Source: an uncultured Anaerolineales bacterium
Lineage (GTDB): Bacteria > Chloroflexota > Anaerolineae > Aggregatilineales > Aggregatilineaceae
DNA: 47,869 nt
Direction of reading: 5' to 3'
Assembly: GCA_937135955.1 (NCBI GenBank)
Contig: CAKZOB010000065.1
Coordinates: forward strand, 73,818-121,686
Shown in pieces: positions 1 through 47,869 of the stretch (the stretch's first letter is position 1; each line of letters begins with the position of its first letter). Both the position numbers and the translations under genes were made by a program. The notes below the pieces were generated by a model. It was not told the origin of the DNA and made no database searches. It saw only the letters and a program-made list of their open reading frames with translations.

Positions 1-138
1 ATTGAGCAGATGCATGATCTGCTCGCGCGGCACGCTCGCCTTGAATTCGGCCAGCGCGCGCTCGATGGAGTTGATCAAAGGCGGGTAAGTGTCGAAAAGC
101 GTGCCATCGAAGTCCCAGATCAAATGATCGAAACGCAT
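1..138 (-). CDS. HAD-superfamily phosphatase, N-terminal part (cut by window edge)
   Basis: The first 46 residues read leftward off the window. They start MRFDHLIWDFDGTLFDTY, which contains HAD motif I (DFDGT) with both aspartates, so this is probably a phosphoglycolate-phosphatase-like hydrolase using an aspartyl-phosphate intermediate. The ATG is at 138 and is preceded by a purine-rich GGGAGGG ribosome site. The rest of the enzyme, including the cap and motifs II-IV, lies outside the window, so the substrate cannot be judged. It is divergent from cydD. Confidence 0.75.
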   Translation of the reverse strand, partial: MRFDHLIWDFDGTLFDTYPPLINSIERALAEFKASVPREQIMHLLN

Positions 139-173
139 GATCCCTCCCGCCGTCACCTCGCTACTTTAGCGCT

Positions 174-202
174 ATTGTACAGCAATAAGGGCCTTATGTA
201 AG
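174..202 (-). promoter_or_regulatory. candidate promoter of the leftward HAD gene
   Basis: On the minus strand CTTACA (197-202) and TACAAT (174-179) are separated by 17 bp and lie about 36 bp upstream of the HAD start. The match to a sigma-70-type promoter is by eye only. A rightward candidate for cydD (TTGTAC 175-180, 18 bp, TAAGAT 199-204) overlaps it. Confidence 0.35.
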
Positions 203-271
203 ATAACAGGCAAGAAACTATAGCTATCACTTAGTAATGCCATTCCAGAAATCGCTCAGGGACAGACTCTC

Positions 272-2011
272 ATGAACCTCGACCGACGGTTGTGGCATCA
301 GGTAGCGCGCGCACGTGGCCTGCTGCTTGCTGCCATCAGCGCTGGCCTGCTAGCCGGTTTGCTGCTGATTGCCCAGGCTTATCTGCTCAGTCAGGCGATC
401 AGCCGCGTCTTCCTCGGCAGTGCAACCCTGGACGACCTCGCCCCGCTGCTGGGCATGTTCGCAGCAGTAGCCATCGGGCGTTCACTGGCACTGGGTGGGG
501 CGGAACTAGCCGGTCACCATCTGGCCGACCGCGTCAAAATGGCCCTCCGCGAACAATTGCTGGCGCACCTGGTCGCCCTCGGCCCTGCATACGTTCGCGA
601 CGAGCGCAGCGGCGAACTGGCACATACTGCCACTGAAGGCATCGAAGCCCTGCACGCCTACGTCAGCGAATACCTGCCGCAACTGGCGCTGGCAGTGCTG
701 CTGCCGCTGATCATGCTCACCGTTGTCTTCCCCCTTGATCCGCTCTCTGGTATCGTGCTGCTGCTCACTGCGCCGATGATCCCCCTGCTGATGATCCTGA
801 TCGGCAAAGCCGCCAACTGGCAGTCGCGCCGTCAGTGGACGCAGCTCAGCCGCATGAGCGCACACCTTCTGGATGTGTTGCAGGGGCTGCCCACGCTCAA
901 GATATTCGGGCGGAGCCGCGAACAGGCCGCGACCATCGCCGCCGTCAGCGAACAGTTCCGCGAAGCTACCATGAGCGTGCTGCGCGTGGCGTTCCTGTCC
1001 GCCTTCGTGCTGGAGATGTTGGCGACGATCAGCACGGCCATCATCGCCGTGGAAATCGGGCTGCGCCTGCTCTACGGGCGCCTGGACTTCGACAGGGCGC
1101 TGTTCATCCTCATCCTCGCACCGGAATACTATCTGCCGCTACGCCAACTCGGCGCGCGCTTTCACGCGGGGGTCTCCGGCGTGACGGCAGCGGCGCGGAT
1201 TTTCGCTGTGCTGGAGACCCGCCCCGCCGACTGTGCCCCGTCGCCCGCCATCACGCCACCGCCCATCCCCACCCCTCCTTTCGAACTGCACTTCGCCGAT
1301 GTGCACTACGCCTACGACGGCGGTGACCGTCCCGCACTCAACGGACTGACGCTGCACCTCCCCGCCGGACAGACAGTGGCCCTGGTGGGGCCGAGCGGCG
1401 CAGGCAAGAGCACCGTCGCCCATCTACTACTGCGCTTCCTTGCGCCCACCGCCGGGCGCATCACCGTCAACGGGCGCGATCTGTGCGACCTGCCCGCCGA
1501 CGACTGGCGGGCGCAGATCGCCTGGGTGCCGCAGTTGCCCTATCTGTTCGATGGCACTGTCGCCGACAATATCCGGCTGGGCCGCCCAGACGCTTCCCTG
1601 GAGGCAGTGGTCCACGCCGCGCAGCAAGCGGGCGCTGACGGGTTCATTCGCGCCCTGCCAGACGGCTACGATACGCGCATCGGCGAGCGCGGGGCGCGGC
1701 TCAGCGGCGGACAGGCGCAGCGGCTGGCCCTGGCACGCGCTTTCCTGCGCGATGTCCCGCTCGTCATCCTGGACGAGGCCACCGCCAACCTCGATCCGGA
1801 GACCGAGGCTTCCATCCTGGCCGCGATGGAAACGTTGCGCCGGGGACGTACCGCCCTGGTGATCGCCCACCGTCTGCACACCATCCGCGACGCCGATCAG
1901 GTCGCCGTGCTGATGGACGGGCGCGTTGTTCAGTATGGCCCGCCCGCCGCGTTGAGCGCTCAGCCCGGCCCATACCGGCGGCTGTTGCGGGCAGTGGAGG
2001 GGAACCAGTGA
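272..2011 (+). CDS. cydD: thiol reductant ABC exporter subunit CydD
   Basis: A 579-residue half-transporter with six N-terminal membrane helices (about residues 15-310) and a C-terminal ATPase. Walker A is GPSGAGKST, the signature is LSGGQAQR and Walker B is LVILDEATANLD. In characterised bacteria CydDC exports glutathione or cysteine to the extracytoplasmic side, which is needed to assemble cytochrome bd and other haem proteins. The stop codon overlaps the start of the next gene by 4 bp, so the two halves are translationally coupled and should form a heterodimer. No cydAB is seen beside it. The nrfHA haem proteins 10 kb away could be other beneficiaries, but that is inference. The ATG at 272 has only a weak ribosome site. 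Confidence 0.85.
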   Translation: MNLDRRLWHQVARARGLLLAAISAGLLAGLLLIAQAYLLSQAISRVFLGSATLDDLAPLLGMFAAVAIGRSLALGGAELAGHHLADRVKMALREQLLAHLVALGPAYVRDERSGELAHTATEGIEALHAYVSEYLPQLALAVLLPLIMLTVVFPLDPLSGIVLLLTAPMIPLLMILIGKAANWQSRRQWTQLSRMSAHLLDVLQGLPTLKIFGRSREQAATIAAVSEQFREATMSVLRVAFLSAFVLEMLATISTAIIAVEIGLRLLYGRLDFDRALFILILAPEYYLPLRQLGARFHAGVSGVTAAARIFAVLETRPADCAPSPAITPPPIPTPPFELHFADVHYAYDGGDRPALNGLTLHLPAGQTVALVGPSGAGKSTVAHLLLRFLAPTAGRITVNGRDLCDLPADDWRAQIAWVPQLPYLFDGTVADNIRLGRPDASLEAVVHAAQQAGADGFIRALPDGYDTRIGERGARLSGGQAQRLALARAFLRDVPLVILDEATANLDPETEASILAAMETLRRGRTALVIAHRLHTIRDADQVAVLMDGRVVQYGPPAALSAQPGPYRRLLRAVEGNQ

Positions 2012-3801
2012 AGCGCTCCCCTCTGCTCCGCCTTTTGGCACTGGCCGCCCCTTTCGCCGGCTGGATGGCGCTGGCCGCACTGCTCGGCGTGCTCACCATC
2101 GGCAGCAGCGTGGCGCTGATGGCGACCTCTGCCTGGATCATCGCCCGCGCGGCGCTGCACCCGCCCATTGGCACGCTGAGCGTGGCCGTCGTCGGCGTGC
2201 GCTTCTTCGGCATCACCCGCGGTGTGCTGCGCTACCTGGAGCGCCTGGTCTCGCACCAGACAACTTTCCGCCTGCTGGCCCGTCTGCGCGTCTGGAGCTA
2301 TCAGCGGCTGGAACCGCTCGCACCGGCCCGCCTGGGAGGGCAACATTCTGGCGATCTACTCGCCCGGCTGGTCGCCGACATTGACACGCTGGAGAACATC
2401 TACCTGCGCGCCATTGCCCCGCCCGCTGTGGCGCTGCTGGTCACCGCCGCCATGACTGCTTTCCTGGCAACCTACGACTGGCGGTTGGGTGTGGCCCTGG
2501 CCACCGGGCTGCTGACAGCGGGTTTCGTCATCCCCCTGACGCTGCGCGGCCTCTCCGCGCGGGCTGGCCGTAAGAGCGTGATGGTGCGCGGGGAGCTAAC
2601 CGCGCGCGCCGTGGACACAGTGCAGGGTCTGGCCGACCTGCTGGCCTCCAACGCCGCAGAGCGCCACCTGGCCGCGCTACATCGCCTGCAACAATCTTTC
2701 AGTCAGCAACAGCGCCGCATGGCCGCGCTCAGCGCCCTGCAAACAGCCCTGACCAGTCTGGTCGCCGGCCTGACGACGCTGGCCATTCTGATCCTGGCCA
2801 TCCCGCTGGTGCGCGCCGGTCGCCTGGACGGCGTGTTGCTGGCTGTGCTGGTGTTGGCGGCTCTGGCAAGCTTCGAGGCAGTGCAGCCGTTGCCCGCCGC
2901 CTTCCAGCACCTCAGCCGCAGCCTGACCGCCGCCCGCCGCCTGTTCGAACTGGCCGATGCGCCCCCCGCCGTGCGCGATCCTGCGACTCCCCTGCCTTTG
3001 CCGGGCGATCTCTCGACAGGCGAGGTGTTGCGCGTGGAAAATCTGCGCTTTCGCTACACCCTTGCCGACCCGCCCGCGTTGGATGGCGTGTCGTTCAACG
3101 TGCCTGCCGGTAGCATCGTCGCCCTGGTCGGGCCGAGCGGCGCGGGTAAGTCTACGCTGGTCGCGCTGCTGCTGCGTTTTTGGGACTACCAGGAAGGGAG
3201 TATCCACCTGGCCGGGCACGATCTACGCGCCTATGCTCAGGACGACGTGCGCCACATGATAAGCGTGGTCAACCAGCAAACCTATCTATTCGCCGGTACG
3301 ATTCTGGACAACCTGCGCCTGGCCCTCCCCGCCCTCACCGAAGAAGAAGCCCAGGCTGCCCTGGCCGCCGCTGAACTGGACAGCTTCGTCGCGGCGCTGC
3401 CGGACGGGCTGCACACCTGGATCGGCGAAGGCGGGTTGCGCCTGAGCGGAGGAGAGCGGCAGCGTCTGGCCATTGCGCGGGCCGTGCTCAAGGACGCGCC
3501 GTTGCTCCTGCTCGACGAACCCACCGCCAACCTCGACCCGCTGACCGAACGCGCCATTCTGCGCACCCTCTTTACCGCGCTGCCGGGGCGCACCACCCTC
3601 TTGATCACGCACCGGTTGGTAGAGCTGGAGCGCGCGCACACGATCCTGGTTCTGCAGGGCGGACGCATCGTCGAGCGTGGCCCGCACGCCGATCTGCTGG
3701 CAGCGCGCGGCCTCTACTGGCGGCTATGGGCAGCCCAGCAAACCGAGCTGGCGCTCGCACAATCCAGCCAGAACGCTGACGGAATGTCTACGGCGCTTTA
3801 A
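2008..3801 (+). CDS. cydC: thiol reductant ABC exporter subunit CydC
   Basis: A 597-residue second half of the CydDC exporter: six-helix membrane domain (about residues 15-310), then an ABC domain with Walker A GPSGAGKST, signature LSGGERQR and Walker B LLLLDEPTANLD. The start is GTG at 2008, overlapping the cydD TGA (GTGA), with GGAGGGG just upstream. Order, length and coupling match cydDC operons. The C-terminal tail after the ATPase (from about residue 575) is Gln/Ser-rich and not conserved-looking. The gap before hsp20 is 95 bp. Confidence 0.85.
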   Translation: MKRSPLLRLLALAAPFAGWMALAALLGVLTIGSSVALMATSAWIIARAALHPPIGTLSVAVVGVRFFGITRGVLRYLERLVSHQTTFRLLARLRVWSYQRLEPLAPARLGGQHSGDLLARLVADIDTLENIYLRAIAPPAVALLVTAAMTAFLATYDWRLGVALATGLLTAGFVIPLTLRGLSARAGRKSVMVRGELTARAVDTVQGLADLLASNAAERHLAALHRLQQSFSQQQRRMAALSALQTALTSLVAGLTTLAILILAIPLVRAGRLDGVLLAVLVLAALASFEAVQPLPAAFQHLSRSLTAARRLFELADAPPAVRDPATPLPLPGDLSTGEVLRVENLRFRYTLADPPALDGVSFNVPAGSIVALVGPSGAGKSTLVALLLRFWDYQEGSIHLAGHDLRAYAQDDVRHMISVVNQQTYLFAGTILDNLRLALPALTEEEAQAALAAAELDSFVAALPDGLHTWIGEGGLRLSGGERQRLAIARAVLKDAPLLLLDEPTANLDPLTERAILRTLFTALPGRTTLLITHRLVELERAHTILVLQGGRIVERGPHADLLAARGLYWRLWAAQQTELALAQSSQNADGMSTAL

Positions 3802-3896
3802 CGCTTTTCTAGCACTGATGGTTTACAGTGAAGATGTAACGCTCAATCTGTCACAGATGACGCTGTCATGCCAGGAGTTTATGGGGAGGTAGTTCG

Positions 3897-4337
3897 ATGA
3901 CCCGTCTATCTCGCTGGGATCCGCTCCGTGAAATGATCACCATGCGCCAGGCCGTTGACCGGATGCTCGACGAAGCCTTCGCCCGCGGCACGGAGACGCG
4001 CGGCACCGGCGCGTGGCTGCTGCCCATGGACGCCTACATCACCGACGAGGCCATCGTCATCCGCGCCGACGTGCCGGGACTGAAGCCCGAAGAGATCGAC
4101 ATCACCCTGGAAGGCGATACGCTCACCATCCGCGGTGAGATCAAGCGTGAGGGAGAGAATCAGCGCAAGTACGTGCTGCTGGAGCGACCGACCGGCAAGT
4201 TCGAGCGCACGCTGACCATCAACACGCCCATCGATCATGACCGTGTGGAAGCCACCTTCAAGGACGGCGTGCTGACGCTCACTCTGCCCAAGGCCGAGGC
4301 GGTCAAACCGCGGCAGATCACGGTGAAAGCCGGCTAG
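3897..4337 (+). CDS. small heat-shock protein, Hsp20 / alpha-crystallin family
   Basis: A 146-residue ATP-independent holdase chaperone. The N-terminal arm (residues 1-40, SRWDPLREM) is followed by an alpha-crystallin domain containing the typical stretch VIRADVPGLKPEEIDITLEG and ending with DGVLTLTLPKAE, which is the conserved GxLxLxLPK strand. It keeps denaturing cytoplasmic proteins soluble. GGGGAGG lies 6 bp before the ATG. It has its own 95-bp upstream region and is probably not part of the cydDC transcript. No CIRCE element (TTAGCACTC-N9-GAGTGCTAA) is present. Confidence 0.92.
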   Translation: MTRLSRWDPLREMITMRQAVDRMLDEAFARGTETRGTGAWLLPMDAYITDEAIVIRADVPGLKPEEIDITLEGDTLTIRGEIKREGENQRKYVLLERPTGKFERTLTINTPIDHDRVEATFKDGVLTLTLPKAEAVKPRQITVKAG

Positions 4338-4369
4338 CGGCATCTCCAAGTCCGTCCTCCACTGAGTGT

Positions 4370-4389
4370 GCCCGTCATCTCTGGCGGGC
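4370..4389 (+). terminator. weak hairpin after hsp20
   Basis: GCCCG (4370-4374) pairs with CGGGC (4385-4389) around a 10-nt loop, followed by a short T-containing stretch. It is a weak candidate because the stem is only five pairs and there is no real T-run. Confidence 0.25.
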
Positions 4390-4476
4390 GCGTTCATTTA
4401 GGGCCGACTGTCCTTCCGGCCCCAAGCTCAGTACAATGAATAACCGTGCGACCGACCGCCTGACCGGAGGTTGACC

Positions 4477-6555
4477 ATGCGACGACTACTGCCCCTGCCG
4501 GCGATTCTGGGTCTGCTGCTGTTGACTCTGGCCGCGTGCGGCGGTGACGAGCGGCCACCCCGCCCCACCGAGACGCCACTTCCAACGGCCACCGAGACGC
4601 CCGTCCCCAGCGCCACCCCCTCCCCCAAAATCCCACTGACCGAAGCGGCCACAGAAGCGGCGTTGCTGCGCGTGGTGAATACCAGCGCGGTCGCCCGCCT
4701 CACAGTGACCCTGGACGGCGTGGAGATTGCGCGATCTTTCCGGCCCGGCATGTATCACAGCGCGCCGGAAAAGGTGCGCGCGGGCCAGTACCGGCTGGAA
4801 GCTCTGGCCTCCAACCAGGAAAACCCCTCCCCGCTGCTCGCAGAGACGGTGACGTTCGAAGCGGACGCTTCCTACATACTAGTACTGGCCGGTGACGTTG
4901 ACGATCTGCGCCTGATTATCGCCCGCGAAGACCTGTCGCCCCTGCCGCAGGCGACCGCCCGCCTGCAGGTGATCCAGGCGCTCCCTCAGACTGGCCCGCT
5001 CACCCTGCAGGACGCGCAGCGCACCATCATCACCGGGCTAGACTTCGGCGCACAGAGCGACCCTGTCACTTTGCCAGAAGGCGATCACCCCCTGACGCTG
5101 CTGAGCGCCGACGGAACACCCTTGGGCGAGGTGCCGTTCTACGGCATGGCTCGCTATGCCTATACCGTTGTGTTGCATGCCGGGCCAGATACCGGCTCGC
5201 CCGCCGCCCTTGCACTGCGCAGCCGGGTACAAGACGTGGCCCAGATGCGGGTAATGCATGCCTCGCCCGACCTACCAGCAATTGATGTGCTCCTGGATGG
5301 GGAAGTGCTCGCAACAGACCTGCCCTATGGCGAGGCCAGCGCCTGGACGACCCAACGCGCGGGCAGCCATCAACTGCAGTTGCGCCCTGCCGATCAGCCA
5401 GAAGCTGAGCCATTTGTCTATAAGCAGGTAGCCCTGCAGGCTGATCAGTCCGCCACCCTGGTGCTCATGGATACCCGCGACCGTCTGCGTATCGTCACCG
5501 TCAACGAAGACCTCAGCCCGACGCCGATCAACGCCGCCTGGCTGGTGCTGGTCAACGCCGCGGTCGGCGCTTCTCAGATAACCGTCAGCACCTTTGGCGG
5601 CACGCTGCCCGATGTGCGCCCCATCCCCTTTGGGCAGGCAACCCGTCCCCTGCCCTTCGCCGCCGGAAACGGCGGTTTCATCTTCGAAACCGGCCCGGCA
5701 ACCGCTCCGCGCGAAATAGGCCGTCTGCTGGAACGGCCCTGGGAAGTGGGCACCGCCTACGCGCTTGTTGTCACCGGCGTGCCCGATGTGCCCGCCATCG
5801 TCCTGCAGACCGAAGTGGGCATCGGCGAAACGGTGCTCTCGGCAGAGGGAGTCGTCCCGCTGGAAGGTGCTCCGCCTGCGCTCTCCGGCTGGGGGCCGGG
5901 GGCGCGGGTGTTTGCTCTGCGTGTCGTGCACGCCCTGTCCGACAGCACGCCGCTCGATTTTCTTGCCGACGACACCCTCATTTTCGAGACGATTCAGGCG
6001 GGTACCGCCACCACCTATCATGAATTCGCTGCCCCGCCTCAGCGCATCACCATCCGCGTGGCCGGTAGCGAACTGACACTTGTCGAGGAAGAAGTCTCCT
6101 TGCCTGTCGTCCCGGAAGGCACCTACCTCACCATGTTCGTCTTTCGAGAAGGAAACAGCGTGCGGCTGCTGTTCGCCTCGGACAACCCCTTGCAAATCCC
6201 TGACGGCTACGCCCTGTTGCGCGTCGTGCACGCCGTGCCCAGTCGTCCAGCGCTGCGCGTCGAGCGCCTGGAGAACGCCCCTGCCTCGACGGTCGCCACG
6301 CCCGCGTCCGGCGAGCCAGTCGGCGGCACGGCGCTTCAGGCTATCCTGGCCGACCAAGTGCTCTTCGGGCAGGCCAGCGATCCGGTGCTGACGCCAGCGG
6401 GCACGGCCCTGGTACACGTGATCGAGCGCGTCTCGCTCGACCCGGCAGGCGACTTCACTTTTACGCTGGCTTCGCGCACCACCTACGATCTGCTGTTGCT
6501 GCCAGCGGATACACCGCCGGGTGTGCGGGCGGTGCTGGTCGCGCATAGAGAATGA
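4477..6555 (+). CDS. lipoprotein made of about six DUF4397 repeats
   Basis: A 692-residue exported lipoprotein. The signal peptide ends in the lipobox LAAC (Cys about residue 21) and is followed by a Thr/Pro-rich spacer of about 35 residues. The rest is a chain of DUF4397-type immunoglobulin-like units, recognisable by recurring phrases such as LRVVNTSA, LQVIQALP, MRVMHASPDLPAIDVLLDG, LVLVNAAVG, LRVVHALSDSTPLDF and LRVVHAVPSRPALRV. The role of DUF4397 proteins is not established. Surface anchoring or adhesion is a guess. The ATG at 4477 is chosen over an in-frame TTG at 4471 because GGAGG sits 6 bp before it. Confidence 0.75.
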   Translation: MRRLLPLPAILGLLLLTLAACGGDERPPRPTETPLPTATETPVPSATPSPKIPLTEAATEAALLRVVNTSAVARLTVTLDGVEIARSFRPGMYHSAPEKVRAGQYRLEALASNQENPSPLLAETVTFEADASYILVLAGDVDDLRLIIAREDLSPLPQATARLQVIQALPQTGPLTLQDAQRTIITGLDFGAQSDPVTLPEGDHPLTLLSADGTPLGEVPFYGMARYAYTVVLHAGPDTGSPAALALRSRVQDVAQMRVMHASPDLPAIDVLLDGEVLATDLPYGEASAWTTQRAGSHQLQLRPADQPEAEPFVYKQVALQADQSATLVLMDTRDRLRIVTVNEDLSPTPINAAWLVLVNAAVGASQITVSTFGGTLPDVRPIPFGQATRPLPFAAGNGGFIFETGPATAPREIGRLLERPWEVGTAYALVVTGVPDVPAIVLQTEVGIGETVLSAEGVVPLEGAPPALSGWGPGARVFALRVVHALSDSTPLDFLADDTLIFETIQAGTATTYHEFAAPPQRITIRVAGSELTLVEEEVSLPVVPEGTYLTMFVFREGNSVRLLFASDNPLQIPDGYALLRVVHAVPSRPALRVERLENAPASTVATPASGEPVGGTALQAILADQVLFGQASDPVLTPAGTALVHVIERVSLDPAGDFTFTLASRTTYDLLLLPADTPPGVRAVLVAHRE

Positions 6556-6575
6556 GTTTTCCACTTGCTGCTTTA

Positions 6576-6737
6576 CCTCACCCCCAGCCTCGCTTCGCTC
6601 GGCTTGCCCCCTCCCCGACGCGGGGAGGGGGCAACGAGGCGCGCCAGCGCCGAGTGGGGGTGAGGTCAACCAGAAGATCACACCTGAGCTTACTTCTGCC
6701 CATGGTTCTGCTGGCTGGTTTTGATGCGATTACCCTG
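6576..6737. repeat. dispersed palindromic element, copy 1 (core plus 79-bp arm)
   Basis: A long imperfect palindrome (6576-6665) begins CCTCACCCCC and ends GGGGGTGAGG, with an inner CCCC-GACGC-GGGG hairpin. It is followed by an arm (6659-6737) that recurs, inverted and with about two differences, at 39785-39863. It lies directly after the lipoprotein gene and may act as its terminator. The remaining 100 bp up to the next gene shows nothing recognisable. Confidence 0.8.
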
Positions 6738-6846
6738 CCCCTATCCCCTCAAGCTGCTCATCATCTCGCCCCAACAGATAGGATGAGGGGATGTTGATAT
6801 TTGTGCTTGGGGCTATCCTGTGGCCAGGCACAGACATCAACAGAAC

Positions 6847-7716
6847 CTAGCGCGCTGGTGAATCGCTCCCCTTTTCGTTGGCTTTGAGTTCCTCGTAGAT
6901 GCGATCCAGCCCGCTCTTGATGCGGCGCTGCACATTCTCGCTATCGGCAGGATCGTAGGGAAAAGCCGTCAGGAGTTCTGGCACCAGCGAAGCGGTATCG
7001 GCGCGTGGCCGACCAGCGCGATAGAGACTCTGTACCCGCCGCCGCACCAGCCGCAGATAGTTGGAAAGCGGCTCGGTGGCGTTCTTGTCCACCACTGATC
7101 CACGACCGGGTACCAGCAGATCGGCGGCGAAGCGCGGACGGCGCAGTTCGGTGAGGTTGTCCAACCATTCTTTGGTATACGGGCCACTGATGTAGGGGTG
7201 TTCGTTAACGCTCAGGCTGTCGCCCATGAACAGCACGCGCTGTTCGGGCAGGTGCACCCATATGCTGCCCGCCATCGGACCGGTCATGGAGAGCAGCGAA
7301 ATATGGCGGCCCCCATAATGCAGGATCATGCGCTGTGAAAAGGTGACGGTCGGCATCACCAGGTGAGCCGAGGCGAATTGCTCGCGCTCGGCGGGAGTGC
7401 GTGCCAGGGTCTCAGCAACACTCTCCATAAACGTCGAGGGCAACGCGGCCATCTGCGCCAGCGTCTCGTCGTGCGCAATCACCGTCGGCGCATCGAACCA
7501 GCAGGTGCCCGGCAACCGATCGCGATGTCCATCGGTCAGCACGACGGCCAGCATCGGCAGCGGCGCAATTTCCGCCAGCGTCTCGCGCCAGTGCCAGGCG
7601 TCGCGGGGATAAGGCGGTGCGTCAATGAGCACCCACCCGGCCTCTGTCTGGATCGCCCCGACGGTGATCAGCCGGTACCCTGTTTCAACCCATACACCTG
7701 GAGCCAATTCTTGCAC
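6847..7716 (-). CDS. metallo-beta-lactamase-fold protein with degenerate metal site
   Basis: A 289-residue MBL-fold protein. The opening GVWVETGY...GWVLIDAPP and the later GSIWVHLPEQRVLFMGDSL follow the family pattern, where the fold normally binds two metal ions for hydrolysis. The key HxHxDH motif reads TDGHRDRLPG: Asp62, His64, Asp66 and Arg67 occupy the four ligand positions, so the first and last His are lost. The later GHTxGS motif reads GPMAGS without His. The Asp of GDSL is kept. It may be a single-metal or non-catalytic member. The GTG start has AAGGA upstream. It is followed downstream by the DUF4397 region and preceded by alaX on the same strand, with a 57-bp gap. Confidence 0.7.
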   Translation of the reverse strand: MQELAPGVWVETGYRLITVGAIQTEAGWVLIDAPPYPRDAWHWRETLAEIAPLPMLAVVLTDGHRDRLPGTCWFDAPTVIAHDETLAQMAALPSTFMESVAETLARTPAEREQFASAHLVMPTVTFSQRMILHYGGRHISLLSMTGPMAGSIWVHLPEQRVLFMGDSLSVNEHPYISGPYTKEWLDNLTELRRPRFAADLLVPGRGSVVDKNATEPLSNYLRLVRRRVQSLYRAGRPRADTASLVPELLTAFPYDPADSENVQRRIKSGLDRIYEELKANEKGSDSPAR

Positions 7717-7773
7717 GGTTACTCGATCCTTCCGTGTTGCGGTGTCCCTTCGCCTGTTCGCCAGAGTTGGCGG

Positions 7774-8994
7774 TCAGCCTTGCTCTATCATTTGCTGTAC
7801 CGCTTGTGCCGCTGCCTGTAACGCCGCCCGCGCTTTCTCCAGGGAGATGGCGGTTCCGCCCCCCTGGGCGAAGGTCGGCTGTCCGCCGCCCCGTTCTACG
7901 CCCCACACGGCCAGGCCACGCTTGAGGACAGTCACCATGTCCAGGGGCACATCTGCGGCGCAGGCTGCGATGAGCTGCGCTTTGTCGCCCGCGGCTGCGC
8001 ACAGCGCCACGGTGCCGGGGTGCGCGACAAGGTGCTGAGCAAGCTGACGTACCTCCGCCGAATCGCGCCCGTCAAAGGCGGCCCGCACCAGCCTGTACGT
8101 GCCCAACGGTTGTCCTGCCTGCCACAGTTGTTCGGCTTCGTGTTCCAGAGCCAGCGCTCGCAAGGCGCGCAGTTCGCGCTGCAGGGCCTTATTCTCCTCG
8201 CGCAGCTTGGCGATCACAGCGGGAATGTCGGCCATGCCGGTCGTCAGGGTGGCGGAAAGTTGTTGCAACAGCGCGTTCTTGGCGCGGTAATCGCGCAAAG
8301 CGCGCCCCCCGCAGCGAAACTCCACGCGCAAAATATCGCCCCGGCGCTCGGCGCGCACGATTTTGATCAGCCCGATCTCGCCGGTGTGCGCCACATGAGT
8401 GCCACCGCACGCGCACAGGTCGAAGTCTTCTATTGCCACCACGCGGAACCTGCCCTCTACGTCCGGCACTTTGCGCAGGTTGAGCGCCGGCCGTTCCTCG
8501 TCCGCCGGGAACCAGGCCCGCACCGGACGATTTTCGAAGATCACCTGATTGGCCAGGTCTTCGACCGCGTCGAGGGTGGTCTGATCGAGCGCGGGGCGGT
8601 TGAGATCGATCGTCACGCTATCCGGACTCATGTGGAAGCCAACTGTGTCTGCCTCCGCCAGACGCTCGAACGCCGCCGAAAGCACATGCTGGCCGGTGTG
8701 ATGTTGCATATGATCGAAACGCCGCGCCCAGTCAATACGCCCGGTCACCGGCCCCAGCGCGATCACGCCGTCCAACACATGGAGCACCGCTCCGTCGCTC
8801 TCGCGTACGATGACATCGCGCACTGGCACGCTGTTGAGGGTGCCGGTGTCGTGCGGTTGCCCGCCGCTGGTCGGGTAGAAGCAGGTGCGGTCGAGCACCA
8901 CCGTCGTCAGGCCGTTGCTGGAGCCAATCTCCAGCGCCTGGGCGGTGAACTCGGTGGTGTAGGGGTCGGTGTAGTACAGGCGTTGTGTGGTCAT
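7774..8994 (-). CDS. alanyl-tRNA editing protein AlaX, long form with DHHA1 domain
   Basis: A 406-residue trans-editing enzyme that deacylates mischarged Ser- or Gly-tRNA(Ala). The N-terminal beta-barrel (about residues 1-85) has CFYPTSGGQPHDTG. The editing core carries the zinc motifs HHTGQH (His99, His103) and CACGGTH (Cys196, His200). A coiled stretch (about 255-290) precedes a DHHA1 domain ending in VERGGGQPTFAQGGG. An upstream in-frame extension to 9201 is rejected because it runs through a dispersed repeat and looks non-coding. The ATG at 8994 gives the N-terminus MTTQRLYYTDPY typical of the family. Confidence 0.88.
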   Translation of the reverse strand: MTTQRLYYTDPYTTEFTAQALEIGSSNGLTTVVLDRTCFYPTSGGQPHDTGTLNSVPVRDVIVRESDGAVLHVLDGVIALGPVTGRIDWARRFDHMQHHTGQHVLSAAFERLAEADTVGFHMSPDSVTIDLNRPALDQTTLDAVEDLANQVIFENRPVRAWFPADEERPALNLRKVPDVEGRFRVVAIEDFDLCACGGTHVAHTGEIGLIKIVRAERRGDILRVEFRCGGRALRDYRAKNALLQQLSATLTTGMADIPAVIAKLREENKALQRELRALRALALEHEAEQLWQAGQPLGTYRLVRAAFDGRDSAEVRQLAQHLVAHPGTVALCAAAGDKAQLIAACAADVPLDMVTVLKRGLAVWGVERGGGQPTFAQGGGTAISLEKARAALQAAAQAVQQMIEQG

Positions 8995-9028
8995 GGCGCG
9001 TCCAGGGTCACGATTGGCACGGGGGCCT

Positions 9029-9037
9029 ATTGTAGCA
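9029..9037 (-). promoter_or_regulatory. extended -10 promoter candidate for alaX
   Basis: The minus strand reads TGCTACAAT, an extended -10 (TGn-TACAAT), about 35 bp upstream of the alaX ATG. No convincing -35 hexamer is seen at the right distance. Confidence 0.35.
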
Positions 9038-9160
9038 TTGCCCGCCGCAAAGGGGCAGGTCGTTTTGGTCGCAGAGGGCAAAAAATTACAGGGCAAAAAC
9101 CGATCAGCCGAACCAGGGGTTGAGGCAAGCGAACAGGTCTGATGCATTCTCAGCCGACCG

Positions 9161-9322
9161 TGAGCTTTCGTGAAATGCACCCCCAAACTGCATGCGCGCA
9201 AAGCTTGTCAGCGATTTGCTCGGTGCGGAGGCGTTTGCCTCACCCCCGCTCGGCGCAGGCGCGAGGCTGGGGGGGAGGTCAACCACAGCGCAGCAAACAG
9301 TCTGTCACAGTTTGCGTGCACC
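9161..9322. repeat. dispersed palindromic element, copy 2
   Basis: The left arm (GTGAAATGCACCCCC through GCGATTTGC and GGTGCGGAGGCG), a shortened core (CCTCACCCCCGCTCGGCGC to GGGGAGGTC, 9239-9280) and a right arm (TCTGTCACAGTTTGCGTGCA, 9301-9320) are in the same order as at 19520-19730. The same unit is inverted at 27059-27851. It occupies most of the 450-bp gap between alaX and the cyclase gene. Confidence 0.75.
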
Positions 9323-9444
9323 TCCTCTTTGCCTGGTTCGTCACTACAGGCAGGCTTTGTGTGCTTCCGCCAGTTTACGCAGCCCTGCGTTTTCGCTACT
9401 ATGAAGGCAATTCCCGTCGCAAGAGTATGCTGGAGGTTGCAGTG

Positions 9445-10263
9445 ATGAAACGGCTGGCAGTATTGTTCCTGGGTGCGGTCGCCCTAGTCGCGATCGGCAT
9501 GGTGGCCCATTCGCTGCTGCTGCAGCGGTCGGCTGAAGCGCAGACGACATCCCCCACGCTGACCGACTGGCAGGTGATAGACCTGACACAGCCCCTCACG
9601 CCCACCATGCCCATCTGGCCCGGCGATCCGGAGTTTGTGATCGAGCCATGGGCTACTTACGAGGTTGATTATTACTACATCAACCGCATCTCGATCGGCG
9701 AGCACAGCGGCACACACTGGGGCACGCCCAACACCTTCATCGAAGGTGGGCGCAGCGCGGATATGATCCCCGCCGAAGAGTTGGTCGTGCCCGCCGTGGT
9801 GATAGACATCCGCGAGAAGGCAGCCCAGGACGTGGACTACCGCCTCACGGTAGACGACATCCTGGCCTGGGAAGCTGTCAATGGACAGATTCCGGCGGGC
9901 AGCGTGGTGATTCTGTTCACCGGCTGGCAGGATAAATGGGATGATCCCGCTGCCTTCATCGGCGAAGACGCCGACGGTGTGTTGCACTGGCCCGGTTTCG
10001 GCGCGGAGGCGGCGGCGTTCCTGGTGAGCGAGCGCGGCGCGGTTGGCCTGGGCACGGACACGCACGGCGTTGACCCAGGCAATGACGAGGAATTCGCGGC
10101 CAGCTTCGCCATGTACGAAGCCGACGGCATGATCCTGGAGTGCCTGGCCGGACTGGACAAACTACCGCCGGTGGGGGCGACCCTGGTCGTGGGTGGCCTG
10201 CCGATCGAAGGCGGTTCGGGCAGCCCGGCGCGTGTCTTCGCTTTTCTCCCGCCTGCCGACTGA
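9445..10263 (+). CDS. secreted cyclase-family (kynurenine formamidase-like) hydrolase
   Basis: A 272-residue protein of the cyclase / KynB-like fold, which hydrolyses amide or lactone bonds with a metal-bound water in characterised members. A Sec signal (residues 1-32, hydrophobic core AVLFLGAVALVAIGMVA, cleavage near AEAQ) predicts export, which is unusual for a kynurenine pathway enzyme. PMPIWPGDP is the usual N-terminal motif. The metal motif reads HSGTHWGTPN where the classical form is HxGTHxDxPxH, so the Asp and last His are changed. GLGTDTHGVDPG is the usual later motif. The ATG at 9445 lies 8 bp after GGAGG. The substrate is unknown. Confidence 0.75.
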   Translation: MKRLAVLFLGAVALVAIGMVAHSLLLQRSAEAQTTSPTLTDWQVIDLTQPLTPTMPIWPGDPEFVIEPWATYEVDYYYINRISIGEHSGTHWGTPNTFIEGGRSADMIPAEELVVPAVVIDIREKAAQDVDYRLTVDDILAWEAVNGQIPAGSVVILFTGWQDKWDDPAAFIGEDADGVLHWPGFGAEAAAFLVSERGAVGLGTDTHGVDPGNDEEFAASFAMYEADGMILECLAGLDKLPPVGATLVVGGLPIEGGSGSPARVFAFLPPAD

Positions 10264-10415
10264 AGTTACCAGGGGCACTCTCAGCAGCGCCCCCGGTCGC
10301 CAGCGAATCAGAAAACGGGTATGATCTCGTTACGCGGGCCTCTCGGCTATACCTGTACAGACAGGCTGGTGCATCGTCTCGGTACGTCGAACATTTTCGC
10401 CAGGATGAGGATAGT

Positions 10416-12779
10416 ATGCCCGGTGCCTCAACCGCTCTGACGATCGCCTTGCTGGTGATCTACGGGAGCCTGCTAGCCTGGCTGGCGGTCACCCGTCAGC
10501 GACCGGCGCGCACGGCTCACCGGCGCTGGCTGGTTCTGGCCCTGGCTACTGCCTGGCTGGGGAGTCTGAGCGGTCTGCTGCCGCCCGACGCCCATCTGCG
10601 TACCCCGTATGATGCGCTGCTGCCGGAGCCGCTCACGGCCTCCGCTCTGGCAATTTTCAGCGTTAGCGCCACGCTGGTTTTCTTTGGGGCGCTGCTGCTC
10701 AGTTACCTGCGCTCGCGGGCGGTGACCGGCTGGATGATCGGCGCGGGTTTATGGTGGCTGGCACAGCTTGCCCTCGGCCTGCTGGCCAGCGACCTGTTCC
10801 CCGGTCGGCCTGGCTGGTACCGCACCCTATACCAGGCCCCGCGCAGCCCGGACTGGCTGATCGTGGCAGGCTGGCTGGGAGGCGGGCTGCTGCTGATGCT
10901 GATCGCGCTGTCTTCCTTCTACCGCGCAGCGCTGCCCGAAATGGCGAATCAGGCGCTCTTCGGCGCGGTGAATGTGCCGCCGCTGGTAGGAGGCATTGCC
11001 CTGGCTGCCAGCGGCGAGCACGTGGTCATGGAGATCGGGCTGCTGCTCCAACTGCTGGCATTGCTCGGCGCGACCTACAGCGCCACGGCTTACCGCGTGC
11101 TGGACATCCGCCGCACCGTCCGCCAGACGACGGCGGTGGGCGTCCTCACCCTGGTGCTGGCGCTCGGCGCGTTCGGCGTGGGCGCGCTGGCGCTGCATGT
11201 TGACCTGCCAGCGCCGCAACGTTACGCTCTGGTTGCCGCGCTGGCGCTCGCCGTCGCCGCCCTGATCAACCCCCTCTACAGCCTGATCGCCCGTGGGCTG
11301 GCCGGTTCGTTCAGCGGGCGCTCCGCCAGCACTTCACAGCAGTTGCGCCGCTTCAGCGCCGACATCAGCGGCGTGGTTGACCTGGACGAACTGGTGGAGC
11401 TGACCCTGCGCACGGTGCGTGTCTTGCTCCGCGCCCGGCGAGGGGAATTCCTGTTGGTCAGCTATGCGGGCAAAGGCGTGCTGGAAGTAGAAACCGCTCC
11501 CCGGCGCGGTGAGCGATCGGGCAAGCGCACACAACTGGCGCTCAACAGTCCCATCACGCAGCGTTTTCTGCGCGTCCGCGCGCCGCTGCTGCAATATGAC
11601 CTGGACTTCAGCCCGGATTTCGCCGCTGTGCCGCCTGCCGAGCGCGTCTTCTTCAGTCAGACGCGCATGAGCGTCTACGCGCCGATCGTGGTGCAAAATC
11701 GCCTGATCGGGATTGTCTGCTGCGGGCCAAAGGTCAGCGATGATCCTTTCACCGCCGCTGACCTGGAAATCCTGATGACCATCGCCAATCAGACGGGCGT
11801 GGCGCTGCGCAGCGCCCGCCTGATCAGCGACCTGCGCCGCCGCGAAGCCGAGCAGAAAGCGCTCAACCGCGCTCTTTCCGCCGCCAAAGAGCAACTCGAA
11901 AAGCTCGATAGCGTCAAGAGTGACTTCATCACCATCGCCAGCCACGAACTGCGCACGCCGCTGGCACAGATTCGCGGTTACGCCGAACTGATGGAGTCCA
12001 TGAACGAAGACGGGCAACTCGACCAGGATCAGATCGCCAGCATGACGGCCAGCATCAGCCGCGCCGCCGACCGCCTGGAAGAATTGATCGCGGCCATGCT
12101 CGATGTCAGTCAGCTCGACATTGACGCCATGAGCCTGCAGTTCAGTCCGGTGCGCATCGAGGCGGCCATGCGGGCGGCGCTCGAACCGCTGGTCGAGGCG
12201 GTGCGGCAGCGCAAGCTGATGATATCGGCGCGCAACCTGCGCGACCTGCCCACCATTATGGGCGATGAGAGCCGCCTGGTGCAAGCGTTCCGCAACATCA
12301 TCCTCAACGCCATCAAGTACACGCCCGACGGGGGCCGCATTGATATTCGCGGCGAGGCGCGCGAGAACGAAGTGATTGTCTCCATCAGCGATACGGGCAT
12401 CGGCATTGATCCTTCGCTGCACTCCCTGATCTTCGAGAAATTCTTCCGCGCCCAGGACCCGAACTATCACTCGACTGGCACCACCAAGTTCATGGGAGCC
12501 GGGCCAGGGCTGGGCCTGACCATCGCCCGCGGGGTGGTGATGGCGCACGGCGGGCGCATCTGGGTCGAAAGTCCCGGCTATGATCCGGAGCGGTGCCCAG
12601 GCAGCACCTTCTACATTCTGCTGCCGCTCACTCCGCCCGACCTGGCGCATCGCCTGGGCGATCTGCAAAAAGCGGTGCGGCTGGGCGAGCGCACCGGCCA
12701 TATCCTGCAACCGACCCCGATGCCGACCCCGGCTGCCTCATCGGAGTTCACGCCACCTTTCACTTCCATGCCTTCCTGA
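10416..12779 (+). CDS. membrane sensor histidine kinase with GAF domain
   Basis: 787 residues. The N-terminal half has about eight hydrophobic helices (residues 5-290) with little loop, so it probably senses something in or at the membrane. A GAF domain follows (about 315-470), then a short coiled coil (470-500), HisKA with the phospho-accepting His510 in ASHELRTPL, and a HATPase domain with NAIKYTPDGG, SDTGIGIDPS and GPGLGLTIARG. No receiver domain or adjacent response regulator exists, so it is an orphan kinase. The ATG at 10416 has GGATGAGGA upstream. A longer in-frame reading back to 10140 overlaps the previous gene and is rejected. The HAD gene follows after 39 bp. Confidence 0.85.
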   Translation: MPGASTALTIALLVIYGSLLAWLAVTRQRPARTAHRRWLVLALATAWLGSLSGLLPPDAHLRTPYDALLPEPLTASALAIFSVSATLVFFGALLLSYLRSRAVTGWMIGAGLWWLAQLALGLLASDLFPGRPGWYRTLYQAPRSPDWLIVAGWLGGGLLLMLIALSSFYRAALPEMANQALFGAVNVPPLVGGIALAASGEHVVMEIGLLLQLLALLGATYSATAYRVLDIRRTVRQTTAVGVLTLVLALGAFGVGALALHVDLPAPQRYALVAALALAVAALINPLYSLIARGLAGSFSGRSASTSQQLRRFSADISGVVDLDELVELTLRTVRVLLRARRGEFLLVSYAGKGVLEVETAPRRGERSGKRTQLALNSPITQRFLRVRAPLLQYDLDFSPDFAAVPPAERVFFSQTRMSVYAPIVVQNRLIGIVCCGPKVSDDPFTAADLEILMTIANQTGVALRSARLISDLRRREAEQKALNRALSAAKEQLEKLDSVKSDFITIASHELRTPLAQIRGYAELMESMNEDGQLDQDQIASMTASISRAADRLEELIAAMLDVSQLDIDAMSLQFSPVRIEAAMRAALEPLVEAVRQRKLMISARNLRDLPTIMGDESRLVQAFRNIILNAIKYTPDGGRIDIRGEARENEVIVSISDTGIGIDPSLHSLIFEKFFRAQDPNYHSTGTTKFMGAGPGLGLTIARGVVMAHGGRIWVESPGYDPERCPGSTFYILLPLTPPDLAHRLGDLQKAVRLGERTGHILQPTPMPTPAASSEFTPPFTSMPS

Positions 12780-12818
12780 CCCTGTCCGAATTCAGCTTCG
12801 CTTTGCGGGGAGTCATCC

Positions 12819-13340
12819 ATGCTCGACTTGATCATCTTCGACTGGGGTAATACCGTCATGCGCGATTTCCCCGACTTCAGCGGCCCCATGGTCACCTGGC
12901 CGCGCGTCGAAGCCATGCCAGGGATCGAGGAGGCATTGGCCGCTCTGCAAGGGAGTTACCGCCTGGTGCTGGCCAGCAATGCCTATGAGTCCGATGCCGC
13001 GCTGGCCCGGCGGGCGCTGGAGCGCGTGGGCCTGTCCAGTTATTTCCACCTGATCCTGACCTCGCACGAGCTGGGCGCGGCCAAGCCTGACCCGGCCTTT
13101 TTCGAGGCGGTGCTCGCGCTGTACAACACGGTTCCACACCGCGCGGTGATGGTGGGCGACAACTTCCGCACCGACATTGTGGGAGCCAAGTACGCTGGAC
13201 TGTGGGCGGTGTGGTACAACCCTGGCGGTGCCATCCAACCCGCCGACGTGCCCTTCGCCGCCGACGCCGAAATCCGCTCCTTTGACGGGCTGGCGGACGT
13301 CATTCAGCAGATAGACAGCCGGGCCGGAGGGGTCATTTGA
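12819..13340 (+). CDS. HAD-superfamily hydrolase-like protein with altered motif I
   Basis: A 173-residue HAD fold protein. Motif I is FDWGNT: the nucleophile Asp8 is present but the second Asp (general acid/base, position 10) is Gly. Motif II is LASNAY, motif III is the Lys of AAKPDPAFF and motif IV is MVGDNFRTD. There is almost no cap domain. With one catalytic Asp missing, the phosphatase activity is uncertain, although such DxG variants do occur in this superfamily. It lies 39 bp after the kinase and is probably cotranscribed with it. GGGGAG precedes the ATG. Confidence 0.78.
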   Translation: MLDLIIFDWGNTVMRDFPDFSGPMVTWPRVEAMPGIEEALAALQGSYRLVLASNAYESDAALARRALERVGLSSYFHLILTSHELGAAKPDPAFFEAVLALYNTVPHRAVMVGDNFRTDIVGAKYAGLWAVWYNPGGAIQPADVPFAADAEIRSFDGLADVIQQIDSRAGGVI

Positions 13341-13356
13341 GGACTCAGGAAAAGCA

Positions 13357-13391
13357 ACGCCGCCGGGGTGTCGTTGGGTCTCCGGCGGCGT
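13357..13391 (-). terminator. strong hairpin between convergent HAD and arsR-type genes
   Basis: A perfect 10-bp stem, ACGCCGCCGG (13357-13366) and CCGGCGGCGT (13382-13391), encloses a 15-nt loop. On the minus strand it is followed by TGCTTTTCC, so it best serves the leftward repressor gene, but it can stop both convergent transcripts. Confidence 0.7.
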
Positions 13392-13397
13392 GTGCGC

Positions 13398-14027
13398 TCA
13401 TGACTCCGGTGTTTCGGGCGGACGCCAGTACATCCCCCCGCCGCTCTCGCGCAGCAGCAGCCGGTGATCGATCAGTTCGCGGCGCAGGCGGGCGTAGTCG
13501 GGATGAATGGCCTTGAGGATGGCGTTCACCTCTTGCTCGCTGTACTTGACGCCCGGCGCGAACTTCTGCGCCAGCCAGCGCAGAATAACCAGCAGCTTCT
13601 TTTGCTTGGTGGGGATGACTTTCAGTTGCGTTCCCTCGAAGTGATCGTGCATCACCTTGCGATCTTCTTCGCTGAGCGGCAACTCGTCCACCCACGATGT
13701 GTCCGGCGGGGGCGTGGGCGCAACCTGCGCCAGCGCGCGGTAATCCAGCCCGCGCCGCAGGGTGGCTTCCAGGGTATCGGCGCGCAGCATGTACACGCGC
13801 GTGTTGCCGATGGCCTGCAGGTTGACCAGCCCCGCTTCGTGCAGACGGCTCAGGTGATGCGAGACAGTCGGCTCGGACAGACCCAACGTCTCGGCCAGTT
13901 CACCCACCCGACGTGGGCGCTCTTTGAGCAGACCGATGATGTACAGCCGATTGCGGTCGGCGAGCGCCTTGAAGAAGCGCTCCATCTCTTCGGCAGGGGT
14001 GGTGCCCCCTGCCTTCTGGTGGTTCAT
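13398..14027 (-). CDS. ArsR-family repressor with C-terminal DUF2087
   Basis: 209 residues. The N-terminal winged helix (about residues 12-95) is of the ArsR type: MERFFKALADRNRLYIIGLL, then the recognition helix region GLSEPTVSHHLSRLHEAGLV. No cysteine metal site of the ArsR/SmtB kind is visible (the segment before the recognition helix has no CxC). The C-terminal part (about 125-205) matches DUF2087: KVMHDHFEG, a KQKKLLVILRWLAQKF helix and YSEQEVNAIL. DUF2087 is often found with HTH domains and its ligand is unknown. The start is ATG at 14027 with AGAAGGACG upstream. A twin palindromic operator lies 14 bp upstream, so autoregulation is very likely. Confidence 0.85.
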   Translation of the reverse strand: MNHQKAGGTTPAEEMERFFKALADRNRLYIIGLLKERPRRVGELAETLGLSEPTVSHHLSRLHEAGLVNLQAIGNTRVYMLRADTLEATLRRGLDYRALAQVAPTPPPDTSWVDELPLSEEDRKVMHDHFEGTQLKVIPTKQKKLLVILRWLAQKFAPGVKYSEQEVNAILKAIHPDYARLRRELIDHRLLLRESGGGMYWRPPETPES

Positions 14028-14040
14028 TGTTTCACGTCCT

Positions 14041-14066
14041 TCTAATTAGATAGCGATCTAATTAGA
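14041..14066. promoter_or_regulatory. twin palindromic operator of the ArsR-DUF2087 gene
   Basis: The self-palindromic decamer TCTAATTAGA occurs twice (14041-14050 and 14057-14066), 16 bp apart centre to centre. The two copies and their flanks together form a perfect 11-4-11 inverted repeat (TCTAATTAGAT, AGCG, ATCTAATTAGA). It lies between the -10 box and the start codon, where a bound repressor would block transcription. AT-rich DNA this ordered is exceptional in this GC-rich window. Confidence 0.85.
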
Positions 14067-14094
14067 AGTATATCGAAATAACCAATTTCGTCAA
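14067..14094 (-). promoter_or_regulatory. sigma-70-type promoter of the ArsR-DUF2087 gene
   Basis: The minus strand has TTGACG (14089-14094), a 16-bp spacer and TATACT (14067-14072). The -10 box abuts the operator, so the transcription start should fall inside the first palindrome. Confidence 0.7.
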
Positions 14095-14100
14095 GAAGCA

Positions 14101-14129
14101 GTTGGGCAGCACCTGCCGCGCTGCCCAAC
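14101..14129 (-). terminator. terminator-like hairpin after nrfA
   Basis: A perfect 10-bp stem GTTGGGCAGC (14101-14110) and GCTGCCCAAC (14120-14129) with a 9-nt loop lies 44 bp beyond the nrfA stop. The T-run after it is poor on the minus strand (TGCTTCTTG), while the plus strand has ATTTTTG. It insulates nrfHA from the arsR-type promoter. Confidence 0.6.
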
Positions 14130-14172
14130 CATATTTTTGTGTTTTCTGGCCAGCGGCTCGCCCGAAGCGAAA

Positions 14173-15495
14173 TTACCTGCGCGCCTGGCTCGCGTTCGCC
14201 CTTTCCAGCCTCACCTGCACCGCGATCAACTCACCCTGGCGGGCCAGATCAATGGACGTGGCCAGGACACGGGCGGCCTCCTGCGGGCTGTGGAAGCCCG
14301 TGCTGTTTTCGGACGAGATGAAGTCCCAGCGCAACTGTGCCGCGCGATGCAGTTGCAACGCCTCGCGCAGGTCATCGTCAGTGGCGCCGGCTGCGCGGGC
14401 AGCGTTGATCGCATCCAGCAGGTCGAGCAGCGCGTCTTCGCTACGGCGCAGCAATTCCGCCGTGCGGTCTTGAGCGGACACCACGCGGTCGTAGAGTTCT
14501 TCTTCTGGCCAGGTGTGGCAGGTGCCGCAGGACTGCCGGAGATTCACCAACGGGCTGCGCAACCAGTGATCGGAAACCTTAACGCTGCCGTCGCGGACAT
14601 AAGGCATATGGCAGTCGGCGCACGAAACACCCGAACGCGCGTGAATGCCGGTGCTCCATAGCTCGAATTCAGGGTGCTGAATCTTGATCATGGGCGCGCC
14701 GGTCTCTTTGTGCGTCCAGTCCTTGAAGCCGTAGGTATCGTAGTGCTTCTCGATGCCGTCAATGGTGAAGCCCTGGCTCCAGGGGAAGGTCAGCACTTTG
14801 TTCTCGCCCAGGAAGTAGTATTCCACGTGACACTGAGCGCATACGTAAGTGCGCATTTCCTGGCGGGTGGCCTGCGAAAGGTCTACGCCACGCTCTTCCA
14901 TCGCGTTGCGGAAGGCGGGGCGTGTGATGACCAGCTCCATGGTGTCGGGGTCATGGCAATCGGCGCACGAACTGCCCGTATGAAGTTGATCTTTCAGTTC
15001 GTTGTAGGGGGTACGGTTGAAGTTCTCCCACCCTAACTGCTCGATCAACAGCGGCGCTTCGGCAGCGTGACAGTTGATGCACGCGCCCGGTTGCTCGACG
15101 ACCTTGACGCGCTGAGTCTGAGCCTGGTCTAGCTGGGCGTAGTAGTGTCCCCGCTCTTCGTTGTGGTCTATGCTGAAAGCGTAGCCTGCCCATAACCGCA
15201 CCATGGCCGGGTAACGTTCCAGTTTGCTATATGGCTCCGAGCCGCCGTAGACGGTCTGACCGTAGTTGATCTGCGTTTTCTTGAAGGAGTCGTATTGGCG
15301 GGGGAAGTTCTTGCCCCACACCGCCGGGTCAATCTCATCCGGCCCGATCTCAACGACGCGCAAGGGATAGGCGGCTTCTTCGCTCTTGCGCTGAGTGATA
15401 TTGACCAGCAACAGAGCCACCAGCGCGGTCAAGATCGCCGCTGCGACGAAAACGACCCCGATCAGCAGAGTCTGACGCGAGCCTACTCGTTTCAT
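14173..15495 (-). CDS. nrfA: cytochrome c nitrite reductase catalytic subunit NrfA
   Basis: A 440-residue pentahaem enzyme that reduces nitrite to ammonium with six electrons at the outer face of the membrane. Five haem motifs are all CxxCH, at Cys139, Cys177, Cys219, Cys292 and Cys323. The first aligns with the catalytic haem, which is CxxCK in E. coli but here CINCH. The active-site neighbourhood is kept: CAQCHVEYYF (Tyr226) and IQHPEFELW (Gln273, His274). An uncleaved N-terminal helix (about residues 9-33) anchors it. The ATG at 15495 has GAGAGAGG upstream; a longer in-frame start at 15528 is less likely. It follows nrfH by 37 bp. Confidence 0.93.
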   Translation of the reverse strand: MKRVGSRQTLLIGVVFVAAAILTALVALLLVNITQRKSEEAAYPLRVVEIGPDEIDPAVWGKNFPRQYDSFKKTQINYGQTVYGGSEPYSKLERYPAMVRLWAGYAFSIDHNEERGHYYAQLDQAQTQRVKVVEQPGACINCHAAEAPLLIEQLGWENFNRTPYNELKDQLHTGSSCADCHDPDTMELVITRPAFRNAMEERGVDLSQATRQEMRTYVCAQCHVEYYFLGENKVLTFPWSQGFTIDGIEKHYDTYGFKDWTHKETGAPMIKIQHPEFELWSTGIHARSGVSCADCHMPYVRDGSVKVSDHWLRSPLVNLRQSCGTCHTWPEEELYDRVVSAQDRTAELLRRSEDALLDLLDAINAARAAGATDDDLREALQLHRAAQLRWDFISSENSTGFHSPQEAARVLATSIDLARQGELIAVQVRLERANASQARR

Positions 15496-15532
15496 AGAAC
15501 CTCTCTCCCTGGCTGTGTCAATGGTCAAAAGC

Positions 15533-16009
15533 TCATCTGCGATGCCCGACGTTGCCGTGACAGGTCACACAACGTAGCTCTTCGTCGTGCGGCGCGATGG
15601 TGATGATCTGACTCACCGTGTCCCTGTGGCATTCCACGCAATTCGCCTGGACGACGTCGGCGTTGAACGATTTGATCCGGATCGGCTCCGGGAAGTTGCC
15701 CGTGGTGAAGGCCCAGCTATGATTCAGGCCGTTCCAGGCCTTGACGGCCCATTTGCCGACAGGGTTGTGCGGGGTATGACAATCGTTGCACGCGGCGACC
15801 GCTTTGTGGCTTGAGTGATTCCAGCTATCGAACTGCTCGCGCATGATATGGCAGTTCATGCAGGTCTCTGGGTTGTTGGACAGATAGGACGCGCCCTCGG
15901 CGTACACGAAAGTGAACATGCCCAGGCCAAACAGGACTCCCAGCAAACCAGCCAGGGCGAGAATTGCAGGGCGCAGAAAGGACCGTGACTGTTCAGGGGC
16001 ATCATTCAT
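15533..16009 (-). CDS. nrfH: NrfH, membrane tetrahaem quinol dehydrogenase subunit
   Basis: A 158-residue NapC/NirT-type cytochrome. One membrane helix (about residues 14-36) is followed by four CxxCH haem motifs at Cys50 (CMNCH), Cys74, Cys124 and Cys147. It takes electrons from menaquinol and passes them to NrfA. GAGGAG lies 7 bp before the ATG at 16009. A longer in-frame reading upstream (to 16105) lacks a ribosome site. Together with nrfA it forms a minimal dissimilatory nitrite ammonification operon. No accessory nrf gene is seen in the window. Confidence 0.92.
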   Translation of the reverse strand: MNDAPEQSRSFLRPAILALAGLLGVLFGLGMFTFVYAEGASYLSNNPETCMNCHIMREQFDSWNHSSHKAVAACNDCHTPHNPVGKWAVKAWNGLNHSWAFTTGNFPEPIRIKSFNADVVQANCVECHRDTVSQIITIAPHDEELRCVTCHGNVGHRR

Positions 16010-16188
16010 TGCATTTCTCCTCAAGGCACGATCGGTGCGGTCAGCACTCGTTGCCTGGGGCAGGTAAGGAGCCAATAATTTCAAAACTACCCGCTTAGCC
16101 GGCACCTCGAATTTTCCAATATCGCGTGCCAGTAGCTCTGGGGTCAGTCTTTTCGGGCGAATGTTTGCTGCTGCCAGATTTGAAATGC

Positions 16189-16216
16189 ATTATATGATAA
16201 ATTTCCGAGAAAACAA
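16189..16216 (-). promoter_or_regulatory. candidate promoter of nrfHA
   Basis: The minus strand has TTGTTT (16211-16216), a 16-bp spacer and a consensus TATAAT (16189-16194), about 180 bp upstream of nrfH. The 322-bp gap 16010-16331 otherwise shows no FNR-type palindrome (TTGAT-N4-ATCAA) and no gene. Confidence 0.4.
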
Positions 16217-16331
16217 CCCTACCTGTCGAGGCGGAGTGGTCTGTGAGCGTGCCGGAAAAGAAAGAAACGCGATATAAGTTTCAGGCGAGTAGGGAGAGAT
16301 CGTGCCTGGAATGCCGATAAGGTAATATCCG

Positions 16332-16604
16332 CTAGCTGCTCAGGCCGCGGTTGTGACCACGTGCACGCGGATGCCGAAGCGTTCCAGGAACTCTGAAAGC
16401 ACCGACCACGACAGAGGAAAACCAGGGGTATCCGCTGCGCCCAGATAAGTCAGCATCCAGGATGGTCTCTTCATTGGGCACATCCTCATCGCTTTCCGAT
16501 AGCGTCACCAGGGCGTCTTCCGCCCAGCGAACCAGTTCGGCCTCGCTGATCTGATGATTCAGATGCGCCAGGATTTTCTCGACCACAATATCCTGCGTGA
16601 TCAT
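16332..16604 (-). pseudogene. frameshifted small gene of unknown function
   Basis: The gene starts with ATG at 16604 (AAGGCG upstream) as MITQDIVVEKILAHLNHQ and reads sensibly through EDVPNEETILD. The open frame then turns into Arg/Ser-rich nonsense ending at 16332. A shift of frame near 16455-16465 gives MLTYLGAADTPGFPLSW and on to VHVVTTAA, with a stop at 16340, which looks like the true C-terminus. A single-base change, real or an assembly error, therefore separates the two halves. The intact product would be about 88 residues, acidic and helical, of no recognised function. It lies upstream of nothing obvious and 36 bp before murI. Confidence 0.6.
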
Positions 16605-16640
16605 TTGTCGCCTTCTTCTGCTCTGATGACCTGATCCGCT

Positions 16641-17501
16641 CTACCCACTCGCCGCCCGTAACGTCTCGCCCACCCAGGCAACGGGGCGTACGTCGGCGGC
16701 AGCGGCGCACTCCGCGCCGAGCAACGCCCCCAGCACAGCGCGGAAACGGTCGGGCTGACCGCTGGTGTAGTAGATCACGCGGCCCGGCACGTCAGCGGGG
16801 TTTAGCGCTCCGCGTCCCTCCAGCACGCGCCCGGCCTGACGCGCCACCGCCGGACTGGGGTCTACGATGGTCACATCTGGCCCGGTCTCGGCCTGGATGG
16901 TCTCTTTGAGGAAGGGGAAGTGCGTGCAGCCGAGCACCAGTTGATCAATGCCCGCCGCCAGCAGCGGTTGCAGGCACTGCCGCACCGCCTGATGTGCCTG
17001 CGGCGATTGCGTATCGCCTGCTTCGGCCAGCCGCACGAATTCCGGGCAGGCGCGCGTCTCGACGCGCACGCCCTGGGCGAAGCGCCCCACCACGCTGGCA
17101 TAGAGTTCGCCCTGGAAGGTGGTCTCTGTGGCAATGACGCCGATGACGCCGGTGCGGGTGTCGCGCGCCGCCGGTTTGACGGCGGGTTCCATCCCCACGA
17201 AGGGTAACTGCGGGAACAGCTCGCGCAGCCGGTAGAGCGCGGCAGCGCTGGCCGTGTTGCAGGCCACCACGATCAGCTTGACGCCCTGCTCGATCAGAAA
17301 CCGCGCCACCCCTACCGTGAAGGTGCGCACCTGCTCAATGGGGCGGGTGCCATAGGGGATGTGCGCCTGATCGGCCACGTAGATCACGTCTTCGGCGGGG
17401 AGCTGCGCGCGCAGTTCGCGCAGGATGGACAGCCCACCCACCCCCGAATCGAGCACGCCGATGGGGCGTGCTGCGTCGGCTATATTGCCCGGCTGATCCA
17501 T
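16641..17501 (-). CDS. murI: glutamate racemase
   Basis: A 286-residue cofactor-independent racemase that makes D-glutamate for peptidoglycan. It has IGVLDSGVGGLSILREL at the N-terminus and the two catalytic cysteines Cys81 (ACNTAS) and Cys192 (GCTHFP), with IPYGTR between strands and a VDPSPAVA motif near the C-terminus. The start is ATG at 17501, only 7 bp after the stop of the kinase gene, so the two are probably cotranscribed. This pairing suggests a link between the kinase and cell-wall synthesis, but that is inference. Confidence 0.93.
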   Translation of the reverse strand: MDQPGNIADAARPIGVLDSGVGGLSILRELRAQLPAEDVIYVADQAHIPYGTRPIEQVRTFTVGVARFLIEQGVKLIVVACNTASAAALYRLRELFPQLPFVGMEPAVKPAARDTRTGVIGVIATETTFQGELYASVVGRFAQGVRVETRACPEFVRLAEAGDTQSPQAHQAVRQCLQPLLAAGIDQLVLGCTHFPFLKETIQAETGPDVTIVDPSPAVARQAGRVLEGRGALNPADVPGRVIYYTSGQPDRFRAVLGALLGAECAAAADVRPVAWVGETLRAASG

Positions 17502-17508
17502 ACGCTGT

Positions 17509-19353
17509 TCACAGGTTGTGCACCTCGAAGCCTCGCGCGGTCAACAGCCCCACGATGGGGCTGCCTGGCAACCAGCGCAGTTGCTCGCCCAACCCGCCCG
17601 CGCCGACCGTCACCAGCAGCCCGGCGAAGTGTATCGGCTCGCCGTCGTCGAGCAGCAGGTCGGCCAGCACGTAGCGGTCGCTGAGGCGCAGCCGGCCTAC
17701 ATGAGGCCAGGTCACGGCGTAGCTCTCGCCGGACAGAGCGCGGCCCTGGGCATCGTGCGGCAAGAGTATCAGGCGGCTCTCGGTGAAACCCAGGTAATAC
17801 TGGCCGATGATGCCGCGCCAGGTGCGGTAGAGTTGCACGGCCAGGAAAATCCAGGCCAGCCAGCCCAGCACGCCCAACAAACCCGCGTTGAGCACGCCGC
17901 CCAGGATGTTGAGCACCAGCCCGCCCACGGCGAGTTGCTTCCACAACCGCCATTGGGGCGTGCCGCGCACATCCAGCACGCCGATCACAGGCTCGCCCGA
18001 CGCCAGCACCCGACTCACTGCGCGCACGGCGGGTACGTCTGTCCCGGCGAAAGCCGATGCGCCGCCCGCTCCCTCTGCGCCGGGCAGTGGTGGTACTGCC
18101 TCGGCGACTTTCTCGACTGCCGCGTCCATCGCCTGGTCGATGACAGCCATGGCCTGGCGCAGCGCCTGAGAAGCGGGAATCGCTTCTGCGCCGCTGGGGC
18201 GCGTCTTTTGTTTGCGCCGGACTTTGCTGCCGCTCGCTTCGTAGGGGGCGGGCCTGTGCCCGCCTGTACTGAAGGAGATATCCGGCGGCAGGGGCAAAGG
18301 GGGAGGCGGCGGGACGATCTGCGCGGGCGGCGGGACAATCTCCTCCGGCAGAGCGATCTCCGGTTCAGGCGCAGGCGCAGCCGCGTCCTGGGCAACCGGA
18401 CTGTCTGCCTCTTGCGCCAGGTCGAGCGCGCCAGCGACCGGCGCGGACTCGCCCGCCGCAGGTTCTGGCGCGGCGGCAGGGATGACGGGTTCATCGGCTG
18501 GACGCACTCGCCCCGACAACGTCCCCGCCACGCGCACCACTTCGTTGAAGGCGCGCGCCAGCTCTCCCGCGGACTGATAGCGCTCGTCCTTGCTCTTGGC
18601 CAGCGCCTTGAGGATGACCTGCTCCACCTCTACCGGCAGGTCGGGCATGGTTTCGCGCGGGGAGGGCGGCGGATCGTTGATGTGCTTGTACATCAGCGTG
18701 AAGGGCGTATCGGACTCGAAGGGCGTATGGCCCAGTACCATCTCATACAGGATGACGCCCAGCGCATAGACATCGGTGCGCGCATCTACGGGTTCGCCAC
18801 GCCATACCTCCGGGGCCATATACGCAGGTGTGCCGAGCACCACGCCCGTTTGCGTCAGGCTTTGCGTGGCGGCCATGATTTTGGCCAGCCCGAAGTCCAT
18901 CAGATACAGGTTGTCCCACTGATCGATCAGGATATTGTTGGGCTTGAGATCGCGATGAATGACGCCTTCGGCGTGCGCATAGTCCAGCGCCTCGGCGATT
19001 TGCGTCAGGTAGCGGGCCGCCGTTTTGAGCGGCAACGGGCCACGTTTGAGGCGGTAATAGAGCGATTCGCCTTCCACCAGGCGCATAACCAGGTAGAACA
19101 GTTCGCCCTCGTGCCCGAAATCGTGCACGGGCAGGATGCGCGGATGTTCCAGACGAGCAATGACGTGCGCCTCGCGCTCGAAGCGGGCGACGAACTCCGG
19201 ATCAGCCGCCAGGTCGGCGCTCATGACTTTGATCGCCACGTCGCGCTGCATATTGCGCTGCCGCGCGCGGTAGACGGTCGCCATGCCGCCTTTGCCCAGT
19301 TTGCCGACGATCTCATAGTTGCCGAGCGTCTGGGAGATCAACGGATCGCTCAT
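17509..19353 (-). CDS. membrane-anchored Ser/Thr protein kinase (PknB-like) with unusual C-terminal domain
   Basis: 614 residues. The kinase domain (about 12-275) is complete: GKGGMATVY loop, Lys42, HRDLKP (His133-Asp135), DFG (153-155) and an APE motif at 180-182. A Pro/Ala-rich linker (about 290-400) follows. Two hydrophobic helices (about 480-525) are followed by a C-terminal segment beginning YYLGFTESRLILLP that resembles bacterial PH-like domains, which is a suggestion from sequence flavour only. There are no PASTA repeats. The chosen ATG has GAGGGG upstream and gives MSDPLISQTLGNYEIVGKLG. It precedes murI by 7 bp. Confidence 0.85.
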   Translation of the reverse strand: MSDPLISQTLGNYEIVGKLGKGGMATVYRARQRNMQRDVAIKVMSADLAADPEFVARFEREAHVIARLEHPRILPVHDFGHEGELFYLVMRLVEGESLYYRLKRGPLPLKTAARYLTQIAEALDYAHAEGVIHRDLKPNNILIDQWDNLYLMDFGLAKIMAATQSLTQTGVVLGTPAYMAPEVWRGEPVDARTDVYALGVILYEMVLGHTPFESDTPFTLMYKHINDPPPSPRETMPDLPVEVEQVILKALAKSKDERYQSAGELARAFNEVVRVAGTLSGRVRPADEPVIPAAAPEPAAGESAPVAGALDLAQEADSPVAQDAAAPAPEPEIALPEEIVPPPAQIVPPPPPLPLPPDISFSTGGHRPAPYEASGSKVRRKQKTRPSGAEAIPASQALRQAMAVIDQAMDAAVEKVAEAVPPLPGAEGAGGASAFAGTDVPAVRAVSRVLASGEPVIGVLDVRGTPQWRLWKQLAVGGLVLNILGGVLNAGLLGVLGWLAWIFLAVQLYRTWRGIIGQYYLGFTESRLILLPHDAQGRALSGESYAVTWPHVGRLRLSDRYVLADLLLDDGEPIHFAGLLVTVGAGGLGEQLRWLPGSPIVGLLTARGFEVHNL

Positions 19354-19519
19354 AGCCCCTCGCCTGGACTGTCCCTGCCCTGATCGCCAGGTGACAGACA
19401 TATCCCTGAATCAATACGTAAAAATGCTGCAGGAGTCGCAGTCTCCCTGCTCCGGACAGGGACAACCGTTCGTAGCTCCAGTTTAATCCGCAACGGGTGT
19501 CTTTTCAAAACGGCGTTGC

Positions 19520-19730
19520 AGGTGGGGGTGCGAGCAAAGGTTGACAGCGACCTTGCCCCGCCCGATGCCCCTCATCCCCCGGCCCCTTCTCCTGTGCTGC
19601 GGGCGAAGGGGAGCGCTCGCGCGACAGACAGCAAGTCCCCTCGCCCACAGCGTTGGGAGAGGGGATTGAGGGGTGAGGGGCAGCAGACTGCTGCACACGG
19701 CCTGTCACAGTTTGTACGCACCCGCGCAGG
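19520..19730. repeat. dispersed palindromic element, copy 3 (second core type)
   Basis: The arms match those of copy 2 (GCAAAGGTTGACAGCGA on the left, CCTGTCACAGTTTGTACGCA on the right). The core (19567-19682) is different: CCCCTCATCCCCCGGCCCC, a GCGAAGGGGAGCGCTCGCGCGACA hairpin region described only by position, and GGGGTGAGGGG at the end. The same core is inverted at 39613-39735. The rest of the 522-bp gap 19354-19875 shows nothing else. Confidence 0.75.
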
Positions 19731-19875
19731 TGAGGTGCTTCGCGTCTTGGGGCAGTTACTTTGAACCGCCCAGACACCGAGGGCGCAGAGCGAAACAAGC
19801 CGGGTTTTTCTGTAACCTCAGCAAGGGGCGCTGAGCGCCCCACCGAGGAAATCCCGCCACGAGGCAAGAGAAGAG

Positions 19876-21855
19876 TCAGGGCGAGAGCGGCGTCAGCAAC
19901 ACCCGATAGCGGGCCGGTTCGGTGGTCACCGGAGCCAAACCGGACACCACCAACACCGCCTGACCGGATGTCCCGTCTACCGTAACCTCCCACTCGCCCT
20001 GCGGTGCATCACCTGCGCCGAGCAGGCGTGTCACCGGGGGCGTCTCCGCTGCCGCGGAAGGCTGCACCAGCAGCACCAGAAACTCCTGGGGCAAGACGTT
20101 GTCAGTGCGCAGCCACCCTTCACTGAGCCAGCCGCCATCGTCGCGCTCCATGTCGTCGGCATAGCCGATCTCTGGAATACTGAGGTCATCGAGCAGGAAA
20201 CCGGGCTGCGTGACCGCGTCGTCGGTGATGTACTCGAAGCGTAGCAGAATCTCCTGACCGGCATAGGCCGACAGATCGATCACTTCTTCGACCCAGCCGC
20301 CGCTCTCGCCCGTGTAGCCTGGGCCATAGGCGTTGCCGTGCGGGTCATCGGTAGTGGTGCGCGACGAGGCCAGCGGCGTCCAGGTCGCGCCGCCGTCGGT
20401 CGAAACCATCACGTAAGCGTAATCCCACAGGTTCTCGATCTGATACCATGTCCAGAAATGCAGGCTGGCTTTCTCCACGCCGCGCAGGTCGAAGGCGCGC
20501 GTCAGGCGCGAGTCGCTGTCGTCGGCGCGGTTTGACCACCACATCATGCGCCCGCTATGCGCGTTGACCGGCACAATGCCCACGGTGCTGTCGCCGCTGA
20601 AACTCAACCGGAAGCGCCCCTCCGGCAGCGCCAGGTAGTGCGCGCCCCATTGCGGCGCTGCGGCTACGCGCGGCGTGCCCGGCGCGAGCGTCGCCGTGAT
20701 TGCCGCTGACGGCAGGCTCGCCAGATCGGGCAGTGTATAGGCGTAGCGCCCGTCGCCGATCGTGGGGTCTAGCAGCAGGTTGGTCACCAGCCAGTCGGCG
20801 AACAGATCCACCACAGTCACCGGAGCGCCAGTGCGCGGGTCGGTCGCGCCGATCTGCGCCAGGGTTTTGTCTACACTCATCAGGCCATTGGCCGGATCGC
20901 GCACCAGCGTAGTCGTGGCCCGCTCGCCGTAGCGCTGATAGAAATAGGCCGCGAACAGGAACGACGCGCCGTAATGAGCGCCGCGCTGCCCGCTCGCTTC
21001 TGGCCAGGAGTTCAGTTGCAGCGCGGGATCGCTCAGGAACAAATAGGCGAAGTTGCTCATCCCATAGCCGGTGAGCAACGTCGCCAGTTCCGAAAGGCCT
21101 TCATTCAGCCAGGTATCCTCATTGCGATCCACGTGCCAGTGCACCATATGCTGAAATTCGTGCGCCAGCACTCCTTCGTAATAGTCGCTGCCGATCGCCC
21201 CGCGCATGGTGTCCAGATTGACGTAGAACATCTCGCGTTCGTTGGAATAAGTCACAGCCGCCGCCGGATAGGAACTGGAGCTGCCAAAGTAGGCAGCTAC
21301 CCAGTTGCCCAGGCGTGTGGCGTGCAGCACATACAGGTGCGGGTCGCCATCTATGCCGGGAGACCATTCGCTACCAAATACCTCGTGAATGCGCGGGCGG
21401 ATGATCTGCTCGAACGCTTCCGCCGAGTCCCGAATAGCTGCCAGGTCTATCTGCTGCCCGACCTCGACGAACATATACACATGAGGCGTCTTGTAGACCA
21501 GTTCCGCATCCACCTGGAAGGCATAGTCTTCGTCCAGGTTGTCCGCCCAGAAGGTGAGCACACTGCCCAGGGGCAATTCGGGCGGCGGTTCCGAAGGCGG
21601 CTGTGGAACAACGGTAAGGCCAAGCAGGCGGCGCGCCAGATCAATGCGATCGCGCGGGGGAATGAGGGTGTTGCCCAGGCCTGCCGACGGCGCGGTGCCG
21701 GGCGACTGCGCTATTGGCGTTGGCGCGGGGGTGAGCGATTGCGCGGCCCCTGCCGATGGCATCGCCGGGATAGCGGCTAGCAGCGCCCCGCCCGCGAGCA
21801 GGACGATCACGAACCAGCAGAAAAACCGAACCGGAAGTCGCGCGCACACAGGCAT
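19876..21855 (-). CDS. secreted zinc metalloprotease (gluzincin type, M30/immune-inhibitor-like)
   Basis: A 659-residue exported protein. A signal peptide (residues 1-38, ending AGAA) precedes a Pro/Thr linker. The zinc site is HEFQH (232-236) followed by WLNEGLSE with the likely third ligand Glu252, as in gluzincin peptidases such as hyicolysin (M30). From about 395 there is a beta-rich region like the MAM-type domain of immune inhibitor A (VSTDGGATW, LRFEYITDD, GFLLDDLSI). It probably digests proteins outside the cell. AGAGGAAT precedes the ATG at 21855. The exact peptidase family is uncertain, but the metal motif is clear. Confidence 0.75.
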   Translation of the reverse strand: MPVCARLPVRFFCWFVIVLLAGGALLAAIPAMPSAGAAQSLTPAPTPIAQSPGTAPSAGLGNTLIPPRDRIDLARRLLGLTVVPQPPSEPPPELPLGSVLTFWADNLDEDYAFQVDAELVYKTPHVYMFVEVGQQIDLAAIRDSAEAFEQIIRPRIHEVFGSEWSPGIDGDPHLYVLHATRLGNWVAAYFGSSSSYPAAAVTYSNEREMFYVNLDTMRGAIGSDYYEGVLAHEFQHMVHWHVDRNEDTWLNEGLSELATLLTGYGMSNFAYLFLSDPALQLNSWPEASGQRGAHYGASFLFAAYFYQRYGERATTTLVRDPANGLMSVDKTLAQIGATDPRTGAPVTVVDLFADWLVTNLLLDPTIGDGRYAYTLPDLASLPSAAITATLAPGTPRVAAAPQWGAHYLALPEGRFRLSFSGDSTVGIVPVNAHSGRMMWWSNRADDSDSRLTRAFDLRGVEKASLHFWTWYQIENLWDYAYVMVSTDGGATWTPLASSRTTTDDPHGNAYGPGYTGESGGWVEEVIDLSAYAGQEILLRFEYITDDAVTQPGFLLDDLSIPEIGYADDMERDDGGWLSEGWLRTDNVLPQEFLVLLVQPSAAAETPPVTRLLGAGDAPQGEWEVTVDGTSGQAVLVVSGLAPVTTEPARYRVLLTPLSP

Positions 21856-22152
21856 ATTCCTCTGAAAAACTGAGCATCATCCTGACACTGTTTTAACTGA
21901 TGTGCCGGGTCTGCGCCCAATCGTCGGGTATGTGAGGTGCATGTAGATTGGGGGACAGACGGTCATCCCAGAGAGCGCCTCAGCCAGAGCTGACGTAAAA
22001 GCGCTTCTACCCAACATCTCCCCATGAGGATGCTCAGAGGATTCGCAGCGAACTCTCACGGCGCGTTAACCTTTCAATGTTACAATCAAAAATCGGGAGC
22101 GCTCTTCCAGTCTCCTTTGTCCTGTTTCAGCACATCGGGCCAGTCGTCCGCC

Positions 22153-23625
22153 ATGAGTATTCGCACGCGCCTGACTTTTCTCTATGCCAGCCTGCTCGCC
22201 ATCGCCATGCTGATGTTCAGCGCGGCGACTCTGAGCGTGTTGAGCTGGACGCTGCGTCGTCAGGTGGACGAGGCGCTGCTGAAGGCGGCCAGCGACGTGC
22301 ATCTCGAAGCAGTGCTGGGGGCCGTCCCGCCCGCGTCCGACAACGCCTTGCTGAGCGAACTGGCCCGTATGCGCGCCAACACGCTGGATACACCCGGCGT
22401 CTTCGTGCAAATCTGGCTGCGCGACCCGCAGACGGGCCGGCCTATCCTGCACGACTATTCCTGGAGCCTGATGGGGCTGGGACTGACCAGCCCGCTCGAC
22501 CCGAACGCGCTAGGCGCTTCCGCAGAAATCCGCCGCGATGTCACGCTGAACGGGCATCATATGCGCGTGGTCTCAATCCCCCTGGAGATCAACGGCGAAC
22601 TGCGCGGCACCATTCAGACGGCGCAGTCGTTGCGCACGGTAGATGCCGCCGTGGATCGTCTGCTGAAGATCATGCTGATAGGCGGTGCGTTGACCATGCT
22701 GGCCGCCCTGCTCATCGGCGATTACCTCACCCGCCGCGCCCTGCAGCCCATTGACACCATCGCGCAGACAGCCCAGCAGATTACCGCCGCCGACGACCTC
22801 AGCCGCCGCATCCCCTACAATGGCCCGCCGGACGAACTCGGTCAGCTCACACAGACTTTCAACGAGACGCTGGAACGGCTGGAGCGACTTTTCAATGTGC
22901 AGCGGCGTTTCGTGGCCGATGTCTCGCACGAGATGCGCACTCCGTTGACCACCATTCGTGGCAACCTGGACTTGATGCGCCGTTTCGGCTACGACGAAGA
23001 AGCGGTCGAGGCCATTGACAGCGAGGCGCGCCGCATGTCGCGCCTGGTGGAAGACTTGCTGCTGCTGGCCAAGGCCGACGCAGGACGCCTGCCGTTGGAA
23101 CGGCAGATGGTGGATATTGACGCCGTCGTGGTGGAAGTGTTCAATCAGGCCCGCGTGCTGTCCAACAGCGTCAATGTTGTCCTGGGGCAGATTGACACGG
23201 CGCGTGTCCTGGGCGACCCCGACCGGCTCAAGCAACTGCTGCTGAACCTGGTCTCCAACGCCCTGAAATACACACCGGAGGGCGGCACGGTCATCCTGTC
23301 TGTGGAGCGTCAGGAGCACACTGTCGCCATCAGCGTGGCCGATACTGGCATTGGCATCCCCGCCGAAGACCTGCCGCACATTTTCGATCGTTTCTACCGG
23401 GTGGACAAAGCGCGATCGCGCGCGCAGGGCGGCACGGGCCTGGGACTGTCCATCGCCAAGTGGCTGGCCGAAGCGCATGGTGGGCACATCTCCGTCACCA
23501 GCGCGGTGGGCAAAGGCTCGGTCTTCACCGTCACCCTCCCCCTGGTGAGCGAACATCAGCAGCGCTCCTCCATCCGCGACACGCTCCCCAATCTGCGCCC
23601 GGTGCGGCTGTCGCGCTCGCACTGA
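22153..23625 (+). CDS. membrane sensor histidine kinase (HAMP-HisKA-HATPase)
   Basis: 490 residues in the classical layout: membrane helix (about 8-32), extracytoplasmic sensor (33-168), second helix (172-192), HAMP (193-246), HisKA with His259 in DVSHEMRTPLTTIRG, and HATPase with SNALKYTPEGG, DTGIGIPAEDLPHIFDRFYR and GGTGLGLSIA. No response regulator lies beside it, so the partner is elsewhere. The ATG at 22153 is preferred over an upstream in-frame extension to 22024 because the protein then starts directly before the first helix, although the ribosome site is weak. Nothing recognisable is seen in the roughly 300-bp region before it. Confidence 0.87.
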   Translation: MSIRTRLTFLYASLLAIAMLMFSAATLSVLSWTLRRQVDEALLKAASDVHLEAVLGAVPPASDNALLSELARMRANTLDTPGVFVQIWLRDPQTGRPILHDYSWSLMGLGLTSPLDPNALGASAEIRRDVTLNGHHMRVVSIPLEINGELRGTIQTAQSLRTVDAAVDRLLKIMLIGGALTMLAALLIGDYLTRRALQPIDTIAQTAQQITAADDLSRRIPYNGPPDELGQLTQTFNETLERLERLFNVQRRFVADVSHEMRTPLTTIRGNLDLMRRFGYDEEAVEAIDSEARRMSRLVEDLLLLAKADAGRLPLERQMVDIDAVVVEVFNQARVLSNSVNVVLGQIDTARVLGDPDRLKQLLLNLVSNALKYTPEGGTVILSVERQEHTVAISVADTGIGIPAEDLPHIFDRFYRVDKARSRAQGGTGLGLSIAKWLAEAHGGHISVTSAVGKGSVFTVTLPLVSEHQQRSSIRDTLPNLRPVRLSRSH

Positions 23626-23787
23626 AAGCCGCCGCGTCGCGGGTGAACACTCCGCCGGATGCAGTTTCACAGCCTACGTCCCTGAGCGCCAGAAACGCGC
23701 CCGCCGCCTGGCATGCCGCCCACCCTCGCTGCGCTCGGCTTGCCGCCTCTCCGCGTCGGAGGAAAGGACGCGCGGTCGGCCAAAAGC

Positions 23788-25722
23788 TCACGCCGGAGGC
23801 GTATAGTTGGGCAGCATGATGGTGAATGTCGTGCCCTGGCCTACCTGACTATCTACCCAAATGCGCCCGTTATGCCGTTCCACGATGCCCTTGACGATGG
23901 ACAGGCCCAGCCCGGTGCCGTCGTAGTGCTCAATCGCTTCATCGGTGCGGTAGAATTTGTCGAAGATGTAGGGCAGGTCTTTGGGGGCGATGCCGATCCC
24001 GGTATCCGACACGCGCAACACCTGGAAATCACCCTCGGTCTCCAGCATCACGCGAATCTGCCCGCCGTCGGGCGTGTACTTGATGGCATTCTCCAGCAGA
24101 TTGTTCGCCACCTGACGCAGACGCAGGGGATTGCCCAGCACAGGGGGGACGTCGTCGGGCAGGCGCACCTGCACCGTGTGGCACTTGGCTTCCCACGAGG
24201 GACGCAGCGTCTCAATGGCCTCGCGGAAGACCTTCGCCAGCGGCACCGGCTCGCGATCCTCATCGAACCCCGCCTCGATCTTGCCCAGTTCCAACAGGTC
24301 GGAGATAAGCGCTGTGATGGTCTGTACGCTGGAGACAATGCGATCCAGGAATAGCTGTTGCTGCGCGTTGAGCGGGCCAGAGCGTCGCACCAGCTCGATA
24401 TAACCCAGAATCGAGGTCAGCGGCGAGCGCAGATCGTGCGAGACGGTGGTGACGAACTCGCTCTTGATGCGATCCAGTTCCTTCAGGTGTGTGATGTCTT
24501 GCATCACCACCACGCGCCCCACACCGCGCACGATGGTCAACTGCGCGTGCAGGTAGCGCCCGTCGCTCAGCGCGATCTCAGTACGCCGACCGCGGCCACT
24601 GCGCGCTTCTTTGTCGAATAGCTCCACCACCTCGCGGTGATCGATCACCTCGGCCAGCGGTCGCCCCTGCGTGCGCGAAGCGCTCAGGTTGAAGGTGCGA
24701 CACGCCGCCGGGTTGACGAACAAGACCTTGCCGTCGTTATCTACCACGATGATCGAGTCTTCTGTGTCGCGCAGGATGGTGTTGAGCGTGTCGCGCTCTT
24801 TCTCGGTCGCGGCGTACAGGCGCGCGTTTTCGATGGCGATGGCGGCGAAGTCGGCCAGCACGCCCAGCAACTGGACGGCGTGACGCTCGAAGGGGCGAAC
24901 TTCCTGGCGGGTGCTCACACCCAGCACACCGATCACGCGATTCTTGAGCAGCAGGGGGACATAGGCCAGCGCCCGAAAGAGATAGCTGGTCTTGATCTTC
25001 TGCAGTTCGTCACCGGCCAGCACCAGCGGTTGTTGGGTTTGCACGACGCGGCCCGCCAGACTATCGGCGACGGGCAGACGCAGCTCCGCACCGGCATCCT
25101 GCGCTTCGCCAGTCGAGGCCACCTGATACAGTTCGCCGGTGCCCGGCTCGACCAGCATCAGCGAGCCAGACTCCGCGCCGGTCACCTCGACGGCGGCCTG
25201 CACCACCTGACTGAGCACCTGTGTCAGATCAAGCTGTCCCGTGACGCGCTTGCCGATGGTCACCAGCGTGTCGAGTTCGCGCAGGCGTTGTTCGAGTTGG
25301 CGGTTGGCCTGCAGCAACTGTTCCGGCACCTGATCGGTGATGCGGCGCGTCCAGTGACGGCGCAGCGCGTTCTGCAGGGCCTGCAACAGCTCGCTGTCGT
25401 GAAAGGGTTTGATCAGATAGTCGCTGACGCCCATGCGCAGCGCCCGCACCGCCAGCACTTCGGAGCCTTCGGCGGTCATCAGGATGAAAGGGGCCTGCAT
25501 ACCGGTCTCGCGCAGCGCTTCCAGCATGGAAAGTCCATTGATGCGCGGCATCTCATAGCCGGAGACAATCGCGTCTGGCTCCAGGTCGCGGGCCAGGGTG
25601 AAGCCCTCTGCGCCATCCTGCGCCGTGATCACGTCGTACCCGGCTGGACGCAAGACCTCATCGGCCAGGTGACTGCGTAATTCGGGCGTATCTTCTACCA
25701 GCAGGATACGTTCTCCAGTCAC
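23788..25722 (-). CDS. hybrid receiver-GAF-PAS histidine kinase with non-phosphorylatable receiver
   Basis: A 644-residue cytoplasmic sensor. The N-terminal receiver (1-120) has the acidic pair Glu10-Asp11, Thr83 and Lys105, but the phosphoacceptor position reads VSGYEMP, so Asp is replaced by Gly55. Next come a coiled coil (135-160), GAF (165-300), PAS (310-410), HisKA with His429 in TVSHDLRSPLTSI, and HATPase with ENAIKYTPDGG, SDTGIGIAPKDLPYIFDKFYR and GTGLGLSIVKG. The GTG start at 25722 follows AAGGA. It lies 32 bp downstream of a receiver-GAF gene, most likely in the same operon. Confidence 0.88.
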   Translation of the reverse strand: MTGERILLVEDTPELRSHLADEVLRPAGYDVITAQDGAEGFTLARDLEPDAIVSGYEMPRINGLSMLEALRETGMQAPFILMTAEGSEVLAVRALRMGVSDYLIKPFHDSELLQALQNALRRHWTRRITDQVPEQLLQANRQLEQRLRELDTLVTIGKRVTGQLDLTQVLSQVVQAAVEVTGAESGSLMLVEPGTGELYQVASTGEAQDAGAELRLPVADSLAGRVVQTQQPLVLAGDELQKIKTSYLFRALAYVPLLLKNRVIGVLGVSTRQEVRPFERHAVQLLGVLADFAAIAIENARLYAATEKERDTLNTILRDTEDSIIVVDNDGKVLFVNPAACRTFNLSASRTQGRPLAEVIDHREVVELFDKEARSGRGRRTEIALSDGRYLHAQLTIVRGVGRVVVMQDITHLKELDRIKSEFVTTVSHDLRSPLTSILGYIELVRRSGPLNAQQQLFLDRIVSSVQTITALISDLLELGKIEAGFDEDREPVPLAKVFREAIETLRPSWEAKCHTVQVRLPDDVPPVLGNPLRLRQVANNLLENAIKYTPDGGQIRVMLETEGDFQVLRVSDTGIGIAPKDLPYIFDKFYRTDEAIEHYDGTGLGLSIVKGIVERHNGRIWVDSQVGQGTTFTIMLPNYTPPA

Positions 25723-25754
25723 AGCGCTTCATCCTTTACGAGCGCAGAATACCC

Positions 25755-26933
25755 TCATTCAGCCTGGGCGGGCGGCTGCTCCAGCGCGCGCAGGTGAGCC
25801 AATGCCTCGCGGACGCGCACTGCTACATCGGTCAGGTGTAGCGTCAGCACTTCGACAGGCAGATCAGCGGCGTTCTGGTGTAGCCAGATCAGCGCCGACT
25901 GCGCGGTCTCCAGCGGCGGACGCAATGCCGCGAATCCCTGTTCGAACCATTCGCGGCGCTGCAACTGCCAGGCGTGCAGTTCGTGCTGAACCTGCGCCAG
26001 TTGGCGGCTGCGCTGATCGAGCATCACCGACAGGCGCACGCTGACGATGGCCATGGCCGCGTAGCTGGCCAGTATCTTCAACAGGCGAGCGTGCCCCTGG
26101 TCGAACGCCCGCACCGACTGATGATTGCCCACGGCCAGCACGCCGATCGCCGCCGACTGCACGGTCAGGGGAATATAGGCGACGGCGTACCGATCGCGCC
26201 CCGCCTTGAAGCGGCGCAGACCGTCGCCACTGGCGACCAACGGCTCGCGCGATTGCATCACCAGGTCGGCCAGTTCGTCGCGCACCGCCGATCCCAGCCG
26301 GTCGAGCATGGCCAGCGGCAGGTTCTGACCCGCCCGCAAGATCAGCGAGTCGGAACGATCGTCGCGCAGTAGCAGCAAGGCATGATCGGCACCGGTGAGG
26401 GCCAGCGCGGCCTCCAGCACGCGGTTGAACACGCTCTCCAGGTCGCGCAGCGCCACCACCGATTCGCCGATATCGTGCAGGGTGCTCAGCGCGGTCACCT
26501 GTGCCGAAAGCTGCTCGTTGGCTGCCTGCAACTCGGATACCAGCGCGTCGCGCTCGTGACGCATGCGCACCCGCTCCAGCACACGATCGGCAGCGGCTGC
26601 GACTTCGGCCTCGCGCAGCGGCTTGGTCACCACATCCGCCGCGCCCAGCCTGAACGCCTCGACCGCAGCGTTCAGGTCGCGATCTTCGGTCATGACGATC
26701 ACCGGTGCCTGCACCCCGTGCGAACCAAAGGCGACCAGCACGTCCATGCCGCTGAGGCCAGGCAAGACCAGGTCGAGCAGGATCAGGTCGGGCGATTCCT
26801 GACCCAGCAGAGTCAGCGCGTCTGGGCCATCTCTGGCCTCCAGCACGCGGTATTCGTCGCCAGCGAAGACTCCTTCGCGCAGCAAGTCGCGCACATCCGG
26901 ATCATCGTCCACGATCAGGATTGTCTGGCCCAT
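25755..26933 (-). CDS. receiver-GAF response regulator without kinase or DNA-binding output
   Basis: 392 residues. The receiver (1-125) is complete, with Asp10-Asp11, phosphoacceptor Asp54 (LLDLVLP), Thr and Lys (TKP). A coiled segment (about 130-165) and a GAF domain (about 165-310) follow. The last 85 residues (LDQRSRQLAQVQHELHAWQ onward) resemble the dimerisation helices of a kinase but have no recognisable H-box and no ATPase domain. The ATG at 26933 with GAGGGGGC upstream is chosen over an in-frame extension to 26969. It is probably the signalling partner of the downstream kinase, whose own receiver cannot be phosphorylated. Confidence 0.82.
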   Translation of the reverse strand: MGQTILIVDDDPDVRDLLREGVFAGDEYRVLEARDGPDALTLLGQESPDLILLDLVLPGLSGMDVLVAFGSHGVQAPVIVMTEDRDLNAAVEAFRLGAADVVTKPLREAEVAAAADRVLERVRMRHERDALVSELQAANEQLSAQVTALSTLHDIGESVVALRDLESVFNRVLEAALALTGADHALLLLRDDRSDSLILRAGQNLPLAMLDRLGSAVRDELADLVMQSREPLVASGDGLRRFKAGRDRYAVAYIPLTVQSAAIGVLAVGNHQSVRAFDQGHARLLKILASYAAMAIVSVRLSVMLDQRSRQLAQVQHELHAWQLQRREWFEQGFAALRPPLETAQSALIWLHQNAADLPVEVLTLHLTDVAVRVREALAHLRALEQPPAQAE

Positions 26934-27151
26934 CGCAGCGCCCCCTCTCTTATACGCAGGGCAAGCCATTTCTGGCTATCAAAGCTGGAACAACTCTCCG
27001 GCCCCAGGTTCATTATACCCTGTGTCGCATTACGGGTGCGAAGCGGTGTGTGCCTGGGGGTGCGCGCAGAATGTGACAGGCCGTGTGCTGGGCTGTGATT
27101 GACCTCACCCCCCGCCTCGCTACGCTCGGCTTGCCCCCTCTCCGACGCGGA

Positions 27152-27726
27152 GCTATGCATTACCCACATCTTGTTGCTGCCAGGTCAGACAGCCCCAGCA
27201 CCCATTTGTAGCTCTCTTTGTCGACAAAGCCTCGCTCATGGCGTCGATGACGGTTGCCCGTCGTCGCCACGTCGCGCACCCAGACGTGCTGGCCCCACAC
27301 CCCCAGCGGCACGCCCTCGGCACTCACCGCCAGCGTGCTGTGCACCCAAAAACCACCTAGTCTGCAGGTGCTGGCTGAAATCAAAGGCGGTCACCGCACC
27401 ACCCCTGCCCCCTCCGCCTTGATCCGCTCCATACACGCCGCCCGCTGCCCCGCTACCAGCTCGGCGGGCGGGACACGGTCGTGATCAAAAAACGGTAGGC
27501 CCCTTTGACTTCATGCCAGGCTCCACACGCTTGCGGCAGACTGCTCATCGGTGCGGCGCTGACTTGCTCCCCACTCCGCACCAGGCGCTTTTTCAGCCGT
27601 TTGTCTGCCAGTTGGATATAGTCCAAATCCTCGATGTTCATCGTGCCTTCCTGCTTCTTTATCCCCTTCATCCGCTTCATTTTATCGCCTGTTTCTCCCC
27701 CTCCATATTTGTGGGTAATGCATAGC
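27152..27726 (-). mobile_element. decayed IS4/Tn5-type insertion element with intact ends
   Basis: A 575-bp element bounded by perfect 17-bp inverted repeats GCTATGCATTACCCACA (27152-27168 and complement at 27710-27726). It is flanked by a perfect 9-bp target duplication CGACGCGGA (27143-27151 and 27727-27735), as made by IS4-family elements. Inside are two fragments of a Tn5-like transposase, but the catalytic C-terminal half is missing. It would therefore have to be moved in trans, like a MITE or internally deleted copy. Confidence 0.88.
27160..27641 (-). pseudogene. Tn5/IS4-type transposase remnant
   Basis: The ATG at 27641 (AGGAAGG upstream) opens MNIEDLDYIQLADKRLKKRL, then PQACGAWHEVKGAYRF, which is the N-terminal DNA-binding domain of Tn5-like transposases. 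The frame breaks at a T6 run and ends at 27453. A -1 shift there restores FFDHDRVPPAELVAG. Another frame near 27160-27350 gives GFWVHSTLAVSAEGVPLGV, KESYKWVLGL, the domain around the first catalytic region. Everything after that is deleted up to the terminal repeat. It is not functional. Confidence 0.85.
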
Positions 27727-27871
27727 CGACGCGGAGAGGGGGCGCGAGGCGCGCCAGCGCCGAGCGGGGGTGAGGTCAGCGCCTCCGCACCGGGCAAATC
27801 GCTGAGAAGCTTCGCTTGCTCTCAAATTGGGGGCATTTCACAAAAGCTAAACTGAAATGCGCTCCCTTGTT

Positions 27872-28933
27872 CTACAGCTCGTCTTGGGGCAGAGTGGACG
27901 GGAAGGCCACTCCCTCACCGGTGACGTGTACCCCTACCACCTGGCCGGTCTGCCAGCGCGCGCCCGCTCCGCAGAGCACTTTGAGCACTGCCGCCTCTTC
28001 CGCCAGCTTTACCCAGACGACCTGCCGCGCTCCCAGGTACATTTGCCCGCTGACGATCGCCCGTGTGCCGTTCTCCGCCCCATCCAGGGTCAGCACTTCG
28101 GGGCGGAGCAGCACGTCTACTGCTCCCTGCGCGGGCTGCGCCAGGGCGACCGTCCCCAGGATCGTATGGGCTACGCTCCCCTGGGCCTGGCCGCTGACGA
28201 AGTTGGAGTCGCCCATGAACTGCGCAGCGCGGCGCGAGACAGGGTGCTCGTAAAGATCGCGCGGGGTGCCGATCTGATGCAGCGCCCCATCGAACATCAG
28301 CGCGATGCGGTCGCCCAGGCTCATGGCTTCCTCCTGATCGTGCGTCACCAGGATGGCCGAGACGCCCGCCTGGCGCAGGATGCGTTGCACCTCCTCGCGC
28401 ACCTGACGGCGCAGCGCCACGTCCAGGTTGGAAAATGGCTCGTCCAGCAGCAGGATGTCGGGTTGGGGGGCAAGGGCGCGCGCCAGGGCTACCCGCTGTT
28501 GCTGCCCACCGGAAAGCTCGTGCGGGTAGCGCTCCTCCAGCCCTTCCAGACCCACCAGGGCCAGCATGGCCGCTACGCGCTCCCTGCGGTCTGATCGCCG
28601 CCCCAGCCCATAGGCGACGTTCTGCGCGACGGTCATATGAGAGAACAGCGCGTAGTCCTGGAAGACCAGCCCCACGTGCCGCCGATGGGCAGGCTCGAAG
28701 ACACGCCCATCGCTGACCGTGCGCCCGTTAATGACGATCGCGCCACCGTCGGGCCGCTCCAGACCAGCGATCAGGCGCAGCACAGTAGTCTTGCCGCAGC
28801 CGCTCGGCCCCAGCAAGGCCAGGCATTCGCCGCGCCGCAACGCCAGCGAAACATTCCGCACGGCCTGCACCGCTCCGAAAGACTTGCGCAGGTCACGACA
28901 GATCACGGTAGATTCAAGGGGCAGCTCAGTCAT
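27872..28933 (-). CDS. fbpC: ferric iron ABC transporter ATP-binding protein
   Basis: A 353-residue ATPase energising uptake through the FbpB permease. Walker A is GPSGCGKTT, Q-loop FQDYALF, signature ELSGGQQQR, Walker B ILLLDEPFSNLD and switch VTHDQEEAM. The C-terminal part (about 245-350) is the regulatory TOBE-like region found in the FbpC/PotA/CysA group. The ATG at 28933 overlaps the permease end by 8 bp, so translation is coupled. Specificity for iron is taken from the FbpA tyrosines two genes upstream. Confidence 0.88.
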   Translation of the reverse strand: MTELPLESTVICRDLRKSFGAVQAVRNVSLALRRGECLALLGPSGCGKTTVLRLIAGLERPDGGAIVINGRTVSDGRVFEPAHRRHVGLVFQDYALFSHMTVAQNVAYGLGRRSDRRERVAAMLALVGLEGLEERYPHELSGGQQQRVALARALAPQPDILLLDEPFSNLDVALRRQVREEVQRILRQAGVSAILVTHDQEEAMSLGDRIALMFDGALHQIGTPRDLYEHPVSRRAAQFMGDSNFVSGQAQGSVAHTILGTVALAQPAQGAVDVLLRPEVLTLDGAENGTRAIVSGQMYLGARQVVWVKLAEEAAVLKVLCGAGARWQTGQVVGVHVTGEGVAFPSTLPQDEL

Positions 28934-30509
28934 CGGACTCCAGGATATAGACCAGCGAGAGCGCGGAGATCAGCACCAGGATCAGGGCGGGCGCAGCGGC
29001 CCGTGCGTAAAAAGCTTCGTTGCTGGCCGACCAGATGCGCGTCGCCAGCGTGGCGTAGCCGGTGGGGGCCAGCAGCAGCGTGATCGGCAGTTCTTTCATA
29101 GTGGTTAGGAATACCAGCGCCACGCCCGCCACCAGACCGGAGCGCATCAGCGGCAGGGTGACGGTGCGCAGAACGGTCAGATAGCCCCGCCCCAGCGTTT
29201 GGGCGACTTCTTCCAGGTGCGGGTTCACCTGCAACAGGCTGGCCCGCGCCGGTCCGAGCGCCTGTGACAGGAAGCGCACGCTGTAGGCCAGCACCAGTAA
29301 CCCCAGGCTGCGGTAACTGTCCAGGCCGAAGAGCGCGTTCAGGTCGCCCAGGTAGCGCGCGCCCAGGAAGACAAAAGCCAACCCCACTACCACGCCTGGC
29401 AGGGCATAGCCCAGATAGGCACTGCGCGCCAGCAGATGAGTCAACGGAGAGGGGGCGCGCACCTGCAGCCACACGAACGGTAGCGCAACAACTCCGCAGA
29501 CAAGCGCGGCCAACGCTGACGCACGTAGCGAGCGCTGCAGCGGCGCGGATACATCGCGCAGTGTCTCGCCCTGCTGCAGGCCATTGACCAGCCAGTAGGT
29601 CATCACGGCGACAGGCATCACCAGCGCCAGAGTCACCACCAGGGCGCAGAAAGCCAGCGCCAGCGGTTGCCAGCGTCCCAGCCGGACGGGGCGGGGTCGG
29701 TAGTGTGCCCGTCGCGAGAAGGTGCGTCCGCGCCCGCGCTCGATCAGGGTGACCACGCCCAGCAGCAGGGCGGTCAGCAACACCAATACCACCGACAGCA
29801 GCGCCGCCAGGTCGAGATCGAGGCTCAGGCGCAGGTAGATCACGCGGGTGAAGACGTTGTATTGCATCATCGCCACCGCGCCGAAGTCGCTGAGAGTATA
29901 CAGCGCTACCAGCAAAGCTCCGGCAGAGATTGACGGCAGCGCCTGACGCAACGTGATCCACCAGAAGGTCTCCAGGCGCGAACGGCCCAGCGTGTACGAA
30001 GCTTCTTCCAACGCCGGATCGATTCCTCGCAGGCCAGCGCGGGTGCTCAGGAAGACGTAAGGATAGGCGAAGAGCGTCAGCGCCAGCCAAGCCCCCCAAA
30101 AACCGTAGATCGAAGGTAGGCGCTCCACCCCCAGCGGCTGCAACCAGCGCTGCAGGATGCCCTGTTGTCCCAGCGCACCGATCAGCGCGAAGGCCCCCAC
30201 GTAGGAGGGGATGACAAGCGGCACGGTCAGCAGCACCGTCCACAGGCGGCGCGCTTTCAGGTCGCTGCGCACAGTCAACCAGGCGGCGGGCACCGCGATC
30301 AGGCACGCCGAGATTGACACCGCCACCACCAGTAACAGGCTGCGCCCAATGATGCGCAGCGTGCCAGGACGGGTGAGAATGGTGAAGGCGCGCTCCGGCG
30401 CGACCTCTGCCGCGCGGACGAATAGATAGCCCACCGGCAACAACACCAGGGCTGCCAGGGGCAGGGTCACCCCCAGCAGCCACCAGGCAAAACGGCGTTG
30501 GGATATCAC
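28926..30509 (-). CDS. fbpB: ferric iron ABC transporter permease (fused double permease)
   Basis: A 527-residue membrane protein with about twelve helices, made of two permease halves in tandem, as is usual for FbpB. Each half carries an EAA-type loop contacting the ATPase, around PALEEASYTLGRSRLETFW and PHLEEVAQTLGRGYLTVL. The GTG at 30509 is chosen because GGAG lies 10 bp before it. An in-frame GTG at 30545 has no ribosome site. A strong hairpin separates it from fbpA. A second long open frame inside the same stretch is a shadow. Confidence 0.87.
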   Translation of the reverse strand: MISQRRFAWWLLGVTLPLAALVLLPVGYLFVRAAEVAPERAFTILTRPGTLRIIGRSLLLVVAVSISACLIAVPAAWLTVRSDLKARRLWTVLLTVPLVIPSYVGAFALIGALGQQGILQRWLQPLGVERLPSIYGFWGAWLALTLFAYPYVFLSTRAGLRGIDPALEEASYTLGRSRLETFWWITLRQALPSISAGALLVALYTLSDFGAVAMMQYNVFTRVIYLRLSLDLDLAALLSVVLVLLTALLLGVVTLIERGRGRTFSRRAHYRPRPVRLGRWQPLALAFCALVVTLALVMPVAVMTYWLVNGLQQGETLRDVSAPLQRSLRASALAALVCGVVALPFVWLQVRAPSPLTHLLARSAYLGYALPGVVVGLAFVFLGARYLGDLNALFGLDSYRSLGLLVLAYSVRFLSQALGPARASLLQVNPHLEEVAQTLGRGYLTVLRTVTLPLMRSGLVAGVALVFLTTMKELPITLLLAPTGYATLATRIWSASNEAFYARAAAPALILVLISALSLVYILESDD

Positions 30510-30562
30510 GGCAAGGGATACTCCGGTTTGTACCCTATCCAACACAGGCTCAGGTCAGCAAG

Positions 30563-30591
30563 GTAGGGGCGTATTATCCATACGCCCCTAC
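30563..30591. repeat. perfect hairpin between fbpA and fbpB
   Basis: An 11-bp perfect stem GTAGGGGCGTA (30563-30573) and TACGCCCCTAC (30581-30591) with a 7-nt loop sits in the 114-bp gap. Such a structure after a binding-protein gene often stabilises the upstream message or partly stops transcription, giving more binding protein than permease. The motif also resembles short dispersed repeats. Confidence 0.75.
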
Positions 30592-30623
30592 AGGCACGCA
30601 CCCCGCCTGCTACAGCTACAGGT

Positions 30624-31667
30624 TTACTGATTGAGCACCTCATCCAGCAGATCGAGGGTGCTCTGCAGATCGTCCAGGTCGCTCAGGTCGAGTAAGGGCG
30701 TCTCGATCTCGGCCAGCGGCTTCAGACGGGGGTCGGCCTCCATGCCGATCAACAACGGATATTCGAAAGTCCGCTCGGCAAAGTAGGTCTGCGCGCTGCG
30801 CGAGAGTAGATAGGCGATGAACTGCTGCGCCAGCGGCTTGTTGTCCGACGAAGCCAGGATGCCCGCACCAGCCACATTGATCAGGTTGCCGATGTCATTG
30901 CCGGGGAAGTAGTAGTTGGCCAGGGGCGCGTCGGGGTGTTCGGCCAGATAGCGATAGGCGTAGTAGTGATTGACCAGCGCCGCGTCAATCTCGCCCGCTG
31001 CCACGGCGGCCACGGCTGCCGCGTTGTTGCTATATTGCCGCGCCTCCAGATCGAGCAGGCCCTGCACGAACGCGCGCGCAGCTTCGTCGCCCTCAGTCAG
31101 GCGGATGGCGGTCAGATGTGCGTGAAACGAGGCGTTGGTTGGCGCAAAGCCCAGCCGACCGGCCCACTGCTCATCCAGCACGCCGAAGAGCGTATCGGGC
31201 AGTTCGTCTTCGGAGACGGCATCCGTGTTGTAGGCAATCACGCGCGCACGTCCGGTGACGCCCACCCACAGCCCTTCAGTCGAGCGGAAACGTTCCTCCA
31301 CGCTCTCCAGGATGTAGGCAGGCAGCGGAGCCAGCAGGTTCTTCTTGGCCAGCAGGCCTAGCGCGCCGGCGTCCTGAGAGAAGAACACATCGGCGGGCGA
31401 GTTGGCTCCTTCTTCCACGATGGTCAGGGCCAGGGCGGAGGTGTCGCCATAGCGCACTTCGACGCGGATGCCGGTGTCTTGCTCAAACTGAGCGATGATC
31501 GGGCTGACCAGCTCCTCGCTGCGCCCGGAATAGATGGTGAGGGTGTTGCCCTGCGCTTCGGCGGCGGTGAGCAGATGCCCCGCGCGGTCGTCCGGCAGGG
31601 GCAGGATGATGGAGAGCGACGCTGCCACGACCAGGGCCACGGCGAGAACAGAACGAAGTCGGTACAC
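30624..31667 (-). CDS. fbpA: ferric iron-binding protein of the FbpABC transporter
   Basis: A 347-residue extracytoplasmic solute-binding protein. The signal segment (residues 5-37, AVALVVAASLSIILP, ending AEAQ) has no clear lipobox Cys. The mature part begins NTLTIYSGRSEELV, as in Fe3+-binding proteins. The adjacent tyrosines of NHYYAYR in the C-lobe are the expected ferric-iron ligands. The GTG start at 31667 has GGAGG 5 bp upstream; the longer in-frame reading is rejected. A Fur-like operator lies just upstream. Confidence 0.87.
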   Translation of the reverse strand: MYRLRSVLAVALVVAASLSIILPLPDDRAGHLLTAAEAQGNTLTIYSGRSEELVSPIIAQFEQDTGIRVEVRYGDTSALALTIVEEGANSPADVFFSQDAGALGLLAKKNLLAPLPAYILESVEERFRSTEGLWVGVTGRARVIAYNTDAVSEDELPDTLFGVLDEQWAGRLGFAPTNASFHAHLTAIRLTEGDEAARAFVQGLLDLEARQYSNNAAAVAAVAAGEIDAALVNHYYAYRYLAEHPDAPLANYYFPGNDIGNLINVAGAGILASSDNKPLAQQFIAYLLSRSAQTYFAERTFEYPLLIGMEADPRLKPLAEIETPLLDLSDLDDLQSTLDLLDEVLNQ

Positions 31668-31687
31668 AGTGTCCTCCTTGTTGCAAT

Positions 31688-31702
31688 TGAGAACCATTCG
31701 CA
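31688..31702. promoter_or_regulatory. Fur-like operator upstream of fbpA
   Basis: The minus strand reads TGCGAATGGTTCTCA, a 7-1-7 arrangement matching 10 of the 14 defined positions of TGATAATnATTATCA. It is extended by GCAAA and ATTGC into a 25-bp imperfect palindrome, 20 bp before the fbpA start codon. Iron repression of fbpABC is therefore likely, though the site was recognised by eye. Confidence 0.5.
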
Positions 31703-31844
31703 TTTGCGTGACCCTATTGAAACACGGGCGGCGCGCGGCGATCAAGGCCCCGTGGTGTAACCTGGCCTTCGCAGCCAGCAAAACTGCGGTTTCAACCCGG
31801 TTGAATTTTTTACAAGGGGGCTTTGCGCAAGCCTTTGCTCGCGG

Positions 31845-33347
31845 CTAGTGCGCCGCATTGAGCGGCAGCCAGACGGTGAAGGTAGACCCCTGGCCTACCG
31901 TGCTGCTCGCCTTGATCGTCCCACCGTGTGCCTCGACGATCTGCCGGGCAATGGCCAGCCCCAGCCCCAGGCCAGATTTGTGATCGCGACGGCGGCTTTT
32001 GTCTACCTGGTAGAAGCGCTCGAAGATGCGCGACAGCTCGTCGGGGGGGATGCCTTCGCCCGTGTCGCGCACAGTGATTGTCACCCCGCCGCTGATGACT
32101 GCTGCGCTCAGCGTCACCGAGCCGCCAGGTGGCGTATGCTTGATGGCGTTGTCCAGCAGATTGGTGAAGACCTGCGCCAGCCGGTCGCCATCGCCCAGCA
32201 CGCGCGGCAGATCGGGCGGGACAGCCAGGGCCAGGTCGAGTTGGCGTTCGCGCGCTTTCACCGACAGACTCTCGCCCACGCCGCGCAATAGATCGCCCAG
32301 CGCCAGCGGTTGCCGCCGCAGTTCCAGATGACCGGATTCCAGGCGGGCCAGGTCGAGCAGCGACTCGACCATGCGGTGCAGGCGCGCCGTCTCGTCGCGG
32401 ATGATCTGCGCGGCGCGGCGCGCTGCCTCCGGGTCGGAGGCAACGCCCTCGGCGATGGCCTGCGAAAAGCCCTGGATGCTGGTCAGAGGAGTGCGCAGGT
32501 CGTGCGACACATTGGCCAGAAAGTCGCGTTGGGCCTGCTGCGTGACGGCCACCTGTTCGGCCATGTCGTTAAAGGCGTGTGCCAGCGCCCGCACTTCGCG
32601 CGGCCCTTCGACGCGGACGCGCTGCCGGTAGTCGCCGCTGGCGATACGGCGCGCTGCCACGCTCATCCGGCGCAGCGGTCGCGCCACCGAGTCGGCGATC
32701 AGCACCGAGAGCGCAGCGGCGATCACCAGCGCGATCAACCCGGCCTGTGCCAGCGGTCGCAGGAAGGTACCGCCGAACACGCGGAAGACTTCGCGCAGAG
32801 TCTGGCGCGGCACCGGCGTGGCCACCACCAGATCGGGCAGTTCCAGATGCATGTCGGCCATGGGGAAAAGCGGCTGCGCCACGAAGAGCCATTCGTCCCC
32901 GTTCGGATCGCGGAAACGCCCCTGGTACAGGGTACTGAGGCGCATCCGGCCCGTCGGCACCAGGGGAATCTGTTTGCCCAGATCAACCGACGTGCCAGCC
33001 GCCAGCGTGCCCTTGGAGTCATAATGGACGACCCCGTTTTCGCCGATCAGCAGCGCACGCACGCCGCGCTGAGCGCTTAGGGTATTCAGATAGTTGGTGA
33101 GCAGTTGCTCGTAAGCGTTCAGCCGGGCACGCCAGCCCATGCCGCCCGGCTGTCCTTCTGTTCCCAGGCGCGCCCTCTCTACTGCGCGCACGTCGAGCAG
33201 CACCGCCGTCAGGTCGCCGACGATCTCGTCGGTGGGCAGCGGGCGCGTGGCCAGAAAAGCCAGCAGCACAAAGCCCACCAGCGCCAGCAAGATCAGCAAC
33301 ACGGCGACGTAAGAGAGCAGCAACCGGCTGCGCAAGGTATTACCCAT
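31845..33347 (-). CDS. membrane sensor histidine kinase paired with OmpR-type regulator
   Basis: 500 residues. Two membrane helices (about 9-32 and 200-220) flank an extracytoplasmic sensor domain of about 165 residues containing LLIGENGVVHYDSKG, reminiscent of a Cache/PAS-like sensor. HAMP follows (219-270), then HisKA with His282 in NVSHDLRTPLTSIQG, and HATPase with DNAIKHTPPGG, DTGEGIPPDELSRIFERFYQVD and GLGLGLAIARQ. It follows the response regulator by 83 bp in one operon. Its position between the regulator and fbpABC hints at, but does not show, a role in iron uptake. Confidence 0.9.
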   Translation of the reverse strand: MGNTLRSRLLLSYVAVLLILLALVGFVLLAFLATRPLPTDEIVGDLTAVLLDVRAVERARLGTEGQPGGMGWRARLNAYEQLLTNYLNTLSAQRGVRALLIGENGVVHYDSKGTLAAGTSVDLGKQIPLVPTGRMRLSTLYQGRFRDPNGDEWLFVAQPLFPMADMHLELPDLVVATPVPRQTLREVFRVFGGTFLRPLAQAGLIALVIAAALSVLIADSVARPLRRMSVAARRIASGDYRQRVRVEGPREVRALAHAFNDMAEQVAVTQQAQRDFLANVSHDLRTPLTSIQGFSQAIAEGVASDPEAARRAAQIIRDETARLHRMVESLLDLARLESGHLELRRQPLALGDLLRGVGESLSVKARERQLDLALAVPPDLPRVLGDGDRLAQVFTNLLDNAIKHTPPGGSVTLSAAVISGGVTITVRDTGEGIPPDELSRIFERFYQVDKSRRRDHKSGLGLGLAIARQIVEAHGGTIKASSTVGQGSTFTVWLPLNAAH

Positions 33348-33430
33348 TCCGTCCGCAATCCCGTCTCTGCCTCAGCATAGCGCTCACGTGTTATCGAAGT
33401 GTGAACAGACTGTAACCGTTCGCCCGTCTT

Positions 33431-34114
33431 TCATTCGGCGGTGAGCTTATAGCCGACTCCCCACACCGTCTCGATCTCGGCGGTGCAGCCGGCCAGTTTG
33501 TGGCGTAGATGAGCGATATGCACGTCTACTGTGCGCGTCTGCCCGTAGAAATCGAAACCCCACACCAGGTCGAGCAGCTTCTCGCGGCTCAGCACCAACC
33601 CCTTGTGCTCGACCAGCGTCAGCAGCAGGTCGAATTCCTTGGCGCGCAGATCGATCAGTTTGCCATTCACGCGGGCTTCGCGCCGGGCCGGATCAACGGT
33701 CAGGTTACCGGCGCGCAGCACAGCCTCGCCCGTGCCGACGCGGCGCGGCTCGGCCCGCCGCAGGATCGCTTTGACCCGCGCCACCAGCTCGCGCGGGTTG
33801 AAGGGCTTGGTCAGGTAGTCGTCCGCGCCCAGTTCCAGCCCGACGATCTTGTCAACGTCATCGTCGCGGGCGGTGAGCATGAGGATCGGCAGATCGGATT
33901 CGGCGCGGATACGCTTGCACACTTCCCAGCCGTCCAGGCGCGGCAACATCAGGTCGAGCACGACCAGCGCGGGCTGTTCCTGGGCAATGCGTTGCAGCGC
34001 TTCGACGCCATCGGCTGCGCTGATGACGCGAAAACCATCTTGCTTGAGGTACAGGCTGACCAGCTCGATGATATGCGGCTCGTCGTCCACGACGAGGATC
34101 AGTTCGTGGGGCAT
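33431..34114 (-). CDS. OmpR/PhoB-family response regulator
   Basis: 227 residues. The receiver (1-120) has Asp10-Asp11, phosphoacceptor Asp54 (VLDLMLP), Thr82 (MLTARD) and Lys (TKPF). The winged-helix domain (about 130-227) has LRAKEFDLLLTLVEHKGLVL and the C-terminal TVWGVGYKL. It is the cognate partner of the following kinase (same strand, 83 bp gap) and starts 11 bp after the PhnP-like gene, so all may share a transcript. The ATG at 34114 is followed directly by the receiver. Confidence 0.92.
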   Translation of the reverse strand: MPHELILVVDDEPHIIELVSLYLKQDGFRVISAADGVEALQRIAQEQPALVVLDLMLPRLDGWEVCKRIRAESDLPILMLTARDDDVDKIVGLELGADDYLTKPFNPRELVARVKAILRRAEPRRVGTGEAVLRAGNLTVDPARREARVNGKLIDLRAKEFDLLLTLVEHKGLVLSREKLLDLVWGFDFYGQTRTVDVHIAHLRHKLAGCTAEIETVWGVGYKLTAE

Positions 34115-34125
34115 AGGGCACCCCC

Positions 34126-34980
34126 TCAGACCTCTACCACCAGCGTATCGTAGGCGAAGGCGACTGACAACCCTTCGTCGCGCAGGCGCGCGGCCAGCCG
34201 TTCGTAGTCGCCATGGCTCAGCCCAAATGGTTCCTCGATATGGGTCAGAATGGTGCGGCGAGCGTTCAGCGCGCGCACGATATCGAGCGTCTGCGCGAAG
34301 GTCGCTTCGGCGCGTAACACGGGATGATCGGCGGGAATCAGCCGGTCACCGGTGAGGGGGTCGAATTCGGGCAGGCCCATCGGCAACACGGCCAGATCGA
34401 GGCCGCAGACATCCGATGGCGGCTGCCAGCCCAGCAACTCGTCGGGCGCGATCAACACGCGCGTCGCGCCTTCCTCGAACAGAAAGGCGTACACGTAGTT
34501 CTGAGCGACGCGGAAGGGGCGAATGGTCACCCCGTTGCGCGCCACGGTTTCGCCATCGCGCAGGACGATCACTTCCACCACGCCGAAATGTTGCAGATAC
34601 ATCAGTTGGTCCCACGCCCCCAGTCGGTGGTGAAAGTCTTCCGCCACCTGCTGCGGCAGGTAGATGGTGGTGCGTTGATGCGTGGGTGGCCAGTTGAACC
34701 AGTCGGCGTTCAGACTTTCCCACACGCGCAGCCCGGCCACATGATCGGGGTGCCAGTGCGAGTAAAAGCAGGCGGGTACATGAGACAAACCCGCCCGATC
34801 GAGCTGAAACTTGGCTTCCTCCGGCGTGTCAATCAGCACGCCAGGGCCGTGCACGAACAGACTCGGCCCGCTGCGGCTATAGGGCACACCCGCTGCCCGC
34901 GCCTCGGCGCAGACCGGACACTGGCAGCCAGGGCGCGGCGTGGTGATAGCCCCACCTGAACCCAGAAATTCGATGCGCAT
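34126..34980 (-). CDS. PhnP-like metallo-beta-lactamase-fold phosphodiesterase
   Basis: A 284-residue hydrolase. It has the family N-terminus EFLGSGGAITTPRPGCQC with the extra zinc motif CQCPVC, and a complete HxHxDH site (SHWHPDH). PhnP itself opens 5-phosphoribosyl 1,2-cyclic phosphate. Here no phn genes are near, so the substrate could be another cyclic phosphate. The ATG at 34980 has GGGAGAC upstream. It starts 13 bp after the ridA stop and ends 11 bp before the response regulator. Confidence 0.82.
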   Translation of the reverse strand: MRIEFLGSGGAITTPRPGCQCPVCAEARAAGVPYSRSGPSLFVHGPGVLIDTPEEAKFQLDRAGLSHVPACFYSHWHPDHVAGLRVWESLNADWFNWPPTHQRTTIYLPQQVAEDFHHRLGAWDQLMYLQHFGVVEVIVLRDGETVARNGVTIRPFRVAQNYVYAFLFEEGATRVLIAPDELLGWQPPSDVCGLDLAVLPMGLPEFDPLTGDRLIPADHPVLRAEATFAQTLDIVRALNARRTILTHIEEPFGLSHGDYERLAARLRDEGLSVAFAYDTLVVEV

Positions 34981-34993
34981 GAAGTCTCCCTGC

Positions 34994-35380
34994 TCAATCC
35001 GGCATGACGGCGATAGCGTCGATCTCCACCAGCACGCCCAGTGGCAGATCGCGCACCGCATAGGTCATGCGCGCCGGCGGATCAACCGGAAAGAAGGTGC
35101 GGTAGACCTCGTTCATCTCGGCAAACGAGTTGATATCGGCCAGCAGGACGTTGACCTTGACCACGTGCGCCAGGTCGGTGCCCGCCGCCTCCAGGATGGC
35201 GGCGATGTTGCGCAGCGTCTGCGCGGTCTGCGCGGCGACGGTTGGCCCGACGATCTGCATCGTCTCCGGAACCAGGCCGCCCTGTCCCGACACATAAACC
35301 GTGTCGCCCACCCTGATCGCCTGGGAGTAGGGGCCGATGGCGGCAGGAGCTTTGTTGGTGTGGATCACTTCACGAGGCAC
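34994..35380 (-). CDS. RidA-family reactive enamine/imine deaminase, copy 1
   Basis: A 128-residue enzyme of the YjgF/RidA family, which hydrolyses reactive 2-aminoacrylate-type enamines to keto acids. Family motifs are APAAIGPYSQAI, VYVSGQGGL and AAILEAAGTDLAHVVKV. The catalytic Arg of PPAR and the Glu of VEIDAIA are present. It is 73% identical by hand count to the next gene, 29 bp away, so it is a recent tandem duplicate. The GTG start at 35380 follows AAGGAG by 9 bp. Confidence 0.9.
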   Translation of the reverse strand: MPREVIHTNKAPAAIGPYSQAIRVGDTVYVSGQGGLVPETMQIVGPTVAAQTAQTLRNIAAILEAAGTDLAHVVKVNVLLADINSFAEMNEVYRTFFPVDPPARMTYAVRDLPLGVLVEIDAIAVMPD

Positions 35381-35409
35381 GGTGCGCTTCTCCTTTTTGG
35401 GGGGATGGC

Positions 35410-35796
35410 TCAGTGCGGCAGGACGGCGATGGCTTCGATCTCCACCAGCGCGCCCAGCGGCAGATCGCGCACGGCGAAAGCGGCGCGGGCAGGCGGCTGC
35501 GCCGGGAAGAAGGCGCTGTAAACCTCGTTCATCTCCTTGAAGCTGGCGATGTCGGCCAGGTAGACGGTCACCTTGACCACGTGCGCCAGGTCGGTGCCCG
35601 CCGCCTCCAGGATGGCGGCGAGGTTTTCCAAGGCCTGCTCTGTCTGCGCGGCGACGGTCTCTCCGGCGAATTGCTTGGTTTCTGGCACCAGGCCTAGCTG
35701 GCCGGAGACGAAGACGAAGCCGTTAGCTGCGATGGCCTGCGAATACGGCCCGACCGCTGCTGGTGCATGAGGGGTGGCGATCACTTCACGAGACAT
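35410..35796 (-). CDS. RidA-family reactive enamine/imine deaminase, copy 2
   Basis: A 128-residue paralogue of the next gene downstream, with the same catalytic Arg (PPAR) and Glu (VEIEAIA). Differences cluster around residues 22-31 (AANGFVFVSG) and 99-110, near the substrate pocket edge, which suggests changed substrate preference rather than simple redundancy; this is inference. A strong AAGGAGGAG lies before the ATG at 35796. Confidence 0.9.
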   Translation of the reverse strand: MSREVIATPHAPAAVGPYSQAIAANGFVFVSGQLGLVPETKQFAGETVAAQTEQALENLAAILEAAGTDLAHVVKVTVYLADIASFKEMNEVYSAFFPAQPPARAAFAVRDLPLGALVEIEAIAVLPH

Positions 35797-35810
35797 AGCA
35801 CAACTCCTCC

Positions 35811-36110
35811 TTATGATGACTCATCGGCGAACAGGCGGGCCAGCCCTGGGTAAGGCCGCAGGGGGATGATCTCGAAGGCGATCAGCCCGGCCTGCACCAG
35901 CGCCAGCGTGGCCAGGACTTCGCGCGCTTCGTCGGCGTCCGCACATTCGAGGATCAGCACCGCGCCGGCCCAAGCCTGGCGGAAGTAGATTTCGCGCAGC
36001 GTGCCCGCCTGCGTCAGTTCCCAGACGCGCCGCGCCTCTGCCTTCAGGTGCGGCCCGAACTGCTCTGCCGTGCTGCCCGGCGTCTCGACTTCCAGGGCCA
36101 GAATTTTCAA
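35811..36110 (-). CDS. YciI-like small protein
   Basis: A 99-residue protein resembling the YciI / muconolactone-isomerase-like alpha-beta barrel group: MKILALEVE at the start, a QAWAGAVLILECADADEAREVL segment in the middle, described here by position (about residues 44-65), and FEIIPLRPYPGL near the end. Biochemical function is unknown. The start is TTG at 36110. Its codon overlaps the stop (TGA, 36107-36109) of the remnant upstream coding sequence, suggesting ancestral translational coupling. It precedes ridA by 14 bp. Confidence 0.7.
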   Translation of the reverse strand: MKILALEVETPGSTAEQFGPHLKAEARRVWELTQAGTLREIYFRQAWAGAVLILECADADEAREVLATLALVQAGLIAFEIIPLRPYPGLARLFADESS

Positions 36111-36522
36111 CGTTTTCTGCGATTCTTCTTACGGCTGGCTTTGGCCATCTCGCGCCTGCGCCGCTCCAAACTCGCGCTTGAGAAAGCTTCAGAAAGCGCG
36201 CAAGACACGCACAACCATCTTGCCATCAAAGCCGTCTGGAGTAGAGGTGTAGGCCGGGAACAGCTCGTAGAGCACTGCGCGCAGATCGGCGGCGTTCATT
36301 TCCGGCGGCGAGACGCCGATATAGTTCAGGGCGTAATCGAGCATGACTTTGGCCCACCACAGATACAGTTCAGCATCTTCGTCCTCTTGCAGTAATGCCT
36401 GGGCTTCAGGCGATTGCTCGAAAAGTGCTGAACTGATCGATGCAGCGAGATACCTTGTCGCTTTGGGGTTCTAACTCCTCGTCTGACATAAACTGATTGA
36501 TGTCGAAGTCATTTCCGGCCAT
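36107..36522 (-). pseudogene. broken small gene with frameshift, in-frame stop and internal loss
   Basis: The ATG at 36522 has GGAG upstream and reads MAGNDFDINQFMSDEELEPQ. One extra base near 36440-36470 moves the sensible frame, which continues SALFEQSPEAQALL, ELYLWWAKVMLDYALNYIGV and LYELFPAY to VVRVLRAF, then meets TGA at 36189. In the same frame after this stop the text SFLKREFGAAQAR carries on, so the stop probably replaces a Trp codon. A third frame then gives the basic tail SLERRRREMAKASRKKNR ending at 36107. It looks like the wreck of a longer uncharacterised protein whose middle has been deleted. Confidence 0.6.
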
Positions 36523-36545
36523 GGTCAGCGCTCCTGATGATATCC

Positions 36546-38459
<1,914 letters not shown>

Positions 38460-38492
38460 ACCGATCTGTTCTCTCTGTGGTGTGAATGCCTT

Positions 38493-39482
38493 TTAGCGCA
38501 ACACAGGCCAGGTCTCGCGGTGCAGGTAATCGCGCAGCAGTTGCGGCGTGTCGGTGTAGGGATGGAACGGCTGCGCCAGCAACTCTTCGACCGGCTTGAA
38601 GGCAACCGCGCTGGCTTCGTCCCCGTCGGCGTGCAGCGTCCCGCCGGTGATGCGGCATTCGAAGGCGATGCCCACGTTGTGAGTCACGTCGCCATTGGGG
38701 TAGTGACCGATCATCAGCGGCACTTCGCTGTACACGCCGATCACGCGCACTGGCTCGATTTCCAGCCCTGTCTCTTCGCGCACTTCCCGCACCACAGTGT
38801 GCGTGGTTGTCTCGCCTAGGTCGGCGTACCCGCCCGGCGGATGCCACAAACCGTCGTCGGTGCGCCGCGTCACCAGCAATTCGCCGCGTTCGTTGGGCAC
38901 CAGCGCCATGGCTCCCGGCAGGATCACCGGCGCATGGCCAACCCCCGCCCGCAAAATGGGATAATAAGGGGTGAGCTGCGGCTCGGCGTAGATCGGCTCC
39001 AGCACGGCGTCGCGGGGCGACTCCAGCGCAGCGCGTACCATCGCCTGATAGGCGGGCGGGAACTGCGGCAGCGCCTCATCCCCAGGCAGCCAGGTTACGG
39101 CCAGCGATTCGCTCCCGTCGGCGTGCAGTTCGCCGCTCACCGGACGCGAGACCACGCACACCGTCCACTGCTGCACCCGATCGCCGTTGGGGTAGAGCAG
39201 GTTGTAGGCGGGGTGACTGAAGACGCCCACCAGCCGCTCGACCTGCACGCGCAGACCGGTTTCTTCCAGCGCTTCGCGCTCGGCGCAGGCGCGGATGCTC
39301 TCGTTGATTTCCAGCGCGCCGCCCGGCACGCTCAACCAGTCGAAATCGTAGCGGCGCTGTACCAGGATACGCCCCGCTTCGTCGAAGACCAGATTGGTGG
39401 TGTAGACCAGGTAGATCAGTTGGGAGCCGACGCGCTCGCGTAACCACCGTACGTAGCCATCGGCCTGGCTGGTGAAGGACAT
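38493..39482 (-). CDS. protein with two tandem Nudix hydrolase domains
   Basis: 329 residues containing two complete Nudix boxes of the form GX5EX7REUXEEXGU: GALEINE...REALEETGL (about residues 52-75) and GYADLGE...REVREETGL (about 215-238). Nudix enzymes hydrolyse nucleoside diphosphates linked to another group, including nucleotide sugars. Both domains keep all catalytic Glu residues. It lies 33 bp upstream of amylosucrase in the same orientation, suggesting use in sugar-nucleotide housekeeping, which is inference. The ATG at 39482 is chosen over an in-frame extension to 39524. Confidence 0.88.
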   Translation of the reverse strand: MSFTSQADGYVRWLRERVGSQLIYLVYTTNLVFDEAGRILVQRRYDFDWLSVPGGALEINESIRACAEREALEETGLRVQVERLVGVFSHPAYNLLYPNGDRVQQWTVCVVSRPVSGELHADGSESLAVTWLPGDEALPQFPPAYQAMVRAALESPRDAVLEPIYAEPQLTPYYPILRAGVGHAPVILPGAMALVPNERGELLVTRRTDDGLWHPPGGYADLGETTTHTVVREVREETGLEIEPVRVIGVYSEVPLMIGHYPNGDVTHNVGIAFECRITGGTLHADGDEASAVAFKPVEELLAQPFHPYTDTPQLLRDYLHRETWPVLR

Positions 39483-39575
39483 GATGCAGAAACCTGCCCG
39501 AATTGAGCTGCGCGGACGATGCAACGCGGATTTTAGCCCAAGGCAGGCGTTCTGTCACGGGCGCGGAGAAACGTA

Positions 39576-39775
39576 GTGCGTGCAAACTGTGACGGGCAAT
39601 TTGCAACAGGCCGCCGCCCCTCACCCCTGCCTCCCCTCTCCCTCGCGACTGCGTCGCGGGGCAAGGGGACTATTGTCGCGCGGGCGAGTGCTCCCCTTCG
39701 TCCGCGCTGCGGGAGAAGGGGCCGGGGGATGAGGGTCATCGGGCGGGCAAGATCGCTGACAACCTTCCCATGCAC
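39576..39775. repeat. dispersed palindromic element, copy 5 (second core type, inverted)
   Basis: The unit is inverted relative to copy 3. It opens GTGCGTGCAAACTGTGACGG, carries a core (39613-39735) that mirrors 19567-19682, and closes with GCAAGATCGCTGACAACC. With copy 6 directly beside it, it fills the gap between the Nudix and dppB genes. Confidence 0.75.
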
Positions 39776-39784
39776 CTGTCCAGC

Positions 39785-39903
39785 CAGGGTAATCGCATCA
39801 AAACCAGCCAGCAGAACCATGGACAGAGGTAAGCTCAGGTGTGATCTTCTGGTTGACCTCACCCCCGCTCGGCGCTGGCGCGCCTCGCCGAGCGGGGGTG
39901 AGG
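39785..39903. repeat. dispersed palindromic element, copy 6 (inverted mate of copy 1)
   Basis: The 79-bp arm 39785-39863 is the inverse of 6659-6737 with two mismatches by eye. It runs into a perfect 17-bp stem, CCTCACCCCCGCTCGGC (39857-39873) pairing with 39887-39903, around a 13-nt loop. Confidence 0.85.
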
Positions 39904-39954
39904 TAAAGCGGCAAGCGGTTCGAGGCAATCCCCCTGACCCGCGGCAAAAACCTC

Positions 39955-39983
39955 TTGACCCCAGCCGTGATTGTGGATACCCT
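39955..39983 (+). promoter_or_regulatory. candidate promoter of dppBCDF
   Basis: TTGACC (39955-39960), a 17-bp spacer and TACCCT (39978-39983) lie about 54 bp before dppB. The -35 box is good and the -10 box is poor. Confidence 0.35.
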
Positions 39984-40036
39984 CTACCAAATCTCTGTGG
40001 CAGGCCAGTTTCCGCATTCCGTGTACGAGGCGACCT

Positions 40037-41110
40037 ATGGCAGGATACCTATTACGACGCCTGACCCTGGCCATTCCGGTGCTGTTGGGCATCCTGTTCG
40101 TCACCTTTTCGCTGGCGCGCCTGCTCCCCGGCGACCCCTGCCATTCAGCGCTAGGAGAGAAAGCGACGCCGGAGATTTGCGCGGCCTTCAACGAGCGCTA
40201 CGGCCTCAACGACCCCATTCCGGAGCAATTTCGCATCTATCTGCGCGATGTGCTGCGCGGCGACCTGGGCAACTCGATCAAATTCGGTCGCCCGGTCACC
40301 GAGTTGATGGTCGAGCGCCTGCCGGTGACGCTCGAACTGAGTTTCTTCGCCATGACCTTCGCCGTGCTGATCGGTATCCCGTTGGGCATCGTCTCGGCCT
40401 ACTATCACAATTCCGCCATAGATGTGGGGACGATGATCTGGGCCAACATCGGCGTTTCGATGCCGGTGTTCTGGCTGGGCCTGATGCTGTCGTATCTCTT
40501 TGGCGTGGCGCTCAAGGACACCCCCTTTTGGTTGCCGCCCACCGGTCGCCTGACAGCGGGGCGCATCATCGAGCCGTTCTATCAGGCATGGGGGTTGGAT
40601 GTAGACGGCAGCGCGCTGACCCTGCCCGGCTTCATCGCCAACATCAACACGCTCAACGCCTTGCTGGTGCGCGACTGGGCCGGTTTCTGGGATGCGCTCA
40701 AGCATATGATCCTGCCAGCGATGGCCCTGGGCACTATTCCGCTCTCGATCATCGCCCGCATGACACGCTCAAGCTTGCTGGAAGTGCTGGGGCTGAACTA
40801 TGTGCGCACGGCGCGGGCCAAAGGCGTGCACGAACTCAGCGTAGTGGTGCGGCATGGCCTGCGCAACGCCCTGCTGCCCGTGGTGACGATCATCGGGCTG
40901 TCGCTGGGATCGTTGATGAGTGGGGCGGTGCTCACCGAGACGGTCTTTGGCCTGTCGGGAGTGGGCCGCATCCTCTACGACTCGATCACGGGCCGCGATT
41001 ACACGGTCGTACAGGGCTTCACCCTGGTCATCGCGGTGATGTTCGTCTTCATCAACCTGATCGTGGACACGCTCTATGCCTACCTCGACCCGCGTATCCG
41101 CCTTGAGTAG
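40037..41110 (+). CDS. dppB: peptide/nickel-type ABC transporter permease DppB
   Basis: A 357-residue inner membrane permease with six helices, starting MAGYLLRRLTLAIPVLLGIL. Typical motifs are ARLLPGDP in the first external loop, RYGLNDPIPEQF, GDLGNSI, and the EAA loop LGLNYVRTARAKGVHELSVV. It pairs with the DppC-type permease next to it. The external loop between helices 4 and 5 is longer than usual (about residues 175-225). The ATG at 40037 follows GAGG. It begins the operon dppB-dppC-dppD-dppF. No binding-protein gene lies upstream. Confidence 0.88.
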   Translation: MAGYLLRRLTLAIPVLLGILFVTFSLARLLPGDPCHSALGEKATPEICAAFNERYGLNDPIPEQFRIYLRDVLRGDLGNSIKFGRPVTELMVERLPVTLELSFFAMTFAVLIGIPLGIVSAYYHNSAIDVGTMIWANIGVSMPVFWLGLMLSYLFGVALKDTPFWLPPTGRLTAGRIIEPFYQAWGLDVDGSALTLPGFIANINTLNALLVRDWAGFWDALKHMILPAMALGTIPLSIIARMTRSSLLEVLGLNYVRTARAKGVHELSVVVRHGLRNALLPVVTIIGLSLGSLMSGAVLTETVFGLSGVGRILYDSITGRDYTVVQGFTLVIAVMFVFINLIVDTLYAYLDPRIRLE

Positions 41111-41115
41111 AGACC

Positions 41116-43047
41116 ATGCACAGCACAGAACCTGCCCCATCTGATCTTGATCTCAGAGCAGCGGATGTCGTTGCCATCACCAAGCCGCCCAAAAGCCTGT
41201 GGCGTGAGACGATCGAACGGCTGCTGCGCAAGCCGTCCGCCCTGGTCGGGCTGACCATCCTCAGCATTCTGGTCTTCATTGCTATCTTCGCGCCTTTGAT
41301 CGCCACGCACGACCCGCTGGCCGTCTTGCTCGATGTGCCGGAAGAGGGCGTCGCCAAGCGCGATGCGCCGTGCATTCATCTCTTCGGCTGCCCCGGCGCG
41401 GGCGACGTGTTGGTGAAGGCTGCGCCCGCCGAGCCTATTGCTGTGGCTGCGCTCAGCTCCACCAATTCGTTGATGGCAGCAGCGCACGGCAAGACGATTA
41501 GCATCTGGAATGCCAGCAACGGCAAGCTGATGATGACCCTGGAGCATGACAGGCCGGTGACCGCCCTGGACTGGAGTCCCAACGACCAGAAAATTCTGGC
41601 GGCGAGCGGCGAAGAACTCTACGTGTGGGATGTCAACCGGCGGGCGCTCAGCCGCACCCTGGAACACGAGGGTGGGGCTACCCTGGTGCGCTGGAATGCC
41701 GACGGCACCCGCTTCCTGAGCGCTGATGCGCACGTTGTCCGCCTGTGGGATACGCTGTCGTGGACGCTGGTTGCCGCTATCGAGTCGCCGGAGCCGCTGC
41801 TGGCCGTGCAGTGGAATTCCAACGGCACCCTGGTGCTGACCGCCAGCGGCAACGAGGCCAAATTGTGGAACGCTTTCGTTGGCACAGAAGTCACCACGCT
41901 CGCTCACGACGTGCCCTTGACCAGTGCCAGCTTCAACAAGGCCACCAACCGCATCCTGACCACCAGCGGCGACAAGCTGTACATCTGGAACGCTTCTACC
42001 TTTCAGCGCGAGCTGACCATTGATCATGTGGGAACCCTGGCCAATGGCACCTGGAGCGAGGCCATCTCGCGCGGCATTCAGAACGTCATGGCCAGCGACG
42101 GCGACACAGCCTACGTGTGGCGCGTGGCCACGGGCGAGCGGGTGCTGTCCCTGGAGCACGGCGAACCGATCGTACAGATGGGCGGCAGCCCCCTGGCGAC
42201 GCGTATCTTCACGCGGGGGCAGCACACTGTCAAGGTGTGGGATGCCAAAAGCGGCGACCGCGTGTTGACCATCGAACGCGACGCGCCCATCCTACAGGTA
42301 GCCTGGCAGAACAGCGGCGGCGGGGTGTTGGTGGCCACTACTGAAGAGATCAGTGTGGTCAAAACGTCTGACTATCAGTACCTGATGGGCATAGACGGCA
42401 ACCTGCGCGATCAGTTCAGCCGTGTGATCTACGGGACGCGGCTCTCGCTGATAGTGGGCCTGACGACCGTCACCCTGGCGGTGATCATCGGCACCATCAG
42501 CGGGGCAGTGGCCGGCTATGTGGGGGGCTGGGTGGACAACGTGATCATGCGCATCATGGACGTGCTGCTGGCCTTCCCCCCGCTGATCCTGGCCATTGCG
42601 GTGGTGACGGTGCTGGGGCCGGGGCTGATCAACGCCCTGCTCGCCATCTCAATTGTCTTCATTCCGGCCTATGCCCGTGTGGCGCGGTCGGGGGTGCTGG
42701 CGGTCAAGGAAGAAGACTTCGTCACGGCGGATCGGGTGTTGGGGGTGAGCCATGCGCGCATCCTGTTCCGGCGCATCATGCCCAATGCGCTGGCCCCGCT
42801 GATCGTCCAGGCGACGCTGGGCATTGGCACGGCCATCCTGGATGCGGCGGCGCTATCGTTTCTGGGGCTGGGGGCGCAACCGCCCACGCCTGAATGGGGC
42901 GCGATGCTCGGCGCGGAGCGCAATCAGGTTTTCACCGCGCCGCATCTGGTTTTCTACCCCGGCATTGCCATTATGATCACGGTGCTGGCGTTCAATCTGC
43001 TTGGCGACGGGCTGCGCGACGCGCTCGACCCGCGCCTGGATCGTTGA
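41116..43047 (+). CDS. dppC: DppC-type ABC permease with an inserted WD40-like beta-propeller
   Basis: A 643-residue fusion; an ordinary DppC has about 300. Residues 1-39 and helix 1 (42-62) are a normal DppC N-terminus. Residues 98-413 then form eight units of about 40 residues with the strand motif ending in W: Trp131, 171, 211, 251, 291, 335 and 375, while the eighth ends SVVKTS. Phrases such as SIWNASNGKLMMTLEHD recur. The permease resumes at 424 with GIDGNLRDQFSRVIYG, corresponding to the usual GTDxxGRDxxSRxIYG, then five helices and the EAA loop TADRVLGVSHARILF. By the positive-inside rule the propeller lies outside the cytoplasm. It starts 5 bp after dppB and is in frame throughout. 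Confidence 0.9.
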   Translation: MHSTEPAPSDLDLRAADVVAITKPPKSLWRETIERLLRKPSALVGLTILSILVFIAIFAPLIATHDPLAVLLDVPEEGVAKRDAPCIHLFGCPGAGDVLVKAAPAEPIAVAALSSTNSLMAAAHGKTISIWNASNGKLMMTLEHDRPVTALDWSPNDQKILAASGEELYVWDVNRRALSRTLEHEGGATLVRWNADGTRFLSADAHVVRLWDTLSWTLVAAIESPEPLLAVQWNSNGTLVLTASGNEAKLWNAFVGTEVTTLAHDVPLTSASFNKATNRILTTSGDKLYIWNASTFQRELTIDHVGTLANGTWSEAISRGIQNVMASDGDTAYVWRVATGERVLSLEHGEPIVQMGGSPLATRIFTRGQHTVKVWDAKSGDRVLTIERDAPILQVAWQNSGGGVLVATTEEISVVKTSDYQYLMGIDGNLRDQFSRVIYGTRLSLIVGLTTVTLAVIIGTISGAVAGYVGGWVDNVIMRIMDVLLAFPPLILAIAVVTVLGPGLINALLAISIVFIPAYARVARSGVLAVKEEDFVTADRVLGVSHARILFRRIMPNALAPLIVQATLGIGTAILDAAALSFLGLGAQPPTPEWGAMLGAERNQVFTAPHLVFYPGIAIMITVLAFNLLGDGLRDALDPRLDR

Positions 43048-43069
43048 CGGGGGAGGGGCTGCGCTGGCT

Positions 43070-44098
43070 ATGGCAGACAGGACTGGTGATAACGGCAAAC
43101 CTCCGGCAGAGGAGCTGCCTCTTCTGCAAGTTAAAGACCTCAAGACCTATTTCTTCACGCGCCGGGGCATCGTCAAGGCGGTGGATGGCGTCAGCCTGAC
43201 CGTCCGGCGCGGCGAAATTCGCGGTGTGGTGGGGGAATCTGGCTGTGGCAAGAGCATGACGGCCATGTCCATCCTGCAACTGGTGGACAAGCCGGGCCGC
43301 ATCGTCTCCGGCGAGGTGTGGTTCAAGGGCGAGAACCTGCTGGCCAGGTCGCGCCGCGAGATGACCGCCATCCGCGGCAAACAGATCGCAGTGATCTTCC
43401 AGGAACCCAAGTCGTCGCTCAACCCCGTGCTGAAAGTGAGCACACAGTTGTTGGAAGTGCTCAAAGTGCACCAGGATGTCGGGCGTCTGCCGCGCACAGA
43501 AGAGGCGGTGAAGATGCTCAAAGAAGTGGGCATCCCCGACCCCGAACGGCGCATTCACAACTACCCGCACGAACTATCGGGAGGCATGGCGCAGCGCGTG
43601 ATGATCGCCATGGGTATGGCCTGTGCGCCCGACCTGCTCATCGCCGACGAGCCGACGACCGCCCTTGATGTCACCATTCAGGCGCAGGTGCTCGACCTGA
43701 TCCGCACTCTGCGCAACGAGCGTGGCATGGCGGTGATGCTGATCACGCACGCCATGGGTGTGGTGGCGGAGATGGCCGATGTGGTGACGGTGATGTACGC
43801 CGGCACCGCCGTCGAGGAAGCGCCCACCCTCAACCTGTTCGATGAGCCGTTGCACCCCTACACGCGCGGCCTGATCGCCTCCATTCCGGTGATGGGGCAG
43901 CGCAAAGAACGACTGGAGGTGATTCCGGGGCGCGTGCCCAACCTGATTGACATGCCGCCCGGCTGTCGCTTTGCCCCGCGTTGTCGGGCGCGGGTCGAAC
44001 ATGGGCTGGAGAAGTGCACCGTCGAAGAGCCGCCCATGATCGAGGCCAGACCGGGGCATCTGGTGCGCTGCTGGCTCTACGAAGGCGATCAACGATGA
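43070..44098 (+). CDS. dppD: peptide/nickel-type ABC transporter ATPase DppD
   Basis: A 342-residue ATPase: Walker A GESGCGKS, signature ELSGGMAQR, Walker [13 protein letters not shown] and switch His in ITHAMG. The C-terminal oligopeptide/HPY domain begins PLHPYTRGL and holds a cluster of four cysteines (CRFAPRC, then KC, and C before W) as in other OppD/DppD proteins. The ATG at 43070 follows GGAGGGG after 13 bp. It starts 22 bp after dppC and overlaps dppF by 4 bp. Confidence 0.9.
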
Positions 44099-45111
44099 GC
44101 ACGACCGACAATCTGGTAGAAATTCGCGGGCTGAAAGTCCATTTCCCCGTCCGGGCGGGCATCCTCAAGCGCACGGTCGGCGTGGTCAAAGCTGTGGATG
44201 GCGTAGACCTGGACATCCGGCGCGGCGAGATTCTGGGCCTGGTGGGCGAATCCGGCTGCGGCAAGACGACGGTGGGCCGCGCCATCCTGCGTCTGATTCC
44301 GGCGACGGCAGGCACGGTGCGCTTCGACGGCAAAGACCTGTTCTCGCTCAAGCCGTCCGAACTCAAGCCGCTGCGCCGCGAGATGCAACTGGTGTTCCAG
44401 GACCCCTATTCGTCGCTCGACCCGCGCTCCAAGGTGGGCGACATCGTGGGCGAGGGGTTACGTGTGCATGGCGTAACCGACCGCCAGGAGCGGCACGAGC
44501 GCGTGCGTAAGGCGCTGGAGATGGTCGGGCTGCAAGAAGAGCACATGCGCCGTTTCCCGCACGAATTCTCCGGCGGGCAGCGGCAACGCATCGGCATCGC
44601 GCGCGCTCTGGTGCTCAACCCCAAGTTCATCGTGTGCGACGAGCCGGTGTCGGCGCTGGATGTGTCCATTCAGTCGCAGGTGCTCAACCTGCTCAAAGAC
44701 CTGCAGCAAGAACTTGATCTGACCCTGCTGTTCATCGCGCACGACATGAGCGTGGTCGAGCACCTGTGCGACCGCGTGGCGGTGATGTACCTGGGCAAGA
44801 TTGTCGAGGTCGCCGAGCGCGACGAGCTGTTCCGCAACCCGCAGCACCCCTACACGCGAGCGCTGATGTCGGCTATCCCTGTGGCCGATCCTCGCGCCAA
44901 GCGCGAGCGCATCATCTTGCAGGGCGACCCACCCAGCCCATTGCGCCCGCCGTCGGGCTGCCGTTTTCACACGCGCTGTCCCGAAGCCACCGAGTTGTGC
45001 GCGCAGCGCGAACCAGCGCTCATTGACCTGGGGCGGGCGCACCTGTGCGCCTGCCATTTGCGGCAGCCCGAAGGGCAGGTAGCTGAGAGCGTGGCCCGCG
45101 TGGGCGGGTGA
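44095..45111 (+). CDS. dppF: peptide/nickel-type ABC transporter ATPase DppF
   Basis: A 338-residue second ATPase: Walker [10 protein letters not shown], signature EFSGGQRQR, Walker [13 protein letters not shown] and switch IAHDMS. The C-terminal domain has PQHPYTRAL and cysteines in CRFHTRC and beyond. The ATG at 44095 overlaps the dppD stop (ATGA). The signature [16 protein letters not shown] (within the ABC domain) marks it as the DppF partner. It converges with the PI-PLC-like gene, with only 13 bp between the stops and no terminator visible. Confidence 0.9.
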
Positions 45112-45124
45112 GCGGGGCACGCTT

Positions 45125-47512
45125 TCACATCCCCCCGACGCTCTCGGCGCGCGCCCCGAATAACCCATTGAGCGTGTCCACCACGCGGAACAGATCGCCG
45201 ATGCCGTAGAAGTCTACGGCGATGAAGTTGGGCATGTGCCCCCGTTCTTCGGCACAGGCCAGGGCGCGGTTGAGCAGGAAGTCATAGGCATTGATGCGCG
45301 CCGCGTCCACGCGGTCGGGGGCGCGCCGCGCGATCCAGTGATTGAGCAGGAAGAGCGGCTTGTCCACACCGCCCCGATTGGGCGCGCAGTCGAACTCCTC
45401 CGGGCTGCGGTAGCTGTAGCGCGTTTCCTCCGCATAATCCCAGAAGTGATGGTACCAGTCCGGCGGCGGGCCGCCCTGTTCGCCGAAGACGACCACGCGC
45501 TCGTTGCGCTCGATCATCTCACGTAGGGTGGGCCAGTCGGCATCGGGCGGGTGAGTATAGACGTAGCGGATCAGCCCGCTGGCCTCGAAGGCGGTCGCTG
45601 TATCTTCCGGCGCGACCTCGTCTTGCAGGATCAGCACAATGACCTCGGACCGGTTGCGGTCGAGAAAAGCGCGTATATCGGTCAGCGCGTCTTGCAGCGG
45701 CGTCGCTCCCAGAGCGCACAGGTTATGGCACAGGAACAGGCCGGGGCCGCTGGTGACAGGATCGGCGGCGGCGATGATGCGCTCCAGCAGCGCCCGGCTG
45801 CTGCTGGGGAAGGTCGAGAGATAACGCTGAATCTCGTCGGGCGTGTCGCCGTAGTGGACATCCAGCAGAAAAGCGCGCACCCCCGCCTTCAGTTGGGCGC
45901 TGAGACCTCCATCGTGGTGCGGCCAGATCCAGCCCAGGTTGGAAGCGGACATGGCATTATGCGTGGCCGGGAAGACCACCTCATTGAAGCGGCGCTCGCA
46001 CAGCGCTTCGTGGCCGTTGCAGCGCAGGGGTCTGGCGCGGGTGGTGCGTTCGGTGCGCAGCGGATCAAAGATCACAAGAGTGATCGCCGCGGCGATGATC
46101 AGCATCAGCAGCACGGCGATGCCGATCTTGGGACGAGTGGTCAGCCAGTGCGCCAGGCGCATCCCCAGCCGGAAGACAGCGGGCATGACCCACACGATCA
46201 GCAGCGGGCTTCCCAAAGCCAGCGCAACGATTCCGTGCGCCCGGACGGAATCGCCGACCCCGTCGCGCAGGGAATCCAGGACATCGCGCAGCATGTTTTG
46301 CAGCGAGGGGGGCAGCGGCGCGCCGTTGATGGTCACGCCCGTGAATTCCTCGAACGGCAGGCTCACCGTGGCATCTACAAGCGCCCAGCCCAGCAAAGTC
46401 CCCGCGCCGCACAGCACCAGCAGCCAGCCGAGCAGACCGAGGGCGCAGCGTAACTGCGCGCCCTGCAAGATCGCCAGGCCCACTAGCGAGACGATTAGCA
46501 GGATGACAATGGGGGGCGTGAGATCGTCGCGGAAGAGCTGCGCCAGTCGGCGCGTGTCGTTGAGTTCTTCGACGACGCGGTTCGTCGTTTGATTGGCCAG
46601 GTCGGCAAACGCCTCGACGCCGCTCAGCGTGCCGATGGGCAACTCGGCGCGCAGGTTGCGCACGGCATCTTCGACGCGCACGGTCAGCAATTGCCCCGAC
46701 GCAATGGCGATGGCCCCGGCCAGATCGTTGTCCAGCAAAGCCGTCTCGACCTGCAGGCGCGTCGTCTCCGTGACGCGATCTGCCGCCGGAGCCAGCAGGA
46801 TGCGCGCGATCTCCTGCTTTTGGGCAGGCGAGAGCGAGGCGATGGACAGGTTGGTGAGGTCGAAGGGCAGCTCTTCCAGGCGGCCCGCAGCCAGGGCGCG
46901 CATATACCGCTCGATCTGCGCATAAAGCGAGTCCGGTGTCAGGGCGGGCGCGCCCAGGGCGCTGGTGCCTACCACGCTGCCGATGCGGGTTTCGGCAGTC
47001 AGCCGCGCCTGAATGCTCTGCACGGCGGCGATCATGCGCTGCTGGAGTTCCGGATCGTTGATCGCTTTGGTCAGGTTAATATTGGAGCGCAGCCGCTGAC
47101 GCTCGCCAGACAGGTAGGCGGTGAGTTCCTGGAAGAGAAAATCGGTCGCCTGGCGCAACACGTCCGGCGGCAGCACCAGCCGCAGCGCGGAGACGACATG
47201 GCTGTATGTCTCTTCGGAATAGCGCCGGCTGATGCGCAGATCGCCCAGCAACCGCTCGGTGACGGAACGCAGGGCCGGGTCGGCCAGCAGTTCGGTATAG
47301 ACGCGGTCGTAGATATCGTTGCGTTCCAGCGCGCGCGTGTAGAAATGGGTGCTGAGCAGGTTGTCGGTGACCACATAGACGGCCAGATAAGCGAAAAAGG
47401 ATGCGACAAAACAGAGACTCAGCAAGATGGTCAGCAGACGTCGCAGGCGTGAATGGGCATTCGGCACAGCGCGGTAACGCTTTCGCTCTCTGGCGAGAAC
47501 AGACGACAACAC
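45125..47512 (-). CDS. large membrane protein with C-terminal PI-PLC-like domain
   Basis: 795 residues from the GTG at 47512 (GGGAG 5 bp upstream; another in-frame GTG is at 47518). One helix near residues 29-51 is followed by about 280 residues of extracytoplasmic alpha-helical sequence. Four helices then occur (about 334-352, 358-380, 428-448, 463-485). The last 300 residues form a TIM-barrel phosphodiesterase-like domain with FPATHNAMS (His about 518), LLDVHYG and LFLCHNLC (His about 596), the two catalytic histidines expected of PI-PLC X-type enzymes. It likely acts on a lipid or glycan outside the cell. The function of the N-terminal part is unknown. Confidence 0.72.
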   Translation of the reverse strand: MLSSVLARERKRYRAVPNAHSRLRRLLTILLSLCFVASFFAYLAVYVVTDNLLSTHFYTRALERNDIYDRVYTELLADPALRSVTERLLGDLRISRRYSEETYSHVVSALRLVLPPDVLRQATDFLFQELTAYLSGERQRLRSNINLTKAINDPELQQRMIAAVQSIQARLTAETRIGSVVGTSALGAPALTPDSLYAQIERYMRALAAGRLEELPFDLTNLSIASLSPAQKQEIARILLAPAADRVTETTRLQVETALLDNDLAGAIAIASGQLLTVRVEDAVRNLRAELPIGTLSGVEAFADLANQTTNRVVEELNDTRRLAQLFRDDLTPPIVILLIVSLVGLAILQGAQLRCALGLLGWLLVLCGAGTLLGWALVDATVSLPFEEFTGVTINGAPLPPSLQNMLRDVLDSLRDGVGDSVRAHGIVALALGSPLLIVWVMPAVFRLGMRLAHWLTTRPKIGIAVLLMLIIAAAITLVIFDPLRTERTTRARPLRCNGHEALCERRFNEVVFPATHNAMSASNLGWIWPHHDGGLSAQLKAGVRAFLLDVHYGDTPDEIQRYLSTFPSSSRALLERIIAAADPVTSGPGLFLCHNLCALGATPLQDALTDIRAFLDRNRSEVIVLILQDEVAPEDTATAFEASGLIRYVYTHPPDADWPTLREMIERNERVVVFGEQGGPPPDWYHHFWDYAEETRYSYRSPEEFDCAPNRGGVDKPLFLLNHWIARRAPDRVDAARINAYDFLLNRALACAEERGHMPNFIAVDFYGIGDLFRVVDTLNGLFGARAESVGGM

Positions 47513-47650
47513 ATGCACTCCCAGAGATCATAGCGCACTTGCGCCGGTTACGCTGTTGGGGTGAGTGTGGGGGCAAACGACACTCCCGCCGACGTTTTCT
47601 GAGCGGTGGCCGATCGTCGGCTGTCCTTTGGGCTGAAGCATGCTCATCTA

Positions 47651-47659
47651 TGCTATGAT
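47651..47659 (+). promoter_or_regulatory. extended -10 promoter candidate at right edge
   Basis: TGCTATGAT forms an extended -10 (TGn followed by TATGAT), with a possible start near 47666. The -35 region (TTGGGC, 20 bp away) is poorly spaced. Confidence 0.4.
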
Positions 47660-47665
47660 CAACCT

Positions 47666-47835
47666 GTCTCGCTCTATCTGCGAGACAACAACACGACGTG
47701 GAATTTACGTCTTTTTCACGAGAGGCCAAACTTTCCATACTCTTTCAGAGGGGAAAGTATCTTGTACTGGGGGCATGAGCGCAGACCGCACGTCACAGCG
47801 AAGAACCCGACTTTGAGGCGGGGGGAGTTTCAGGG
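47666..47835 (+). other. structured leader before a gene cut by the window end
   Basis: About 170 nt contain several hairpins: GTCTCGC/GCGAGAC (7 bp), GACGT/ACGTC followed by TTTTT, and ACTTTCC/GGAAAGT enclosing CTCT/AGAG. No known riboswitch consensus (TPP, FMN, cobalamin, SAM, glycine) was recognised, nor 6S RNA or tmRNA. It may be a regulatory leader or a small RNA. Confidence 0.3.
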
Positions 47836-47869
47836 ATGACTTTTAACCGTCTGCTATCATCCGGCGCGG
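47836..47869 (+). CDS. start of a coding region cut by window edge
   Basis: The ATG at 47836, 7-10 bp after GGGGGAG, opens MTFNRLLSSGA before the sequence ends. Only eleven codons are visible, so no identification is possible. Confidence 0.35.
   Translation, partial: MTFNRLLSSGA

Follow-up and report, generated by a model that had tools for sequence, protein, structure and literature searches.

A DppC-like importer permease from Anaerolineae with a predicted eight-bladed WD40 propeller inserted before its translocator core

In the usual view of type I ABC importers, small loops of the permeases make contact with a separate substrate-binding protein (SBP). For the DppABCDF complex of Escherichia coli, the region between TM1 and TM2 of DppC is described as periplasmic, and DppA is described as a cap over the outer face of DppB and DppC, with a scoop motif contributed by DppB (PMC12136057). 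Extracytoplasmic parts have been described in other importers. The P2 part of the permease MalF moves around docked MalE in simulations (PMC8134467), and in GlnPQ and OpuA the importer itself includes additional binding modules outside the cell (PMC8025302, PMC11065425).

Here we describe a DppC-like permease that contains a WD40 propeller and that represents a genuine, conserved variant of the Dpp/Opp-type (type I) ABC peptide importer. It is encoded in a 47,869-nucleotide stretch of DNA from an uncultured Anaerolineales bacterium, the whole of which is referred to below as the window. Computation directly established the domain arrangement, how far it is conserved and under selection, its predicted fold, and its co-occurrence within the family with a circularly permuted, DppA-like SBP. 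In the titles and abstract openings that made up most of the literature searched, with subscription papers mostly outside it, we recognised no report of a propeller within DppC and none of a permuted family-5 SBP. A term search of the main text of a survey of prokaryotic WD40 proteins found neither "permease" nor "transporter" (PMC5587647).

The permease gene and its propeller

The gene occupies positions 41116..43047 of the forward strand as a single open frame of 643 codons and a stop codon, exactly the uninterrupted frame claimed in an earlier note on this DNA. Pfam identified OppC_N at residues 27–67 (45.4 bits versus a cut-off of 23.9; 41194..41316, forward strand, including TM1), WD40 (67.1 bits versus 27) and BPD_transp_1 at residues 459–642 (119.8 bits versus 26.4). 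On these Pfam matches the protein is a member of the DppC/OppC permease family of type I ABC importers. Its translocator core (residues 417–643; 42364..43044, forward strand) shares about 50% identity with E. coli DppC, with a phmmer match to 8z1v_B over residues 421–642 (E=4.2e-72) and, for a full-length structure model, a Foldseek match to 8z1w_B (TMt 0.76, 50% identity). Given that the whole protein scored 281.1 bits, below the NCBIfam DppC equivalog (PRK10913) cut-off of 483 bits, we did not assign dipeptide specificity. Among the matches listed, the core's closest named relatives belong to Chloroflexota, including several named Anaerolineae. The GTDxxGRD-like motif that had been noted at the start of the core is present as GIDGNLRD, and not as originally written.

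The partners encoded with the propeller permease are DppB-, DppD- and DppF-like. A dppB-like permease gene (40037..41110, forward strand, 357 residues; Pfam BPD_transp_1 and BPD_transp_1_N), whose start was picked by agreement with relatives, is separated from the propeller-bearing gene by five bases. Downstream are a dppD-like ATPase gene (43070..44098, forward strand, 342 residues), whose start was set by agreement with genome G001, and a dppF-like ATPase gene (44095..45111, forward strand, 338 residues), which overlaps the dppD-like stop and whose start is a proposal of this analysis; both matched Pfam ABC_tran and oligo_HPY. Elsewhere in the window, a single reverse-strand frame at 28926-30545 contains two BPD_transp_1 matches (about 28956-29462 and 29736-30296) and for that reason resembles a fused double permease.

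The insert comprises 323 residues (94–416, give or take a few; 41395..42363, forward strand) between FGCP (residues 90–93) and TSDYQYLMGIDGN (residues 417–429). These borders were read from the permease rows of an alignment with insert-less homologues; the WD40 rows of the same alignment were misplaced over the permease core, and the alignment was excluded from folding. The tryptophans reported for the repeats, at residues 131, 171, 211, 251, 291, 335 and 375, are all exact in the translated frame, and an eighth unit (ISVVKT, about residues 411–416) has none. Seven 27-residue blade segments, selected by their tryptophan, showed a mean identity of 26.6%; when the insert was shuffled 2000 times, 26-residue segments never reached this value (mean 7.2%, maximum 19.8%).

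We modeled residues 88–423 with AlphaFold2 on the basis of 12 WD40 rows from four loci, the source of these rows being a scan of viral contigs with a WD40 alignment that yielded eight WD40 loci; viral contigs gave no matches when scanned with the insert or with a single WD40 protein. The model (mean pLDDT 82.5, pTM 0.80) contains 32 strands, fitting eight four-stranded blades provided that the NH2-terminal strand completes blade 8. Such a strand is present at model residues 11–14, within a segment (residues 1–19) of pLDDT under 50; for blade 8, the closing strand is below 50 and the remainder at about 64–65. The best Foldseek match of the insert model in the PDB was ODA16 (TMq 0.84), with TBL1XR1 at 0.82 and Tako8 at 0.78, and VIA-align Z scores were 37.8, 34.5 and 32.3, respectively. 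Tako8 is named as eight-bladed in the title of its structure, and ODA16 and TBL1XR1 are eight-bladed as well. The seven-bladed WDR5 ranked second by Foldseek E-value but gave a TMq of 0.61–0.62 and a Z score of 24.6–24.7. A second AlphaFold2 model, of the full-length protein, was built with 16 insert-less permease rows and with no homologue over the insert; although made without any WD40 row, it still matched Tako8 (TMt 0.79). The orientation of the domains in this model is unreliable, given its pTM of 0.56. By profile and predicted fold, then, the insert is a WD40 propeller, and the strand count and the eight-bladed matches agree with the eight units proposed for it in the earlier note. Two further WD40 proteins are encoded in the same genome, one with a signal-like stretch at its NH2 terminus (L100:643-2172) and one that is large and highly repetitive (L095:913-3702).

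Residues 1–39, ahead of TM1, contain seven K or R and six D or E (net +1), and residues 64–96, after TM1, two K or R and five D or E (net –3). The propeller, lying between TM1 and the core, is predicted to occupy the first external loop of DppC, between TM1 and TM2, as had been suggested in the earlier note.

Distribution, selection and ancestry

A search for the architecture, which had been recommended as a measure of its spread, detected it (E<=1e-70) in 9 of 18 genomes from the family of the window, including two of the five genomes of the window's genus, and in 10 of 154 genomes of the order, the tenth carrier (G031) belonging to another family. For the other 68 genomes of the order that passed 1e-85, the listed match starts at residue 400 or later. 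The insert was present only in the window's own genome among 52 genomes with a match at 1e-101 in a sample of 396 genomes of the class, and again only there in a sample of 400 genomes of the phylum. Carriers could have been missed at each of these levels: eight candidates were scored per genome for the order, three for an even sample of the class, and up to four for an even sample of the phylum. An exact-peptide scan of genome contigs gave at least 80 loci, with no full-length carrier among the 80 listed; this says nothing about rarity, given that the patterns can miss carriers at 70% identity. OppC_N, WD40 (E<=0.001) and BPD_transp_1 were all matched in each of the ten aligned carriers. In search listings the carriers were 53–96% identical to the window protein, one of them (G017) being listed over residues 257–643 only (71%; 62% over the whole alignment). 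A tenth family genome with a match, G015, has an insert-less protein of 54% identity, which the core tree places well away from the carriers. Another insert-less DppC relative (G079, L173:2275-3903) has about 250 additional, hydrophobic-rich NH2-terminal residues before OppC_N.

Between the window and a sister species, whose protein is 96% identical at a dS of about 0.4, dN/dS was 0.066 for the propeller (dS 0.41) and 0.005 for the core; at these values the propeller is under purifying selection between the two species. Three comparisons between genera, taken at high dS (1.0–1.6), gave 0.19–0.38 for the propeller and 0.04–0.18 for the core, with the propeller always higher. In six other genera the propeller is 51–56% identical to that of the window and the core 88–92%; identity of the propeller is 44% in G017 and 36% in G031, and with these two included the range for the core becomes 76–92%. 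The length of the propeller is near constant in 8 of the 10 carriers. Relative to the window's propeller, counted here as 320 residues, eight of the nine other carriers have no gaps and G031 has five, while G005 and G014 each have a single inserted residue and G017 and G031 have longer insertions. In G017 (L182:6522-8834) a long acidic, low-complexity insertion lies inside the propeller.

Loops of the bottom face were more conserved than those of the top face (0.62 versus 0.47; permutation p 0.007), with most of the excess in the a-b turns; c-d loops alone scored 0.51, versus 0.49 for the d-a loops of the top. Given that a-b turns, which are structurally conserved across WD40 proteins generally, dominate the difference, this comparison is ambiguous as a test for a binding face. 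Blades 2–4 are the most conserved (0.63–0.67). Among residues of the c-d loops, W216 and R176 are invariant in all ten carriers, and F254 is invariant in the seven rows compared.

A tree of 21 genomes from concatenated SBP, DppB and DppC core sequences separated the 10 carriers from the 11 non-carriers (100/100); in an AU comparison on it, the constrained and free trees had the same likelihood, with nothing to separate. In a core-only tree of 153 rows, the nine family carriers form a clade (99), the insert-less G185 and G217 stand beside them, and G031 lies apart, so that this tree does not show a single origin. A single insertion of the propeller is the simplest reading, not a proven one, and G031 may have obtained its propeller either by descent or by transfer.

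The permuted substrate-binding protein

The earlier note had stated that the operon contains no binding-protein gene. This holds for the window, where none adjoins the operon, and also for G001; such a protein is nevertheless encoded at another site of the window's genome, and in 8 of the 10 carriers a family-5 SBP gene stands immediately ahead of dppB. The orthologous SBP gene of the window's genome (L187:4985-6640, contig C70) is located well inside a contig of 38,995 bases, and that of G001 (L188) lies on a separate contig of 5,468 bases. Within the fetched stretches around both genes, no match to the B, C, D or F proteins of the operon was detected. Among the 18 family genomes, the SBP (E<=1e-100) was found in nine, exactly the nine propeller carriers, and in none of the nine non-carriers. 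This is a plain, uncorrected count in genomes that are related and in part incomplete. Given that both occur in the same nine genomes, propeller and SBP appear to have been kept or lost together, even where unlinked. We infer that the unlinked family-5 SBP in the window's genome serves the propeller permease.

Compared with heme-binding protein A (3m8u), the SBP has its parts in swapped order: residues 52–421 of the query correspond to residues 128–502 of the chain, and residues 437–540 to residues 10–120. DppA entries also match the SBP in two stretches, with figures available for the better stretch only, and the same swap appears in an alignment with four ordinary SBPs of the same genome. 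On these alignments the DppA-like SBP is circularly permuted, further examples besides L187:4985-6640 being L174:1402-3063 and L181:4891-6534. In all 11 insert-less loci with a sufficiently long SBP, this protein is collinear with the permuted form. Three of these loci have the permuted SBP joined to the end of a further receptor domain: behind Peripla_BP_6 in G217 (by Pfam) and G185 (by near-identical sequence; L189:6187-8517 and L190:6652-8988 for the two), and behind SBP_bac_3 in G408 (L191:6409-8886). Contig C41 of the window's genome encodes a second family-5 SBP (L204:2573-4285) that is circularly permuted at a different point, with the part matching AppA 372–490 ahead of that matching 24–348.

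A regular-expression search for a lipobox found none in the 10 carrier SBPs. Among insert-less SBPs a lipobox was present in five of nine and absent from four, all of family f6; this count omits L173, L189 and L190, whose SBPs are cut by the fetched stretch or a contig end, and for L191 the motif seen by eye differs from that reported by the search. Lgt was found in all 21 genomes searched, so that lipid anchoring was possible. We also considered loss of the lipid anchor as the driver of the propeller and found it unsupported, given that four of nine insert-less SBPs likewise have no lipobox and that none of the 21 genomes lacks Lgt.

Possible role and comparison with known systems

We consider the propeller most likely to be an added domain on the cell exterior, for docking or capture, in an importer that otherwise resembles DppABCDF. 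The chain would enter the propeller ahead of strand d8 and leave it behind c8, and by WD40 convention both points fall on the bottom face, so that the bottom should be turned toward the translocator and the top outward. The propeller would hang by its bottom face, with eight residues between it and the conserved GIDGN segment that precedes TM2, and this face would lie beside the SBP docking site as located for E. coli DppA. In that position it might help, as an auxiliary platform, to recruit or retain an SBP with no recognisable lipobox, or it might instead stabilise the docked SBP complex; its role would then resemble that of MalF P2, and the SBP would not be replaced. We consider the chances evenly balanced that the propeller is such a platform on DppC for recruiting or retaining the SBP or stabilising its complex, with the SBP kept. 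What favours it is the inferred geometry, with the bottom face at the DppA docking side, together with the conservation of the bottom loops, most of which is due to the a-b turns, and the invariance of W216 and R176. The match between SBP and propeller across the 18 family genomes, the place of the SBP gene beside dppB in 8 of 10 carriers, the receptor domains fused to the SBP in insert-less relatives and the lack of a lipobox in all ten carrier SBPs also count in its favour. Against it stand the higher dN/dS of the propeller between genera, the low confidence of blade 8, the unreliable domain orientation of the full-length model and the arrangement of the core-only tree.

The main rival is an accessory receptor, in which the outward top face would capture something other than the SBP and so supply the importer with substrate or partners; candidate ligands are longer peptides, a peptidase, a protein of the cell surface and material from the wall or S-layer. 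The inferred geometry, which turns the top outward, suits this explanation, as do the extra receptor domains fused to the SBP in related systems and the variation of the top loops among carriers, which would fit differing ligands, and WD40 propellers commonly bind peptides and proteins. The top loops are less conserved than the bottom ones, however, and thus lend no support to a single shared top ligand, and we regard this receptor as possible but rather unlikely. A purely structural role, in which the propeller, as passive lid or spacer, stabilises the loop or shields the entrance and has no specific ligand, would agree with its faster divergence than that of the core in the six other genera; purifying selection on it, its near-constant length in 8 of 10 carriers and the conserved c-d residues W216, R176 and F254 speak against this, and we judge it improbable.

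Replacement of the SBP by the propeller as the substrate receptor itself was raised by the operons of the window and G001, with no SBP gene beside them. Given the presence of a cognate SBP in the same genome, in all nine family carriers and in none of the nine non-carriers, as well as its position next to dppB in 8 of 10, the stand-alone receptor envisaged in the earlier note appears very improbable. An assembly chimera or pseudogene, a suspicion that the unusual architecture invites, has next to no probability: ten genomes of the order carry the architecture in frame, among them the sister species at 96% identity and a dS of about 0.4, and the assembly fusion suspected earlier is thereby excluded.

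If the preferred reading of a docking or stabilising platform applies, the locus suggests that these importers use an extra outer platform to hold or feed the SBP. A selected propeller on the docking face, together with a permuted SBP, would provide a natural test of how much SBP recruitment contributes to transport rate and specificity, and this would be a WD40 domain acting outside the cell within a membrane transporter. A more far-reaching proposal is a distinct class of importers, with the propeller and a permuted, anchor-free SBP as a matched pair and the propeller as a docking tower that holds the secreted SBP at the surface of the cell for processive reloading. We put this forward as a doubtful suggestion; if true, the matched-pair tower would be a new solution to SBP retention.

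The propellers of ODA16, TBL1XR1 and Tako8 resemble the insert in fold, but they share only about 20% identity with it and are not parts of transporters. The modules of GlnPQ and OpuA are SBP-fold domains that serve instead of a free SBP, whereas the propeller importer adds a WD40 domain and keeps a free SBP. MalF P2, which also lies outside the cytoplasm and belongs to the permease of an ABC importer, would be alike in role; it is not a propeller and belongs to a different loop of a different permease. For the SBP, a precedent is TpMglB-2 (Tp0684), described as a circularly permuted ABC binding protein (PMC4990184), which is of the glucose-binding MglB kind and not a family-5 DppA-like protein. 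The closest system is DppABCDF of E. coli as described (PDB 8z1v-8z1z; PMC12136057), with a core of about 50% identity, the same set of B, C, D and F components, and an SBP of the DppA/HbpA kind in the window's system. Its DppC is a protein of 300 residues with no propeller, and its DppA has the ordinary order of parts, against which that of the SBP in the window's genome is swapped.
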